From Sphingopyxis sp. (GTDB lineage Bacteria; Pseudomonadota; Alphaproteobacteria; Sphingomonadales; Sphingomonadaceae), in contig JAEULK010000092.1 in the NCBI GenBank assembly GCA_016793775.1, positions 118,549-182,548 on the forward strand: a stretch of 64,000 bases of DNA. Direction: 5' to 3'. Shown one piece after another: positions 1 to 64,000 of the stretch. The notes under the pieces were generated by a model. It was not told where the DNA came from, did not search any database, and saw only the letters and a list, made by a program, of their open reading frames with translations. The position numbers and the translations under genes are program-made. The stretch's first letter is position 1; every line of letters begins with the position of its first letter.

Positions 1-6
1 AACGAC

Positions 7-81
7 GGCCCCTTCGTCTAGCGGTTAGGACGCGGCCCTTTCACGGCTGAAACACGGGTTCGATTCCCGTAGGGGTCACCA
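7..81 (+). tRNA. tRNA-Glu (anticodon TTC)
   Basis: A full cloverleaf can be drawn. The acceptor arm GGCCCCT pairs with AGGGGTC, the anticodon loop reads CTTTCAC with TTC at the anticodon, and the T-arm contains GGTTCGATTCC. The 3' CCA is encoded in the DNA. It is followed 30 bases later by a nearly identical second tRNA-Glu, so the pair is a tandem duplication, probably transcribed together. Confidence 0.97.
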
Positions 82-111
82 TCGGCGGTGTCATGCCGAA
101 CCGGTATTTGC

Positions 112-186
112 GGCCCCTTCGTCTAGCGGTCAGGACGCGGCCCTCTCACGGCTGAAACACGGGTTCGATTCCCGTAGGGGTCACCA
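112..186 (+). tRNA. tRNA-Glu (anticodon CTC)
   Basis: Near-copy of the tRNA at 7-81, with the same acceptor stem, T-arm and encoded CCA. It differs in the D-loop (one T to C) and in the anticodon loop CTCTCAC, which gives anticodon CTC. It therefore decodes GAG directly, while the first copy decodes GAA and, by wobble, GAG. Confidence 0.96.
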
Positions 187-290
187 ACCTCCCGCATCAC
201 CCCACCTCCCCCGCGCAAGAAGCCGATTGCCAAAACCGGCGCGCGCGCTATGGGCGGCGGCGCAAGGCCAAAATCTTGCATGATCGCGCC

Positions 291-486
291 GGTGCCCGAG
301 AGGGCTTAATATGGGAACGCGGTGAGCCGATCTCCACAGGATCGACGAAGCCGAGGCTGTCCCTGCAACTGTAAGCGGTGAGCGCGATGCACCGGTCCGG
401 ACATTCGTTCGGGCCAGCCACTGGGGCGACCTGGGAAGGCGTGCATCAAGCTGTGACCCGCGAGCCAGGAGACCTGCCGGCGCACC
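291..486 (+). promoter_or_regulatory. Cobalamin (AdoCbl) riboswitch upstream of btuB
   Basis: The conserved elements appear in the right order. A closing stem pairs GGTGC (291-295) with GCACC (482-486). GCCACTG lies at 417-423, GGGAAGGC at 433-440, and the B12 box AGCCAGGAGACCTGCC at 463-478. These are hallmarks of the cobalamin riboswitch. The next gene is a BtuB-type receptor, followed by B12 ABC transporter genes, so coenzyme B12 should turn the operon off. A candidate expression platform lies at 633-665. Confidence 0.95.
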
Positions 487-632
487 GGTCGCTCTTGCCT
501 TGGTCCAGGGGATGGTCATGGCACGGTAATCCTCCGTCTGAGCGACGACCTGTGCGGCTGGGGCCGCATCGGTGCGTGGTGATGGAGCGTCTTGTGCCCG
601 CCCGCCGCTCGCACCGACCGGTTCGCCGGCAC

Positions 633-665
633 GCCCCCGCCAATTCGCTCTGGCGCAAAGGGGGC
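633..665 (+). promoter_or_regulatory. btuB: Candidate RBS-sequestering hairpin (riboswitch expression platform)
   Basis: GCCCCC (633-638) is complementary to GGGGGC (660-665), which contains most of the btuB Shine-Dalgarno AAAGGGGG (657-664). An inner GCC/GGC pair (639-641 with 652-654) extends the stem. Folding would hide the ribosome binding site of the ATG at 672. This fits translational control by the upstream riboswitch. The pairing is read directly; the regulatory role is inferred. Confidence 0.5.
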
Positions 666-671
666 TTTCCC

Positions 672-2576
672 ATGTTGAAGACCGGTTTCATTTCCCTCAT
701 CGCGCTGACGGCGGCGACGCCCGCCCTCGCGCAGTCCAATCCCGACGAAACATCGACCGACGCGAACGGCGAGATCATTGTCGTCACCGCCAGCGGCGTC
801 GAACAGAGCCGCACCGAAACGGGCCACACCATTTCCGTTATCACGCGCGACGATCTGGAAACATCGCAAGTGACGTCGATCAGCGACGCCTTGAACCTCG
901 TGCCAGGCGTAGCTGTCGCACAAAGCGGACCCGTCGGATCGCAAACCAGCGTATTTATCCGCGGTGCGGAAAGCAGCCAGACACTGGTGCTGATTGATGG
1001 CGTGCGGATCAATGACCCTTCGACGCCCAATGGTGCTTTCGATTTCGGTGCCTTGCTGACGGGCAATATCGACCGGGTCGAAGTGTTGCGCGGGGCCAAT
1101 TCGGTGATCTGGGGCAGCCAGGCGATCGGCGGCGTCGTCAGCGTGCAAACCGTCGCACCCTCCGATATGCTGTCAGCCAATGCTTTCGCCGAATATGGCA
1201 GCCATGACACCGCCAAAGTCTTTGGCAATGTGTCGGGCAAGAGCGGGATCATCTCCGGCAGCGTCGGCGCCGGCTATTATCGCACCGACGGTATTTCGTC
1301 GCTGATCGGCGGCACCGAACGCGATGGGTACAGGAACTTCTCCGCCAACGGAAAGTTGCTCGTCGAATTCTCGCCCGCCCTCGCGCTCGATCTGCGCGGT
1401 TATTACAACAAGGGCCGGATTGAATATGACGACGCCTTTGCCTTTCCGGGCAACCCGGCAAATTCGATTCCCGAATCCGATAACGAACAGTTCGTTGGCT
1501 ATGTCGGATTGAACCATGACCTGCTCGACGGCAAGTGGAAGGGACGCCTGTCGTACAGCCGTACCGACCTGACCCGCCAAGGCAGCGAGGATGGCGCCAC
1601 CGGTCCGTTCAACTACAATGTTTTCACCGCGCGCGGCAAAGTCGATCGCTTTGCCTATGACGGCAATATCGACTTCGACATCGCATCGCTGGTTTTCGGC
1701 GGCGCCTATGAAGAGACGTTCGCCAGTACTTTCTACCCCTTGGGCGGTGACACCACACCCACCAGGTTCAAAAGCGACTATAGCAGCTTTTACGGACAGA
1801 TTGGCGTACACCCGTTCGACGGTCTGACGGTCAACGGCGGCGTGCGATATGAAGATCATTCGCAATATGGCGACCAAACAAGCTTTGGTGCCGACACGGC
1901 CTATACGCCCAATGATGGCAAGACCATATTCCGCGCGAGCTATGCCGAAGGTTTTCGTGCGCCGACGTTGAGCGAGGCATTGCCGCCATTCGGCAATATC
2001 AATCTGAAACCGGAAACCTCAAAGGGCTTTGACGCCGGAATCGAGCACAGCTTTATCGATCGCAAAGTCACGGCCACCGCGACCTATTTCCATCGCAAAA
2101 GCGATGATCTCATCGCTTATAACCCCGCGACATTTCAATCGGAGAACATCGGGCGGGCGAAGTCGGAGGGGGTCGAGCTTGGACTTATCCTCCGGCCCAG
2201 CGACAGTTTAGACGTGCGGGTGAATTACGCACTGGTCGATGCCACCACCCGCTCGCCGGGTGCCAATTTTGGCAACCAGCTTGCCCGCCGTCCAAAGGAC
2301 AAAGCGAGTTTCGTCGCCGACTGGAAATCGCCTTGGGGCCTGAAACTGGGTGCAACGATCGCCCTGACCGGCGACAGTTTCGACAATATCAACAACAGCT
2401 TTGCCAATCGGCTCGACGGATATTGGCTGACCGCTGTGCGTGCGGCTTTCCCGATTACCGACCAGCTCGAAGTCTATGGCCGGATCGAAAATCTGTTCGA
2501 TGAGGATTATGTGGTTGTCAAAGGCTACAACACTTATGGCCGCACCGCCGCCATTGGTATACGCGTAAAAATCTGA
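672..2576 (+). CDS. btuB: TonB-dependent vitamin B12 receptor BtuB
   Basis: 634 aa outer-membrane receptor that imports cobalamin using TonB energy. The chosen ATG follows the Shine-Dalgarno AAAGGGGG and gives a signal peptide ending in ALAQ. A longer open frame upstream runs through the riboswitch and is not coding. A TonB box (EIIVVTA) comes next, then a plug domain with the motifs VFIRGAESSQTLVLIDGVRI and VEVLRG, then a 22-strand-type barrel ending in GIRVKI. It resembles E. coli BtuB in size. The riboswitch and the btuFCD genes downstream fix the substrate. Base composition is visibly lower in GC than the following genes (33 of 60 GC at 1861-1920). The stop overlaps the next start as TGATG. 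Confidence 0.92.
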   Translation: MLKTGFISLIALTAATPALAQSNPDETSTDANGEIIVVTASGVEQSRTETGHTISVITRDDLETSQVTSISDALNLVPGVAVAQSGPVGSQTSVFIRGAESSQTLVLIDGVRINDPSTPNGAFDFGALLTGNIDRVEVLRGANSVIWGSQAIGGVVSVQTVAPSDMLSANAFAEYGSHDTAKVFGNVSGKSGIISGSVGAGYYRTDGISSLIGGTERDGYRNFSANGKLLVEFSPALALDLRGYYNKGRIEYDDAFAFPGNPANSIPESDNEQFVGYVGLNHDLLDGKWKGRLSYSRTDLTRQGSEDGATGPFNYNVFTARGKVDRFAYDGNIDFDIASLVFGGAYEETFASTFYPLGGDTTPTRFKSDYSSFYGQIGVHPFDGLTVNGGVRYEDHSQYGDQTSFGADTAYTPNDGKTIFRASYAEGFRAPTLSEALPPFGNINLKPETSKGFDAGIEHSFIDRKVTATATYFHRKSDDLIAYNPATFQSENIGRAKSEGVELGLILRPSDSLDVRVNYALVDATTRSPGANFGNQLARRPKDKASFVADWKSPWGLKLGATIALTGDSFDNINNSFANRLDGYWLTAVRAAFPITDQLEVYGRIENLFDEDYVVVKGYNTYGRTAAIGIRVKI

Positions 2577-3499
2577 TGCGGAGAGTCGGCCTGGCGCTCG
2601 GGCTCGCCGCCGCCGCGCTGCTGGTTTCGACCGGCAGCGCGGGGGTGGCCCCGCCTGAGTCCGGGCCGCCGCCTGCCAAACCGCTGCCTTCGGCGCCGCT
2701 GCGCGTCATGTCGACGAACCAGTGCACCGACCAGCTCGTCCTGGCGCTGCTGCCCCCTGAACGGATCGCGTCGGTGACCTGGCTGTCGCGCGACCCATCG
2801 GGGTCGCTGATGGCTGATGCGGCGGCAAAGGTCGGGGTCAACCACGGCCTCGCCGAAGAGGTGGTGCGACAGCAACCCGACCTGATCGTCACCGACCGTT
2901 TTTCCAAACCGGCGACGCGCGCGATGTTGAAGCGGCTCGGTTACCCAATGGTCGAGGTCGACGATGCGACCAGCTTCGATATGATCCGTGCCAATGTCCG
3001 CCAGGTCGCGCTTGCCGTCGGCGAAGTCGCGCGCGGCGAGGCGATGATCGCCGCGATGGACCGCGACCTCGCCGACCTCGCGCGCGATCCCGGCCCGCCG
3101 CTGCGCGTCGTCGCCTGGGACGGCGGCGGCTTCAGCGCTGGCGAAGGCTCGCTCTACAATGAAGTGCTGAAGGCCACGGGCGCGGTGAATATCGCCAACG
3201 CGTCGCCGGTGTCGCGCTACAATCGCCCCGATACCGAAGTGCTGCTCGTCGCCGCGCCGACGCTGCTGGTGAAAGGCGCCGGGGTGCGCCCCGAATATGG
3301 GATGCGCGAGAATATCGAGCGACACCCGCTCGTCCGCCGCTATTGGGACGGTCCGCGGACGGTGGCGATTTCGCCGGCCTATTATACATGCGGGACCCCG
3401 GCGATCAGCAAGGCCGCGATCCGGCTTCGCGCCGAACTGCGCGGCGCGGCGCAGGAGGTGCGTTCGCCTTTGCCCTTTGCCGCGAGCCAATCGCTGTGA
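2576..3499 (+). CDS. btuF: Cobalamin ABC transporter, periplasmic binding protein BtuF
   Basis: 307 aa. An N-terminal signal peptide is followed by a class III periplasmic binding fold: RVMSTNQCTDQLVLAL, then the QQPDLIVT strand typical of BtuF/FepB-like proteins. It delivers B12 to the BtuCD permease. The start overlaps the btuB stop by one base, and the stop overlaps the GTG of btuC by four, so the four genes are translationally coupled. The family also contains haem and siderophore binders; the B12 riboswitch and receptor make cobalamin the most likely ligand. Confidence 0.88.
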   Translation: MRRVGLALGLAAAALLVSTGSAGVAPPESGPPPAKPLPSAPLRVMSTNQCTDQLVLALLPPERIASVTWLSRDPSGSLMADAAAKVGVNHGLAEEVVRQQPDLIVTDRFSKPATRAMLKRLGYPMVEVDDATSFDMIRANVRQVALAVGEVARGEAMIAAMDRDLADLARDPGPPLRVVAWDGGGFSAGEGSLYNEVLKATGAVNIANASPVSRYNRPDTEVLLVAAPTLLVKGAGVRPEYGMRENIERHPLVRRYWDGPRTVAISPAYYTCGTPAISKAAIRLRAELRGAAQEVRSPLPFAASQSL

Positions 3500-4482
3500 C
3501 GCGCTGGCTCGTCCCCTTGCTCATCGTCCTGCTGCTGCTCGCGGGTTTCGCCTCGCTGCTCGCCGGCACGGTCTGGCTGACCCCCGGACAGGCGCTCGGC
3601 GGCCTCTTCGCGGGCCGCACCGACCTGGCCGGTCTGATCCTTACCGAGATCCGCCTGCCGCGGCTGGTCCTCGGCCTGCTTGTCGGGGCGATATTGGGAT
3701 TGTCGGGCGCGGTGCTGCAGGGGCTGCTGCGCAATCCGCTCGCCGAGCCGGGGCTGCTCGGCGTGTCGGCGGGGGCATCGCTCGGCGCGGTGATCGCGAT
3801 CTATTTCGGCTTCGCCGCGAGCTTCGCGATGGCGCCGCCGCTGTTCGGCCTTGTCGGGGGCTTCGTCACCGCGGGCACCGCGCTCGCACTGTCGCGGCGC
3901 GGCGGCACCTTGTCGCTGATCCTCGCCGGCGCGGCGGTCAGCAGCATCGCCGCCGCCGGGGTCAGCGTCGCACTCAACATCGCGCCGAACCCCTATGCCG
4001 CCTATGAGATCATGGTGTGGCTGATGGGTTCGCTCGTCGATCGCAGCTGGGACCATGTCTGGCTCGCGGCACCTTTCATCCTGATCGGCGGGCTGCTCCT
4101 GCTGCTCACCGGCCGCGCGCTCGACGCGCTGGCACTGGGCGAGGCGCAGGCGGAAAGCCTGGGCATCGACGTCGCGCGCACCCGCCTGCTCGCTTTGCTC
4201 GGCACCGCGATGGGGGTGGGCGCGGCAACGTCGGTGGCGGGAGCGATCAGCTTCGTCGGGCTGATCGGACCGCATATCGTCCGCCCGCTCGTCGGGCACC
4301 GGCCGGGCAAGACCTTGCTTCCCGCCGCGCTCGTCAGCGCGCTGCTCGTGACACTCGCCGATATCGGCACAAGGCTGCTCGTCGTCGACGGCAAGATCCT
4401 CGCGCTCGGGGTGTTCATCAGCCTGTTCGGCGCACCCTTCTTCCTGTGGCTCGTCCTCCATGTGCAAAGGCGCACCGCATGA
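3496..4482 (+). CDS. btuC: Cobalamin ABC transporter permease BtuC (FecCD family)
   Basis: 328 aa inner-membrane permease of the FecCD family. I chose the GTG at 3496 because it overlaps the btuF stop as GTGA and begins directly with a hydrophobic segment; the open frame extends upstream but inside btuF. Family motifs include LPRLVLGLLVGA, LSGAVLQGLLRNPLAEPGLL, and FVGLIGPHIVRPLVGH near the C-terminus, the loop that contacts the ATPase. About ten membrane segments are visible. It overlaps btuD by four bases (ATGA). Confidence 0.93.
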   Translation: MTRWLVPLLIVLLLLAGFASLLAGTVWLTPGQALGGLFAGRTDLAGLILTEIRLPRLVLGLLVGAILGLSGAVLQGLLRNPLAEPGLLGVSAGASLGAVIAIYFGFAASFAMAPPLFGLVGGFVTAGTALALSRRGGTLSLILAGAAVSSIAAAGVSVALNIAPNPYAAYEIMVWLMGSLVDRSWDHVWLAAPFILIGGLLLLLTGRALDALALGEAQAESLGIDVARTRLLALLGTAMGVGAATSVAGAISFVGLIGPHIVRPLVGHRPGKTLLPAALVSALLVTLADIGTRLLVVDGKILALGVFISLFGAPFFLWLVLHVQRRTA

Positions 4483-5246
4483 GCGCGCTGCGTTTCACCG
4501 GCGTCACCGTGAAGCGCGATCAGCGCGTCGTGCTGCGCGATATCGATACCGTCTTCGCGCCGTGCCGGCTGACCGCGGTAATCGGTCCCAATGGCGCGGG
4601 CAAGAGTACGCTCCTCGAAGTCGCGGCGGGCCTGCGCGCACCCGATGCGGGCCGGGTCGAGCTTGGCGGGGAATCGCTTCGCGTTATCGGCCCGAGGATG
4701 CTCGCGCGGCGCCGCGCCTATCTGCCGCAGCGCGCCGAGGTCGAATGGCCGATCAGCGTCGAGCGCGTCGTCGCGCTCGGGCTGACCCCGGTGCTGCCGA
4801 GCTTCGGCGATCTGCCCGCGACGATGCTGCCCGCCATCGACGAGGCGCTCGCCGCCTGCGACCTCCTCGACCTGCGCGACCGGCCCGCAACCAGCCTGTC
4901 GGGCGGCGAGCTGGCGCGCGCGATGCTGGCGCGCGCGATCGTCGGCGACCCCGAGCTGCTGATCGTCGACGAGCCGACTGCGGGGCTCGATCCGCGCCAT
5001 GCGATCGACGCCGCGCACCGTCTGCGCGCGCGCGCCGACGCCGGACGCACCGTGATCATGGCGATCCACGACCTCGACCTCGCAATGCGCCACGCCGACG
5101 CGATCGTCGCGATCAAGGACGGCGCGCTGCTCGCCGCGGGCGCGGTCGAGGCGGTGATGACCGAAGAATTGCTCGGCGCACTCTACGACGTGCGCGTGCG
5201 CATCACCCGCGACGCCGACGGCATGGGCGTCCGCTTCCGCGCCTGA
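4479..5246 (+). CDS. btuD: Cobalamin ABC transporter ATP-binding protein BtuD
   Basis: 255 aa ABC ATPase that powers B12 import through BtuC. Walker A is GPNGAGKST (residues 36-44), the signature is LSGGE, Walker B is LLIVDEPTAGLD, and the switch histidine is in AIHDLDLAM. The start overlaps the btuC stop as ATGA. The protein is close in shape to HmuV/FecE-type ATPases, so the name rests on operon context. It is the last gene of the operon; 71 bases separate it from the next gene. Confidence 0.9.
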   Translation: MSALRFTGVTVKRDQRVVLRDIDTVFAPCRLTAVIGPNGAGKSTLLEVAAGLRAPDAGRVELGGESLRVIGPRMLARRRAYLPQRAEVEWPISVERVVALGLTPVLPSFGDLPATMLPAIDEALAACDLLDLRDRPATSLSGGELARAMLARAIVGDPELLIVDEPTAGLDPRHAIDAAHRLRARADAGRTVIMAIHDLDLAMRHADAIVAIKDGALLAAGAVEAVMTEELLGALYDVRVRITRDADGMGVRFRA

Positions 5247-5317
5247 TCGCTTCGCTTTGGCGCCAAAGCCGAAGGACTTGGGCTGGGCTTGGCGATGCCG
5301 CGCCGCCAGATGGTGCC

Positions 5318-5956
5318 ATGAGCGACAGCGGGGGCGAAATCCATCTTGTGCTGCCCGACCCGATCGAGCGGGCGGCCTGTTTCCGGATGCTCGCGGCGGG
5401 CGCGGCGCGGGTGGTGCGCGGCTTTGCCAGCGCCGACGATTATCTCGATGCCGAAGCCGACCGCGCGGGCGGATTGCTGCTGTTCCACTGGCACCAGCCG
5501 GGCGCGACGAGCGGCGCGGCGCTGCTGAGCCATGTGGCGGCGCGGCCCGAGATTGCCGCCTTCGTCGCCGCCGAGCGGCTGAGCCTGGCCGATACGCGCC
5601 TGATCCTGCGCGGCGGTGCTGCCGATGTGCTGCCGGCGCCGCTCGACCCGCAGATGGTGCGGCGCACGCTCGATCGCGCGTTCGGCGACTGGCAGCAGCA
5701 GCAGGCCGAGCGCGCCGGGCGCCGCGCCGCCGAGGCGCGGCTGGCGGCGCTGACCCCGCGCGAGCGCGACATATTGGCGGCGATCGCGGCGGGGCTGGGC
5801 AATAAGGCGATCGCACGCCAGCTCGACCTCAGTCCGCGCACGGTCGAGGTGCACCGCGCCAACATCATGCGCCGCGCCGAGGCGGGCAGCGTCGCCGAAC
5901 TGCTGCGCCTGCGCTTCATGGCCGAAGGCGTGAATTCCCTCCGTTTCGGAGCATGA
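5318..5956 (+). CDS. FixJ-type LuxR-family regulator with degenerate receiver
   Basis: 212 aa. The C-terminal 60 residues are a clear LuxR/FixJ helix-turn-helix (LTPRERDILAAIAAGL, residues 145-160; SPRTVEVHR, 172-180). The N-terminal 125 residues align in layout with a FixJ receiver (IHLVLPDP, then FASADDYL), but the phosphoacceptor position holds His57 in LLLFHWHQPG, the first acidic pair is lost, and the conserved lysine is replaced (LPAPLD). It is therefore probably not controlled by phosphorylation at the usual Asp. No sensor kinase is adjacent. Whether it regulates the btu operon or the E1 genes is unknown. Confidence 0.82.
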   Translation: MSDSGGEIHLVLPDPIERAACFRMLAAGAARVVRGFASADDYLDAEADRAGGLLLFHWHQPGATSGAALLSHVAARPEIAAFVAAERLSLADTRLILRGGAADVLPAPLDPQMVRRTLDRAFGDWQQQQAERAGRRAAEARLAALTPRERDILAAIAAGLGNKAIARQLDLSPRTVEVHRANIMRRAEAGSVAELLRLRFMAEGVNSLRFGA

Positions 5957-6089
5957 TGGCGCCATCGGCCATCAATTTTTGGCCGGCGCGGCCGTAACAG
6001 ATTTCGAACGGCGCGACGCCCTCTCGTTGGTCCCTGGGGACGGCGCCTTTCGATCCGCGCGGCTATCCCACCTGGCCGCTTCCATAGTC

Positions 6090-6119
6090 GGGCCGGCCGG
6101 GCGACCCCCTGGCCGGCCC
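6090..6119. terminator. GC-rich hairpin between convergent genes
   Basis: GGGCCGGCC (6090-6098) is the perfect complement of GGCCGGCCC (6111-6119), with a 12-base loop. It sits in the 184-base gap between the convergent genes ending at 5956 and 6141 and is followed on the plus strand by GGTTTTCCGGTTTT. It could act as a terminator, though there is no clean T-run. Confidence 0.4.
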
Positions 6120-6140
6120 CAACCGGTTTTCCGGTTTTCC

Positions 6141-7187
6141 CTAGCCCGTGACGAGCGCGCGCTGTTCGCCGCGGCCCATCGAGAGCAGGATCGGGTCCGC
6201 CGCCTGGCGCGCCATGAAATCGGCCTTGCCCGTTATCCCCTGCCATTCGATCCCGATCAGCGCCTGCGCGATCGCGCCGCCGAGCGTGTCGCCGGGGCCG
6301 GGCAGGATGATGACGTCGGGGGCGAATTCCTTGACCGCGACCTGCACCGACAGCGAAAAATCATAGGGCGCGAGGATCTGGTGGCCGAAGGTGTAGTCCC
6401 AGACCTGCATGGGGTCGCTGGAAAAGCGCCGCCAGATATGGCCGCGGCCGTCGACCATCGGGATCGCGGGGCCACCGAAGAGCGACGCGGGCAATTCGGC
6501 CTTCGCCTTGTCCGAGCTGCCGAACATCAGCGGGGTGTGGAAGGGGCCATGCCCCGCGAGGCGCAGCGGGTCGCGGCCGGGAGTCGGCGGGGCTTCGGCG
6601 AGCAGCGCGGCGAGGCCCGGCTCGTCGCCCGCGATCACCAGCATGCCGGCAAGGTCGATCGACAGCGCGAGCGCGTGGCCGGGACGGTCGCCGATACCGG
6701 CGACAAGGTCGAGCAGGTGGTCGCGAAGGCCGGGCACGGGGCGCCAGTCCTCGTCGACGACCTGCAGCAATATCTGCCCGCCGGGGCCGTGGGTCTGGCT
6801 GTTGAGCCCCATCGCGTTCGAGATGCGGAAACCGTCCTCGATCGACACCGCGCCCCCGAGCGCGAGCGCGCTGTACCAGCCCATCGAATTGCCCGCGACC
6901 GCGACCACGTCGAATTTCTCGCGGTCGATGCTCAGATAATCGAGCGCGGTCGCGGTGTAGATCAACGGCGCCGCGACATCGCCGCGCATATGCGTCGCGA
7001 CGCTGAAACGCTCGGCGCCATCGAGTTCGGTCACCGTCGGCTGGCCGCGCTCGGCGCGTAGCGCGTCAAGATTTGCGATCATTTCGGCGAAGCGGGCGCC
7101 GTGGAGGCGCGCGATGCTGCCGAGCTCGCCCTTGCCATAGGTGCCGCGACCGGGGGCGACGACGAGTGCGGTCCGCCGCGCGCTCAT
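6141..7187 (-). CDS. Malonyl-CoA:ACP transacylase-like protein (FabD family)
   Basis: 348 aa acyltransferase-fold protein. The active-site elbow reads GNSMG instead of the usual GHSxG, keeping the nucleophilic Ser. The downstream catalytic-His region is retained as FHTPLM, and ILPGPGDTLGG near the C-terminus matches the end of the fold. The start ATG overlaps the stop of the upstream E1 gene by four bases (ATGA), so the two are coupled. It is probably not the housekeeping FabD, since it is not near fab genes and the elbow is altered. It may transfer a different acyl group, perhaps one made by the E1 partner; that is inference. Confidence 0.78.
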   Translation of the reverse strand: MSARRTALVVAPGRGTYGKGELGSIARLHGARFAEMIANLDALRAERGQPTVTELDGAERFSVATHMRGDVAAPLIYTATALDYLSIDREKFDVVAVAGNSMGWYSALALGGAVSIEDGFRISNAMGLNSQTHGPGGQILLQVVDEDWRPVPGLRDHLLDLVAGIGDRPGHALALSIDLAGMLVIAGDEPGLAALLAEAPPTPGRDPLRLAGHGPFHTPLMFGSSDKAKAELPASLFGGPAIPMVDGRGHIWRRFSSDPMQVWDYTFGHQILAPYDFSLSVQVAVKEFAPDVIILPGPGDTLGGAIAQALIGIEWQGITGKADFMARQAADPILLSMGRGEQRALVTG

Positions 7188-9385
7188 GCCAGCAACGCCT
7201 TCGCGGCGGCGTAGATGCTGTCGCGGCTCGGCAGGGTCAGTGTCGCGGCCCTTCCGAGCGGGATGAAGCTGTCGTCGGCGGCAATCCGCTTCAGCTTCTT
7301 CTCGGGCACGCGCTCCACGAAACTCGCCATCAGCGCCTCGCTCTGCGAGCCGGTGATGCGACATTCGTCGACGATCAGGATGCGTTTCGCGTCGCCGACC
7401 GCCGCGACAAGCTTGTCCTCGTCGACCGGGCCGAGCCAGCGCAGGTCGATCACGCGCGCCTTCACCCCGTCGGCGGCGAGCAGCTTTTCGGCCTGCCGCG
7501 AGAGATAAGTGCCGTTGCCATAGGTGACGATCGCGAGGTCGCTGCCGTCGCCATGGATACCGACGTCGCCGAAGGCGATCGGCGCGCCGTCGCCGGGCGC
7601 CTCATAGACGCTGGTCCACAGGCCGTCGCCTTCGTCGTGCAGGTCGCGCGTCATGTAGAGCGCGATGGGTTCGACGAAAACGACCACCCGTTGTTCCTCG
7701 CGGGCCAGCCGCACGCATTCGCGCAGCATCGCCACCGCATCGCGGCCATTCGACGGCACCGCGAGGATCACCCCCGGAATATCGCGGAAAACCGCGAGGC
7801 TGTTGTCGTTGTGGAAATGGCCGCCAAAGCCCTTCTGGTACCCTAGCCCCGCGATGCGGATCACCATCGGGTTGGTATATTGCCCGTTCGAGAAGAAGCT
7901 GAGCGTCGCCGCCTCACCGCGGATCTGGTCCTCGGCATTGTGGACATAGGCGAGGAACTGGATTTCGGGCATCGGGGTGAAGCCGTTATGCGCCATGCCG
8001 ATCGCGAGGCCGAGGATCGCCTGTTCGTCGAGCAGGGTGTTGATCACGCGCGACGAGCCGAAGCGCTGGTGGAGCTTCGCGGTGACGTTGTAGACACCGC
8101 CCTTCGGCCCGACATCCTCGCCCATGACGGCGATTTCCTTATGCGCGAGCATCAGGTCGGCGAGCGCCCAGCTGAGCAGCCGCGCCATGTGCATCGGCTT
8201 GTCCATCTGCCCCGCGTCGCTGCCGAACATCGCCTTGCGGTCCTCGGCCGAGGGGGTGTTGGGGCGCACCACTTCGCGCTTGGGCGGGACGAGGCTGGCC
8301 ATCACATGCGTCGGCGTGGTGATCTTGGGGCGCAGGATCGCCGCCTCGGCCTGCCGCGCGAGCGTCGCGCCGATCTCTTCATAGGCCTCGGCGATTTCGG
8401 CCGGGGTCATCCATCCCTGCTGCGACATCAGCGCCGCGCCCTTCAGCAGCGGGTCGCGCGCTTCGTCCGATTCGATCAGCGCCTTCGGCAGATAGGCGCC
8501 CTGCACGTCCGATCCCGCATGGCCGTAAAGGCGCACCGTCGCCATATGGAGGAACACCGGTTTGCGCGTGCGGCGCGCATAGTCGGCGGCCTCTTTCGCC
8601 CCGGCAAAAGCCGAGGCGAGGTCGGTGCCGTCGCACTGGATATAGTGGAGGCCGGCGCGGTGGCGGAATTGCGCCTCGATCCAGCCCGTCGGGGTGCGGG
8701 TCGAAATGCCGATGCCATTATCCTCGCACAGGAAGATGAGCGGCATCGGCGAACCCTGGAACGCCGCCCAGCCCGCGGTGTTGAACGCGCCCTGCGCGGT
8801 CGAATGATTGGCCGAGGCATCGCCGAAGCTGGTCAGGACCACCGCGTCGTCGGGTAGCGGCAGATCCTTCATCCCCTGCCGCCGCGCGAGGCCGATCGAG
8901 AAGGCGGCGCCGACCGCTTTCGGCAGGTGCGAAGCAATCGTCGAGGTCTGCGGCGGGATGGCGAGCGGTTTCGAGCCGATCACCTTGTGACGGCCGCCCG
9001 AAATCGGATCCTCGGATGAGGCCGCGAAGCTCAGCAGCATGTCCCAGGTCGCGGTTTCGCCGGGCAATTGCCGCGCGCGGTGGAGCTGGAAGGCGTTGGA
9101 GCGATAATGGAGGAAAGCCATGTCGGTGATGCGCAGCGCCGCCGCGACCGCGGCATTGCCTTCGTGCCCCGACGATCCGATCGTATAAAAACCCTCGCCG
9201 CGCGCCTGAAGATGGCGCGACAGCCGGTCCATCTGGCGGCTGGTCAGCTGCGACAGAAAGATGTCGGTCGCCGCGGCGCGCGAAAGCCCGGCGGCCTGCG
9301 GATCGGGCGCGTCGGCGCGATCGGGCAGCCGCCCTTCGGCCAGGGCGACGAGGAATTTTTCATGTACCGCTTGAGCCGCGTCCAC
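7184..9385 (-). CDS. Fused alpha-beta E1 of a 2-oxoacid dehydrogenase (TPP-dependent)
   Basis: 733 aa from the GTG at 9385. The N-terminal half is an E1-alpha domain with the thiamine diphosphate motif GDASANHSTAQG...EDNGIGIS. The C-terminal half is an E1-beta domain (MGEDVGPKGGVYNVT, LDEQAILGLAIGMAHNGF, ITGSQSEALM). Such fusions act on branched-chain 2-oxoacids or pyruvate, passing an acyl group to a lipoyl carrier. No E2 or E3 gene is nearby; the coupled partner is an acyltransferase instead. I chose the GTG because GGGAG lies seven bases upstream and a minus-strand TATAAT at 9449-9454 precedes it. ATGs at 9460 and 9472 would lie upstream of that -10 element. Confidence 0.88.
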   Translation of the reverse strand: MDAAQAVHEKFLVALAEGRLPDRADAPDPQAAGLSRAAATDIFLSQLTSRQMDRLSRHLQARGEGFYTIGSSGHEGNAAVAAALRITDMAFLHYRSNAFQLHRARQLPGETATWDMLLSFAASSEDPISGGRHKVIGSKPLAIPPQTSTIASHLPKAVGAAFSIGLARRQGMKDLPLPDDAVVLTSFGDASANHSTAQGAFNTAGWAAFQGSPMPLIFLCEDNGIGISTRTPTGWIEAQFRHRAGLHYIQCDGTDLASAFAGAKEAADYARRTRKPVFLHMATVRLYGHAGSDVQGAYLPKALIESDEARDPLLKGAALMSQQGWMTPAEIAEAYEEIGATLARQAEAAILRPKITTPTHVMASLVPPKREVVRPNTPSAEDRKAMFGSDAGQMDKPMHMARLLSWALADLMLAHKEIAVMGEDVGPKGGVYNVTAKLHQRFGSSRVINTLLDEQAILGLAIGMAHNGFTPMPEIQFLAYVHNAEDQIRGEAATLSFFSNGQYTNPMVIRIAGLGYQKGFGGHFHNDNSLAVFRDIPGVILAVPSNGRDAVAMLRECVRLAREEQRVVVFVEPIALYMTRDLHDEGDGLWTSVYEAPGDGAPIAFGDVGIHGDGSDLAIVTYGNGTYLSRQAEKLLAADGVKARVIDLRWLGPVDEDKLVAAVGDAKRILIVDECRITGSQSEALMASFVERVPEKKLKRIAADDSFIPLGRAATLTLPSRDSIYAAAKALLA

Positions 9386-9448
9386 GCTGGCACTCCCATC
9401 TTCGTTTCGTTGCGGGTGCAACGATCGGTCGCCCCGTCGCGGCGCGCT

Positions 9449-9454
9449 ATTATA
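9449..9454 (-). promoter_or_regulatory. -10 element (TATAAT) for the E1-acyltransferase operon
   Basis: The minus strand reads TATAAT here, about 64 bases before the GTG start at 9385. Transcription would begin near 9442. No good -35 hexamer is visible at 16-18 bases, so the promoter may need an activator. Confidence 0.4.
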
Positions 9455-9479
9455 GGGCATCCCGGCGCGCAAGCATCTC

Positions 9480-9517
9480 TTGCCATGGCGCCCGCGGGCG
9501 CGCTACCACCATGGCAA
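9480..9517. promoter_or_regulatory. Perfect inverted repeat in divergent promoter region
   Basis: TTGCCATGG (9480-9488) is exactly mirrored by CCATGGCAA (9509-9517). The 20-base spacer contains a second palindrome, CGCCCGCGGGCG (9489-9500). It lies between the divergent E1 operon and the DUF4129 operon, upstream of the E1 -10. This is a plausible operator for a dimeric regulator; the candidate regulator is unknown. Confidence 0.4.
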
Positions 9518-9548
9518 TGATCGACCGGGGCGGAAGCTTTATTTCAAG

Positions 9549-10265
9549 ATGATATCGCTGTGGATCGCCCAGGCGTCGGTCGCTGCCGAACCGCCGAGCG
9601 CCGAGGCCGGCGCGAGCGGCGGCTGGCTCATCGATCCCGAACTCGTCGGGCCGAGCTATACCCAGACGATGGCGGGCGACACGATCCAGACCGCTTTCCC
9701 GCCGCCGCCGCCGGTGCCCGAAACCCCCGCCTGGCTGAAGGCGATCGACGAGGCGATCCGCGACTTCTTCAACTGGAGCGCGCCCGCGGGCAAGCCCTTG
9801 CTGTGGATCGGCGCGGTCCTGCTCGTGCTTCTCCTCCTCTATCTGTTCGTGCCCGCTTTCGCGGCGTGGGTCGACGACCTGCGCTTTCGCCGCAAGCGCA
9901 AGGGCATGGAAGACGAGGCCGACCTGGTCGGGCAGGCCGAAGCCGGCGCCGCGCGCGCGCTGCTCGCCGAGGCCGACGCGCTCGCCGCCGCCGGGCGTTT
10001 CGCCGAAGCGACGCATCTGCTGCTCTATCGCAGCGTCGAGGATATCGAGGGCCGCCGCCCGGGGCTGGTCAAGCCCGCGATGACATCGCGCGACCTCGCC
10101 GTGGCGCACGACCTGCCCGCGGTGGCGCGCGAGGCGTTCAGCCGCATCGCGCGCGCGGTCGAGATCAGCCTGTTCGGCGGGCGGGCCATCGACGCGTCGG
10201 CATGGGAACAATGCCGGAGCGCCTATGCCGAGATGACCGTGCCAAAGAATTGGGCGCGCGCATGA
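9549..10265 (+). CDS. DUF4129-type membrane protein, first gene of MoxR/DUF58 operon
   Basis: 238 aa. A proline-rich segment (PPPPPVPETPAW) precedes one strong transmembrane helix (LLWIGAVLLVLLLLYLFVPA). A cytoplasmic-type helical domain follows, with the pattern LAEADALAAAGRFAEATHLL and SRDLA that I recognise from DUF4129 proteins linked to MoxR clusters. The chosen ATG is only weakly supported by GGAAG 12 bases upstream. It overlaps the next gene by ATGA. The biochemical role is unknown; it probably anchors or modulates the MoxR machinery at the inner membrane. Confidence 0.72.
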   Translation: MISLWIAQASVAAEPPSAEAGASGGWLIDPELVGPSYTQTMAGDTIQTAFPPPPPVPETPAWLKAIDEAIRDFFNWSAPAGKPLLWIGAVLLVLLLLYLFVPAFAAWVDDLRFRRKRKGMEDEADLVGQAEAGAARALLAEADALAAAGRFAEATHLLLYRSVEDIEGRRPGLVKPAMTSRDLAVAHDLPAVAREAFSRIARAVEISLFGGRAIDASAWEQCRSAYAEMTVPKNWARA

Positions 10266-11497
10266 GCGGCACCGAAACCGGCGAGAACGGCTTCAATCCG
10301 CGGCTGATTGCCGGCATGGTCGTGGTCGGCATCATCGCCTTCATCGCTTTGTTGGCGCTCGTCGCGCTGGGGCCGCAGATCGGCAAGGGCAATGACGGTG
10401 GCGGCCACGCGCTGTCGAAGGCGGCGCCGGGCTATGCCGGCATCATCGACCTGATCGAACGGTCGGGCGCCACGGTCGAGATACGGCGCAAGGCCGAGCC
10501 CTATCGCTACGACGATTATGAGCCGCTGATCGTGCTGACCCCGACCCACCGCACCCGGCCCGAGGAAATCGCCGAACTGATGGGTGCCGCCGGCGGCGCG
10601 TCGGTGCTGGTCGTGCTGCCCAAATGGGAGGCCGGGCGCGTCCCCGGCACCGACACCAAGCCCGGCTGGGTCAGCGCGGGTTACTCGATGACGCCGCCCG
10701 ACAAATTGCTGCCGGCCGAGCGGTTCGGCACGGTTGACATCCGCGCCGACAAGGCGAAGGCGGGGCCCGCGCCGGCGTGGCTCGCTGGGCGCGACGTGTC
10801 GCTGGCGCTGCCCGCGAATGTCCAGACGATCGCCGGCGACGAGATCGAGACCCTCGCCGCCGGACCCGGCGGCGGCGCGGTGCTGGGGCGCGCGAAATCG
10901 CGTGATTATTATGTCCTCGCCGACCCCGACCTGATCAACAATTTCGCCTTCGCCACAAAGGACGGCGCGCGCACCGCCGCAAGGTTGATCGACGCGATCG
11001 CCGAGGATGCCGATGCCGACGGGCTGGCGTTCGACGTGACGCTCAACGGGCTGGGCGGGGGCAGGTCGCTGCTGCGCTTCGCCTTTGTGCCGCCGTTCAT
11101 CGGCATCACCCTGTGCCTGATCGCCGCCGGGCTGTTCGCTTTGTGGCAGGCGTGGGCGCGCTTTGGTCCGGCGCTGAAGCCCGGGCGCGCGATCGCGGTG
11201 TCGAAAGCGGCGCTGATCGCCAACAGCGCCGACCTGATCAAGCAAGCGGGGCGCGAGCTCGAAGGCGCCGACTCCTATGTCGCCAGCCTGCGTGCGGCTA
11301 TCGCGCGGCGGCTGCACGCCCCCGCGGGACTCGACGCCGCAGCGACCGACCGCTGGATCGACCGGCATCTGCCGCCCGGCGGCAACCTCTTCTCCTCGCT
11401 CGCGCGGCGCTTGCCGCTGGCGCGCAACACGCATGAATTCCTCGCCGACGCGCAGGCGCTCCACGACATCAGGAAGGACTTAATCCGTGACAGCTAA
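10262..11497 (+). CDS. DUF4350 domain membrane protein
   Basis: 411 aa. One transmembrane helix near residues 15-37 ([18 protein letters not shown]) is followed by an extracytoplasmic domain ([23 protein letters not shown]) of the DUF4350 type. A second hydrophobic helix ([20 protein letters not shown]) and a cytoplasmic tail close the protein. It overlaps the DUF4129 gene by four bases and runs 11 bases into the MoxR gene. Function unknown; it belongs with the operon downstream. Confidence 0.75.
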
Positions 11498-12479
11498 TCC
11501 CACAGAAACGGGAAATGGGGCAAAAGGAGTCGAGAGCGTCCAGGCGCTCGGCGCCGCGATCGACGCCGAGGTCGCCAAGGCGGTGTTCGGGCAGCAGCCG
11601 CTGACCCGCATGGTGACGATCGCGCTGCTCGCGGGCGGCCATGTGCTGCTCGAAGGGCCGCCGGGGACGGCCAAGACGCTGCTGGCGCAGGCCTTCGCCC
11701 GCGCGACGGGGCTTGATTTCGGGCGCATCCAGTTCACCCCCGACCTGATGCCCGGCGACATATTGGGTTCCAACCTGTTCAATTTCCAGACGTCGAGCTT
11801 CACGCTGACCAAGGGGCCGATCTTCACCGAGCTGCTGCTCGCCGACGAAATCAACCGCACCCCGCCGAAAACGCAGGCCGCCCTGCTCGAGGCGATGCAG
11901 GAACGGCGGGTGACGATCAACGGCGAGCCGCATGTCATGAGCCCGCGCTTCACCGTGCTCGCCACGCAGAATCCGATTGAGCAGCAGGGCGTCTATCCGC
12001 TGCCCGAGGCGCAGCTCGACCGTTTCCTGTTCAAGCTGGTCGTCGATTATCCCGATGCCGCCGAGGAGCGGCGCATCGTCGCCGAGCATGGCGGGCGCTT
12101 CAAAAGCCCCGCGGTCGCCGATTTCGGCGTGACCCCGGTCGCCGACGCGGCGACGATCGCCGCGGCGATCGATATCATCTCGAACGTCCGGCTGGCCGAC
12201 GAGATCGTCGATTATATCGTCCGGCTGATCCGCGCGACGCGCGAGAGCGCCGATCTGGAATGCGGTGCCTCCCCACGCGCCGCATCGCTGCTCGCGCGCG
12301 CCGCGAGCGCCGCGGCGGCACTCGACGGGCGCGACTATGTGATCCCCGACGATGTCCAGCGCCTCGCCGCCGGGGTGCTGCGCCACCGCGTCATCCTGTC
12401 GGCCGCCGCCGAGATCGAGGGCCGCAACGTCGAGCAGATCGTCGCGGCGCTGCTCGAACGGGAGGAAGTGCCCCGGTGA
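11487..12479 (+). CDS. MoxR family AAA+ ATPase
   Basis: 330 aa AAA+ ATPase of the MoxR group, presumed chaperone for assembling or activating partner proteins, often VWA-domain proteins. Walker A is GPPGTAKT (57-64), Walker B is LLLADEIN (116-123), and the family sequences [13 protein letters not shown]-like ([19 protein letters not shown]) and [20 protein letters not shown] are present. The start is GTG with AGGAAGGAC just upstream. It overlaps the previous gene by 11 bases and the DUF58 gene by four, placing it at the centre of the six-gene operon. Confidence 0.93.
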
Positions 12480-13807
12480 TCTACCCTACCCGGCTGACGA
12501 TCCTGTTGCTGCTCGCGGGTGCGCCCGTCGCGCTCGTGCTCGGGCTGATGCGGCCGGAGCTGTGGCTCGTCGCGCCGGGGTGGATCGGCTTCCTGATCGC
12601 CTGCTCGTTGATCGACGGCCTCGCCGGCCCGCATCCGCGCGCCCTGACGCTCGACACGCGCTTCCCGCATCAGGTCGGGGTCGGCGATCCGTTCGACCTT
12701 GAACTCATCGGCACGAGCGAACGCGGCGTGCCGCGCCGCGCGGAGATCGCGCTGGCGGTCGACGAACGGCTCGCGGTCGGCGGGCGGCTGTCGGACGAGA
12801 TGCGCGCTGCGGCGGGCGGGGACGGCATGGGGCAGGCGCTGGTCCGCACATTGTCGCTCGCGGCTTCGCGGCGCGGCAATGCCATGATCGAGGCGGCCTG
12901 GATCCGCTGGCGCGGGCCGCTCGGGCTGGTGTGGAAGCAGCGCAAATTTGTCGTCGATGGCAGCATCGCGGTGGTCCCCAGCCTGCGCGCGGTGACCGAG
13001 GAGGGGCGCCGCCTGTTCCAGCGCAACAGCTGGTTCGGGCTGCGCCAGCAGCGGATGCGCGGCGAGGGCGCCGAGTTCGAGGCGCTCGCCGAGTTTCAGC
13101 CGGGCATGGACCGGCGCGCGATCGACTGGAACGCGTCGGCGCGCCATATCAAGCTGTTCGCCAAGGAATATCGCGTCGAGCGCGACAATCGCGTCGTGGT
13201 GGCGATCGATGCCGGGCGGACGATGGCCGAGCCCGTCGGTGGCATGCCGCGCGTCGATCGCGCGGTGTCGGCGGCGCTGCTGCTCGCCTATGTCGGGCTG
13301 AAGATGAACGACCGCGTGAGCCTTTTCTCCTTCGCCGCCAAGCCGCAGGCGATGACCCCCGCCTATATGCACACGCAGGATTTCCCGGCGCTGCAGCGCG
13401 CCGCGAGCCTGATCGACTATGCGCCGGTCGAGAGCAATTTCACCCTCGCGCTGACCACGCTGTCGGCGCAGCTCAACCGCCGCTCGCTGATCATCCTGTT
13501 CACCGAATTCACCGACGCGACCAGCGCCGATCTGATGATCCGCGCCGCCGGCCGGCTGGTCAAGAAGCACCGTCTGCTGTTCGTGGTGCTCAAGGACGAG
13601 GAGCTGGAGAGCGAGGAAAAGCGCCGCCCCGAAAGCGCCGCCGACGTGACGCGCTCGAACGTGGCGGCGGCGATGCTGCGCGACCGGCAATTGGTGATCG
13701 CGCGGCTGGTACGGCTCGGCGCCGATGTGTTCGAAGTGCCCGCCGACGCGATGGCCGGCGGGGTGATCGACGCCTATCTGGGCATCAAGCGCGAGGGCAG
13801 CCTGTGA
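12476..13807 (+). CDS. DUF58 (VWA-like) protein, MoxR partner
   Basis: 443 aa. Two hydrophobic helices at the N-terminus are followed by the DUF58 signature ([15 protein letters not shown]) and a von Willebrand A-like fold with a MIDAS-type start AIDAGRTM. The rest continues as a VWA domain ([27 protein letters not shown]). DUF58 proteins are classic MoxR partners. The GTG start overlaps the moxR stop (GTGA), with GGAGG 10 bases before. The stop in turn overlaps the next GTG by four bases. Confidence 0.88.
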
Positions 13808-14844
13808 TCGTGCCCGTCGCCGCCGCCGCCGCGCTCGACGCGCCCGCCTTTTCGACCAGCCGCTTTCGCGCCGAGCGCGAGGCCGACTGGATCGCCTTCG
13901 ACGCGCTGCTCACCCGGCTCGAAAAGCGCGGCGCCAAGGGGCTGTCGAGCGAGGAATTGCTCCAGCTCCCCGTCCTCTATCGCGCCACCCTGTCGTCGCT
14001 GTCGATCGCGCGCGCGACCAGCCTCGACAAGGCGCTGCTCGCCCATCTCGAGGCGCTGTCGATGCGCGGCTATTTCCTGATCTATGGCGTGCGCCAGTCG
14101 CGCTTCGACCGGATGAAGCGCTTTTTCACCCGCGACTGGCCGCTGGCGGTGCAGGCGGTGTGGAAAGAGACGCTGATCATCGCGCTGATCATCGTCCTCG
14201 GCGGACTGACGAGCTGGCTGCTCGTCACCAACCAGCCCGAATGGTATTATAATTTCGTCGATGAGGGCCTGGCGGGCGGGCGCGACCCGCGCGCGACCGC
14301 CGAGTTCCTGCAATCGACGATCGGCCATGGCAAGGCCGCGACCGACGAGGGTAGCGGCGCGCTGCACGTCTTCGCGACCTTCCTTTTCACCCACAACAGC
14401 GGCGTGTCGATCATGTCCTTCGCTTTGGGTTTCGCCTTCGGCATCCCGACGATGATGCTCGAATTCTATCAGGGGATCAGCCTGGGCGCGATGATCGCGG
14501 TCTTCACCGGCAAGGGGCTGGGTTATGATTTCGGCGGCTGGCTGTTCATCCACGGCACCACCGAGCTCTTCGCCGCCGCGCTGTCGGGCGCGGCCGGGCT
14601 GCGTATCGGCGGCGCGGTCGTCTTTCCCGGCGCGCGCAGCCGCCTGCAGGCGGCGTCGGACGCCGGACGCACTGCGGGCAAGGTGATGGTGGGCGTCATC
14701 CTGATGCTCCTCGTCGCCGGGCTGCTCGAAGGCTTCGGGCGCCAGCTGATCACCGATACGGTGATGCGATATGGCATCGGCACCGCGATGCTGCTGTTCT
14801 GGCTGGCTTATTATTACCTTCCGCGGCGGAGCGCCGCGACATGA
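13804..14844 (+). CDS. Stage II sporulation protein M-like membrane protein (SpoIIM/DUF95)
   Basis: 346 aa integral membrane protein. A soluble N-terminal helical part of about 115 residues is followed by membrane helices including WKETLIIALIIVLGGLTSWL. SpoIIM-type motifs are present: FLFTHNSGVSIMSFALGFAFG and WLFIHGTTELFA. In non-sporulating bacteria this family occurs beside RDD and MoxR/DUF58 genes. The GTG start (GTGA overlap with DUF58) is chosen for the coupling, and the end overlaps the RDD gene by ATGA. The role is unknown. Confidence 0.86.
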   Translation: MIVPVAAAAALDAPAFSTSRFRAEREADWIAFDALLTRLEKRGAKGLSSEELLQLPVLYRATLSSLSIARATSLDKALLAHLEALSMRGYFLIYGVRQSRFDRMKRFFTRDWPLAVQAVWKETLIIALIIVLGGLTSWLLVTNQPEWYYNFVDEGLAGGRDPRATAEFLQSTIGHGKAATDEGSGALHVFATFLFTHNSGVSIMSFALGFAFGIPTMMLEFYQGISLGAMIAVFTGKGLGYDFGGWLFIHGTTELFAAALSGAAGLRIGGAVVFPGARSRLQAASDAGRTAGKVMVGVILMLLVAGLLEGFGRQLITDTVMRYGIGTAMLLFWLAYYYLPRRSAAT

Positions 14845-15710
14845 GCGCTGCGGCCCATCTGAAACAGCGTGTCGCGCAAAAGGGCAAGGTCCGCCAGTTC
14901 ATCACTCCCGAGGGGGTCGACCTGGAGCTGAAGATCGCGAGTTCGGGGCTACGCCTCGGTGCGCTGATCGTCGATCTTAGCCTGATGTTGGTTGTACTGA
15001 TCTTCTTCGCACTTTTCCTAGATTGGATCGATGCGGCCGCGTCACGTGACGCCATTGAAATGGTTTGGCTGATCGGTTTTTTCGCGCTGCGCACCTTCTG
15101 GTTCATCGGATTCGAGCTGGGGCAGCGCGCCGCGACGCCCGGCAAGCGGCTGATGGGCATTCGCGTCGTCGCGCGCGACGGCGGGCGGCTGACCGCCGAC
15201 GCGGTGGTCGCGCGCAACCTGATCCGCGAACTCGAGCTGTTCCTGCCGCTGATGATGCTGGGCTTCGGCGCCAGCGAGGATACGGTGTCGGGGTGGACCG
15301 TGCTTGCCGGGGTGGCCTGGTCGCTGACACTCAGCCTGTTCCTGCTGTTCAACAAGGACCGGATGCGGATGGGCGACCTGATCGCCGGGACCTGGGTGGT
15401 GATGGCGCAGCGTTCGAAGCTCGACCGCGACATCGCCGCCGAGGCCGAGACGAGCGGGCCGATGGTCTTCACCGAGGCCGAGCTGTCGGTTTACGGCATT
15501 TTCGAGTTGCAGGAGCTCGAGCGGGTCTTGCGCATCCGCGAACCGCGCGCCATGCGCGAGGTCGCGGACACGATCCGCGCCAAGATCGGGCGGCCGGTGG
15601 CGGAGGAGGACGATGTCTTCCTGCTCTCTTACTACCGCCAGCTGAAAGCCCGGCTCGAACGCAAATTGCTGTTCGGCAAGCGGCGAGAGGATAAATATGC
15701 CAGCGACTGA
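14841..15710 (+). CDS. RDD family membrane protein
   Basis: 289 aa. A short cytoplasmic start leads into RDD helices (LRLGALIVDLSLMLVVLIFFAL), then the family sequence GQRAATPGKRLMGIRVVARDG and a third helix pair. The C-terminal 90 residues are hydrophilic and helical. RDD proteins are membrane proteins of largely unknown function; here it is the sixth and probably last gene of the MoxR operon. Its end overlaps the nitroreductase start by 14 bases, so readthrough into that gene is likely. Confidence 0.87.
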   Translation: MSAAAHLKQRVAQKGKVRQFITPEGVDLELKIASSGLRLGALIVDLSLMLVVLIFFALFLDWIDAAASRDAIEMVWLIGFFALRTFWFIGFELGQRAATPGKRLMGIRVVARDGGRLTADAVVARNLIRELELFLPLMMLGFGASEDTVSGWTVLAGVAWSLTLSLFLLFNKDRMRMGDLIAGTWVVMAQRSKLDRDIAAEAETSGPMVFTEAELSVYGIFELQELERVLRIREPRAMREVADTIRAKIGRPVAEEDDVFLLSYYRQLKARLERKLLFGKRREDKYASD

Positions 15711-16398
15711 CACCTTCGTGACTTCGGTGACCGACGCGCTGCACAAGCGCCGTTCGGTGCGCGCCTTTAAGGACCGCCCCGTCGATCCGGCGCTGCTCGC
15801 CGATATCTTCGCGGCGGCGCAGCGCGCGCCCTCCGGCGGCAACCTCCAGCCCTGGCAGGCGGTGGTGCTGGCGGGCGACGACTGGCAGGCGGTCAAGCAG
15901 GCGGTGGCGGCGCGCATCGCGCTGGGACGCGAGGGCTATCAACCCGAATATGACATCTATCCCAAGGGGCTGACCGATCCGTGGGAGACGCGGCGCTTCG
16001 GGGTGGGCGAGGGGCTGTATGCGGCGCTCGGCATCCCGCGCGAGGACAAGAAGGGCCGGCTGTCGCAGTTCATGAACAATTATACCGGCTTCGGCGCGCC
16101 GGTGATGCTGTTCCTCCATTGCTCGCGCATCATGGGGCCGCCGCAATGGTCCGACATGGGCATGTGGCTGCAATCGGTGATGCTGCTGCTCGTCGAACAT
16201 GGCCTCGCCAGTTGCCCGCAGGAATGCTGGGCGATGTATGGCGAAACGATCCGGCAAACGCTCGGCCTCGGCGACGACCAGATCCTCTTTACCGGCCTGG
16301 CGATCGGCTATGCCGACGACGATGCCGCCGTGAACCAATGGCCGGTGCCGCGCGTTGGCATCGACGAAGCGATAGAATTTCGGGGATTTGCCGCGTGA
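15697..16398 (+). CDS. Nitroreductase family FMN-dependent oxidoreductase
   Basis: 233 aa. The FMN-binding N-terminus KRRSVRAFKDRPVD and AAQRAPSGGNLQPW is typical of nitroreductases. The C-terminal GLAIGYADDD matches the family motif near the end. It reduces nitro or quinone compounds with NAD(P)H as a cytoplasmic dimer; the physiological substrate is unknown. The ATG has AGAGG upstream and lies inside the end of the RDD gene. The next gene starts eight bases after its stop. Confidence 0.9.
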   Translation: MPATDTFVTSVTDALHKRRSVRAFKDRPVDPALLADIFAAAQRAPSGGNLQPWQAVVLAGDDWQAVKQAVAARIALGREGYQPEYDIYPKGLTDPWETRRFGVGEGLYAALGIPREDKKGRLSQFMNNYTGFGAPVMLFLHCSRIMGPPQWSDMGMWLQSVMLLLVEHGLASCPQECWAMYGETIRQTLGLGDDQILFTGLAIGYADDDAAVNQWPVPRVGIDEAIEFRGFAA

Positions 16399-16405
16399 GC
16401 AGACC

Positions 16406-16930
16406 ATGAGCAGGAAGCGCGCCCGGTGGTGGCGCCATGGCGTGGCCTTGTCGATGACGCTGGCGGTGGCGAGCTGCACCGCGGTGCCGACACCCGCACC
16501 CGCCCCGGCGCCGCGTCCGGTCGCCGCGCCGACCCCCGCCCCGCTGCCCGCACCCGCACCCGCCAAGGCGTGGGACGAGCGCCGCCTGGACGCCGGCCAA
16601 TGGTCCTATGACGCCGCCGCGCGCACCGCGAGCTTTGCGCAGTCGGGAGTCGCGTCGCCCTTGCTGACGATGGCGTGCAGCGGCGGATCGATCGAACTCG
16701 GCGCCGGATTGGGCGCGGGCGATGTGCTCGACGTCGAGCTCAAGACCAGCGCGGGTAGCGACCGGCTGCGGCTCGACGGCGGGCGCGTCGCGCTACCCAG
16801 CCGCGACGTGCGGCTCGACCGCATCGCCTTCAGCCGCGGGCGCTTCGCGCTCGAGGCGAGCAACGGCAGCACGCTGACGCTGCCCGTTCAGTCGGAAATC
16901 GGCCGGTTGATCGAGGATTGCCGGGATTGA
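16406..16930 (+). CDS. Small proline/alanine-rich lipoprotein (hypothetical)
   Basis: 174 aa. A lipoprotein signal (basic start MSRKRARWWR, hydrophobic stretch, lipobox VASC) is followed by about 40 residues made mostly of Pro-Ala repeats, a likely envelope-spanning linker. The rest is a compact domain rich in beta-type sequence (GSDRLRLDGGRVALPSRDV). I do not recognise the family. It follows the nitroreductase closely and is probably cotranscribed. The ATG at 16406 is chosen because it starts the signal peptide. Confidence 0.7.
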   Translation: MSRKRARWWRHGVALSMTLAVASCTAVPTPAPAPAPRPVAAPTPAPLPAPAPAKAWDERRLDAGQWSYDAAARTASFAQSGVASPLLTMACSGGSIELGAGLGAGDVLDVELKTSAGSDRLRLDGGRVALPSRDVRLDRIAFSRGRFALEASNGSTLTLPVQSEIGRLIEDCRD

Positions 16931-16935
16931 ATCCC

Positions 16936-17010
16936 GTCGCCCCCGCGCAGGCGGGGGCCGCAAGAGGCGAAGAGCAAGGCTGACCGCGGCCCCGCCTTCG
17001 CGGGGGCGAC
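16936..17010. repeat. Inverted pair of dispersed GC-palindromes (GCCCCCGC type)
   Basis: GCCCCCGC (16939-16946) and GCGGGGGC (16951-16958) form one hairpin, and a related copy in the other orientation follows at about 16986-17010. The same core recurs at 49355-49382 and 63936-63960. The element fills the gap between two convergent genes and may act as a bidirectional terminator. Confidence 0.7.
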
Positions 17011-17017
17011 GAGGCTA

Positions 17018-17452
17018 TCAGGCCGCCAGCTGCACCGTGCCGCCGCGGATCCAGCCCCAGCGGCACGGACCCTGATATTCGCGCGCCGTGCGGACGGGGC
17101 GGACGATGCCGCAGAGCGACGCATCGCCCCCCGGCCCCGGAAAGACAACCCCGAACCAGGCGTCGTCGTCGGTCGCCTCGCACAGCACCGCCGGAGCGCC
17201 GCCCGCGAGCTTCGCCTTGATCGCGCGGGTTTCGCCGGGCGCCCAATAGACGTCGGTACCGCCGGGCTTGACCTTCGACGTGCTGGCGCAGGCGGGCAGG
17301 TTCGGACCCTCGGTGCCGATCATAACCGGGCGCGAGGCGAGCGGTTCGCCGGCGACGACAGGGGCATTGTCGGGCGGCGGGGCGGGCTGCGAACAGGCGG
17401 CGAGCGAAAGCGCGATCAGCGCGGTCAGCGGACGGGCGAGATACTGTTTCAT
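17018..17452 (-). CDS. Hypothetical lipoprotein
   Basis: 144 aa. A lipoprotein signal peptide with lipobox LAAC near residue 20 is followed by a proline-rich spacer (QPAPPPDNAP) and a domain with four cysteines (PACAS, VLCEA, SLCGIV, GPCRW) that could form two disulphides in the periplasm. No family recognised. The start at the Met giving MKQYLARPL is chosen because it begins the signal peptide. It is divergent from gyrB, with about 107 bases between them. Confidence 0.62.
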   Translation of the reverse strand: MKQYLARPLTALIALSLAACSQPAPPPDNAPVVAGEPLASRPVMIGTEGPNLPACASTSKVKPGGTDVYWAPGETRAIKAKLAGGAPAVLCEATDDDAWFGVVFPGPGGDASLCGIVRPVRTAREYQGPCRWGWIRGGTVQLAA

Positions 17453-17466
17453 GGGCCCGAAACTAG

Positions 17467-20136
<2,670 letters not shown>

Positions 20137-20223
20137 CCGCATATCCCGCGCGGCGTAACGCGAACCGGCTTGCACGCGCAGGCCGGCGCTGGTCCACCTG
20201 TCCGCAATAAAAGGGGATGGGAT

Positions 20224-20613
20224 ATGCGGGCTTTGACGATGCTGGCCGCGCCGCTGTTGCTGGTGCTTCCGGCCGCCGCGCAGGAGGCCGACGGCGACGA
20301 CGAGATCGCTGCCGAAACCGAAATCGCGACCGGCATGGCGAGCTATTACAGCCGCGAAATCGCCGGCAACCGCACCGCCAATGGTGAGGTATGCGACCCC
20401 GACGACCTGACCGCCGCGCACCGCACGCTGCCCTTCGGCAGCAAGGTGCGCGTGACCAATCTGGCGAATGGCGAGAGCGTTGTCGTGCGGATCAACGACC
20501 GCGGGCCGTTCGGACGCGGGCGGGTGATCGACATCAGCTATGCCGCCGCGAAGGAAATCGGCATGCACCGCAGCGGGACCGCGCGGGTGAAGCTGACCCT
20601 GCTCGAGGATTGA
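20224..20613 (+). CDS. RlpA-like septal ring/3D domain protein
   Basis: 129 aa secreted protein. A signal peptide ends at AAAQ, followed by an acidic linker and an RlpA double-psi beta-barrel: GMASYYSREIAGNRTANGE, TAAHRTLPFGSKVRVTNL and VVRINDRGPFGRGRVIDIS. RlpA proteins act on peptidoglycan lacking stem peptides. It has no SPOR domain and is not a full-length RlpA. The ATG follows AAAAGGGGATGGGA, and an earlier in-frame ATG would lack the signal peptide start. Confidence 0.85.
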   Translation: MRALTMLAAPLLLVLPAAAQEADGDDEIAAETEIATGMASYYSREIAGNRTANGEVCDPDDLTAAHRTLPFGSKVRVTNLANGESVVVRINDRGPFGRGRVIDISYAAAKEIGMHRSGTARVKLTLLED

Positions 20614-20735
20614 AACGGACGGGACGATGCCCGCTTCGGGACCTGCATCGGTGCCGCCGTACTCAACCGCAGCATCGCTTGCCGCGAACCGCCGACAGGC
20701 GTAGACTGCGGGCAAATATAAAGAGGATGCTCGCG

Positions 20736-21779
20736 ATGACCCATGCTTCGAGGCGCCCCATGATCTGGACATTGCTCGGTGCCGCGCCATTGCTGCTCGG
20801 TGCCAGCCAGCCGCCGGTTGCGCCGCCGGTCGTGACCGTCTCCCCCGCTGCCTCCGCCGCGCCGGTCGCCGAACCCGGGGTCAGCAGCGAGATCACCCCC
20901 TTCATCCAGCCCTTCGACCTCGACGCGACGCAGCGGATGGCGGTGAATGTCCGCATCGGCGACCAGGGGCCCTTTTCCTTCCTGGTCGATACCGGCGCCG
21001 AACGCACGGTCATCGCGCGGGAACTCGCCGACCGGCTGGGGCTGACCGAGGGCGCGCAGCTCAAGATGGCGACGATCGGCGGGTCGGCGACCGTCCCCAG
21101 CTTTCGCGTCGCGGCGCTGCAGATGACCGACCTCAGCATGCGCGGCTTCGATGCGCCGTCCTTTTTCGGGCGGCATATCGGCGCGGCGGGGCTGATCGGC
21201 GTCGACATGCTGGAGGACCGGCGCATCCTGATCGATTTCCGCAGGGAAAGCATGCAGATATTGGAGACGCGCAAGCGTGCCCGCACGCTGATCCGCGACG
21301 ACGATGCGATCGTCGTGTCGGCGCGCAATTCGGCGGGGCGGCTGATCCTGTCCGACGCGCGGCTCGACGGCAAGCGCATCGACGTCATCGTCGACACCGG
21401 CGCCCAGACCAGCGTCGGCAACCTCGCGCTGCAACGGCTGGTCGCGGCGCGCCGCGCCAACCGCCTGCCCTTTTTCGCGACGACGCTGGGCGCGGTGAGC
21501 GGCGAGGCGGTGCCCGCGACGCGCACCGCGATCAAGCGCATCGTCATCAACGGGCTCGACGTCAACGACCTGCCGGTCAGCTTTGCCGACAGCCAGGCGT
21601 TCCGCGCGCTGGGGCTCGACGACCGACCGGCGCTGCTGCTGGGCATGGACAGCCTGGCGCTGTTCGACCAGGTCGAGATCGATTTCCCGAACAAGCGCGT
21701 CGTGTTCGACCTGCCCGACGGCGCGGCGCGCGCGACGCCGACGCGCTTCGCCGCCAATTTCGCGAAACCGCCCCGCTAG
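20736..21779 (+). CDS. Exported protein with two retropepsin-like aspartyl protease domains
   Basis: 347 aa. A signal peptide and Pro/Ala-rich spacer precede two copies of an aspartic protease half-fold. The first has FLVDTGAERTVI followed by a flap-like GLIGVDML; the second has VIVDTGAQTSVG followed by LLLGMDSLALF. Each copy keeps the D-T-G catalytic triplet, so the protein could form an intramolecular two-Asp active site like pepsin, or two dimer sites. Function unknown, probably periplasmic. The ATG at 20736 has AGAGG nine bases upstream. Confidence 0.8.
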   Translation: MTHASRRPMIWTLLGAAPLLLGASQPPVAPPVVTVSPAASAAPVAEPGVSSEITPFIQPFDLDATQRMAVNVRIGDQGPFSFLVDTGAERTVIARELADRLGLTEGAQLKMATIGGSATVPSFRVAALQMTDLSMRGFDAPSFFGRHIGAAGLIGVDMLEDRRILIDFRRESMQILETRKRARTLIRDDDAIVVSARNSAGRLILSDARLDGKRIDVIVDTGAQTSVGNLALQRLVAARRANRLPFFATTLGAVSGEAVPATRTAIKRIVINGLDVNDLPVSFADSQAFRALGLDDRPALLLGMDSLALFDQVEIDFPNKRVVFDLPDGAARATPTRFAANFAKPPR

Positions 21780-21857
21780 CATCCGGTCCGCTCGATCCGT
21801 CGCGGAAATGAGAACATATACTGGACGGAATCGCGCGGCGGCGGCATAGCGGCGGGC

Positions 21858-22571
21858 ATGCCCGCCGCGCCGTTTTTCGATTTTGCCGGACACCGCTTCG
21901 TGCCGCTCGCCGGTCGCGCCTTGTTCTGGCCGCGCCACGCGGCGTTGATCGTCGCCGACCTGCATCTCGAAAAGGCGAGCTGGTACGCCGCGCACGGCCA
22001 GCCGCTGCCACCCTATGACAGCCACGACACGCTCGACCGGCTGGCAGGGCTGGCCGCCGAGACCGGTGCGCACGCGATCTGGTGCCTCGGCGACAGTTTC
22101 CACGACCGCAAGGCCGCCGACCGGATCGCGCCCGCGGTCGCCGAGCGGTTGCTGCGCCAGACCGGCGCGGTGCGCCTCACCTGGATCGCGGGCAATCACG
22201 ACGGCCTGTCGGGCGGCGCCTGGGGCGGGGCGATCGCCGACGAGATGGAGGTCGACGGGATCGTCTTTCGCCACCAGTGCGTGGGCGGCGAGACGCGGCC
22301 CGAGATTTCGGGGCATTTCCACCCAAAATTGCGCCTCAACCTGCGCGGGCGCAGCGTGTCGCGCCCCTGCTTCGCCGGCGACGGTCAGCGGCTGATCCTG
22401 CCCGCTTTCGGTAGCCTGACCGGCGGGCTCGACGTCGACGATGCGGCGATCGCCGCCAATTTCGCGGGCGATTATCGCGCGATGCTGGTCGCCGACGGGA
22501 AATTGCTGTCGCTGGGCTGTGGCGGCGCGACCACCGATGACGTTACGGCAATGCCGCGCCGCGTCCGATAG
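21858..22571 (+). CDS. pdeM: Ligase-associated DNA damage response phosphoesterase PdeM
   Basis: 237 aa calcineurin-like metallophosphoesterase. Metal-binding motifs in order are ADLHLEK (33-39), GDSFHD (78-83), GNHD (112-115) and GHFHP (152-156). The layout matches PdeM, which in many bacteria sits beside an Lhr-type helicase and an ATP-dependent ligase in a repair island. Here the Lhr-type helicase is present but about 13 kb away (35533-37950). No close neighbour in the same direction suggests an operon. Confidence 0.88.
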   Translation: MPAAPFFDFAGHRFVPLAGRALFWPRHAALIVADLHLEKASWYAAHGQPLPPYDSHDTLDRLAGLAAETGAHAIWCLGDSFHDRKAADRIAPAVAERLLRQTGAVRLTWIAGNHDGLSGGAWGGAIADEMEVDGIVFRHQCVGGETRPEISGHFHPKLRLNLRGRSVSRPCFAGDGQRLILPAFGSLTGGLDVDDAAIAANFAGDYRAMLVADGKLLSLGCGGATTDDVTAMPRRVR

Positions 22572-22721
22572 CGCGCAAATCCGGGCGTTACGGCCTGTGA
22601 CACAAATACATCACCCGCCGAAAACATGACGCAAAAGCCCGCCCTCGGCTGGATCACCGCATGTTTATGCGTATGAATAGGCCCCAATAAAAACAACGAA
22701 ATGTTGAGAGGAGTGCCCGAA

Positions 22722-25499
22722 ATGAGATCCTATACCCTTTGTGCTGCCCGTCTGATGCGCACCACCGCGCTGGGCGTTTCGCTGGCGGTCGCCACCGTCG
22801 CCGTCCCGGCCTTCGCGCAAGATGCTGCGGACCCTGCCGACACCGCCACCACCGACGATGCCGACGACAGCGAAATCGTCGTCACGGCGCAGGGCCGCTC
22901 GCAGCGGCTCGCCGACGTGCCTGTCGCGATCTCGGCGGTGAATGCCGAAACGCTGCAGAACAGCGGCGCCAACGACATCCGCCAATTGAACCAGGTCGCA
23001 CCGTCGCTGCTCGTCTCGTCGACCGGCTCCGAAGCCAATGGTTCGGCGCGTATCCGCGGCATCGGCACCGTCGGCGACAACCCCGGCCTCGAAAGCTCGG
23101 TCCCGGTGTTCATCGACGGCGTCTATCGCTCGCGGTCGGGCATCGGCCTCAACGAACTGGGCGAGATCGACCGCGTCGAAGTGCAGCGCGGCCCGCAGGG
23201 CACGCTTGGCGGTCGCAACTCGTCGGCGGGCCTGATCAGCATCTATTCGAAAAAGCCCGATTTCAACTTCGGCGCCACCGCCGAGGCGACCTATGGCAAT
23301 TATGATTATTTCCGCCTCGGCGGCAGCATCACCGGGCCGATCAGCGACACGATCGCCGCGCGCCTCGACGGGATCTGGGTCAAGCGCGACGGTTTCTATC
23401 GCGACACCGCCAACAACACCGACGTCAACGACCGCGACCGTTATTTCGTGCGCGGCCAGCTGCTGTTCGAGCCGACCGACGCGCTGTCGATCCGGCTGAT
23501 CGCCGACTACACTTTCCGCGACGAGAAATGCTGCGGCGCGGTCTATATCGACAACAGCGTCAATCCCTTCATCGGCAATCTCAACAACCCGTCGACGCCG
23601 CTTTCGACCGGCGCGGGCGGAACGCCGCCGAACCTGCCGCAGGCCAACGGCAACAATATCATCAACGTCCTCCGCGACCTCGGCCAGTCGCTTTCGGCTT
23701 TCAACCAGGGCTATGGCCGCAACCTGTCGGTCAGCCCGGGGCGCAGCTATGCGGGCGAAACCAAGGATTATGGCTTCTCGGGCCAGATCGATTATGATTT
23801 CGGCGGCGCAACGCTGACCTCGATCACCGGTTACCGCGAATATCGGTCGGGCCAGGCGGGCGACGTCGATTATGGCACGGTCGATATTCTCTACCGCGCG
23901 GAAGATGACGACGCCTATCGCCAGTTCCAAACCTTCACCCAGGAACTGCGCCTGCAGGGTGAGGCGTTCGACGGCAAGCTCGACTGGCTCGTCGGCGGCT
24001 TCTACGCCAACGAACGGCTGACCGTTCGCGACAATCTACGTTTCGGCAATCAATATGGCCGTTTCGCGGCCTGCCGCCTGATTTCGGGCGGCGCGCTGGC
24101 GGCCCTTTATTCGCCGACCTCGGCGGGCTGCGTCGCGGCGCGGCCACCCGCGTTCGGTGCCGCCTCGCCGGCGATCTATGCGGCACTCGACCAGCTCGAC
24201 GGCATTCGCGACAAGGGCAGCATCAACGACCGGTATTTCCAGAAGGACACCAACTGGGCGTTGTTCACGCACAATATCGTGCACATCACCGACCGGCTCG
24301 ATCTGACGCTGGGCGTCCGTTACACCCGCGACAAGAAGAATTTCGATGCCACCTTCACCAACGACAACACCGCGTGCGTCAACGTCCAGGCGCTGGTAGG
24401 CGGCTTCACCGCCGTCCCGGCGCTGGCGGCGGTGTCGCAGGGCCTGATCGGGCTGTCCTGTCAGGGCAATTCGACCGCCGAACTCAATGGCGTGTCGATC
24501 AACGACAAGCGCAGCGAGGACGAATGGACCGGCACCGCGATCCTGTCGTACAAGCCGATCGACGACCTGCTGCTCTATGCCAGCTTCGCGCGCGGTTATA
24601 AAGCGGGCGGCTTCAACCTCGACCGCTCGGCGCTCAAACCGCCGCTTGTCACCTTCGCGTCGGTGGGCGGAGCGCAGGCGCTGGTCGGCAATCTGCAGTT
24701 CGACCCCGAACTGGTCGACAGCTATGAAATCGGCGCCAAATATGCGACCGGCCCGTTCAGCCTGAGCCTGTCGGCCTTCCGTTCGGATTTCAGCAATTTC
24801 CAGCTGAACACCTTCAACGGCACGGTCTTCCTGGTCCAGACGATCAACGGCTGCGACAATCTGGTCGGCGGCCCTGGCGCCGACACCGACCTCAGCTCGG
24901 CCACCGGCACCTGCGCGACCGACGACGTCAGCTATGGCGTGCGCACCCAGGGGGTCGAAATCGAGGCCCAGCTGGTTCCGGCGCGCAACTTCCGCATGGC
25001 GGCCGGCCTGACCTATGCCCGCACCAAATATCGCAGCGACCTGGTCGGCAACAAAAATGGGTCGGCGCTCGACGCGGCGCTGCGCAAGCTGCCCGGCGAC
25101 AATCTGTCGAACGCGCCCGAACTGGTCGCGACCGGCAGCGTGACCTGGACCCCCGATATCGGCAGCAGCGGGCTGACCGGTCTCGTCTATATCGATGGCC
25201 GCATGACCAGCGACTACAATACCGGGTCCGACCTGTTCCCGCAGAAGGAGCAGAACGGCTATGCGCTGTTCAACGCGCGCGTCGGCGTGCGCGGCCCCGA
25301 CGAGAAATGGGGCGTCGAGCTGTGGGCGCAGAATATCTTCAACAAAAATTATGCGCAGGTCGCGTTCAACTCGCCCTTCCAGGCGGGCACGACGTCGGCC
25401 CCCTTCACCGACCCGCAATATCCGGGCGGGCGCCAGATCTTCTCGCAGTTCCTGGCCGAACCCAGGACCTATGGCGTGACGCTGCGCGGCAAGTTCTGA
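22722..25499 (+). CDS. TonB-dependent receptor (substrate unknown)
   Basis: 925 aa outer-membrane receptor. The ATG at 22722 has GAGAGGAG just upstream and starts a signal peptide ending AFAQ. The TonB box is EIVVTAQ, the plug has VPVFIDGVYRSRSG and VEVQRGPQGTLGGRNSSAGL, and the barrel ends with TYGVTLRGKF (terminal Phe). It belongs to the large sphingomonad receptor class that takes up plant- or aromatic-derived compounds and siderophores; nothing nearby fixes the substrate. A strong terminator follows at 25519. The 150 bases upstream hold no recognisable riboswitch. Confidence 0.92.
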   Translation: MRSYTLCAARLMRTTALGVSLAVATVAVPAFAQDAADPADTATTDDADDSEIVVTAQGRSQRLADVPVAISAVNAETLQNSGANDIRQLNQVAPSLLVSSTGSEANGSARIRGIGTVGDNPGLESSVPVFIDGVYRSRSGIGLNELGEIDRVEVQRGPQGTLGGRNSSAGLISIYSKKPDFNFGATAEATYGNYDYFRLGGSITGPISDTIAARLDGIWVKRDGFYRDTANNTDVNDRDRYFVRGQLLFEPTDALSIRLIADYTFRDEKCCGAVYIDNSVNPFIGNLNNPSTPLSTGAGGTPPNLPQANGNNIINVLRDLGQSLSAFNQGYGRNLSVSPGRSYAGETKDYGFSGQIDYDFGGATLTSITGYREYRSGQAGDVDYGTVDILYRAEDDDAYRQFQTFTQELRLQGEAFDGKLDWLVGGFYANERLTVRDNLRFGNQYGRFAACRLISGGALAALYSPTSAGCVAARPPAFGAASPAIYAALDQLDGIRDKGSINDRYFQKDTNWALFTHNIVHITDRLDLTLGVRYTRDKKNFDATFTNDNTACVNVQALVGGFTAVPALAAVSQGLIGLSCQGNSTAELNGVSINDKRSEDEWTGTAILSYKPIDDLLLYASFARGYKAGGFNLDRSALKPPLVTFASVGGAQALVGNLQFDPELVDSYEIGAKYATGPFSLSLSAFRSDFSNFQLNTFNGTVFLVQTINGCDNLVGGPGADTDLSSATGTCATDDVSYGVRTQGVEIEAQLVPARNFRMAAGLTYARTKYRSDLVGNKNGSALDAALRKLPGDNLSNAPELVATGSVTWTPDIGSSGLTGLVYIDGRMTSDYNTGSDLFPQKEQNGYALFNARVGVRGPDEKWGVELWAQNIFNKNYAQVAFNSPFQAGTTSAPFTDPQYPGGRQIFSQFLAEPRTYGVTLRGKF

Positions 25500-25518
25500 T
25501 CGCGTAAAAAGACAGGGG

Positions 25519-25558
25519 AACCGCCCGCTCGCTTCGGTGAGCGGGCGGTTTCTTTTTT
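25519..25558 (+). terminator. Rho-independent terminator after the TonB-dependent receptor
   Basis: AACCGCCCGCTC pairs with GAGCGGGCGGTT around a CTTCGGT-type loop and is followed by TCTTTTTT. It lies 20 bases after the receptor stop and just before the convergent holA end, so it can insulate both genes. Confidence 0.93.
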
Positions 25559-25561
25559 GGT

Positions 25562-26587
25562 TCAGCGCGCTCTGGCCGCCTGGTGCGCGATGTCGGTGAC
25601 GAGTTTGCGGAACAGCACCCCGCCCGCGGTGCCCGATGCCTTCAGGCTGCGTTCGCAGTCGAGCAGCCGGCTCATCAGCCGCGCGATGCGCACCGAATCC
25701 CAGATGTGGAGCTGCGCGGTCACGGCGTCGCGCTCCTTCCAGAACACCCCGCTGCTCTTTGCCGCGACGACGGTCGCCGGGTGCGCGCCGGCATCGACCT
25801 CGGCGCGCAGGCGCGCCAATTGCGTCGCGCGGATCGCGAGCGCGCGGATGATGCGGATTTCGGCGACGCCGACCGCCGCGGCGGTCGCGAACATCGCGGG
25901 CAGGTCGCGCGTCTTGCCGCCGAGCGCGACATTGATCACCTCGCTGACATCCTCCTCATGCGTCGCGGCGCCCAAGGCGGCGATGTCGGCGGCGGCCACC
26001 TGGCGCTGGCGATCGCTGCCGGCGTCGAGATAGAGCGCGATCTTTTCGAGCTCGCGGCGCATCAGCGCCTGGTCGCCCGAGACGAGGTCGATCAGCAATT
26101 GCGCCTCGGCATTGCCGAGCCGCAGCCCCTGCCCCTCGGCCGCCGACATCGCGATGCCGGTCAGCGCGCGGCGGTCGGGCTGGTAACAGATGGCAGCGAT
26201 GGCATGGTCGGAGCCTTCGACGAGCTTGACCAGCTTCGACTTCGCGGTGACCGAGGCGCCGGTCGCGATCACCGGATTGATCGCGCTGTCGGCGGCCAGC
26301 AAGGCCTCCACCGCGACGAGGCAATCGTCGCCGCTGCCCAGGATGTCGAGGCGGATCACGCGCGCACCGGCGAAGAGCGACATCGACGCGGCCTCGGCGG
26401 CGAGCAACGAAGGGTCCTGGTTCATCTGCGCCGAGGTCAGGTCGAGCCGCTCGGCCTCCTTGCCGGCGAGGCCGGTCAGCTTCGCCGCGAGCGTCTCCAT
26501 CGTCGCATCGTCGGGGCCGGTGAGGAGGATGAAGCGCTGGTCGAGCCGCGAAATGCGTTCGAGGTCTTGCGGCTTGACGCTCTTCAT
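25562..26587 (-). CDS. holA: DNA polymerase III subunit delta (HolA)
   Basis: 341 aa clamp-loader delta subunit that opens the beta clamp. The N-terminus RFILLTGPDDATMETLA, the segment LIDLVSGDQALMRRELEKIALY and the C-terminal helical collar (LLDCERSLKASG) are typical of alphaproteobacterial HolA. The ATG overlaps the lptE stop by four bases. It closes the DUF3576-leuS-lptE-holA run, an order I know from other alphaproteobacteria. Confidence 0.93.
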   Translation of the reverse strand: MKSVKPQDLERISRLDQRFILLTGPDDATMETLAAKLTGLAGKEAERLDLTSAQMNQDPSLLAAEAASMSLFAGARVIRLDILGSGDDCLVAVEALLAADSAINPVIATGASVTAKSKLVKLVEGSDHAIAAICYQPDRRALTGIAMSAAEGQGLRLGNAEAQLLIDLVSGDQALMRRELEKIALYLDAGSDRQRQVAAADIAALGAATHEEDVSEVINVALGGKTRDLPAMFATAAAVGVAEIRIIRALAIRATQLARLRAEVDAGAHPATVVAAKSSGVFWKERDAVTAQLHIWDSVRIARLMSRLLDCERSLKASGTAGGVLFRKLVTDIAHQAARAR

Positions 26588-27135
26588 TGCCCGCCGGGCG
26601 TGGCCACAGCCGGGGCATCGGCGGTGCGGCCGCCGCCGCGATCGGCGAAGACCGCGATGCGCGCGACCATCTGGTCGGCGACCGCCTGCGACAGCCGTTC
26701 GAGCGCTGTAGATTCGGCGGCGATCGTCGCATATTCGCTGCCGACGACGTCGATCCCCGAATCGGAGAAGGCGGTCGCGTCGAGCAGCACTTCGCCGCTC
26801 GCCGCATCGACGAGCTGGTAGCGCGCGCGCAGGGTGCGGCGTTCGCGGGTCACGGCATCGTCGGCGCGGACGCCGAAGCCGGTGATGCTGTCCTCGAGCT
26901 TGACGTCGAGGCGCAGGCGCTTGCCCGCACCCTGCCCGTTCTGCGCCGCGACGAGCCGGTCGCGCAGCGCGTTGCGGACGAGCCAGCCCTGATGCCCCTC
27001 GATCGGCGCGACATCGATGTCGGCGAGGATCGTCGCCACCGCGCCGTCGCTGCCGCTCGCATAGAGCGGGCGCAGGCCGCAGCCGCCGAGGAACAGCGAG
27101 GCGGCGACAATCGAGGCGGTGACAAGCTTATGCAT
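26584..27135 (-). CDS. lptE: LPS assembly lipoprotein LptE
   Basis: 183 aa. Lipoprotein signal MHKLVTASIVAASLFLGGC with lipobox LGGC, followed by GLRPLYAS, the standard LptE beginning. LptE plugs the LptD barrel and delivers LPS to the outer leaflet. I chose the ATG at 27135 because GAGGG lies five bases upstream; another ATG at 27147 has a much closer SD. It overlaps holA (ATGA) and lies 89 bases after the leuS stop. Confidence 0.9.
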   Translation of the reverse strand: MHKLVTASIVAASLFLGGCGLRPLYASGSDGAVATILADIDVAPIEGHQGWLVRNALRDRLVAAQNGQGAGKRLRLDVKLEDSITGFGVRADDAVTRERRTLRARYQLVDAASGEVLLDATAFSDSGIDVVGSEYATIAAESTALERLSQAVADQMVARIAVFADRGGGRTADAPAVATPGGQ

Positions 27136-27160
27136 CGAGACCCTCATGCCCCCTAACCCC

Positions 27161-27193
27161 GTTCGTGTCGAGCCGTTCGGAAAATGCGAACGG
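27161..27193. repeat. Fragment of the GTGTCGAG repeat with a small hairpin
   Basis: GTTCGTGTCGAGC followed by CCGTTCG (27173-27179) pairing with CGAACGG (27187-27193). It lies in the gap between leuS and lptE. The GTGTCGAGC core matches the long hairpin at 44289-44361 and a fragment at 34807-34823. Confidence 0.5.
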
Positions 27194-27224
27194 AGCGGCT
27201 GGCGATAAGTTCCCGTCGATCCCG

Positions 27225-29774
27225 TCAGGGGACGATGTTCACCAGCCGGTCGGGGACCACGATCACCTTTTTCGGGGTGCCGCCGGCGAGCAGTTCGGCG
27301 ATGCGCGGGCGTGCGAGCGCGGCGGCCTCGAGCGTATCCTTGTCGGCGCCCTTGGCGGCGGTCATCGTGTCGCGCAGCTTGCCCGCCATCTGGATCGCGA
27401 TCGTTACCTCGTCGTCGACCAGCAGCGCGGGATCGGCGGCGGGCCAGGCGGCATCGGCGACCATCGCCGTCGGGCGCTGGCTTGTCGGCAGCGCCGCCCA
27501 GGCTTCCTCGGCGAGATGCGGCAGCATCGGCGCGACGAGCAGGATCAAGGTGCGGCACGCCTCGGCGCGGGTCGCCGAAGGGGCGGCCTTTTCGACCTCG
27601 TTGGCGAGCGCATGGACTTTCGCGACCGCCTTGTTGAAACCGAGCGCCTCGATATCGGCGGCGACCCCGGCGATCGTCTGGTGCAGCTTGCGCGCAAGAA
27701 CCTTATCCTCGCCGCCATCGCCGACATTCTCGGTGTCGCCGAACAGGCGCCACAGGCGCTGGACGAAGCGCCACGCGCCCTCGATGCCCGCCTCGCTCCA
27801 CGGCAGGTCGCGCTCGGGCGGACTGTCGGAGAGCATGAACCAGCGTACGGAATCTGCGCCATATTGATCGAGGATGGCATCGGGATCGACGACATTCTTC
27901 TTCGATTTCGACATCTTGATCACGCGGCCGACCTGCACCGGCGTGCCTTCGCCGTTCAGCGTCGCGCCGTCGACGGTGCGGGTGATCTCGTCGGGAGTGA
28001 AATAGAGCGGCGGCAGGCCTTCGCCCTGGTCGCGGCTGTAGGTCTCGTGCGTCACCATGCCCTGGGTGAACAGGCTGGCGAAGGGCTCCTGGATGTCGAT
28101 CATCCCCATTTTGTTCAGCGCGCGGGTCCAGAAGCGCGCGTAGAGCAGGTGGAGGATCGCATGCTCGATGCCGCCGATATATTGATCGACGGGCAGCCAG
28201 CGGCGGATGACGTCGGCGTCGAAGGGCTTGTCCGACGGCGCCGAGGCGAAGCGCAGGAAATACCAGGACGAATCGACGAAGGTGTCGAGCGTGTCGGTCT
28301 CGCGCACGGCTTCGCCGCCGCAGCTCGGGCAGGCGACATGCTTCCATGTCGGATGGCGGTCCAAGGGATTGCCGGGGACCGAGAAATCGGCGTCCTCGGG
28401 CAACACCACCGGCAGCTGGGCCTTGGGTACCGGCACCAGTCCGCAGGCCTCGCAATGGACGAAGGGGATCGGCGTGCCCCAATAGCGCTGGCGCGAAACG
28501 CCCCAGTCGCGCAGGCGCCACACGGTCGTGCCCTTGCCCCAGCCCTCATGCTCGGCGCGCGCAGCGACCGCGGCCTTCGCCGCGTCGATGGTCATGCCGT
28601 CGAGGAAGTGGCTGTTCACCAGCTTGCCGGGGCCGGTATAGGCCTCGGTCCCGGTGAAATGCTGCGCGGTCTCGTCGCCGTCGGCGATCACGCGGTGGGC
28701 GGGCAGTTCATATTTATGCGCGAAGTCGAGGTCGCGCTGGTCGTGCGCGGGGCAGCCGAAGATCGCGCCGGTGCCATAGTCCATCAGCACATAATTCACG
28801 ACCCAGACCGGTAGGTGCCAGTCGGGATCGAGCGGATGCTCGACCGCGAGGCCGGTATCGAAGCCCATCTTCTCGGCGGTGTCGATCTGTTCGGCGGCGG
28901 TGCCCTGGCGGCGGCATTCGGCGATGAACGCCGCCAGTTCGGGCGCGTCCTTCGCCAGTTTCTCGGCGAGCGGATGGTCGGGCGAGATCGCCGCGAAGCT
29001 CGCGCCGTAGAGCGTGTCGGGGCGCGTCGTGAAGACGTCGAAGCCCGGCGCGCCGCCGGCCAGCTTGAAGCTGAATTCCAGCCCCTGCGACTTGCCGATC
29101 CAATTCTCCTGCATCAGCCGCACCTTGTCGGGCCAGCTCTCGAGCGCGCCCAGCCCGTCGAGCAGTTCCTCGGCGAAGTCGGTGATCTTCAGGAACCACT
29201 GCGACAACTTCTTTTTCTCGACCAGCGCGCCCGAGCGCCAGCCGCGGCCGTCGATCACCTGTTCGTTGGCGAGCACGGTCATGTCGACCGGGTCCCAATT
29301 GACATAGCTGTGCTTCCGCGTGACGAGGCCCGCGGCGAACAGGTCGAGGAACAGCGCCTGTTCCTGCCCATAATAATCGGGCTCGCAGGTCGCGAGTTCG
29401 CGGCTCCAGTCGATCGCGAGGCCGAGCCGCTTCAGCTGGCCGCGCATCGCCGCGATATTGTCACGCGTCCAGCCGCCGGGATGCACGCCCTTTTCCATCG
29501 CGGCATTTTCGGCGGGCATGCCGAAGGCGTCCCAGCCCATCGGGTGGAGCACGTCGTGCCCGGTCATGCGCTTGAAGCGCGCCAGCACGTCGCCCATCGC
29601 ATAGTTGCGGACATGCCCCATATGGATGCGCCCCGAAGGATAGGGGAACATCTCGAGGATATAGGCCTTGGGCTTGTCGCCGCTGTCCGTCGTGGCAAAG
29701 CTGTTCGCGGCTTCCCACACCGCCTGCCAGCGGGCGTCGGCGGCGAGGGCGCCGAAGCGCGTTTCGCGGGTCAT
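27225..29774 (-). CDS. leuS: Leucyl-tRNA synthetase
   Basis: 849 aa class I synthetase charging tRNA-Leu. The HIGH-type motif is HMGH (51-54) in [19 protein letters not shown], the KMSKS loop is at 620-624, and the CP1 editing domain ([12 protein letters not shown]) lies between. Length matches bacterial LeuS. The ATG is 48 bases after the DUF3576 gene, and lptE follows, so the four genes probably form one operon. Confidence 0.98.
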
Positions 29775-29822
29775 TCGTTCTTACCCCGTTGATGTCTGTC
29801 GGCGCGTGTCCGCGCCGGGTTA

Positions 29823-30290
29823 TTAGCCCTCGAAGGCCGAACGGCGCAGGTCGCGGGCGCGGGTGAGGATGACTTCCTCGAGCTTCTGCACCGTCGCCGC
29901 CTGCACCGGGGCATCGACCCAGGTGCCGTTCTGCGCGACCTGACGCGAGGCCGCGACGCGCAGCGCGTCGGCGCGCAGGTCGCGGTCGAGGATCGACACG
30001 GTCACCTTCATGCGCTCATTGGGGTTGCTGGGGTTCGCGTACCAGTCGGTGATGATGACGCCGCCCGAGCTGTCGGCCTGGAGCAGAGGCATGAACGACA
30101 GCGCATCGAGACTGGCGCGCCACAAATAGCTGTTCACGCCGATCGTCGTCACCTGGCTGGCGGCGAGGTCGGCGCGCGGCCGTGCCTTGCCGCCACCGCC
30201 GCACGCCGAAAGACCGAGCGCCACGACGCCGAGGAGCGCGAGCGCGGCCGAACGGCGACCGGTCAGGGCAGGGACGGAAAGCTTGGACAT
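29823..30290 (-). CDS. DUF3576 domain-containing lipoprotein
   Basis: 155 aa. The signal peptide ends in lipobox LSAC followed by a glycine-rich stretch (GGGGKARPR). The domain sequences TIGVNSYLWRASLDALSFMPL and SSGGVIITDWYANP are characteristic of DUF3576, a small alphaproteobacterial family found upstream of leuS. The start giving MSKLSVPALTG is preferred over a longer frame because it begins the signal peptide. Function unknown; probably envelope-located. Confidence 0.88.
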   Translation of the reverse strand: MSKLSVPALTGRRSAALALLGVVALGLSACGGGGKARPRADLAASQVTTIGVNSYLWRASLDALSFMPLLQADSSGGVIITDWYANPSNPNERMKVTVSILDRDLRADALRVAASRQVAQNGTWVDAPVQAATVQKLEEVILTRARDLRRSAFEG

Positions 30291-30556
30291 GCCGAAACAC
30301 CTTATCAAAATGGCGCGGGCGACCCGCCGCGCTGCTACGATTGGCAGCGTCTCTATCGCCCTTGCCGCGCGGCGGCAAGCGCAGCAATGCGCTTGTTCGC
30401 GCCGTTCATCGGGGAGTCAGCTTGGCGGCGCACTGTGGTCATCGCGCAACAGCCAGAGGAAAATCAGGGGCTAAAGATTTGCTTTCGCGCGAATCACTGG
30501 AAAAGTCGGCGCATCGGGCCTATCTAGGCTGGGTACTGGGGTTGGAGTCGCAGACA

Positions 30557-31270
30557 ATGCCGCGCAGTCCGCGCCATTTCTGGAAAGCAGGGGTCGTCGT
30601 TCTGGCGACCGTTTCGCTCGCCCTGCCCCCCGCGCTCGCCGCGATGAGCCGCGCCGACCGTATTCGCGAGACCTCTCTCTCCGAAACGCTGCTCGGTCAA
30701 TTCACCCCGGCCTCGGGCGATCCGCGGCTGATCGCGCGCTACGCCAAAGTGTCGGCCGATTCGCGCCGCAGCTTCAGTTTCACCCCCGCGCTGACCGACG
30801 GGAGCCGCCAGAACCGCGCGATCACCGTGGTGATTCGCGCCCGCGACGAACAGTCGAGCGCGGCGATGACCTCGGCGCTGGTGACGGGCCGCAAGGCGCC
30901 GGTCGCGATCACCCCGGTCGCTTACAATCTCGGCGCCTCGGTCGGGTTCGAGAAATTCGTCACCCCGGCGCTGCCGCGCGGCCTTGACCTGCGCAACCTG
31001 CCGCAGGCGAAGGCGCCCGAGCAGAATGAGAAGAAATCGCGCTTCGCGACGCGCATGCTCGCGCGCCCGAGCGACCCCGCCGGCGCGACCGACCGCCTGA
31101 CCACGCCGGGCGACGACCATGCCGTCGATGTCGTCAGCAGCTATCGCCTGACCAAGAATCTCGATGTCACCGCCGGCGTGCGCTACAAGAGCGAAGACAG
31201 CGTCCAGCCGCTGACCGACACGCGCCGCGACAGCCAAGCGGTCTATGTAGGCACCGCCTTCCGCTTCTAA
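30557..31270 (+). CDS. Hypothetical exported protein, possible outer-membrane beta structure
   Basis: 237 aa. A signal peptide (FWKAGVVVLATVSLALPPALA) is followed by a domain I do not recognise. The C-terminal segment VVSSYRLTKNLDVTAGVRYK and the final VYVGTAFRF, ending in Phe, look like outer-membrane barrel strands, though only a few are visible. Upstream 266 bases (30291-30556) show no gene; they divide this gene from the divergent DUF3576 gene. ATG at 30557 has TTGGAG nine bases before it. Confidence 0.6.
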   Translation: MPRSPRHFWKAGVVVLATVSLALPPALAAMSRADRIRETSLSETLLGQFTPASGDPRLIARYAKVSADSRRSFSFTPALTDGSRQNRAITVVIRARDEQSSAAMTSALVTGRKAPVAITPVAYNLGASVGFEKFVTPALPRGLDLRNLPQAKAPEQNEKKSRFATRMLARPSDPAGATDRLTTPGDDHAVDVVSSYRLTKNLDVTAGVRYKSEDSVQPLTDTRRDSQAVYVGTAFRF

Positions 31271-31321
31271 GTCTGCATCGCTATTTGGCACAGGGCGGCC
31301 TGAACCAAATATCGACGCAGC

Positions 31322-31939
31322 CTAAGCCCTGCGTTTCGACGCATTTTCCAGCCAATGATCGATCGCCGCCCAGCCGGGAGCGAGGCCGCTTGCCTTGCTC
31401 GCGCGGCGGAGCGCGCGCGCGCGCGCCGGAGTTAGGCCGCCGAGCGCAACTGGCTGCGCGCCGGTCGACCGGGCCAGGCGCAGCCACGCCTTGCGACCCA
31501 GCGCCGGCGCGCCGGGATGCGAGCGGGTCGGATGCAGCGGCGAGATGAAAGCGATATCGGCGCGGGCGCGGCGCGCGACGCGGGCTTCGCGCAGATCATG
31601 GACGGGCATCGACACGATCAGGCCGAGGCGGTGCGCCCCGCCTGCCTGCTCCGCAAGGTGCTGGCGCAAATGGACACCGTCGGCGCCCCAGCGCCGCGCC
31701 AGCGCGGGCGATCCGGCGAGCAGCAGGGTCAGGCCGCGTGTGCGGGCAATCCCCGCGAGACGGCGGGCCAGTCGCCACCGCGCACCGGGCGCGCGATCGT
31801 CGTCGCGCAGCACGATGCCGCTGCCCGGCGGCAGCGCCGCCACGGCCGCGAATAGCGCATGACCGAGCCGGGCATCGGTGAACAGCCAGCGCTGCGGCAG
31901 GTGGCCCGATGGTTTTGAGAGGGGGTGGCGCCCGGGCAT
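31322..31939 (-). CDS. Thiamine phosphate synthase/TenI-like protein
   Basis: 205 aa TIM-barrel protein of the ThiE/TenI group. Matching segments are LFTDARLG, DGVHLRQHL, FISPLHPTRSHPGAPALG and PVALGGLTPARARAL. ThiE joins the pyrimidine and thiazole halves of thiamine. The family's TPTK-type substrate loop is PTRSHPG here, so the usual lysine is not in place, and a TenI-like or divergent role is possible. The start giving MPGRHPLSK is a guess among several. No other thiamine genes are adjacent. Confidence 0.68.
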   Translation of the reverse strand: MPGRHPLSKPSGHLPQRWLFTDARLGHALFAAVAALPPGSGIVLRDDDRAPGARWRLARRLAGIARTRGLTLLLAGSPALARRWGADGVHLRQHLAEQAGGAHRLGLIVSMPVHDLREARVARRARADIAFISPLHPTRSHPGAPALGRKAWLRLARSTGAQPVALGGLTPARARALRRASKASGLAPGWAAIDHWLENASKRRA

Positions 31940-32001
31940 CGGCTTTTCTATAGGCGCGTCGCCGCCGCGCGCAACGCATCGGCGCCAACAAGGGATAAGC
32001 G

Positions 32002-32664
32002 ATGGAAGACACAGCGCAGCGATTGGCAAAGGTCGAGGCCGGAATCGCCGCCGCCGCAGCGCGCGCGGGCCGCAAGCCCGGCGAGGTCCAACTGATCGCG
32101 GTGTCGAAGACGCAGGAAGCGGTCAGCATTCGCCCGCTGATCGCCGCCGGGCAGCGCCATTTCGGCGAGAACCGGGTGCAGGAAGCGGCGGACAAGTGGC
32201 CCGCGCTGCGCGCCGAAACCCCCGGCATCACACTCCACCTGATCGGCCAGCTGCAATCGAACAAGGCCGAGGAGGCGGTCGCTCTGTTCGACGCGATCCA
32301 TTCGGTCGATCGCCCGTCGCTGGTGCAGGCGCTCGCCAGGGCATGCGCCAAAGCGGGCAGGCAGCCGCAGCTGTTCGTCCAGGTCAATATCGGCGACGAG
32401 GAGCAGAAGGGCGGCTGCGGGGTCGCCGACCTGCCCGCGCTGCTTGCCGAGGCAACCGAAGCGGGTCTGAAAATCGAGGGCCTGATGGCGATTCCGCCGG
32501 CAGATGTCTCGCCTACGCCCTATTTCGCGTTGCTCGACGAACTCGCCGAGCGCCACGCCCTGCCGCTGCGCTCGATGGGGATGAGCGGCGATTATGGGAG
32601 TGCGGTGATATTGGGCGCGACGCATGTACGCGTCGGCACGGCGCTGTTCGGCACGCGGGCGTAA
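32002..32664 (+). CDS. YggS family PLP homeostasis protein
   Basis: 220 aa single-domain PLP-binding barrel (YggS/PROSC). The PLP lysine is in LIAVSKTQ, followed by HFGENRVQEAADKW, HLIGQLQSNK and the phosphate-binding GMSGDYGSAVILGATHVRVG. It buffers pyridoxal phosphate in the cytoplasm rather than catalysing a known reaction. The ATG has AAGGG upstream. It is monocistronic and divergent from the ThiE-like gene, with 62 bases between. Confidence 0.92.
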   Translation: MEDTAQRLAKVEAGIAAAAARAGRKPGEVQLIAVSKTQEAVSIRPLIAAGQRHFGENRVQEAADKWPALRAETPGITLHLIGQLQSNKAEEAVALFDAIHSVDRPSLVQALARACAKAGRQPQLFVQVNIGDEEQKGGCGVADLPALLAEATEAGLKIEGLMAIPPADVSPTPYFALLDELAERHALPLRSMGMSGDYGSAVILGATHVRVGTALFGTRA

Positions 32665-32711
32665 GTTTCGTCGAAGGTGGTGGCACCAAGTCGCGGCGGA
32701 CGGCGGCGCCG

Positions 32712-33638
32712 CTAGTCGAACACCGACCAGCCTGCGGCATAAGCGAAATGTTCGAGCGCGATCGCGCCGACCAGTGAGGTGCCGGCTTCGTTGAGGCCGG
32801 GGGACCAGACCGCGATCGAGCCCTGGCCGGGTGCGATACAGAGGATACCGCCGCCGACGCCGCTCTTGCCCGGCAGGCCGACGCGAAAGGCAAATTCGCC
32901 CGAATTGTCGTAATGGCCGCAGAGCATCATGATCGCGTTGATGCGGCGGGCGCGATGCGCTTCGAGCAGTTGCTCGCCGGTCCGCGGGTCGCGGCCCTCC
33001 ATCGCGAGGAAGAGGCCCGATTTGGCGAGCTGGGTACAGCTCATCGCGATCGCGCATTGGCGGAAATAGACGCCGAGCGTCGTTTCGACGGGGTGGTGCA
33101 GATTGCCGAAGGCATCCATGAAATGGGTCAGGCTCCGGTTGCGCGCGCCGGTGTCGGATTCGGAGAAAGCCACGTCGAGGTCGATGTCGACCGCCTCGTC
33201 GCCCGCGCGGGCGCGCATGAAGGCGAGGATTTCGGCGATCGTTTCGTCGAGGTCGCGGCCGTCGAGCAGCCGGTCGGTGGTCGCGATGGCGCCGGCGTTG
33301 ATGAAAGGATTGCGCGGTACCCCCTGTTCATTTTCGAGCTGGACGATCGAGTTGAAGGCGCTGCCCGAAGGTTCGCGGCCGACGCTGTCCCACAAAGAAC
33401 TGCCGACCCGGCGCAGCGCGAGCGCCAGCGTGAAGACCTTGGACACCGACTGGATCGAGAAAGCCTCTTCTGCGTCGCCCGCAGTGTGGACGGTTCCATC
33501 GGGAAGCGCGAGCGCCATGCCGAAACGCATCGGGTCGATCTTCGCCAGCGCCGGGATATAGTCGGCGACCTTGCCCTGGCCGCGGTGCGGCAGGGCGATT
33601 TCATAGGCTTCGGCAAGGCAGCGGGCGAGATCGGTCAT
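32712..33638 (-). CDS. glsA: Glutaminase
   Basis: 308 aa serine-dependent glutaminase converting glutamine to glutamate and ammonia. The catalytic SxxK is Ser64-Lys67 in SIQSVSKVF. Family motifs are [32 protein letters not shown]-type [14 protein letters not shown] and the C-terminal [15 protein letters not shown]. Length is normal for bacterial GlsA. It is convergent with the YggS gene, and its start lies 100 bases from the divergent VOC gene. Confidence 0.95.
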
Positions 33639-33694
33639 GCATTTTCCCTAGCAACTTCACGCGCGATTGCATGTATTTTCGCTTATTGATAAAT

Positions 33695-33706
33695 ATTCTA
33701 TAGAAT
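33695..33706. promoter_or_regulatory. Perfect 12-base palindrome upstream of VOC-ArsR genes
   Basis: ATTCTATAGAAT is a perfect palindrome in an unusually AT-rich stretch (33668-33716). A possible promoter, TTGCAT, 17 bases, TAAATA, overlaps it. The ArsR-family regulator encoded at 34209 is the obvious candidate ligand. This is inferred from position. Confidence 0.45.
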
Positions 33707-33738
33707 CGAAATCATTTACGCGGCTCGGGAGAATTTTC

Positions 33739-34212
33739 ATGGTCGATCATCCGCGCGGCAAGGGGCTTTCGAGTTCCGTCTGCTACCAGGACAGCAAGGC
33801 GGCGTTCCGCTGGCTGGAGGAGGCGTTCGGCTTTGAGCCCTTGTTCGTGCTGCTCGATGCCGGGGGCAATCTGGCGCATAGCGAGATGGGTTATGGCGCC
33901 TCGACGATCATGGTCGGCAATGAATGGTCGGACGACCGCAAGAGCCCGCAATCGCTGGGCGGCAAGAACACGCAGACAGTGCATGTCCAGCTGGCGGTCG
34001 GTGAGGATATCGACGCGCATTGCGAAATCGCGCGCGCCGCCGGGGCCGCCATCATCGCCGAGCCCGAGACGCAATTTTATGGTGACCGCAGCTACCGTGC
34101 CAAGGACCCCGAGGGGCATATCTGGACCTTTGGCGTTACCGTCGAGGCTAAGGGTGCCGACGAGTGGGACGCCGAGGGCGGCTTCACGACCAAGACGCGG
34201 CTCGACGATTGA
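33739..34212 (+). CDS. VOC/glyoxalase-fold protein
   Basis: 157 aa. Vicinal-oxygen-chelate fold with SSSVCYQDSKAAFRWLEEAFGFEP at the start and RSYRAKDPEGHIWTFGV at the end, the PhnB/glyoxalase-like layout. It may be a small dioxygenase, glyoxalase or resistance protein; substrate unknown. The ATG at 33739 is preceded by GGGAG. Its stop overlaps the TTG start of the ArsR gene by four bases, so the two are coupled. Confidence 0.83.
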   Translation: MVDHPRGKGLSSSVCYQDSKAAFRWLEEAFGFEPLFVLLDAGGNLAHSEMGYGASTIMVGNEWSDDRKSPQSLGGKNTQTVHVQLAVGEDIDAHCEIARAAGAAIIAEPETQFYGDRSYRAKDPEGHIWTFGVTVEAKGADEWDAEGGFTTKTRLDD

Positions 34213-34550
34213 CCGTCGAACGATCGAGCGCGGGCATCGACCGCCTGTTCGCCGCGCTCGCCGACCCGAAACGGCGGCGTGCGGTCGAGCTGCTGGGGCA
34301 GCGCCCGCACAGCGCGGGCGAGCTTGCCGACGCGCTGGGTCTGACACCGCCGGCGATGAGCCGCCATTTGCGCGCGCTGAAGGCGGGTGGGCTGGTCGAG
34401 GACGGGCATCCGATGTTCGATGCGCGGGTGCGGATCTACCAGCTAAAGGACGGCGCGACGGCTGAATTGAAGCAGTGGCTCGCCGACACCGAAGCGCTGT
34501 GGTCGGACCAGCTCGCGGCGTTCAAGGCGCATGTCGAGCGCAGCGCATGA
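34209..34550 (+). CDS. ArsR family transcriptional regulator
   Basis: 113 aa winged-helix regulator: IDRLFAALADPKRRRAVELL, then HSAGELADALGLTPPAMSRHLRALKAGGLV and the wing. No cysteine metal site is visible, so it belongs to the non-metal ArsR group that sits with SRPBCC and VOC genes. The TTG start at 34209 is chosen because it overlaps the upstream stop as TTGA. It may control its own operon through the palindrome at 33695. Confidence 0.85.
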   Translation: MTVERSSAGIDRLFAALADPKRRRAVELLGQRPHSAGELADALGLTPPAMSRHLRALKAGGLVEDGHPMFDARVRIYQLKDGATAELKQWLADTEALWSDQLAAFKAHVERSA

Positions 34551-34830
34551 CCGCCGCCGCGACGACGCGCTGCGCGTCGCGGCCTCGCCCGCGCGGGCGT
34601 TCGAGGTGTTCACGCGCGAGATCGGGCTGTGGTGGCGAAGCCATCGGCTATTCACCCTGTCGCGTCAGGGCGATGGCGAACTGCGCTTCGATCCCGAAGG
34701 GCCGGGCGGGCGGTTGGTGACGCGCTTTGCCGACGGCCGCGAGTGCGAGATCGGGCCGGTGCGCCATTGGCAGCCCGGCGAACGGGTGGCGTTCGGTTGG
34801 CGGCTGCGCTCGACACAAATGGGAATATAG
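34531..34830 (+). CDS. Truncated SRPBCC/AHSA1 domain protein
   Basis: 99 aa, beginning RVAASPARAFEVFTREIGLWW and RWQPGERVAF-like (RHWQPGERVAFGWRL), the first half of an AHSA1 ligand-binding fold. The fold normally needs about 140-150 residues; this frame stops after GWRLRSTQMGI. The last codons coincide with a fragment of a dispersed repeat (34807-34823), and no continuing frame is seen downstream, so the gene looks broken. The ATG at 34531 overlaps the ArsR gene by 20 bases. It is likely a non-functional remnant. Confidence 0.6.
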   Translation: MSSAAHDRRRDDALRVAASPARAFEVFTREIGLWWRSHRLFTLSRQGDGELRFDPEGPGGRLVTRFADGRECEIGPVRHWQPGERVAFGWRLRSTQMGI

Positions 34831-34869
34831 AGCGGCGTTTCCGTTCCCGCGCGAATCTTTCGGTGCCCC

Positions 34870-35322
34870 CTATTGCGTCCCCTCCACCTTCGCCTGCGCC
34901 TTGGCCATCGCATCGATCGTCCGGTCGGCGGTCGCGAACAATTGGGGCTGGCTGTTCCGGAAGGCGGCGCAGGTCGCGATGTCGGCGGCGAAGACGTCGG
35001 TCTTGCCGTCGATCCGCGCCAGCAGCTCGTCCGAATCGGCAATGGCATTTTCGGCCTCGAACAAGGTCTTCAGCCCCTTGGCGTCGAAATTGTCGGCGGG
35101 ATCAAATTCGGCCATCCCGAGCATGATCATATAATATTGCAGGAAATGACGCCCCGCAGTGAGCTGGGCCTCGCTGTCCTTCGGCGCCTTCTCGCTGGTC
35201 ACCTGATAGACCGCGGCGCAGCGCAGCATGCCCGCGAGTTTCATGATCGGCTCTTCGGCGGCGGTCGGCAGCGGGGCGAGCAGCGCCATGGCGGTCCCCG
35301 CGGCCAGTATCGATTTCAACAT
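34870..35322 (-). CDS. Hypothetical exported helical protein
   Basis: 150 aa. A signal peptide (MLKSILAAGTAMALLAPLPTAAEE) is followed by an all-helical domain of about 120 residues with two cysteines (MLRCAAVYQ and ATCAAF) that could pair in the periplasm. No family recognised. The ATG at 35322 has GGGAAGG six bases upstream; alternative ATGs at 35328 and 35337 are too close to it. Convergent with the truncated SRPBCC gene. Confidence 0.68.
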   Translation of the reverse strand: MLKSILAAGTAMALLAPLPTAAEEPIMKLAGMLRCAAVYQVTSEKAPKDSEAQLTAGRHFLQYYMIMLGMAEFDPADNFDAKGLKTLFEAENAIADSDELLARIDGKTDVFAADIATCAAFRNSQPQLFATADRTIDAMAKAQAKVEGTQ

Positions 35323-35394
35323 GAGCATCCTTCCCATGGATGCGACCCCGAGCGGTATATTGCGGGTTTTGATGGGGTTGTCGACAGGGGTGTC

Positions 35395-35489
35395 CCCCTC
35401 CCGCTTGCGGGAGGGGTTAGGGGAGGGCATGTCGATACCGGGCAGGGCCAAAACAGGCCCTCCCCCGACCCCTCCCGAGGCGGGAGGGG
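35395..35489. repeat. Compound palindromic repeat (CCCCTCCCGC type)
   Basis: CCCCTCCCGC-TT-GCGGGAGGGG (35395-35416) forms a perfect hairpin. CCCCTCCCG (35469-35477) and CGGGAGGGG (35481-35489) form a second. GGGAGGGC (35421-35428) pairs with GCCCTCCC (35457-35464), so the whole 95-base element also folds on itself. This is the style of paired REP elements. It lies in the divergent gap between the 34870 gene and the helicase. Confidence 0.75.
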
Positions 35490-35532
35490 AGAAGAACTTG
35501 CTCCCCACAGCTTGCAGCCCCACATCTCCCCC

Positions 35533-37950
35533 ATGCCCCTCCCGCAAATCTTTACCGACTGGTTCGCCGCGCGCGGGTGGCGGGTGCGGCGGCACCAGGC
35601 CGAGATGCTGGCGGCGGCGGAGCGCGGCGAGCATGCCCTGCTCGTCGCGGCGACGGGGGCGGGGAAGACACTCGCCGGCTTTCTACCGACGCTGGTCGAT
35701 CTCGCCGCCCACCCCTCGGACCGGCTGCACACGCTCTATGTGTCGCCGCTGAAAGCGCTCGCCGCCGATGTCGAGCGCAATCTGACGGTGCCGATCGAGG
35801 AGATGGGGCTTCCGATCAGCGTCGAAAGCCGCAGCGGCGACACCAGTTCGGACAAGAAGGCGCGCCAGCGCAGCCGGCCGCCGAACATCCTGCTCACCAC
35901 TCCCGAATCGCTGTCGCTTCTGCTCTCCTATCCCGACAGCTTCACCATGTTCGCCGACTTGCGGACCGTGGTGATCGACGAGATCCACGCCTTTGCGCCG
36001 GGCAAGCGCGGCGACCTGCTGAGCCTCGCGCTGGCACGGTTGCAGCAAATCGCCCCCGGCATGCGCCGCGTCGGACTGTCGGCAACGATCGCCGATCCGG
36101 CGCAATATGCCGCATGGCTGGCGCCCGACGCCGCCGGCGAAAGCGTCACCCTCGTCGCGGGCGAGCCGGGCGCCGATCCCGATATCGCGATCCTGCTGCC
36201 CGAGGGCGCTGTGCCCTGGGCGGGGCATTCGGGGCGCTATGCGGTGCACCAGGTGATGGAAGAGGTCGCGAAGAACCGCACCACGATCATTTTCTGCAAC
36301 ACGCGCGGGCTGGCCGAGCTGATCTTTCAGGAATTGTGGAAGGTCAACGACCTCGGCCTGCCGATCGGTATCCACCATGGCAGCCTCGACCGCGAGGCGC
36401 GCCAGCGCGCCGAGCAAGCCATGGCGGAAGGCCGACTGCGCGCGCTGGTCGCGACGTCGAGCCTCGACCTGGGGCTCGACTGGGGCGACGTCGACTGCGT
36501 GATCCAGATGGGGGCGCCCAAGGGATCGTCGCGGCTGCTCCAGCGGATCGGGCGCGCCAACCATCGGCTCGACGAGCCGAGCAAGGCGCTGATCGTGCCC
36601 GGCAACCGCTTCGAATATCTCGAGGCGCAGGCGGCGCTCGACGCCGTGGCGGCGGGCGAGCGCGACGCCGACCGCTTTCGCCCCGGCGCGCTCGACGTGC
36701 TGGCGCAGCATGTGATGGCACTCGCCTGCGCCGCGCCCTTCGCGGAAGAGGAATTGCTGGCGGAGATTCGTTCGGCGGCACCCTACCGTTGGGTCAACGC
36801 CGCGACCTTTTCGCGGCTGCTCGGCTTCGTGCGCGACGGCGGCTATGCGCTCAAAAGCTATGACCGCTTCCGACGGCTGGCGGCCGATGGCCCCCCCGGT
36901 AAAGCGCGGCGCTGGCGCATCGCACACCCCCGTCTCGCGGCGCAGCATCGGCTCAACGCCGGGATCATCGTCGATGCGCCGACGCTCGACGTGCGCTTCA
37001 AAAACGGGCGCAGATTGGGCAGCGTCGAGGAATATTTCGCCAGCACCCTGAGCCCCGGCGACACCTTCGCCTTTGCGGGCCTCAGCCTGGAGGTCGAGGC
37101 GATCCGCGACATGGACCTGCTGGTGCGCGCGACGACGCGCCCCGCGCGCATCCCCTCCTATGTCGGCGCACGCATGGCGCTGACGACGCGGCTCGCCGAC
37201 CGGGTGCGGGGCTTCCTCGCCGATCCGGCGAGCTGGGCGCGCTTTCCCGAGGATGTGCGTTTCTGGCTGGAAATGCAGCAACTGCGCTCGGTGCTGCCGC
37301 GCCCCGGCGAATTGCTCGTCGAAACCTTCCCGCACGAGGGCCATCATTATCTGGTCGCCTATCCCTTCGAGGGATGGAACGCGCACCAGTCGCTGGGCAT
37401 GTTGATCTCGAAGCGTATGGAGCGCGCGGGGTTGCAGCCTTTGGGCTTCGTCGCGTCGGACTATGCGCTGGCGATCTGGTCGCTGCGCCCCGTCACCGAT
37501 CCCGCCGCGCTGTTCGACCCCGCGATCCTCGAAGACGAGTTCGTCGAGTGGGTCGAGGGCTCGCATTTGCTGAAACGCGCCTTCCGCGAGGTGGCAGTGA
37601 TCGGCGGCCTCATCGAACGCCAGCATCCGGGCAAGCGCAAGACCGGCAAGCAGGTCACGTTCTCCACCGACCTGATCTTCGACGTGCTGCGCAAATATGA
37701 GCCCGACCATCTTCTGCTCGAGGCCGCCTGGGCCGATGCGCGCGAGCGGCTGACCGACGTCGCACGGCTCGGCGACCTGCTCGACCGCGCGGCGGGGACG
37801 ATGCTCCACAAGTCTCTGGACCGGATCAGCCCGCTGGCGATCCCGGTGCTGGTGCTTATCGGGCGCGAGAATGTCGCGGCGGCGGATATCGACGATGCGC
37901 TGCTGGGGGAACTGGCGGACGAACTGGCCGCAGCCGCAATGCAGGCGTGA
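35533..37950 (+). CDS. Ligase-associated DNA damage response DEXH-box helicase (Lhr type)
   Basis: 805 aa superfamily 2 helicase. Walker A is ATGAGKT (40-46), motif II is DEIH (149-152), motif III is LSATIAD, and motif VI is QRIGRANHR. A long Lhr-specific C-terminal region (DUF-type WH and beta-barrel) follows. It belongs to the group found with PdeM and an ATP-dependent DNA ligase. Here PdeM is at 21858 and no ligase gene is in the window. It may unwind RNA:DNA or repair intermediates. The ATG at 35533 follows the palindromic element closely. Confidence 0.92.
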   Translation: MPLPQIFTDWFAARGWRVRRHQAEMLAAAERGEHALLVAATGAGKTLAGFLPTLVDLAAHPSDRLHTLYVSPLKALAADVERNLTVPIEEMGLPISVESRSGDTSSDKKARQRSRPPNILLTTPESLSLLLSYPDSFTMFADLRTVVIDEIHAFAPGKRGDLLSLALARLQQIAPGMRRVGLSATIADPAQYAAWLAPDAAGESVTLVAGEPGADPDIAILLPEGAVPWAGHSGRYAVHQVMEEVAKNRTTIIFCNTRGLAELIFQELWKVNDLGLPIGIHHGSLDREARQRAEQAMAEGRLRALVATSSLDLGLDWGDVDCVIQMGAPKGSSRLLQRIGRANHRLDEPSKALIVPGNRFEYLEAQAALDAVAAGERDADRFRPGALDVLAQHVMALACAAPFAEEELLAEIRSAAPYRWVNAATFSRLLGFVRDGGYALKSYDRFRRLAADGPPGKARRWRIAHPRLAAQHRLNAGIIVDAPTLDVRFKNGRRLGSVEEYFASTLSPGDTFAFAGLSLEVEAIRDMDLLVRATTRPARIPSYVGARMALTTRLADRVRGFLADPASWARFPEDVRFWLEMQQLRSVLPRPGELLVETFPHEGHHYLVAYPFEGWNAHQSLGMLISKRMERAGLQPLGFVASDYALAIWSLRPVTDPAALFDPAILEDEFVEWVEGSHLLKRAFREVAVIGGLIERQHPGKRKTGKQVTFSTDLIFDVLRKYEPDHLLLEAAWADARERLTDVARLGDLLDRAAGTMLHKSLDRISPLAIPVLVLIGRENVAAADIDDALLGELADELAAAAMQA

Positions 37951-38000
37951 AAGCGCGGGGAGGGGCCGGCGGAACAGGCACCGCACGCCCCGGATCGCTG

Positions 38001-38516
38001 CTACTCATACTCCACCGTCACCGGAATCCGCCCGCGATAATCGCCGTCGTCGAGGCCCGCGATCTGAAGGCGGCCGCCGAAGCGGAATTGCAGGCGCCCG
38101 TCGGGACCGAGGCGCGGCGCGGCGTTGAGGTCGGTGACGAGGCCCGACACCCGGGCGCTGCGACCGCGGTCGCTTTCGAGATCGACACTCGCCGGCAGGA
38201 TCACGCGCACCGCGGCCCCAGGTTCGCCGGTCACGGTGACGGTGCCGGTGACCGCGAAACCGCCCAAGTCGACGACGTCGCCGCGCAGGCGCCGCGCGCC
38301 CGACAGCGGATCGAGCTCGACCTCGCCGCCCATCGCGCCGACCGCGACGCGGCCCATGTCGAGCTGGGTTTCGACATCGACGCGCAGCGGGGTTTCGACC
38401 TTGCGCGTGCCGCCGCCGGTCGTGGTACCGGCGTCGCCGCAGAGCAGACATTGCGCGCCCGCATCCGAGGGCGCGGCCAGCAACAGGCCAAGGGCAAGGA
38501 AAAGGCGCGGTCCCAC
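38001..38516 (-). CDS. DUF4402 domain secreted protein
   Basis: 171 aa. A signal peptide (FLALGLLLAAPSDAGAQ) precedes CLLCGDAG, a vicinal cysteine pair. A beta-rich domain of the DUF4402 type follows (GTVTVTGEPGAAVRVILPASVDLES ... GRIPVTVEYE), similar in style to pilin-like or surface proteins. The start is GTG, the only suitable start in frame after an upstream stop; its SD overlaps it. It is divergent from the type III PKS gene, 95 bases apart. Confidence 0.76.
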   Translation of the reverse strand: MGPRLFLALGLLLAAPSDAGAQCLLCGDAGTTTGGGTRKVETPLRVDVETQLDMGRVAVGAMGGEVELDPLSGARRLRGDVVDLGGFAVTGTVTVTGEPGAAVRVILPASVDLESDRGRSARVSGLVTDLNAAPRLGPDGRLQFRFGGRLQIAGLDDGDYRGRIPVTVEYE

Positions 38517-38611
38517 CCCTCGGCGATAGCCGCTTCATGGTTAAGCCCCGGTAAAGCCGCGCGGGCGCTTATCCGCTGGCTTGCTCCCCGCTTTTCATCC
38601 AAAGCTGCGCC

Positions 38612-39682
38612 ATGCCCCCCGCTTCCCAGACCGCCTGGCTCAACGCGCTCGCCACCGCAACACCGGGCCATGACATCCATCAGGCCTTCATCGACTGGGC
38701 GACACCGCGGCCGACCGACGAGCGTGTCCGCGCTATCTTTGCGCGCATGGCGGCGCGATCGGGGATCGACCACCGCTGGTCGGTGCTGCCACCCACCAAG
38801 GACGGCGGATCGCCGGTGGCGCCGGGCGGTTTCTACGACGTCCCGGGCCTGCCGCCGACATCGGTCCGCATGGCGGCCTATGCCAAGCATGCCCCCGCAC
38901 TGGCGCTCGAGGCGATCGCGAAACTGGGCGACGCGTGCGACCCCGCGCGCGTCACCCATCTGGTCGTCGCGAGCTGCACGGGTTTCGTCGCGCCGGGGAT
39001 CGATCAGATCATCGCGCGCAAGCTGGGGCTGGCCCCCACCGTCGAGCGGGTGCTGATCGGCTTCATGGGCTGCTACGCCGGGGTCACCGCGCTCCGCAAC
39101 GCGCGCCATATCGTGCGTTCCGAACCCAATGCCGTCGTGCTGGTGGTGAGCGTCGAGCTGTCGACCTTGCACCTCAGCCTCGCCGACCAGCCCGAACCGC
39201 TGCTCGCGATGCTCCAGTTCAGCGACGGCGCCGCGGCGGGCATCGTGTCGGCCGACACGCGCGGGCTCGAACTCGGCGAGGGGCGCAGCCTCGCGCTCGA
39301 AGACAGCGACGACTTGATCCGCTGGGACATCGGCGACAAGGGATTCGAAATGCAACTGTCGGGCGAAGTGCCGGGGCGGCTGCGCGCCGCGCTTGGCGAA
39401 CCAGGGGTGCAGGCGCAGCTTTTCGACGGCGCGCCGCCACCCTTGCTCGCGGTCCACGCCGGCGGGCGTTCGGTGCTCGACGCGGTCGAGGCGGCGCTGC
39501 ACGTCCCCGCCGATGCGCTCGCCGACAGCCGTGCGGTGCTGGCGGCGTGGGGCAATATGTCGTCAGCGACGATATTGTTCGTGCTCGCGCGGATGATGGA
39601 ACGGGACGCAAAAGGCGAGGGGATCGCGATCGCCTTCGGCCCCGGGCTCGCCGCCGAGGCGATCCGCTTCACCGCGCCATGA
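38612..39682 (+). CDS. Type III polyketide synthase (chalcone synthase family)
   Basis: 356 aa ketosynthase that condenses a starter acyl-CoA with malonyl-CoA. The catalytic triad is Cys122 (VVASCTGFVAPGID), His282 (LLAVHAGGRSVLD) and Asn315 (WGNMSSATI). The overall layout fits bacterial alkylresorcinol/alkylpyrone or phenolic lipid synthases. It overlaps the next gene by four bases (ATGA), so the cluster of three is translated together. The product could be a methylated phenolic lipid or pyrone; the starter cannot be told from sequence. Confidence 0.93.
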   Translation: MPPASQTAWLNALATATPGHDIHQAFIDWATPRPTDERVRAIFARMAARSGIDHRWSVLPPTKDGGSPVAPGGFYDVPGLPPTSVRMAAYAKHAPALALEAIAKLGDACDPARVTHLVVASCTGFVAPGIDQIIARKLGLAPTVERVLIGFMGCYAGVTALRNARHIVRSEPNAVVLVVSVELSTLHLSLADQPEPLLAMLQFSDGAAAGIVSADTRGLELGEGRSLALEDSDDLIRWDIGDKGFEMQLSGEVPGRLRAALGEPGVQAQLFDGAPPPLLAVHAGGRSVLDAVEAALHVPADALADSRAVLAAWGNMSSATILFVLARMMERDAKGEGIAIAFGPGLAAEAIRFTAP

Positions 39683-40392
39683 CCCCCTTCGCCAACCTCG
39701 CCGCGCCGATCGAGGCCGAGGAGGAGATGGACGCGGTCGAGCTGGCACCCGATCGCTATGCCAAGGTGCTCGCCGACCTGTCGCGAATCAACGCATTGAC
39801 GCTGGCGGCGCGACCGACGCTCGGGTTTCTCGACCGGCTGCGCGCGCGCGGGATCGGCGCCAGGCCGTGGCGCATCCTCGACGTCGGTTTCGGCGCGGGC
39901 GACATGCTGGCATGGATCGCCCGCTGGGGCGACAAGCGCGGGGTCGCGCTCGACCTCGTCGGGGTCGATCTGAACCCCAAGAGCGCGCCGGTCGCCGAAG
40001 CGCGGCTCGGCAGACGCGCGCGCTTTGTCACCGGCGATTACCGCGATCTGGCGGGCGAGGGGTGGGACATCATAATCTCGAGCCTCGTCACCCATCATAT
40101 GACCCCCGATCAGCGGTCCGAATTCCTCCATTTCATGGACGTGGAGGCGGCGCGCGGCTGGCTGGTCAACGACCTTCACCGCCAGCGGCTGCCCTTCATG
40201 GGTTTTCCCCTGCTCGCCACGCTCGCGTGGGTCGACCCGATCGTCCGGCGCGACGGCCAGCTGTCGGTCGGGCGCAGTTTCCGGCGCGGCGAATGGGCGG
40301 TAATGCTCGGCGAGGCGCTGCCCGATACGGCGGCGCAATGCCGCATCTTCCGCAGCTTTCCCTATCGGCTCTGCGTCGAGCGGGTGCGGTGA
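39679..40392 (+). CDS. Class I SAM-dependent methyltransferase in PKS cluster
   Basis: 237 aa. The SAM motif is ILDVGFGAGDML, with an acidic residue in VGVDLNPKS ending the second strand and GDYRDLAGEGWDIIISSLVTHHM for motif IV. It probably methylates the polyketide made by the upstream synthase or a quinone-like product. The ATG overlaps the PKS stop (ATGA), and the stop overlaps the GTG of the oxidoreductase (GTGA). No other role is suggested. Confidence 0.88.
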   Translation: MTPFANLAAPIEAEEEMDAVELAPDRYAKVLADLSRINALTLAARPTLGFLDRLRARGIGARPWRILDVGFGAGDMLAWIARWGDKRGVALDLVGVDLNPKSAPVAEARLGRRARFVTGDYRDLAGEGWDIIISSLVTHHMTPDQRSEFLHFMDVEAARGWLVNDLHRQRLPFMGFPLLATLAWVDPIVRRDGQLSVGRSFRRGEWAVMLGEALPDTAAQCRIFRSFPYRLCVERVR

Positions 40393-41483
40393 TCCCGCCC
40401 GACGCGCTGGTCATCGGCGCCGGGCCCGCCGGGGCTGGGGCCGCGATCGGGCTGGCGCGCGGCGGCGCGAAGGTCCTGCTGCTCGAACGCGCGCGCGAAA
40501 CCGGCGACGCGCTGTGCGGCGGTTTCCTGAGCTGGCAGTCGCTGGCGCGCCTCGAAGAATTGGGGATCGATAGCGATGCGCTCGGCGGGCAGGTCGTGCG
40601 GCGAGTGCGGCTGTTCGCCGGGCGCGCGCGCAGCGAGACCATGCTGCCCGCAGTCGCGATGGGCGTATCGCGGCTGCGGCTCGATTCGGCCTTGCAGGCG
40701 GCGGCGATAGCGGCGGGCGCCGGGCTGGAGCGCGGGGTCCATGCGACCGCGCTGGAGGACGGCGCGGTGCAGACGCGGGACGGTGCGCGCCTGGCGGCAC
40801 CGTCGGTCTTCCTCGCGGCGGGCAAGCACGGCTTTCGCGGGATCGCACGCGAGCCGGCGGCGTGGCAGCGCGCCGATCCGGTGATGGGGCTGCGGCTGCG
40901 CCTGCCGCCGCAGCCCGCGCTCGACCGGCCGATCGGCGATGCCGTCGAGTTGCACCTCTTCGATCGCGGCTATGCCGGGCTGGTGCGGCAGGAGGATGGC
41001 AGCGCCAATCTGTGCCTCGCGGTCCACAAATCGCGTTTGGATACGACGCCCGAGGCCCTGCTGCGCGCGCTCGGCGAGCAGAATCCGCACCTCGGCGAAC
41101 GGCTCGCCTTCGCCGACTGGAGCGCGGCGATCGATGCGATCGGCCATGTTCCCTATGGCTGGCGCGACGGCGTCACGACGCCCGGCCTGTTCCGGCTGGG
41201 CGATCAGGCCGGGGTGATCCCGAGCCTGGCGGGCGAGGGCATGGGCATCGCGCTCGCCAGCGCCGAAGCCGCGGTGGCGGCATGGCGGCACGGCGGGGCG
41301 GGCACGGCGCCGGACTTTCAGCAGCGGCTGGCGGCGCGCATGGCGCGCCCCTTCGCGCTCGCCAATCTGGTGTGGCGGACCGGCGAAAGCCGCCTCGGCG
41401 CCGCGCCGATGGTCCGAATCGCCGCCTTTGCGCCGCCGCTGGTACGCGGGATGACGCGCGCGACGCGGCTGCCCGGCGGCTGA
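40389..41483 (+). CDS. FAD-dependent oxidoreductase in PKS cluster (geranylgeranyl reductase-like)
   Basis: 364 aa flavoprotein. The Rossmann motif is VIGAGPAGAGAA with a Glu in LLLER. The family motif GDALCGGFLSWQSLARLEELGI and the C-terminal FRLGDQAGVIPSLAGEGMGIAL resemble geranylgeranyl reductases and related monooxygenases. With the PKS and methyltransferase it probably tailors the product by reduction or hydroxylation, as flavoproteins do in phenolic lipid pathways. The GTG start overlaps the upstream stop. Confidence 0.87.
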   Translation: MIPPDALVIGAGPAGAGAAIGLARGGAKVLLLERARETGDALCGGFLSWQSLARLEELGIDSDALGGQVVRRVRLFAGRARSETMLPAVAMGVSRLRLDSALQAAAIAAGAGLERGVHATALEDGAVQTRDGARLAAPSVFLAAGKHGFRGIAREPAAWQRADPVMGLRLRLPPQPALDRPIGDAVELHLFDRGYAGLVRQEDGSANLCLAVHKSRLDTTPEALLRALGEQNPHLGERLAFADWSAAIDAIGHVPYGWRDGVTTPGLFRLGDQAGVIPSLAGEGMGIALASAEAAVAAWRHGGAGTAPDFQQRLAARMARPFALANLVWRTGESRLGAAPMVRIAAFAPPLVRGMTRATRLPGG

Positions 41484-41589
41484 CCCGGTTGTTGGTCCGG
41501 CCCTTGCAGACGCGGACGTCCGGCCCGATATTGTAACCGACGGCAGCGCAGCGACGAAATCGCCCGCTAGCCGCTAGGAGACACTCCAT

Positions 41590-41997
41590 ATGACCGACCC
41601 GAAAACGACGAAGCCGCTCGACCCGATGGCGCATCATGTGCTGCGCGAGGGCGGCACCGAGCGCGCCTTCACCGGCAAATATACCGACCATAAAGGCGAC
41701 GGCGTCTATCGCTGCGCCGGCTGCGGCGAACCCCTGTTCGACAGCCGAACCAAGTTCGACAGCGGATCGGGCTGGCCGAGCTATACCGCGCCGGCCGAGG
41801 GCGGCGCTGTCACCGAGCTGACCGACACCAGCCACGGCATGGTGCGTACCGAAGTGCGCTGTGCGAAGTGCGAAGGCCATCTCGGCCATGTCTTCCCCGA
41901 CGGCCCCGGACCGACCGGGCTGCGCTATTGCATCAACAGCGCGGCGCTTGACTTCGCGGACCGTGGGCAGGATGACGCCAAGACCGACGCGGGCTGA
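41590..41997 (+). CDS. msrB: Peptide-methionine (R)-S-oxide reductase MsrB
   Basis: 135 aa. Reduces methionine-R-sulfoxide in proteins. The zinc site is two CxxC pairs (Cys42/45 and Cys91/94), and the catalytic cysteine is Cys114 in [11 protein letters not shown]. The segment [10 protein letters not shown] is the family signature. The ATG has TAGGAG upstream. It stands alone; the 106-base gap before it holds no clear terminator. Confidence 0.96.
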
Positions 41998-42067
41998 CGG
42001 GCCAGCCCTCGTGCGGACGAGTTCGGGTTGACGCGGACAGGGACGTGGCGAGGGAAGGATATCGGCT

Positions 42068-44254
42068 TTGCGCCGCGAGAGACAGCAGGCTTCGTCAGGG
42101 AAATCGTCAGGTAGCGCCCAATCGGGCGGATCTCCTTCCAAGGGCGAGCCGCCGCGCTGGCGCGTCTGGCTGCGCCGTGCGGTGCGCTGGGGCCTCGGCC
42201 TCGCCTTCCTCGGCCTCGTCGCGCTCGCGGTCGCGGTCGGTATCGCGGTGCAGCGCATCCCGAGCTTCGAGGAGCTCAAGAAATCGCCGGCGGGCCAGAC
42301 GGTGCGCGTCCACGCCGCCGACGGCACGGTGTTCCTGTCGCTCGGCCCCAATTACGGGCGCTGGCTGACGCTGCGCGAAACGCCGCAGGTAATGCAGGAC
42401 GCGATGGTCGCGGTCGAGGACCGGCGGTTCCGCTATCACCCCGGGGTCGACCCCGTCGGGATGACGCGCGCCGCGGTCGTCGCGGTGCAGAACCGCGGCA
42501 GCGGCCGCCGCCTGCAGGGCGCCTCGACGATCACCCAGCAGCTCGCGCGCAACGTCTTCCTGTCGAACAGCTATACCTGGACGCGCAAGCTGCGCGAGAT
42601 GGTGCTGTCGATGGCGCTCGAATGGAAATTCTCGAAGGACGAGATCCTCGAGCTCTATCTCAACAAGGTCTATTTCGGCGGCGGCAGTTACGGCATCGAT
42701 GCCGCGTCGCGGCGCTTCTTCGGGCATAGCGCGACCCAGATGTCGCTGTCCGAGGCCGCGGTGGTCGCGGGGCTGGTCAAGGCGCCGTCGCGCTATTCGC
42801 CGACCGCCGACGCCGGCGCCGCGCTGGGCCGCGCCGGGGTGGTGCTGGCGGTGATGGTCGATGCCGGGGTGATCACCCAGGCACAGGCCGACGACGCCAG
42901 ACCCGCCGACGTCCAGATGGCGCAGGAAACGGGCCAGAACAGCGCGCGTTACTTCAGCGACTGGGCGCTGCCGCAGCTCGACATGCTGATCGACGAAGGC
43001 AGCGAGGCGATCGACGTTTATACCACCATCGACCTCAACATGCAGCGCGCGGCGACCGCGGCGATCCAGGCCAATGTGCCCGGCGGCGCGCAGGGTGCTT
43101 TGGTGTCGATCGACCGCGACGGCGCGGTGCGCGCGATGGTCGGCGGCACCGACTATGTCGCGTCGAACTACAACCGCGCGACCCAGGCGACGCGCCAGCC
43201 GGGATCGGCGTGGAAGCTGTTCGTCTATATGGCCGCGCTCGAGGCGGGGTATAAGGTCGATGACGAAGTGGTCGACGCGCCGGTGACGATCCGCGGCTGG
43301 AGCCCGCGCAACTCGTCGGGGCGCTTCGCCGGCGCGATGGATCTGCGCACCGCCTTCGCCTATTCGGTCAACACCGTCGCCGCGAAGCTGGGCGACGAGG
43401 TCGGCACCTCTTCGGTCGCGAACATGGCGCGGCGCTTCGGCATTTCGACCCCGATCAACACCCAGCCCGCGATGGTGCTGGGCAGCAGCGAAGTCCGCGT
43501 GATCGACATGACCGCCGCCTTTGCCGCGGTGTCGCGCAAGGGCGTGTCAGCGGCGCCCTATGGCATTACCAAGGTCACCACCGCCGACGGCCGCCTGCTC
43601 TATCAGCGCGCGCCCGAGCGCGGTACGGTGCTGGTCGATAATTGGGTCGCCGCAGGGATCACCGACCTGATGCAGACCGCGGTCGCCACCGGCACGGGCC
43701 GCGCGGCGCAGATCGGCCGCCCCGTCGCCGGCAAGACCGGCACGACGTCGAGCAACAAGGACGGCTGGTTCCTGGGTTTCTCCAGCGGGCTGACGACGGG
43801 CGTGTGGATGGGCCGCGACGACGCCAAGGCGGTCGGCGGGCTGCAGGGCGGCCGCGCGCCGGCGAAGGCCTTTGCCGATTTCATGCGCGTCGCGGTCGCG
43901 CGGCGCCCGGTCGAGCAGTTCGATACCGAGGTCAAATTGCCCGACTGGCAGCTCGAGGAAGAGGATGACGCCTATTTCGGCGAGCCGGGCGAGGGCGGGC
44001 TGGTCGACGAGAACGGCATGCCGATCGAGCTGCCCTATGACGGCCGCCCGCCCGCGGCCCCCGATGATGGCGCCCCGCAGGAGGCGCCCGAGAATGGCCC
44101 GGTGCTCGACCAGCGCTGGCTCGACGAACAGACCGGGCGCCCCGAGCCGGCACCCAAGGCCCCGCAAACTCCCGCGAACAAGGCGCTGCCGCCGGCGGTG
44201 AAGAGTTCGACGGTGCGGGTGCCGCCGCGCGATGGGAGCAATCCGGGAAATTGA
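42068..44254 (+). CDS. Class A penicillin-binding protein (PBP1A-like, bifunctional)
   Basis: 728 aa peptidoglycan synthase. One N-terminal transmembrane helix, a glycosyltransferase domain with catalytic Glu117 (VEDRRFRYHPGVD) and GASTITQQLARNVFL, then a transpeptidase domain with SxxK at Ser380 (PGSAWK), SxN (YSVNT) and KTGTT at Lys556. A Pro-rich low-complexity tail of about 100 residues closes the protein. The start is TTG, with GGGAAGGA upstream. The lack of a clear ODD insertion suggests a PBP1C/1A-like rather than an E. coli PBP1A form. Confidence 0.92.
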   Translation: MRRERQQASSGKSSGSAQSGGSPSKGEPPRWRVWLRRAVRWGLGLAFLGLVALAVAVGIAVQRIPSFEELKKSPAGQTVRVHAADGTVFLSLGPNYGRWLTLRETPQVMQDAMVAVEDRRFRYHPGVDPVGMTRAAVVAVQNRGSGRRLQGASTITQQLARNVFLSNSYTWTRKLREMVLSMALEWKFSKDEILELYLNKVYFGGGSYGIDAASRRFFGHSATQMSLSEAAVVAGLVKAPSRYSPTADAGAALGRAGVVLAVMVDAGVITQAQADDARPADVQMAQETGQNSARYFSDWALPQLDMLIDEGSEAIDVYTTIDLNMQRAATAAIQANVPGGAQGALVSIDRDGAVRAMVGGTDYVASNYNRATQATRQPGSAWKLFVYMAALEAGYKVDDEVVDAPVTIRGWSPRNSSGRFAGAMDLRTAFAYSVNTVAAKLGDEVGTSSVANMARRFGISTPINTQPAMVLGSSEVRVIDMTAAFAAVSRKGVSAAPYGITKVTTADGRLLYQRAPERGTVLVDNWVAAGITDLMQTAVATGTGRAAQIGRPVAGKTGTTSSNKDGWFLGFSSGLTTGVWMGRDDAKAVGGLQGGRAPAKAFADFMRVAVARRPVEQFDTEVKLPDWQLEEEDDAYFGEPGEGGLVDENGMPIELPYDGRPPAAPDDGAPQEAPENGPVLDQRWLDEQTGRPEPAPKAPQTPANKALPPAVKSSTVRVPPRDGSNPGN

Positions 44255-44288
44255 CCCCGACCCTTTAAGGCCGAAACAATCTCCTCGT

Positions 44289-44361
44289 CCGTTTGTGTCG
44301 AGCGAAGTCGAGACACGCGAACGCAGCGCCGGCGTGTCTCGCCTTCGTTCGACGCAAACGG
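44289..44361. repeat. Long imperfect hairpin of the GTGTCGAG repeat family
   Basis: A 30-base arm (44289-44318) pairs with a second arm (44332-44361) with three mismatches around a 13-base loop. It is followed by CAATTTTTG. The same GTGTCGAGC core appears at 27165 and in reverse at 34807. It lies between convergent genes and may serve both as terminator. Confidence 0.75.
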
Positions 44362-44380
44362 CAATTTTTGTCGGTGCAAT

Positions 44381-45121
44381 CTAGCCGAATCTGTACCGAT
44401 GCAGCCCGCGCCCTTCGCGTCGCAGCCAGGCGCGCGCCGCGGCGACATCGCCGTCGTGCAGTTCGTCGACCAGTGCGTGAAAGGCGCGGCCATGGTCCAT
44501 GTGCTGCAAATGCGCGACCTCGTGCGCGACGGTCGCGCGGCGGACATGGTCGGGCGCCATCACCAGCCGCCAGCTGTAACGCAGATCGCCGGTCGCGGTG
44601 CAACTGCCCCAGCGGCTGCGCGGATCGCCGACCCCGACACGCCCGACGCCCAGGCCCGCGCGCGCCGCGATCGCGCGGCTTTCGTCCGCCATCAGCGCGA
44701 GCGCCTGCGCCTTCAACCAGCGTTCGACGCGCCGCCCGACGCCGTCGGCGGGACCGCCTAGGCGCAGTATGTCCCCGTCGAGCCGCACCGCGCGCGGCAG
44801 CGCCGGGTCCCAGTCGATGAGCCGGTCGATCCCGAACAGCGGCACCGACGACCCCGGGCCGACATCGACCGGCACCACCGCCTTGCCGACCTGTTCGGCG
44901 AGCCAGTCCTGCTGCTCGCTCGCCCAGCGCAGCGCCTTCGCCGCACTGCCGCGGCGCGGCAGGGTCAGCCGCAGCTCGGCGCGCGCGGCGTCGAAGACGA
45001 GGCGATAGCGGCGCGAACGCGCGTGATGGACCAGCCGCACAGGCCAGGCCTCGTCGCCGACGAAGATCAGCGGTGCCTCGGTCGCCGGTGGCGCCGAAAA
45101 TTTAAACAATGCGTTCGACAA
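44381..45121 (-). CDS. YgjP-like metal-dependent hydrolase (SprT-type)
   Basis: 246 aa. The zinc metallopeptidase motif is HEVAHLQHMDHGRAFH (HExxH plus third His) preceded by SRWGSC, the YgjP/UPF signature. It is a predicted cytoplasmic metallohydrolase, substrate unknown. The frame starts at a TTG (45121) that overlaps the upstream YcgN stop by 20 bases; a second TTG four codons later (45109) is also possible. Last gene of the SCO-YcgN-YgjP operon. Confidence 0.83.
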   Translation of the reverse strand: MSNALFKFSAPPATEAPLIFVGDEAWPVRLVHHARSRRYRLVFDAARAELRLTLPRRGSAAKALRWASEQQDWLAEQVGKAVVPVDVGPGSSVPLFGIDRLIDWDPALPRAVRLDGDILRLGGPADGVGRRVERWLKAQALALMADESRAIAARAGLGVGRVGVGDPRSRWGSCTATGDLRYSWRLVMAPDHVRRATVAHEVAHLQHMDHGRAFHALVDELHDGDVAAARAWLRREGRGLHRYRFG

Positions 45122-45548
45122 GATGATTTTCCAATGGTCCCGCGACCTGTTCGCCGACGGTCCAGCCGACGATCGACTGGCCGGCGCGGTGCACCGCGTC
45201 GCGATCGCCCGAGATGAGATGATGCCAGTCGGGCAGCGGCCGGTCCTCGGCGCGCAGCCGATAGGCGCAGCTCTGCGGCAGCCATTCGATGCCCCCGAGC
45301 TTCTTTTTCGTCAGCGTCAGGCAGTCGGGGACGTGGCGGCGGCGGTGCTTGTAATCGCCGCAGCGCGCGGTGCCGAGGTCGAGAAGGCGGCACGCGACAT
45401 TGGTCGGATAGATGCGGCCCGTGTCCTCGTCCTCGATCTTGTGGAGGCAGCATTTGCCGCAGCCGTCGCACAAAGCCTCCCACTCGCCGGCATCGAGGCT
45501 GGCGAGCGGGGCTTCCCAGAATTTGCGCGGCGGCGTCACTTCACCCAT
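45102..45548 (-). CDS. YcgN family cysteine-cluster protein
   Basis: 148 aa. The cysteine-rich motif CDGCGKCCLHK is followed by further cysteines in VACRLLD, ARCGDYK, PDCLTL and SCAYRLR, a pattern I recognise from YcgN/UPF0260 proteins. The cluster probably binds zinc or an iron-sulphur centre; the function is unknown. The ATG overlaps the SCO stop by 13 bases. Confidence 0.87.
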   Translation of the reverse strand: MGEVTPPRKFWEAPLASLDAGEWEALCDGCGKCCLHKIEDEDTGRIYPTNVACRLLDLGTARCGDYKHRRRHVPDCLTLTKKKLGGIEWLPQSCAYRLRAEDRPLPDWHHLISGDRDAVHRAGQSIVGWTVGEQVAGPLENHLVERIV

Positions 45549-46201
45549 TTCGCAAGATCGGCGGCGACCTTGTCGGGCGCGCCCTCGTCGGCGTCGGTCG
45601 AGGGGTCGTCGAGCGGCAGCGGCGCGAGCGGCTTGTCGTCGGGGTCCATCAGAAAGGCGATCTGGGTGTGGCCGACCAGATAACGATCGGGCGCCGACCC
45701 TTCGACCTTGCTGAAGCTGACGGCATAGCTGCGCGCGACCTTGGTGATCGTATCGATCGGCCCCGTTAGGCCGATCAGGCGCGGATGGTAGCGGGAGACA
45801 AAGGGTTTCAGCGCCGCGGGGGTGTCGCGTTCCGGATCGACGGTGATGAAGAGCGGCTGGACCTTCGCGCCGCGCACGGGATCGGCCTTTTCGAACTGGG
45901 CGAGCCCGCGCATCAGTTTCTGCACGTCGACCGGGCAGATGTCGGGGCAGAAGCTGTAGCCGAAATAGACGATGCGATATTTTCCGGCAAAGTCGCTGTC
46001 CTTGACCGTCTGGCCGTCCTGGTCGGTGAGCGCGAAGGGGCCGCCGATCCGCGCGCCTTTCAGCGGCGGTTCCGCGCTCGCCGCCGCCGATTGGCCGCCC
46101 GAACCGTCCGTCGGCGCGTCGCAGCCGGCCAGTGCCGCCATGGCGAAAAGGAGGAGGCTTGCGCGGGCAAGCTTTTGTCCGGTATTTGCGATGTTCATCA
46201 T
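45536..46201 (-). CDS. SCO1/SenC family copper-binding lipoprotein
   Basis: 221 aa. A lipoprotein signal (lipobox LAGC, Cys27) is followed by a thioredoxin-like fold with the copper CxxxC pair Cys85/Cys89 in YSFCPDICPVD and the His ligand in YLVGHTQIAFLMD. SCO proteins deliver copper to the CuA site of cytochrome c oxidase. No oxidase genes are in the window. It is followed in overlap by YcgN and YgjP genes and is divergent from the ankyrin gene 80 bases away. Confidence 0.92.
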   Translation of the reverse strand: MMNIANTGQKLARASLLLFAMAALAGCDAPTDGSGGQSAAASAEPPLKGARIGGPFALTDQDGQTVKDSDFAGKYRIVYFGYSFCPDICPVDVQKLMRGLAQFEKADPVRGAKVQPLFITVDPERDTPAALKPFVSRYHPRLIGLTGPIDTITKVARSYAVSFSKVEGSAPDRYLVGHTQIAFLMDPDDKPLAPLPLDDPSTDADEGAPDKVAADLAKWVK

Positions 46202-46281
46202 TGGGCCAGCCTTGCTGGGCTAGGCGCCGAAAATCAACCTTTGTTGTCGCCGGGTCGGCGGCGACCGCATCAGCAGGGTCC

Positions 46282-46908
46282 ATGACAATGTTTCGTCGCG
46301 CCGCTTTCCGTCTTGCCTCCCTGTCGCTGGCGGGTGCCCTTATCGCCTTCGCTCTCGTGCCCGCGGCGCAGGCGCAGTTCCGCGGCGGCTATGGCTTTCT
46401 GCAGGCGGTAGACGACCGCGACGGGACCAAGGCGACCAACGCGCTGAAGGACGATCCCGCGATCGTGAACACGCGCAACCCCGACACCGGCGAGACCGCG
46501 CTGATCCTCGTCACCAAGCGCCGCGATTCGGTGTGGGTGCGCTTCTTGCTCGACAAAGGTGCCGACCCGGCGATCGGCGACCGGCAGGGCATGACCGCGC
46601 TGATGCACGCCGCACTGCTCAACTTCACCGACGCCGCCGAGGAATTGCTCAAGAAAAACGCGCCGATCGATCAGACGAACCGCCGCGGCGAAACCGCGCT
46701 GATCCTGGCGGTGCAGGCCAGGAACAGTGCGATGGTGCGGCTGCTGGTGCGCAGCGGCGCCAATCCCGACAAGGCCGATCATATCGCCGGCATGTCGGCG
46801 CGCGCCTATGCCAAGCGCGACGATCGGACGGGCCAGCTTACTGCCATGCTCGACGCCAAGCCCGATGCGCCGCTGCGCGACAATGGCGCGGTTTTCGGTC
46901 CCAAATAG
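46282..46908 (+). CDS. Exported ankyrin-repeat protein
   Basis: 208 aa. A signal peptide (ALIAFALVPAAQAQ) is followed by four ankyrin-type repeats, each with the GxTALxxA-type pattern: DTGETALILV, QGMTALMHAAL, RGETALILAV and the last AGMSARAYA. The repeats suggest protein binding in the periplasm. The ATG at 46282 has CAGGG upstream; a second ATG at 46288 is possible. Function unknown. Confidence 0.82.
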   Translation: MTMFRRAAFRLASLSLAGALIAFALVPAAQAQFRGGYGFLQAVDDRDGTKATNALKDDPAIVNTRNPDTGETALILVTKRRDSVWVRFLLDKGADPAIGDRQGMTALMHAALLNFTDAAEELLKKNAPIDQTNRRGETALILAVQARNSAMVRLLVRSGANPDKADHIAGMSARAYAKRDDRTGQLTAMLDAKPDAPLRDNGAVFGPK

Positions 46909-46939
46909 GCGCTTCCGCTGGCGGAATGTGATAAGTGGA

Positions 46940-46969
46940 TTGACAATCACACTGTGATGTGAATACTCT
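46940..46969 (+). promoter_or_regulatory. ribBX: ribBX promoter with internal operator-like palindrome
   Basis: TTGACA (46940-46945) is a perfect -35, with a -10 of ATACTC (46963-46968) or TACTCT 17-18 bases on. Between them lies ATCACACTGTGAT (46946-46958), a perfect 13-base palindrome. The transcript would begin near 46975, the ATG itself. The palindrome could be the operator for the HTH domain at the N-terminus of the protein it precedes. Confidence 0.6.
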
Positions 46970-46974
46970 GTGCC

Positions 46975-48252
46975 ATGTCCACCCAGCTCATCGAGCGCAT
47001 CCGCGCCATCGTCGATGACGGCAGCATGTCCCGTTCGGGACTCGCACGCGCCGCCGGTCTCCACGCCAACAGCCTGCGCGACCTCGATTCGCCCGGCTGG
47101 AACCCCACCGCCGACACGCTGCGCAAGCTCGAGAATTGGCTCGCGCACGGCAGCGACCTGTCGCCGATGGCGACGCCCGAAGAAATCATCGCCGAGGCGC
47201 GCAACGGCCGGATGTTCATCCTCGTCGACGACGAGGACCGCGAGAATGAGGGCGACCTCGTCATTCCGGCACAGATGGCGACCCCCGATGCGGTCAATTT
47301 CATGGCGACCCACGGCCGCGGCCTGATCTGCCTGACCTTGACCAAGGCGCGCGTCGACCAGCTCGGCCTCGAACTGATGAGCCGCGCGAACGGCACCCGC
47401 CACGAAACCGCCTTCACCACCTCGATCGAGGCGCGCGAGGGCGTCACCACCGGCATTTCGGCCGCCGACCGCGCGCGCACCGTTTCGGTCGCGATCGACG
47501 GCGGCAAGAGCCGCGACGATATCGTCACCCCCGGCCATGTCTTTCCGCTGATCGCACGCGACGGCGGCGTGCTCGTGCGCGCCGGCCATACCGAGGCGTC
47601 GGTCGATATCGCGCGGCTCGCCGGGCTCAACCCGTCGGGGGTGATCTGCGAGATCATGAACGACGACGGATCGATGGCGCGGCTCGACGACCTCATTCCC
47701 TTCGCGCGGCGCCACGGGCTGAAGATCGGCACCATCGCCGACCTGATCGCCTATCGCCACCGCAACGACCGGCTGGTCGAATGCGTGTCCGACGAACCGT
47801 TCGAATCGGATTATGGCGGCGACTGGCGGCTCAAATCCTATCGCAACAAGATCGACGGCAGCGTCAATCTGGTGCTGCAAAAGGGCGCGATCGATCCCGA
47901 CGGCGTCACCCTGGTGCGCATGCATCCGGTGTCGATCTTCGACGACATCATGGGCCGGCCGGGACCGAAGAAACGCCGGTTGCAGCGGTCGATGGACGCG
48001 ATCGGCAAGGCTGGCGCAGGCGTCATCGTGATGCTGATGCGGCCGCTGCCGGGTTCGGCCGCCGCCGAGGAAATCCCGCCGCCGACCGGGGGCATGGACC
48101 TGCGCACCTATGGCATCGGCGCGCAGATCCTCGCCGATCTCGGCGTCCATGCGATGGAGTTGCTGACGCCGTCGCACAATAATCTCGTCGGGCTGGAGGG
48201 CTATGGGCTGTCCGTGGTCGGCGAACGTTCGATCCCCGGGGAGGCCGCATAA
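46975..48252 (+). CDS. ribBX: RibBX with N-terminal HTH: DHBP synthase plus degenerate GCHII-like domain
   Basis: 425 aa. Residues 1-60 form an Xre-type helix-turn-helix ([20 protein letters not shown] ... [13 protein letters not shown]). Residues 65-262 are 3,4-dihydroxy-2-butanone 4-phosphate synthase ([10 protein letters not shown], 85-94; [14 protein letters not shown]). Residues 265-420 resemble GTP cyclohydrolase II ([12 protein letters not shown], 375-386) but lack the three zinc cysteines of the VxxxxCxTGDxxxSxxCxC region; this part reads [15 protein letters not shown]. This matches the RibBX variant whose second domain is inactive as a cyclohydrolase. No FMN riboswitch is seen upstream. 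Stop overlaps ribH (TAATG). Confidence 0.88.
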
Positions 48253-48677
48253 TGGCGCATGTTCTGATCGTCGAAGCCCGTTTCTACAGCCACCTCAACG
48301 ACATGCTGCTCGACGGCGTGCGCTCGGCGCTCGACGCCGAAGGGCATAGTCATGAGACGGTGACCGTGCCCGGTGCGCTCGAAGTGCCCGCGGCGATCTC
48401 GCTCGCCGCCGACAGTGGGCGCTATGACGCCTATGTCGCGCTCGGCGTGGTGATCCGCGGCGAAACCTATCATTTCGAGGTGGTCTCGAACGAAAGCGCG
48501 CGCGGCATCATGGCGCTGACGCTCGACGGCCTCGCGATCGGCAACGGCATCCTGACGGTCGAAAATGAGGAACAGGCGCTTGCGCGCGCCGACAAGACGC
48601 GCAAGGATAAGGGCGGCGAGGCGGCAAAGGCCGCGATCGCCATGCTGGCCCTGAAGGAACAATTCGGCATTGGTTGA
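48252..48677 (+). CDS. ribH: 6,7-dimethyl-8-ribityllumazine synthase
   Basis: 141 aa. It condenses the butanone phosphate from RibB with the pyrimidine to form lumazine. Typical segments are [42 protein letters not shown] and [10 protein letters not shown]. The ATG overlaps the ribBX stop by one base (TAATG), so the two are one unit. The end overlaps the next gene by eight bases. Confidence 0.95.
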
Positions 48678-49350
48678 TCGCCCGCCCCCCAGCCGATACT
48701 CCGTCGTCGAACGCGGCGGGCGGCTGGTGGTGATTGATACGACGACCGGCCAGACCCCGCCGACCGCCGCGGAACGCATGGATGTGCACGACCGCGCGCT
48801 GGGGATCGAGCCGATCCGTCCCGCCCGGTCCAGCGCGGCCCCCGACATGTCGGCCGCCGCGCGTGCCGAATCGGGACTGAGCGCCCGCCCCGCCCCCACC
48901 GAACAGGCCGCGCGGCCCGCGCCGGCCGAGCGCCGGGCGCCCGCCGATCCCGGCAAGGCGCGCATGGCGGCAAAGGTCGCCGAAATGCAGAACCGGCCGT
49001 GGACGCAAAAGCCTGACCGCCAGGCGCCCAAGGCTGAGACCACCCCCGCCCCCGCGCGCATCCCCGAACGCCCCGCCCCGCCGGCACGCGGCCGCAAGAC
49101 GATCGTCACCGGCAAATGGTGGGACAGCAAGGGGCCGCGCACCATCGAACTCGGCCCCAAGGGTCAGCAGGTGCTGAGCGGCGGCTTCGTGACCCTGTTC
49201 TTCGCGGCGCTGATCGCGGCGATCGTGCTGATGTTCATCGAGCCGATCATCCTGTTCGTCGCCGCCTTCCTGCTGTTCCGCTTTGGCGGCAACATCCTTG
49301 GCCCGATCGGCGCCGGCATCGTCGACAAGGCAGTGGCCGAGCGGGGTTAG
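48670..49350 (+). CDS. Hypothetical membrane protein with Pro/Ala-rich region
   Basis: 226 aa. A Pro/Ala/Arg-rich N-terminal 140 residues is followed by two hydrophobic helices ([34 protein letters not shown]). No family recognised. The start is TTG at 48670, eight bases before the ribH stop, so it is coupled to ribH. A role in riboflavin metabolism is not implied by the sequence. An alternative internal start is possible, since the N-terminal low-complexity part has no clear fold. Confidence 0.55.
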
Positions 49351-49354
49351 CGGG

Positions 49355-49382
49355 TCATCGCCCCCGCGCAGGCGGGGGCGAC
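49355..49382. repeat. Dispersed GC-palindrome (GCCCCCGC type)
   Basis: ATCGCCCCCGC-GCAG-GCGGGGGCGA hairpin, between two convergent genes. The core is identical to that at 16939-16958 and nearly identical to 63940-63959, so the element is dispersed. Confidence 0.7.
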
Positions 49383-49390
49383 GCCGTTAT

Positions 49391-50476
49391 TTACGCCGGC
49401 TGCAACGCCGGATAGTCGGTATAGCCCTCGGGTCCCGGCGAATACCAGGTCTGCGGATTGTCGGCCGACCATTCGGCCCCCGCGCGGATGCGTTCGACGA
49501 GGTCGGGATTGCCGATGAAGGGGCGGCCGAAGGCGACCGCGTCGGCGAGGCCGCTGGCGAGCGCTTCCTCGGCGAGCGCGACATCATAGTCGCTGTTGAG
49601 GATCAGCGGCCCCTTGAACGCCGCGCGAATCGCGGGCGACTGTTTGGGCACGTCGGTCTTGCCGAAGGTGCCGTCGGGGCCGGGTTCGCGCAGCTCCAGA
49701 AAACCGATGTCGAGCGCATCGAGCGCCGCGGCGGCGGCGGTGAACAGCGGCGCGGGATTGCTGTCATCGACCCCCTGCGAATTGCCATTGGGCGAGAGCC
49801 GCACCGAGACGCGGCCCGCCCCCCACACGCCGATCAGCGCCTCGGTCACCTCGCGGAGCAGGCGGATACGATTGTCGACGGGGCCGCCATAATCATCGTC
49901 GCGCAGGTTGGAATTGTCGCGCAGGAACTGGTCGATCAGATAGCCGTTGGCGCCATGCAGCTGGACCCCGTCGAAGCCCGCCTTCTTCGCGTTTTCGGCA
50001 GCGTGCGCGTAGTCAGCAATCAGGCGCGGAATTTCAGTGAGTTCGAGCGGGCGCGCGACTTCGAGATCGCGGCGGCCGACCGGCGTATGCGCACGGCCCT
50101 CGCCCTGCGTCGCCGACGCCGAGACCGGCTGTTTGCCATCATTGAATACCGAATGGACCAGGCGGCCCATGTGCCACAGCTGCCCGACGATGCGCCCGCC
50201 GGCTTCGTGGACCGCGTCGGTCACCGGCTTCCAGCCCTCGACCTGCGCGTCGGTCCACAGGCCCGGCGCCGACGGCCAGCCGAGGCCTTCCTGCGAAATG
50301 CCCGTCGCTTCCGAAATGATCAACCCTGCCGAGGCGCGCTGGCGATAATAGTCGCGCGCGAGGTCATTGGGCACGAAGCCCGGCCCGGCACGACCGCGGG
50401 TGAGCGGCGCCATGACGATGCGGTTCGGCGCCTGGATGGCGCCCAGCTTGATCGGGTCGAAAAGCGATACGGACAT
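49391..50476 (-). CDS. Old Yellow Enzyme family alkene reductase
   Basis: 361 aa FMN-dependent ene-reductase. N-terminal NRIVMAPLTRGRAGPG; LHGANGYLIDQFLRDNSNLR in the middle; GRPFIGNPDLVERI at the C-terminus. Reduces activated C=C bonds, such as N-ethylmaleimide or nitrate esters, with NADPH. The ATG is preceded by GGAG. It has no operon partner and is divergent from the DMT transporter gene. Confidence 0.93.
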   Translation of the reverse strand: MSVSLFDPIKLGAIQAPNRIVMAPLTRGRAGPGFVPNDLARDYYRQRASAGLIISEATGISQEGLGWPSAPGLWTDAQVEGWKPVTDAVHEAGGRIVGQLWHMGRLVHSVFNDGKQPVSASATQGEGRAHTPVGRRDLEVARPLELTEIPRLIADYAHAAENAKKAGFDGVQLHGANGYLIDQFLRDNSNLRDDDYGGPVDNRIRLLREVTEALIGVWGAGRVSVRLSPNGNSQGVDDSNPAPLFTAAAAALDALDIGFLELREPGPDGTFGKTDVPKQSPAIRAAFKGPLILNSDYDVALAEEALASGLADAVAFGRPFIGNPDLVERIRAGAEWSADNPQTWYSPGPEGYTDYPALQPA

Positions 50477-50541
50477 GGAATTCTCCTCGTCGTCTTTTTT
50501 GAGCGACGCCCCCCGGGGCCATCGCTATGGGCTGCGAAGCT

Positions 50542-51492
50542 ATGGACAGCAACCGCCCGGCGCAAGCATGGGTAGCAAAAGAAAATCTAACGACAGGACA
50601 AGCGGTGCGCGGGGACGGCGGAACGACAGGGACGGGACGCTGGGCCTTCGCCGCGCTGCTCGCGGGGAATATCGCGCTGTCGATCGGCGCGATGCTCGTG
50701 CGCCTCGCCGACACGGGGCCGACCGCCTCGGCCTTCTGGCGCATGACGCTCGCCGCGCCGGTGCTGATCTTCCTCGCCTGGCGCGAGACGGGGGGGCGGC
50801 TGCCGCCCCGCCCCGCCATGCTGATCGCCGCCGCCGCGGGCATCTTCTTCGCCCTCGACCTCGCCGCCTGGCACATCGGCATCCTCCAGACAAAGGTGGC
50901 CAATGCGACTTTGTTCGGCAATTGCGCCAGCCTGCTGCTCGTCATCTGGGGCATTTTCCTGACCCGCTCGCTGCCGCGCGGGTGGCAGGCGCTGGCGATC
51001 GGCCTCGCCTTCGCCGGCTCGGCGCTGCTGATGGGGCAAAGCTACGAGCTCTCGCCCGACTATCTGGTCGGCGACCTGCTCAGCCTGCTCGCGGGCGTCC
51101 TTTACACCGGCTATGTCATCCTGATGCAGCGCGTGCGCGGGACGATCGGCGCCTGGTCGGCGCTCGCCATCGCGTCGCTCGTCTGCCCGCCGATCCTGTT
51201 GTCGACCGCCGTCGCGCTCGGTGAGGTGATCGTGCCGCACAATTGGACGCCGCTGCTGCTGCTCGCGCTGACCAGCCAGATTATCGGGCAGGGGCTGATG
51301 ATCTGGTCGTTGCCGCGCTTCACCCCGCTCGTCATCGGGCTGACCTTGCTGGTCCAGCCGGCGATCGCCGCGCTCGCGGGGTGGATCATGTTCGGCGAGC
51401 TGCTGGGGCCCGTCGACCTGCTCGGCGGCGCGATGGTCGGCGCGGCGCTGGTGCTGATCCGGTTGCCGAGCCGCGGCGAACGGCCTATCTGA
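50542..51492 (+). CDS. EamA/DMT superfamily transporter
   Basis: 316 aa. About ten transmembrane helices in two EamA repeats: the first starts ALLAGNIALSIGAMLVRLAD, the second LIWGIFLTRSLP, ending in GGAMVGAALVLIRLPS. Substrate unknown; DMT exporters often move amino acids or metabolites. The start is uncertain: ATG at 50527, ATG at 50542 or GTG at 50605, the last having AGGACAAGC upstream. I use 50542. Gene ends five bases before the COQ9 gene, so the two may be cotranscribed. Confidence 0.88.
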   Translation: MDSNRPAQAWVAKENLTTGQAVRGDGGTTGTGRWAFAALLAGNIALSIGAMLVRLADTGPTASAFWRMTLAAPVLIFLAWRETGGRLPPRPAMLIAAAAGIFFALDLAAWHIGILQTKVANATLFGNCASLLLVIWGIFLTRSLPRGWQALAIGLAFAGSALLMGQSYELSPDYLVGDLLSLLAGVLYTGYVILMQRVRGTIGAWSALAIASLVCPPILLSTAVALGEVIVPHNWTPLLLLALTSQIIGQGLMIWSLPRFTPLVIGLTLLVQPAIAALAGWIMFGELLGPVDLLGGAMVGAALVLIRLPSRGERPI

Positions 51493-51497
51493 CGGCC

Positions 51498-52163
51498 ATG
51501 GCTTCCATCCTGCCCGCCGACCCCACGCTCGAAGAGATTCGCGCCGCGCTCGCGCCGCTGATCGCACGGAACGCCGCCTTCGACGGTTTCGGCGAGGCGG
51601 CGCTGGCCGATGCCGCGGCGCGTCTGCACATCGACGCCGATGTCGCGCGGCTCGCCTTTCCCGGCGGCGGGCGCGACATGGTCGATGCCTGGTTTGCCGA
51701 TATCGATGCGGCGATGGCGGCGAAATGGCCCGCCGAGGCATTGGCGACCCTGAAGATTCGCGAGCGGATCACCAATCTGGTCGAGACGCGGATCGACCTG
51801 TTGGCGCCGAATCGCGAGGCGCTGCGCCGGGCGCTGGCTTTGCTCGCGCTGCCGACCAATGTGCCGTTCGCGGCGAAGCTCGGCTGGCGCGCCGCCGACC
51901 TGATGTGGCGCCTCGCAGGCGATACCGCGACCGACTATAATCATTACAGCAAGCGCGCGATCCTCGGCAGCGTCTATGCCGCGACGATGGCGGCGTTCCT
52001 GAACGACGAGAGCGGCGGCCAGGCCGACACGCGCGCCTTCCTCGCGCGGCGGATCGGCGAGGTGATGCGTTTCGAAGGCTGGAAGCACCGCCGCGCCGCC
52101 AGCCGCATCGAACGCCCGAGCCTCGCGCGCTTCGTCGGGCGGCTGCGCTACCCGGGACGCTAG
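51498..52163 (+). CDS. COQ9 family protein
   Basis: 221 aa. Helical TetR-like fold with the COQ9 core RLHIDADVARLAFPGG and the C-terminal helix set LAGDTATDYNHYSKRAILGSVY, the conserved COQ9 signature. In eukaryotes COQ9 supports the hydroxylase COQ7 in ubiquinone synthesis; the alphaproteobacterial homologue is assumed to do likewise. The ATG follows six bases after the transporter stop. Confidence 0.9.
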   Translation: MASILPADPTLEEIRAALAPLIARNAAFDGFGEAALADAAARLHIDADVARLAFPGGGRDMVDAWFADIDAAMAAKWPAEALATLKIRERITNLVETRIDLLAPNREALRRALALLALPTNVPFAAKLGWRAADLMWRLAGDTATDYNHYSKRAILGSVYAATMAAFLNDESGGQADTRAFLARRIGEVMRFEGWKHRRAASRIERPSLARFVGRLRYPGR

Positions 52164-52196
52164 CCGGTTCCAATAAAGGACTGGCGCCGTGCGATC

Positions 52197-52215
52197 GATA
52201 TTGATAATCGCTCGC
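52197..52215. promoter_or_regulatory. feoA: Candidate Fur box at the feoA start
   Basis: GATATTGATAATCGCTCGC matches 14 of 19 positions of the Fur consensus GATAATGATAATCATTATC. It overlaps a -10-like GATAAT (52203-52208) and ends two bases before the feoA ATG. Repression under iron-rich conditions would fit the feo genes. Position and match are read directly; binding is inferred. Confidence 0.5.
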
Positions 52216-52217
52216 AA

Positions 52218-52469
52218 ATGACAGGCTTGCTCGACAAATCGGCGCTGGGCGTCGCGGTACGCATCAAACGCATCGACTGGACCGCCATGTCCGAGGACGA
52301 AGGCCGCCGGCTGCGCGAATTCGGCCTGATGGAAGGATGCGAGGTCACCCCGCGCCATCGCGGCAGCATCTTTTCGCGCGACCCGCTCGCGCTGAGCGTC
52401 GGACGTATGCAGGTCATCATCCGCGCCAAACAGGCTGCGGTGATCGAAGTCGAACCGATCGCGGCATGA
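52218..52469 (+). CDS. feoA: Ferrous iron transport protein A
   Basis: 83 aa SH3-like FeoA: VRIKRIDW, LREFGLMEGCEVTPRHRG and DPLALSVGRMQVIIR. It regulates FeoB. The ATG is preceded directly by a Fur-box-like sequence with no Shine-Dalgarno, so the transcript may start just before the ATG. The stop overlaps feoB by four bases (ATGA). Confidence 0.92.
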   Translation: MTGLLDKSALGVAVRIKRIDWTAMSEDEGRRLREFGLMEGCEVTPRHRGSIFSRDPLALSVGRMQVIIRAKQAAVIEVEPIAA

Positions 52470-54331
52470 CGGGGGCCATCCCTTCGGTCGCGCTGGTCGG
52501 CAATCCCAATGCCGGCAAATCGAGCCTGTTCAACGCGCTGACCGGCGCGCGGCAGAAGATCGCCAATTATCCCGGCGTCACCGTCGAGCGCAAGGCGGGG
52601 CACGCGAGCTTCGCCGACGGCCGCCCGATCTCGCTGATCGATCTGCCCGGCACCTACAGCCTGACCCCCGCGAGCCTCGACGAGGCGGTGACGCGCGACG
52701 TGGTCCTCGGGCGCCAGGCCGGCGAGCGCAAGCCCGACGCGCTGATCGTCGTGGTCGATGCGGCCAATCTCGACAATCATCTCTGCTTCGCGCTCGAACT
52801 GCTCGCACTCGGCCTGCCGATCGTCGTCGCGCTCAACATGCTCGACCTGGCGGAACGCGACGGGCTGACGCTCGATCCCGCGCGGCTGTCGCGCGAGCTC
52901 GGCGTGCCCGTGGTGCCGACCGTCGCGGTGCGCAAGCGCGGGCTCACCGAATTGCTCGTGGCGCTCGACGTCGCGATCGAATCGCACCAGCCGCGCGAAG
53001 CCGGCGCCGCGCCGCTCGGCGACGCCCCGCTGCATCAGCGCGCCCGCGCGATCGCCCAGGCCGCGACGGTCGACGAGACCCCGGTGCGGCGCTGGACCCA
53101 GCGCGTCGACCAGGTCGTGCTCCACCCCGTTGCCGGCTTGGTCCTGCTCGTCGCGCTGATGTTCGTGATGTTCCAGGCGGTCTTTTCCTGGGCGACCCCC
53201 TTTGCCGACGGACTCGAAGCCGGGGTGGGCGTGGTCCAGAACTGGGTGGTCGAGACCGTCCCGGCCAATTTCCTGCGCGACCTGGTGGTCGAGGGGCTGC
53301 TTGCGGGCGTCGGCGCGGTCGTCGTCTTCCTGCCGCAGATATTGATCCTCTTTCTCTTCATCCTGCTGCTCGAGGCCTCGGGCTATATGGCGCGCGCGGC
53401 GTTCCTCATGGATGGACTGATGGGCAAGGTAGGGCTGTCAGGCCGCGGCTTCATCCCGCTGCTATCGAGCTTCGCCTGCGCGGTGCCCGGCATCATGGCG
53501 ACGCGCGCGATCCCCGACGAAAAGGACCGGCTGACGACAATATTGATCGCACCGTTGATGACCTGTTCGGCGCGCATGCCCGTCTATACGCTGATCATCG
53601 GCGCCTTCATTCCCGCAGAAAAGGTCGGCGGCACACCGATCGGGCTGCAGGGCCTCGTGCTGTTCGGCCTATTCCTCAGCGGCATCGTCGGCGCGCTGCT
53701 CGTTGCGCTGGTGCTTCGCCGCTCGGTGACGAAGGGCAATGCGACGGGCTTCATGATGGAAATGCCGCGCTATCAGTGGCCGCGCGCGAACGACATCGTC
53801 ATCGCGCTGTGGCAGCGCGCGTGGATATTCCTCCGCCGCGCGGGCACGATCATCGCCGCGACGACGGTCATCTTGTGGCTGCTGCTGAGCTTCCCCAAGG
53901 TTCCCGAGAACAGCCGGCTCAGTCAGGTCGAGTATAGTGTCGGCGGCCGGATCGCGAGCGGACTCGAAGTGATCGTCGCGCCGATCGGCTTCAACCACGA
54001 CATCGCGGTCGCGTTGATCCCAGCGATGGCGGCGCGCGAGGTCGCGGTGTCGGCGATGGCGACGGCAAACGCGATCGACGCCGGCGATGACGAGGAAAAG
54101 ATGTCCGAACAGCTCGGCACCGCGCTGCAGGGCAAATGGAGCCTTGCCACAGCGCTTGCCTTCCTCGCCTGGTTCGTCTTCGCGCCGCAATGCATTTCGA
54201 CCATCGCGATCACCAAGCGCGAGACCAATGGATGGAAATGGCCCATGTTCATGGTTGGCTATTTGTTCCTGCTCGCCTATGCCGCTGCTGGTATCACGTA
54301 TTGGACGGCCGTCGCCTTCGGACTCGGCTGA
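52466..54331 (+). CDS. feoB: Ferrous iron transporter FeoB
   Basis: 621 aa. G1 motif GNPNAGKS (12-19), G3 [11 protein letters not shown]4 NMLD in the N-terminal G domain, then a multi-helix membrane part with [11 protein letters not shown] and the gate motif [13 protein letters not shown]. It imports Fe2+ across the inner membrane. Length fits the short FeoB type common in alphaproteobacteria. The ATG overlaps feoA. No feoC is present. Confidence 0.95.
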
Positions 54332-54363
54332 TCCTCCCATTTTCAAGCGGAGCGGAGCGGCGG

Positions 54364-54921
54364 ATGGCTGGCAGCGTCAACAAGGTAATTCTTATCGGCA
54401 ATCTGGGCGCGGACCCGGAGATCAAGTCGTTCCAGAATGGCGGCAAGATCGCCAATATTCGCATCGCGACGAGCGAAAACTGGAAGGACCGCATGACCGG
54501 CGAGCGCAAGGAGCGCACCGAATGGCATAATGTCGTGATCAACGGCGAAGGGCTGGTCGGCGTGGTCGAGCGTTATCTAAAAAAGGGCTCGAAGGTTTAT
54601 ATCGAAGGCAGCTTGCGCACCCGCAAGTGGCAGGACCGCGACGGTAACGACAAATATACGACCGAGGTCGTGATCGCGGGTATCGGCGGCGCGCTGACGA
54701 TGCTCGACGGCGCACCGGGTAACGGTGGCGGCGGATCGCGCGGCGGCGGCGGCGGTGGCGACTGGGACAATGGCGGCGGCGGTGGCGGCGGCTGGAACCA
54801 GGGCGGCGGCGGCTCGTCGGGTAGCGGCTCGTCGGGTGGCGGCGGCTTCGGCGGCGGTTCGGGCGGCGGCGGCGGACGTCCGCCGTTCGACGACGACCTG
54901 GACGACGACGTTCCCTTCTGA
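54364..54921 (+). CDS. ssb: Single-stranded DNA-binding protein
   Basis: 185 aa. OB-fold N-terminus ([31 protein letters not shown]), then a long glycine-rich linker and the acidic tail [10 protein letters not shown] that binds partner proteins. It coats single-stranded DNA in replication and repair. The ATG follows GGAGCGGAGCGG. mmcB begins 14 bases after its stop, so they are probably cotranscribed. Confidence 0.97.
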
Positions 54922-54935
54922 GCAACCGATCGACG

Positions 54936-55406
54936 ATGGCCACTGACCTGCTGATCGCCGCCGACATCGCGCGCGGCGTGTGCCGGTTGTTCGCGCAGCA
55001 GGGCTTGGTCGCGATTCCCGAGGTGCCGCTGCCCAACGGGCGGCGCACGGACCTGACCGCGATCGACGCCAAGGGCCATATCACCATCGTCGAGATCAAG
55101 GTCAGCCGCGCCGATTTGCACGGCGACGGCAAATGGCCCGACTATTGCGACTGGTGCGACCATTTCTATTGGGCGCTCGCCGCGGGACTCGACCCCGCGA
55201 TCCTCGACACCCCCGTCTACCGCCCCAAAACCTCGGGCCTGATCGTCGCCGACCGCTATGGCGCGGCTGTGGTGCGCGAGGCGGCGCGCTGCGACCTCGC
55301 GCCCGCGCGCCGCAAGGCCGAGCTGCTGCGCATCGGGCGGCTGGCGATGCGGCGGTCGATGGTCGCGAACGACCCTGAACTCGCCATGGGATGGGTCGAG
55401 GGTTAA
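54936..55406 (+). CDS. mmcB: MmcB family DNA repair protein
   Basis: 156 aa. Nuclease-like fold (PD-(D/E)XK style) with RRTDLTAIDAKGHITIVEIKVSRADLHGDGKW and CDWCDHFYWALA, the MmcB signature. In Caulobacter, MmcB is involved in the response to mitomycin C damage. It follows ssb by 14 bases. Its stop overlaps the convergent gene's stop within TTAA. No LexA box (GTTC-N7-GTTC) is visible upstream. Confidence 0.85.
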   Translation: MATDLLIAADIARGVCRLFAQQGLVAIPEVPLPNGRRTDLTAIDAKGHITIVEIKVSRADLHGDGKWPDYCDWCDHFYWALAAGLDPAILDTPVYRPKTSGLIVADRYGAAVVREAARCDLAPARRKAELLRIGRLAMRRSMVANDPELAMGWVEG

Positions 55407-55777
55407 AGCGGCTCGGTCCGCTCGTAAAAATATACCCAGACGAGGCCCACGACCGCGAAACCGGCCCACAGCATCAGCCCGATCGAAATCCCCGCGCCGA
55501 GCGCCAAGGGCATGGCGACAAGTACCAAGCCCAGCACCGCGACCGCGAACGCCCAGCGCAGATAGGATTTGCGCGGCCGCTGCGTGCGGGTTTCGACATA
55601 TTGCACCGCGAGGACGATCAGGACGAGCAGGCTGACCGACGCCACCATCGCGAAGACGCGCACCGCCCAGTCGCTGGGGTCGCGCCACAGCTGCACCGCA
55701 GCGAGCAGGACGACGGCGAGCCAGAGCCAATTGCGCCCGCGTGCCATCGCCCCGCCCCACCCGGCCTCCGCGCTCAT
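55403..55777 (-). CDS. Small hypothetical membrane protein
   Basis: 124 aa with four hydrophobic helices (NWLWLAVVLLAAVQLW, VFAMVASVSLLVLIVLAVQYV, YLRWAFAVAVLGLVLVAMPLALGAG, ISIGLMLWAGFAVVGLVW). No family recognised. The ATG overlaps the ribE stop by four bases (ATGA), so it is the last gene of the ribD-ribE unit. A role in flavin transport is possible but only suggested by position. Confidence 0.7.
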   Translation of the reverse strand: MSAEAGWGGAMARGRNWLWLAVVLLAAVQLWRDPSDWAVRVFAMVASVSLLVLIVLAVQYVETRTQRPRKSYLRWAFAVAVLGLVLVAMPLALGAGISIGLMLWAGFAVVGLVWVYFYERTEPL

Positions 55778-56388
55778 CCCCGCGCCTGCATCCGCGCGAG
55801 ATAACGCGCGAGGATGTCGATCTCGAGGTTGACCGGGCGCCCCGCGGCGGCCTCGTCGAGCGTCGTCATCGCGCGCGTGTGGGGGATGATGTTGAGCGTG
55901 AATTGGGCGCTGCCGTCCGCCTGGTCGCTCACCTCGTTGACCGTTAGCGACACGCCCTCGACGGTGATCGAGCCCTTGGCGGCGATATGCGGCGCGAGCT
56001 CGGCGGGCGCCGATACGATCAGCCCCCAGCTGTCGCCGACCGGGGTGACCGAGACGATTTCGCCGACGGCATCGACATGGCCGGTAACGATATGGCCGCC
56101 AAGCTCGTCGCCGACGCGGAGCGCGCGTTCGAGGTTCAGGCGGCGGCCGACCGCCCACATGCCGCTCGCGGTGCGTGCGATCGTCTCGGCGCTGGCGTCG
56201 ATCGCGAACCAGTTTCCGTCGCCGTCCTTGCCCTTGTCGATGACGGTCAGGCACGCGCCCGAACAGGCGATCGAGGCGCCGAGGTCGATCGTGTCGGTGT
56301 CGTAATCGGTGCCGATGACGAGGCGTGCGTCGCCGCGATCTTCGCGCGCGCGAACCGTGCCGATGTCGGTGATGATGCCGGTGAACAT
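55774..56388 (-). CDS. ribE: Riboflavin synthase alpha chain
   Basis: 204 aa. The duplicated lumazine-binding fold shows MFTGIITDIGTV at the start of repeat one and GGHIVTGHVD as the start of repeat two, ending in the usual helix. Two lumazines are dismutated to riboflavin. The ATG at 56388 has GAGGG five bases upstream; a TTG at 56400 is also open. Gene follows ribD by eight bases and overlaps the membrane gene. Confidence 0.95.
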   Translation of the reverse strand: MFTGIITDIGTVRAREDRGDARLVIGTDYDTDTIDLGASIACSGACLTVIDKGKDGDGNWFAIDASAETIARTASGMWAVGRRLNLERALRVGDELGGHIVTGHVDAVGEIVSVTPVGDSWGLIVSAPAELAPHIAAKGSITVEGVSLTVNEVSDQADGSAQFTLNIIPHTRAMTTLDEAAAGRPVNLEIDILARYLARMQARG

Positions 56389-56396
56389 AGCTGCCC

Positions 56397-57371
56397 TCAA
56401 ATGATCCTGATGCGCTCGTAGACGTCGAGCTGGTCGCTGCCAAGCAGGCGGCTGTCGGTCAGCCGCCAGCGGCCGTGCGCCGCAGCCAGGTCGGTCAGCC
56501 CGATATCGCCGAGCGCCGCCCTACCGACGCCGATCAGGATCGGGGCGCGATAGAGCAGCAGCCGGTCGACGCGGTCGGCGGCAAGGAAGGCGGAGGCCGC
56601 CCCCGCACCGCCCTCCACGAGCAGCGAATCGACGCCCTCGATGGCGTCAGGCGATGCGACCGCGGTCCAGCCCTCGGGCGCCGCGCCGCTGGTGAGGAGC
56701 AGGCGCTGCGGGCTGCGGCGTTCGAGGCCGGGCAGGCGCACGTCGAGCCGGGGCGAATCGGCGTCATAGGTCCCGCGCCCGACGAGGATCGCCTGATGGC
56801 GCGCGCGTTCAAAATGAGCGTGCGCGCGCGCGCGGTCGCCGGTGATCCAGCGGCTCGTCCCGTCGGCGCACGCGATGCAGCCGTCGAGCGAGGTCGCGAG
56901 CTTGAGCGTGACGAAAGGCCGCCCCTCGGCCTGCCGCGTCCACCAGGGCGCCATCACGCCGCGCGCCGCCGCCGCCGCCACGTTGAAGACGACGTCGATC
57001 CCCGCATCCTGCAGCCGCGCGATACCTTGGCCGTTGGTCCTTATATCGGGGTCCTGCGCCGCGATGACGACGCGCGCGACGCGCGCATCTATCAGCGCGT
57101 CGGTGCAACAGGGGCCGCGCGGGCTGGCATGGACGCAGGGTTCGAGGCTGACATAGGCGGTCGCCCCGCGCGCCGCAGCACCCGCGGCGGCCAGCGCCAC
57201 CGCTTCGGCGTGCGGCCGGCCGCCGGGCTGGGTCCAGCCGCGCCCGATCACCCGGCCATCCTTGACCAGCAGGCAGCCGACATTGGGATTGGGAGCCGAC
57301 GAAGGCCGGCCGCGCAGCGACAGCGCGATCACCGCCGCCATCCAGTCGGCATCGGCGGGCGGACGCCGCAT
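56397..57371 (-). CDS. ribD: Bifunctional riboflavin deaminase/reductase RibD
   Basis: 324 aa. N-terminal deaminase with zinc site H54AE56 and PC-type cysteines (PCVHASPRGPCC, Cys79/Cys88), then the NADPH reductase domain (FVTLKLATSLDGCIA, WITGDRARAHAH, SLLVEGGAGAASAFL). It carries out two successive steps after GTP ring opening. The ATG overlaps the stop of the gene at 57371 by one base (TGATG). Followed by ribE. Confidence 0.95.
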   Translation of the reverse strand: MRRPPADADWMAAVIALSLRGRPSSAPNPNVGCLLVKDGRVIGRGWTQPGGRPHAEAVALAAAGAAARGATAYVSLEPCVHASPRGPCCTDALIDARVARVVIAAQDPDIRTNGQGIARLQDAGIDVVFNVAAAAARGVMAPWWTRQAEGRPFVTLKLATSLDGCIACADGTSRWITGDRARAHAHFERARHQAILVGRGTYDADSPRLDVRLPGLERRSPQRLLLTSGAAPEGWTAVASPDAIEGVDSLLVEGGAGAASAFLAADRVDRLLLYRAPILIGVGRAALGDIGLTDLAAAHGRWRLTDSRLLGSDQLDVYERIRII

Positions 57372-57844
57372 CAGGGTTGGGGTTGGGCGACCGGCCCGGC
57401 CTTGGGGCCGCGCGCAGCGCGTTCGGCGAGCGTCGAGCGCTTGGGCGGTGCCGGCTTTTCCGCCAGCGTGTCAGCCTCGGCGCCCAGCGTCTCGCGCGTC
57501 ACCTTGTCGGCCTCGGTCGAATCATAGTCGACCCCCAGCCCGTCGGCGAGCCGCTGGAACTCGGCGCGGCGCTTGGCGTTGGCGCGCGTCGTTTCCTTGG
57601 CGCGCTCGACCCACTCGGCGCGCACTTCCGCCGCACTGCGATCGCCTTTCCAATTCTCGAAATAGACGATGCCGAGCTTCGGCTCCTCATAGGGGATCAG
57701 ATATTTGGAGAAGCCCCAGAAGATGAGGATCGGCAACACGATCGCCAGCCCCCACACCGCCCAGCGATGCGGACGCGGCTCGCGGACATAGGCCCAGAAA
57801 TCGGACAGGCCGCCGCTGACGTCCCAATGGCTCAACATTCCCAT
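57371..57844 (-). CDS. Hypothetical protein with one transmembrane helix
   Basis: 157 aa. A single transmembrane helix (WAVWGLAIVLPILIFWGFS) is preceded by a short cytoplasmic part and followed by a charged helical region (RAEWVERAKETTRANAKRRAEFQRLADGL) and a Pro/Ala-rich tail. Likely an inner-membrane protein. It is the first gene of the ribD-ribE operon, overlapping ribD by one base. No family recognised. Confidence 0.65.
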   Translation of the reverse strand: MGMLSHWDVSGGLSDFWAYVREPRPHRWAVWGLAIVLPILIFWGFSKYLIPYEEPKLGIVYFENWKGDRSAAEVRAEWVERAKETTRANAKRRAEFQRLADGLGVDYDSTEADKVTRETLGAEADTLAEKPAPPKRSTLAERAARGPKAGPVAQPQP

Positions 57845-57991
57845 GACTCCGATTTAGGCGATGTCGCGACGATTTGCGAGAGGCAGGGTGACGAGGCGCC
57901 GTCGCGCGGCACCGGTGTCACGATTGCAAAAAATGCAATAGCAAATGCTTATTTCGCAGTTGCACAAATTTTTGTGCGCTGCAATATGAGC

Positions 57992-58052
57992 ATGCCTTTT
58001 AGGCATCCTCTCCCAAAACTTTCACGGGCCACCTTCGGGTGGCCCTTTTTTT
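57992..58052 (+). ncRNA. Candidate small RNA with an anti-Shine-Dalgarno motif
   Basis: About 60 nt. ATGCC pairs with GGCAT (57992-57996 with 58002-58006) as a first stem. The single-stranded CCTCTCCC (58007-58014) comes next, and the strong terminator at 58026 closes it. A promoter-like TTGCAC (57960-57965), 17 bases, AATATG (57983-57988) lies upstream. The flanking genes are both on the minus strand, so the plus-strand terminator has no gene to end. CCTCTCCC could pair with GGGAGAGG-type ribosome binding sites, as the CCUCCUCCC-type small RNAs of alphaproteobacteria do. Confidence 0.6.
58026..58052 (+). terminator. Rho-independent terminator of the small RNA
   Basis: GGGCCACC, loop TTCG, GGTGGCCC, then seven Ts. 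On the minus strand there is no T-run after the hairpin, so the orientation is plus. It ends no coding gene. Confidence 0.9.
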
Positions 58053-58102
58053 GTTTGCGCCGCATCGACGCATTTGCGTCATTGATAACGCTAACGAACC
58101 AA

Positions 58103-58558
58103 TCAGGATTGTACGGGCGTGCACGTCTCGAACCGGCGGACTTCGGCGATAAAGCTGCCCGGAAGGGGGGTCGCGCCGCCGCTGTCCATGTCGATATGGG
58201 CATAGCTGATCTCGATATCGGTGAGCCGCTTCTCCCCCCGAAAGACACCGCAGTGCAAAGTGAAATGGTCGCGCCCGAATCGGCTGATTCGCGCCGCGAT
58301 GGTGATCAGCTCGTCGAGTCGCGCGGGCGCATGATAATCGATCTCGCAATGCGTCTCGCGAATGTCGGTGCCATATTGATGGAAATAGGGACCGGGCTGC
58401 CCCTCGCCGAGCGCGCGGAAATATTCGGTCACCCCGATATCGGCATAGACGAGATAATGGGCGTTAAAGACGATATTCTGCCCGTCGATCTCGTTGAAAC
58501 GCACGCGCACCGTCTCATGGACGCGAAAATCGCCGAGCGACACTTGCTCGATGGGCAT
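58103..58558 (-). CDS. YbgC-type acyl-CoA thioesterase (hotdog fold)
   Basis: 151 aa. The 4HBT/YbgC sequence VRFNEIDGQNIVFNAHYLVYADIGVTEYFR is clear, and GRDHFTLHCGVFRGEKRLTDIEISY gives the central helix and strands. It hydrolyses acyl-CoA or similar thioesters. The ATG at 58558 lies one base before the aminopeptidase stop, so they are probably cotranscribed. Substrate unknown. Confidence 0.88.
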   Translation of the reverse strand: MPIEQVSLGDFRVHETVRVRFNEIDGQNIVFNAHYLVYADIGVTEYFRALGEGQPGPYFHQYGTDIRETHCEIDYHAPARLDELITIAARISRFGRDHFTLHCGVFRGEKRLTDIEISYAHIDMDSGGATPLPGSFIAEVRRFETCTPVQS

Positions 58559-58559
58559 A

Positions 58560-60386
58560 TCAGGCGGCGAGCGCGGCGGGGGTACGGTCGAGCGGCGCGC
58601 ACGTCGCTTCGAGCCATGCGCGGTCGTCGCCGTCCATGCCCGGCGCCAGTTTCTCGAACACCGCAGCGTGATAGGCGTCGAACCAGTCGGCCTCGGCGGG
58701 CGAAAGCAATGCTGTGTCGATGAGATTCTGCGCGATCGGCGCGAAGGTAATCGTCTCGAACCCCAGCATATCCTCTTCGGCACCGTCGATGCTCTGCGGC
58801 ACGACGATCACCAGATTTTCGATGCGGATGCCGAAATGCCCCGCCTTGTAGTAGCCGGGCTCGTTTGAGAGGATCATGCCCGCATGCAGCACCTCCTCCG
58901 TCCCCGCCTGCCCGCCCGAGGGCTTGGCGATGCGCTGCGGCCCTTCGTGGACGGCGAGGTAGGTGCCGACGCCGTGACCGGTGCCATGCGCATAATCGAC
59001 CCCGTCGGCCCATAGATATTGGCGCGCGAGGATATCGAGCTGGCTGCCGCGCGTTCCCTTCGGGAAGCGCGCCATGGCAAGCGCGATATGGCCTTTCAGC
59101 ACCTGGGTGAAGCGGCGGCGCATTTCGGCGGTGGGCGTACCGATTGCTATCGTCCGCGTGATGTCGGTGGTGCCGTCGGCGTACTGCCCGCCCGAATCGA
59201 CGAGATAGAGCGTGCCTGTCTCGATCGCGCGGTTGGTGGTCTCGTCGACCTTATAATGCGGCAGCGCGCCATTGGGGCCGGCGGCCGATATGGTATCGAA
59301 GCTGAGATCGACGAGTCCACCACCCGCCTCGCGGAAGTCGCGCAGCTTGGCCGCCGCGCCGAGTTCGTCGAGGCCGCCCTGCGGCGCGACATCCTCCATC
59401 CATTGCAGGAAGCGGGCGACCGCGACGCCGTCGCGGACATGCGCGGCGCGGGTGCCATTGAGTTCGGTATCGTTCTTGATCGCCTTGGGCAGCACCGCGG
59501 GATCGCGGTGGCGCTCGATCTTCGCGCCCGCCGCCTCGAGCGCGGTAAAGATCGCCGCGACTGCCGAGCCGGGGTCGACCGCGACCTTCTTGTCCTGGAG
59601 CGCCGCGAGCGCCGCTTCGAACGCATCGCGGTCGTGGATGCACACGCTGTTGCCGAGATGCGCGCGCACCGCGTCGGTCATCTTTTCAGGCGCGATGAAC
59701 AGGTCGGCGGTGGCATCGGCGTGGAGCAGCGCGAAGGCGAGCCCGACCGGCGTGTGGCTGACATCCTGCCCGCGGATGTTGAAGGTCCAGGCGATCGAAT
59801 CGAGCGCGGTCATCACCGCGGTGTCGAGCCCCTTCGCCTTCAGCCAGTCGGCGATGACCGCCCGCTTATCAACCGCGCTCTGACCCGCAAGCTTGACGTC
59901 ATGCACCGCGACCACCGCATCGCTCGGCGCCGGCTGGTCATCCCACACCGCATCGATCGGATTGCTGCCTACCGCGACCAGTTCGGCGCCCTTCGCTGCC
60001 AACGCCGTCGCGGTCGCATTGGCCCAGTCGATGCCGTGCAGCCAGGGGTCATAACCCACCTTCTGCCCCGCGCTGACGTTGGCGCCGAGCCATTCGGCGA
60101 CGCTCGACGCCGGCACGCCGACATAGTCGAACAGCCCGCCATCGACCTGGTCGCGCACCTGCACCGTATAGCGGCCGTCGATGAACACCGCGGCCTTGGC
60201 GGGCAGCACCGCCGCCGTCCCGGCCGAGCCGCCGAAACCGGTCAGCCACGCCATGCGCTGCGCATAGGCGCCGACATATTCGCTCATATGCTCGTCGCTG
60301 ATCGGCACGACAAAGCCGTCGAGACCGCGCTTCGCCAGTTCGGCGCGCAGGCGGGTCAGGCGGTCTGCATGGACGGGGCTGGACAT
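58560..60386 (-). CDS. Aminopeptidase P family (M24) metallopeptidase
   Basis: 608 aa. Three-part layout: two creatinase N-terminal-like domains followed by an M24 catalytic domain. Metal ligands are visible in LYLVDSGGQYADGTTDITRT (Asp, Asp), GTGHGVGTYLAVHEGP (His), SNEPGYYK (Glu) and IENLVIVV (Glu). It removes residues before proline. The ATG at 60386 has AAGGAA upstream. It is divergent from the oligopeptidase B gene, 68 bases apart. Confidence 0.92.
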   Translation of the reverse strand: MSSPVHADRLTRLRAELAKRGLDGFVVPISDEHMSEYVGAYAQRMAWLTGFGGSAGTAAVLPAKAAVFIDGRYTVQVRDQVDGGLFDYVGVPASSVAEWLGANVSAGQKVGYDPWLHGIDWANATATALAAKGAELVAVGSNPIDAVWDDQPAPSDAVVAVHDVKLAGQSAVDKRAVIADWLKAKGLDTAVMTALDSIAWTFNIRGQDVSHTPVGLAFALLHADATADLFIAPEKMTDAVRAHLGNSVCIHDRDAFEAALAALQDKKVAVDPGSAVAAIFTALEAAGAKIERHRDPAVLPKAIKNDTELNGTRAAHVRDGVAVARFLQWMEDVAPQGGLDELGAAAKLRDFREAGGGLVDLSFDTISAAGPNGALPHYKVDETTNRAIETGTLYLVDSGGQYADGTTDITRTIAIGTPTAEMRRRFTQVLKGHIALAMARFPKGTRGSQLDILARQYLWADGVDYAHGTGHGVGTYLAVHEGPQRIAKPSGGQAGTEEVLHAGMILSNEPGYYKAGHFGIRIENLVIVVPQSIDGAEEDMLGFETITFAPIAQNLIDTALLSPAEADWFDAYHAAVFEKLAPGMDGDDRAWLEATCAPLDRTPAALAA

Positions 60387-60454
60387 GGCGGCTTCCTTGT
60401 TCCTACATCGCGGCCATCGCGCCCATCGGGGCGACACCGCGGGGATTTTGAGTG

Positions 60455-62611
60455 ATGCGCGCTATTTGGATGTTCCTGGCGGCAATTGCCACCCCGCTTG
60501 TCGCGACCCCCGCCGCTTTCGCCGAAGAGAAAGAGACAAATTTGACCGATCCGATCGCCGCCCCCGTCGCGGACAAGCGCCCGCACGACATGACGCTGCA
60601 CGGCAAGACGCTGTCCGACCCCTATCATTGGCTGAAGGACGAAAGCTATCCGGTCGTCGATGACAAGGACGTCCTCGAATATGTGAAGGCGGAGAATGCG
60701 TATTTCGACGCCGAAATGAAGCCGCATGCCGCGCTGGTCGAAACCCTGTTCCAGGAGATGAAGGGCCGGATCAAGGAGGCCGATTCGTCGGTGCCGCAGA
60801 AGGACGGCGACTGGGTTTACTGGGTCGAATATGAGGAAGGCGCCGAATATAAGAAATGGTACCGGAGGCCCGCTGCGGGAACCGGCGAGGCGGCGCTGAT
60901 CCTCGATGAAGTCGCGATGGCGAAGGACAAGGAGTATTTCCGCCTCGCCGAACTGTCGATCAGCCCGAACGGCAAGCTGATGGCCTATTCGTTCGACGAC
61001 AATGGCTCCGAACGCTTCGAGGTGCGCATCCGCAACCTCGAAACCGGCGACATGCTGCCCGACGTCATCCCCGGCACTTTGTCGTCGCTGATCTGGACCG
61101 CGGGCAATGATGCTTTGCTCTATGGCCTCGCCAACGAGAATTGGCGCACCGACAATGTCCGGCTGCACAAGCTGGGCACGCCGATTTCGGACGACAAATT
61201 GCTCTACAAGGAGCCCGACATCGGTTTCGGGGTGGGCATCGGGAAAACTGCTGCCGACAATTATATCGTGATCGCGACGGGCGACAACGAGACGAGCGAA
61301 GTCTATCTGCTTCCCGCCGACAACCCCGAAGCGCCGATGCAGCTGGTGTCGGCAAGGAAAAAGGGCCGCGAATACAGCGTCGATGAACGGAACGGCACGC
61401 TCTACATCCACACCAACGACGAGCATCCGAACTTCCGCGTCGCGACCGCCAGCGTGAAGGCTCCGGACACATGGAAGACGCTGATCCCCGGCTCGGACCA
61501 TAGCTACATCACCGGCTTCTCGGTGTTCCGCGATTATTTCGTGCTCGAAGCGCGCGAGGACGGGCTCGATCAGGTCGATGTGCGCAAATATGACGCGCCG
61601 CTCACCCCGGGCCGGATCAAATTCCCGGCCGCGACCTATGTCGCAGGGCTCGGCGACAATCCCGAATATCATCAGGACAAGCTCCGCCTCGACTATGAAT
61701 CGATGGTCACCCCCGACACGGTCTATGATTACGACCTCGCGAGCGGAAAGCTCGAGACGCTGAAGGTGCAGGAGATTCCTTCGGGTTACGATGCGACGCA
61801 ATATGTAACCGAACGGGTTAACCTGTCCAGCCGCGACGGCAAGACGATGATCCCCGCCTCGCTCGTCTACAAGAAGGGGACGAAGCTCGACGGCAGCGCG
61901 CCGATGCATCTCTATGCCTATGGCTCTTACGGCTACCGCGTGCCGCCGGGCTTTTCGACGACGCGGCTCAGCCTCGTCGATCGCGGCATGGTCTATGCGA
62001 TCGCGCATGTCCGCGGCGGCGACGATCTGGGGCGTGAATGGTATCTGGAGGGCAAGACCGACCAGCGCAAAAACACCTTCAACGACTTCATCGACGTCGC
62101 GAAGGGCCTGATCGCCAAGAAATACACCAGCGCGGGCAAGATTTCGGTCGAGGGCCGCTCGGCGGGCGGACAGGTGATGGGGGTGATCTATAATGAAGCG
62201 CCCGAATTGTGGGGCGCGGTGCTCGCGGGGGTGCCCTTCGTCGATGTGATCAACACGATGGTCGACGAGACGCTGCCGCTGACGCCGGGCGAATGGCCCG
62301 AATGGGGCAATCCGATCACCGACAAGGCCGCGTTCGACTATATGCTGAGCTACAGCCCCTACGACAATGTCACCGCCAAAGCCTATCCACCGATGCTGGT
62401 GTCGGCGGGGCTCAACGACCCGCGCGTGACCTATTGGGAGCCCGCCAAATGGGTCGCCAAGCTGCGCGCGACGCGCACCAATGACGCAACCTTGCTGCTG
62501 CGCACCAACATGGGCGCGGGCCATGCGGGGAAGTCGGGCCGCTGGGGCGCGTTGCGCGAAGATGCCGAGGAGTTCGCCTTTGTGCTGACGCAGTTGGGGG
62601 TAGAGAAGTAG
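60455..62611 (+). CDS. Prolyl oligopeptidase family (oligopeptidase B-like), exported
   Basis: 718 aa serine peptidase of family S9A. A signal peptide (FLAAIATPLVATPAAFA) is followed by a beta-propeller and an alpha/beta-hydrolase domain with Ser569 in GRSAGGQVMG, Asp in SAGLNDPRVTYWEPAKW and His in GAGHAGKSGR. It cleaves peptides after basic residues. Export is notable, since E. coli oligopeptidase B is cytoplasmic. The ATG is chosen; a GTG at 60452 is also in frame. It divides the region with the divergent M24 peptidase. Confidence 0.92.
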   Translation: MRAIWMFLAAIATPLVATPAAFAEEKETNLTDPIAAPVADKRPHDMTLHGKTLSDPYHWLKDESYPVVDDKDVLEYVKAENAYFDAEMKPHAALVETLFQEMKGRIKEADSSVPQKDGDWVYWVEYEEGAEYKKWYRRPAAGTGEAALILDEVAMAKDKEYFRLAELSISPNGKLMAYSFDDNGSERFEVRIRNLETGDMLPDVIPGTLSSLIWTAGNDALLYGLANENWRTDNVRLHKLGTPISDDKLLYKEPDIGFGVGIGKTAADNYIVIATGDNETSEVYLLPADNPEAPMQLVSARKKGREYSVDERNGTLYIHTNDEHPNFRVATASVKAPDTWKTLIPGSDHSYITGFSVFRDYFVLEAREDGLDQVDVRKYDAPLTPGRIKFPAATYVAGLGDNPEYHQDKLRLDYESMVTPDTVYDYDLASGKLETLKVQEIPSGYDATQYVTERVNLSSRDGKTMIPASLVYKKGTKLDGSAPMHLYAYGSYGYRVPPGFSTTRLSLVDRGMVYAIAHVRGGDDLGREWYLEGKTDQRKNTFNDFIDVAKGLIAKKYTSAGKISVEGRSAGGQVMGVIYNEAPELWGAVLAGVPFVDVINTMVDETLPLTPGEWPEWGNPITDKAAFDYMLSYSPYDNVTAKAYPPMLVSAGLNDPRVTYWEPAKWVAKLRATRTNDATLLLRTNMGAGHAGKSGRWGALREDAEEFAFVLTQLGVEK

Positions 62612-62617
62612 GAGCGG

Positions 62618-63019
62618 TCAGGGAAGCGCGATACCGCGTCGCAACAGCCGTTCTCGCGTTCCGGGGCAAAGCCGCATTCCGGGCCGCATTTCATCGAACA
62701 TCCGTCGGCGCTCGGTCGGAGTGTAACGCCATTTCAACCCGTACCAAAGCCAGATGAGCTTCCAGTTTCGCTGCAGCGCGCGTTGCTGGAACATCGCGGG
62801 CTGCCGGAGTTCGGCGATCAACGTTTCGTCGATCATGTGCTGAGGTAGCGCGCCGCTCTGCTCGAAGATTGCTATGCGCCCATCGTCGCAGAGCGAGGCG
62901 TCGGCCAGATCACCGCGCTCAATGGCCGCGCTGATCGTTAGAAAGCACGTCACCACGAAGAAAAAGGCCGCCAGCACCGGGGGCAATATGATCCACGCGA
63001 TCAGACGGCAAACAGTCAA
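62618..63019 (-). CDS. Hypothetical membrane protein
   Basis: 133 aa. One N-terminal hydrophobic helix (LIAWIILPPVLAAFFFVVTCFLTI) is followed by a charged region rich in Arg with WKLIWLWYGLKWRYTPTERRRMFDEM. No family recognised. The start is TTG at 63019, overlapping the upstream HAD stop by four bases (TTGA); a different start would break the coupling. Ends seven bases from the convergent oligopeptidase B stop. Confidence 0.58.
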   Translation of the reverse strand: MTVCRLIAWIILPPVLAAFFFVVTCFLTISAAIERGDLADASLCDDGRIAIFEQSGALPQHMIDETLIAELRQPAMFQQRALQRNWKLIWLWYGLKWRYTPTERRRMFDEMRPGMRLCPGTRERLLRRGIALP

Positions 63020-63624
63020 TCCAGATACGCCCGCGCGACCAACTCGCGCTCCAGCGCCTCCGCATCCACAAAAAGGTGTCCCGCAATCCCCTCCGATTCG
63101 GCGCCCGCAACATTCGCCGCGACATCGTCGATGAAGAAGGCCCCCGCCGGGTCGATGCCGAATCGCTCGATCGCAAGGCGGTAGATCGCGGGGTCGGGTT
63201 TCATCATCTTCTCGGTGCCCGAGACGATCACATCGCGGAACCGCTCGAACACCGGTTGGGTCGGACGGAAGCCTTCCCAGAAATCATGGCCGAAATTGGT
63301 GATCGCGAAGAGCGGCACGCCCGCGGCGTCGAGCCGCTCGACCAGGTCTAGGCTGCCCGGCACCGGCCCGGGGATCGTCTCGTTGAAGCGCGTGCCATAG
63401 GCGTCGATCAGCGCGGCGTGATCGGGATATTCAAGCTTTCGCTCAGCCACCATCTCGGCGGCGGGGCGCCCGGCATCGTGCTGGAAATGCCACCCCGGCG
63501 TGATGATATTGCCGACAAAATATTCCAGTTCGGCCGGATCGGCAATCAGCTTGGTGAACAGATGCCGCAAATCCCATTCGAACAGCACGCGGCCGACGTC
63601 GAAGATGACGCAGCGATCGATCAT
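63016..63624 (-). CDS. HAD superfamily hydrolase
   Basis: 202 aa. Motif I is FDVGRVLFEW, with the nucleophilic Asp present and the usual second Asp replaced by Gly, as in some HAD enzymes. Motif II is FAITNFGHDFW (Thr), motif III is MKPDPAIYRLA (Lys) and motif IV is FFIDDVAANV (two Asp). It is probably a haloacid dehalogenase-like phosphatase. The ATG at 63624 is used; a GTG at 63639 is also open. The next gene overlaps its stop. Confidence 0.87.
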   Translation of the reverse strand: MIDRCVIFDVGRVLFEWDLRHLFTKLIADPAELEYFVGNIITPGWHFQHDAGRPAAEMVAERKLEYPDHAALIDAYGTRFNETIPGPVPGSLDLVERLDAAGVPLFAITNFGHDFWEGFRPTQPVFERFRDVIVSGTEKMMKPDPAIYRLAIERFGIDPAGAFFIDDVAANVAGAESEGIAGHLFVDAEALERELVARAYLD

Positions 63625-63683
63625 GCCGCCGCCAGACACGCGAAAGCGCCGCCGGAAGGGTCCGACGGCGTTACGCGGTTCAG

Positions 63684-63711
63684 CAAAAGCAAACGGGGCG
63701 GTTCAGCCCCG
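63684..63711 (-). terminator. Rho-independent terminator of rpmJ
   Basis: On the minus strand CGGGGC-TGAACC-GCCCCG is followed by TTTGCTTTTG. It lies 10 bases after the rpmJ stop and before the HAD gene, which therefore probably has its own promoter. Confidence 0.65.
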
Positions 63712-63721
63712 CGCAGGGGCA

Positions 63722-63847
63722 TCAGCCCTGGCGCGCCTTGAAGCGGCGGTTGGTCTTGTTGATCACATAGGTCCGGCCACGGCGGCGGATCACGCGGTTG
63801 TCCCGGTGGCGGTCCTTCAGCGACTTCAGGCTGTTGCGAATCTTCAT
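63722..63847 (-). CDS. rpmJ: 50S ribosomal protein L36
   Basis: 41 aa: [17 protein letters not shown], then [19 protein letters not shown] ending in ARQG. It lacks the four zinc-binding residues of the classical L36, as usual for the longer alphaproteobacterial form. Part of the large ribosomal subunit. The ATG at 63847 is chosen because it gives the conserved MKIRNS start. Confidence 0.95.
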
Positions 63848-63935
63848 GGCTCTAATCCGATTGGTCTGGCGTTGTACGCGAAGCGGCGCAACTATGGGGA
63901 CGGGCGGCAAAAGTCAACCGGGATTGGCCTCAAAT

Positions 63936-63960
63936 CGTCGCCCCCGCGAAGGCGGGGGCC
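63936..63960. repeat. Dispersed GC-palindrome (GCCCCCGC type)
   Basis: GCCCCCGC (63940-63947), GAAG, GCGGGGGC (63952-63959) forms a hairpin upstream of rpmJ. It differs by one loop base from the copy at 49355 and by the same from 16936. Together these are a dispersed family. Confidence 0.7.
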
Positions 63961-64000
63961 GTTGGCAGTCTTGTCCTATGTGGATGCGTAAAACGACAGC

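Follow-up and report, generated by a model that had tools for sequence, protein, structure and literature searches.

The window, a 64,000-nucleotide stretch of contig JAEULK010000092.1 from a Sphingopyxis sp. genome, encodes a type III polyketide synthase (PKS), a class I SAM-dependent methyltransferase (MT) and an FAD oxidoreductase (FAD protein) in immediate succession (Table 1). An earlier note had described these three genes, with overlapping stop-start codons, at 38612..41483, and the reading frames and their ATGA and GTGA overlaps confirmed the description, as did Pfam matches above cut-off to Chal_sti_synt_N (78.9 bits) and Chal_sti_synt_C (56.2 bits; cut-off 27 each) in the PKS, Methyltransf_25 (43.1 bits; cut-off 27) in the MT, and FAD_binding_3 (30.4 bits; cut-off 22) in the FAD protein. 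GC content by codon position ranges across the three genes from 0.866 to 0.882 at third positions and from 0.492 to 0.573 at second positions, a gene-like pattern, so the frames look like real genes. The PKS is the sole match in the genome (3.93 Mb, 106 contigs) to PF00195, the chalcone-synthase-type model. Outside the operon, the right flank gene is one that we take, from reading its translation, to be MsrB-like, and no fatty-acid gene was seen when the neighboring frames were read by eye, in agreement with the earlier note. Scans of the locus returned zero promoter-like sites and one terminator-like site, not above shuffled sequence, and Rfam at the gathering threshold gave zero matches between positions 37900 and 42100.

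Table 1. Genes and gene overlaps at the operon, in positions of the window.
Feature	Position	Strand	Remarks
Type III polyketide synthase (PKS)	38612..39682	+	356 aa; triad Cys154-His282-Asn315; family signature Cys122, Ala127, Met247; Trp238
Class I SAM-dependent methyltransferase (MT)	39679..40392	+	237 aa; nearest NCBIfam model NF004851 (PRK06202)
FAD oxidoreductase (FAD protein)	40389..41483	+	364 aa; GTG start; Cys43; Gly145-Lys146 at DG-motif place
PKS/MT stop-start overlap ATGA	39679..39682	+	four bases
MT/FAD stop-start overlap GTGA	40389..40392	+	four bases
Left flank gene, outside operon	38001..38516	-	171 aa
Right flank gene, outside operon	41590..41997	+	

Comparison with related genomes indicated that the three-gene operon is real and well conserved. 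Each of the three genes was found in 55 of 80 genus genomes (own genome included), the same 55 in every case, and the remaining 25 had none of them; these counts used cut-offs of 1e-3 for the PKS and 1e-20 for the FAD protein and MT, and the three lists were matched by eye. Among genus genomes at least 90% complete, each gene was present in 52 of 70. The flanks were checked in the 18 more complete of the 25 trio-less genomes, and in 11 of these both flank genes were adjacent, 135–410 bases apart (the left flank only partial in one), while in one other the left flank adjoined the gene after the right flank, and in six the left flank was not found within the roughly 1.4–1.5 kb examined. Given the all-or-none distribution and the adjoining flanks in trio-less genomes, the operon seems to be gained or lost as a unit. 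Its genes were always together where present, and the outcomes that the earlier note had set against its own reading, absence from close relatives or genes that do not move together, were not what we observed.

The same arrangement extends through the family, where the PKS was detected at E <= 1e-3 in 184 of 298 genomes (70 of 96 genera), a count that takes in a second, more distant PKS class. Eighty named loci were kept of 535, and tblastn found all three genes in 78; of the two exceptions, one ends at a contig edge and the other has no MT found in 21 kb. The order PKS-MT-FAD was seen in 35 of 40 chosen family loci, which together with the named loci answers in the affirmative the earlier note's question of whether the order is conserved in sphingomonads. 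At the level of class (385 genomes), 41 genomes had a PKS match at 1e-30 or better, among them 13 close ones (1.7e-89 or better, own genome included); the other 28 PKSs were 30–38% identical to the window PKS, and an HMM scan of 17 of their loci (L093–L109) found no MT or FAD protein of the trio families within about 1.5 kb. Across the phylum (398 genomes), matches reached a threshold of 1e-40 in 12 genomes, of which one belongs to another class.

The trio was also found on plasmids of Roseomonas, Methylobacterium, Mesorhizobium, Deinococcus radiodurans, Paludisphaera and Paenibacillus, as well as on a Psychrobacter plasmid, where the FAD and MT genes are turned round; beyond Alphaproteobacteria and Psychrobacter, these plasmid copies belong to Planctomycetota, Deinococcota and Bacillota. 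A tblastn search with the FAD protein (E <= 1e-5) matched 22 plasmid records, every one of which also carries the PKS. Of 131 distinct trio loci, 126 have their genes in the order PKS-MT-FAD. Where neighboring genes share a strand, the PKS frame overlaps the MT frame in 97 of 127 loci, and the MT frame overlaps the FAD frame in 116 of 128. With the three genes together or absent in 80 of 80 genus genomes, and with the order kept to this extent, the grouping goes far beyond what chance would give. Correlations between the pairwise distances of the three proteins are r = 0.90–0.91, a figure that partly reflects shared species history, and none of 500 permutations exceeded 0.174; the correlations were obtained from 131 distinct loci in which all three proteins are 200–430 aa, which leaves out, for example, the Paenibacillus locus. 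By HMM, the D. radiodurans FAD protein scored only 33 bits and that of D. psychrotolerans was undetected, so the latter locus was counted as PKS plus MT. Among 50 loci, mostly chosen outside the msrB site, no non-trio gene family called by a crude gene caller recurred in more than seven. Efflux genes adjoin the trio on two plasmids, a placement that would fit an exported product.

A tree of 68 chosen PKS rows (two identical; midpoint root; one planctomycete; some long branches, L215 and L222) placed the trio PKSs in one clade of 48 rows with support 99/97 and the other 20 trio-less PKSs on the other side; one PKS that stands alone, from the Hyphomicrobiales bacterium UR115, falls inside the trio clade. 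Behind the tree and the residue counts are 184 loci with a PKS, from which three with frames outside 320–420 aa were dropped, giving 160 distinct PKSs with the window included; some loci are the same genome twice, and distinctness was counted by PKS core sequence. Because the window PKS, or its Paludisphaera relative, served as the query for nearly all of the relatives, these counts do not come from an unbiased sample.

Alignment located the Cys-His-Asn triad of type III PKSs at Cys154, His282 and Asn315. The earlier note had listed Cys122, His282 and Asn315 as intact, and the last two stand, but the nucleophile is Cys154 (in GFMGCYAG), which aligns with Cys175 of Pks18. Cys122 is thereby ruled out as a catalytic residue; it aligns with Ser143 of Pks18, listed among the acyl-tunnel residues of that enzyme (PMC6274091). 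Ala127 replaces the plant Met, as in Pks18, and Met247, placed by alignment to 3awj, occupies the CHS Phe265 position, where Met is also found in HidC clade 3.2222; all but three of the 133 distinct trio PKSs (130) carry it. With the window left aside, the residues of the signature Cys122-Ala127-Met247 occur together in 129 of the 132 others, while among 21 PKSs without the trio a single one, that of UR115, has the full set. Trp238 corresponds to the resorcinol-determining Trp at position 281 of ArsB and occurs in every one of the 133 distinct trio PKSs, but 20 of the 21 trio-less PKSs also have it, and we rejected it as diagnostic of resorcinol formation.

The closest described operons that we found are those of the hid type. 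In Cyanobium sp. LEGE 06113 and other cyanobacteria, hidA (MT), hidB (oxidoreductase) and hidC (PKS) are arranged as hidA>B>C or hidC>A>B (PMC8086630), and the window has the second order; the likeness of the window to this hierridin B operon rests on the gene set, its order and the Met at the CHS Phe265 position, in different hosts. HidC has been described to start from a C14 acyl-ACP (PMC8086630), and hierridin B bears an extra ring hydroxyl and two O-methyls, the latter made by HidA (PMC10896814), leaving HidB as the likely maker of the hydroxyl. Fifty-eight planctomycetal PKS genes lie in operons with oxidoreductase and methyltransferase genes, their proteins 48–55% identical to Hid proteins, and the PKSs of G. 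maris, R. baltica and S. maiorica, from this operon or a variant, yielded 5-pentadecyl- and/or 5-heptadecylresorcinols in a heterologous host (PMC10896814). Six PKSs were assayed in that work, and the two without a product branch with HidC but come from outside the operon (PMC10896814). The MT and FAD pair of G. maris added one methyl, probably on carbon, with oxidation undetected and the role of the oxidoreductase left open, and an S. maiorica mutant deleted for the PKS showed no phenotype in growth or with ampicillin (PMC10896814). The planctomycetal operon (mtr-fdo-t3pks in Gimesia maris and Rhodopirellula baltica) has the order MT-FAD-PKS, whereas the window has PKS-MT-FAD. All three proteins of the Paludisphaera plasmid copy, a species other than those whose PKS products were tested, show a modest 34–36% BLASTP identity to the window proteins; its MT and FAD protein have the same best NCBIfam models as those of the window, with all scores under cut-off, and its PKS shares a clade with the window PKS, apart from trio-less type III PKSs.

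The trio has also been noted in Acetobacteraceae genomes, where it was described from the genomes only and the metabolite is unknown (PMC8776678); a Roseomonas plasmid copy is 47% (PKS), 38% (MT) and 39% (FAD) identical to the window. The earlier note had likened the cluster to srsABC of Streptomyces griseus, and both srsABC and the pkqA-C genes for actinomycete polyketide quinones, compared here by description, have a PKS followed by methyltransferase and oxidoreductase genes, and share with the window the Trp at the ArsB 281 position. For five PKS loci on actinomycete plasmids that were considered as possible srs/pkq types, the annotation gives other clusters. The logic that the note took from srsABC, a PKS product that is methylated and then oxidized by a flavoprotein, is still the likeliest reading, but the nearest relatives are hidABC and the planctomycetal operons, which makes it possible to predict the class of the product, probably not an entirely new one. 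The note's view of the product as new or unassigned holds in its second part, in that the open-licence literature, with subscription papers mostly outside it, yielded no product assigned to the trio in sphingomonads or other Alphaproteobacteria. Where reports on Sphingomonas, Sphingobium and Novosphingobium genomes list antiSMASH "T3PKS" matches, the sections concerned leave the product unnamed.

For the MT, the best NCBIfam model, NF004851 (PRK06202, "hypothetical protein"), scored 128.6 bits, under its cut-off of 243, and the best matches of its structure model are a mix of plantazolicin methyltransferase, ChlM, Coq5 and various O-methyltransferases, so that C- and O-methylation are not told apart. 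The earlier note's impression that the flavoprotein resembles geranylgeranyl reductases was reproduced, with TIGR02032 (geranylgeranyl reductase family) as its best NCBIfam match, but at 90.3 bits against a cut-off of 158.8 the protein is not supported as a true member. Its predicted structure (pLDDT 93.7) has the PHBH-type fold of group A flavin aromatic hydroxylases, and Foldseek matched it to squalene epoxidase, halogenases, hydroxylases and a geranylgeranyl-reductase-like protein. Squalene epoxidase had the best Foldseek E-value, while by Z halogenases ranked top, monooxygenases next and the reductase-like protein close behind; the fold therefore does not settle the reaction. Group A enzymes are marked by a DG motif, which is absent here, with GK (Gly145-Lys146) in its place in 126 of 131 distinct trio loci, and the electron donor and reaction could thus differ from those of group A hydroxylases; Cys43 is kept in 129 of 131 loci. 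Flavin-dependent halogenases carry the motif WxWxIP, which the protein lacks, as it does any WxW. The best hint that the flavoprotein step is an oxygenation comes from two Deinococcus loci in which a FAD_binding_3 monooxygenase fills the FAD slot.

The Hid and planctomycetal operons, the identities and best models shared with Paludisphaera, and Ala127, Trp238 and Met247 together predict a methylated, ring-oxidized 5-alkylresorcinol. In the pathway that we infer, the PKS would load a long-chain fatty acyl group, bound to CoA or ACP, extend it with three malonyl units and cyclize the chain to a 5-alkylresorcinol; the MT would then methylate the ring or its hydroxyls, and the FAD protein would oxidize the ring. 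Comparative sequence evidence makes it probable that this hid-type operon yields a methylated alkyl hydroquinone- or quinone-type phenolic lipid, which we would place in the cell envelope. Among the parts of this reading, methylation of the resorcinol core is very likely and the long-chain resorcinol core itself likely, and ring oxygenation by the flavoprotein is the step towards which we lean. An ACP and a ketosynthase lie directly upstream of the PKS in three relatives (L065, L071 and the S. yanoikuyae plasmid pKN1), which suggests acyl-ACP starters there.

A different outcome at the cyclization step would lead to long-chain alkylpyrones, formed by lactone closure and then O-methylated and oxidized, as with myxobacterial alkylpyrones. 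Cyclization by close type III PKSs can hinge on a single residue, as in ArsB and ArsC, and the same Trp occurs in Pks11, whose database entry names it an alpha-pyrone enzyme; moreover, methyltransferases and flavin monooxygenases accompany some myxobacterial type III PKSs, for which the relevant passage of PMC8776678 cites a paper on uncommon alkylpyrones. Because PKSs of comparable planctomycetal operons made resorcinols, and Trp238 is invariant among the trio PKSs, we regard this outcome as unlikely. The flavoprotein might instead be a geranylgeranyl-reductase-like enzyme that saturates a double bond in the chain or acts on another lipid. Such a reductase role is possible, and TIGR02032 is the best-matching model, but the sub-threshold score, the monooxygenases in the Deinococcus slot and the ring hydroxyl of hierridin B, which leaves HidB as its likely maker (our reading of PMC10896814), make it rather doubtful. 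That the FAD protein is a halogenase and the product a halogenated phenol is very improbable, given the missing motif and the fact that the chlorination of hierridin C is ascribed to an unknown mechanism although hidB is present (PMC8086630).

The methylated, oxidized alkylresorcinol that we favor would belong to a known kind of operon, the hid-type and planctomycetal one; what is new is a widespread, lineage-wide member in sphingomonads. One enzyme set is thus common to several phyla and present in 55 of 80 Sphingopyxis-group genomes, and the trio gives a likely context for the NF004851 methyltransferase family, which is still named "hypothetical protein." Polyketide quinones have been reported as electron carriers in actinomycetes (PMC9927152), and a more speculative idea, to which we give a slim chance, is that the sphingomonad operon makes a polyketide quinone that serves beside ubiquinone as an alternate respiratory carrier, with one subgroup supplying its starter through the dedicated upstream ACP and ketosynthase; if true, Gram-negative bacteria would have a second quinone pool, of polyketide origin. 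The link to the hid and planctomycetal operons turns an anonymous "T3PKS" match into a testable prediction, that of a methylated, oxidized long-chain resorcinol.

At three loci from relatives carrying this kind of type III polyketide synthase (PKS), L065, L071 and L224, an acyl carrier protein (ACP) and a beta-ketoacyl synthase apparently share an operon with the PKS, and it is possible that these upstream genes are a dedicated starter supply for it. At two Deinococcus loci (L214, L219), a FAD_binding_3 monooxygenase replaces the geranylgeranyl-reductase-like protein as the third gene.

Genes found near the trio or its PKS in relatives
Locus	Position	Feature	Context
L065	5557-6998	ACP + beta-ketoacyl synthase genes	immediately 5' of PKS
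L071	8080-9569	ACP + beta-ketoacyl synthase genes	immediately 5' of PKS
L224	4563-5995	ACP + beta-ketoacyl synthase genes	immediately 5' of PKS
L214	7815-8957	FAD_binding_3 monooxygenase, DG motif present	Deinococcus, third trio gene
L219	6887-8044	FAD_binding_3 monooxygenase, DG motif present	Deinococcus, third trio gene
L225	8935-13014	efflux transporter genes	adjoin trio, Sphingobium indicum pSRL1
L216	6367-8007	efflux transporter genes	adjoin trio, Methylobacterium oryzae plasmid
L223	8990-10264	cyclopropane-fatty-acid-synthase-like gene	3' of trio, Mesorhizobium plasmid

The PKS in the record of Hyphomicrobiales bacterium UR115 (G409, L204) has both the placement and the signature of the trio clade, and no trio-family methyltransferase or FAD oxidoreductase was found in the 18 kb searched at its locus. 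Among genomes of the genus, a single in-frame stop interrupts the FAD oxidoreductase match in G013, G026 and G064, and the PKS match is split into two pieces in G019 and G063; these interruptions originate from decay or sequencing error.

Transposase genes surround the cyclopropane-fatty-acid-synthase-like gene at L223. The efflux genes neighbouring the trio at L225 and L216 would fit a product that is exported or toxic.
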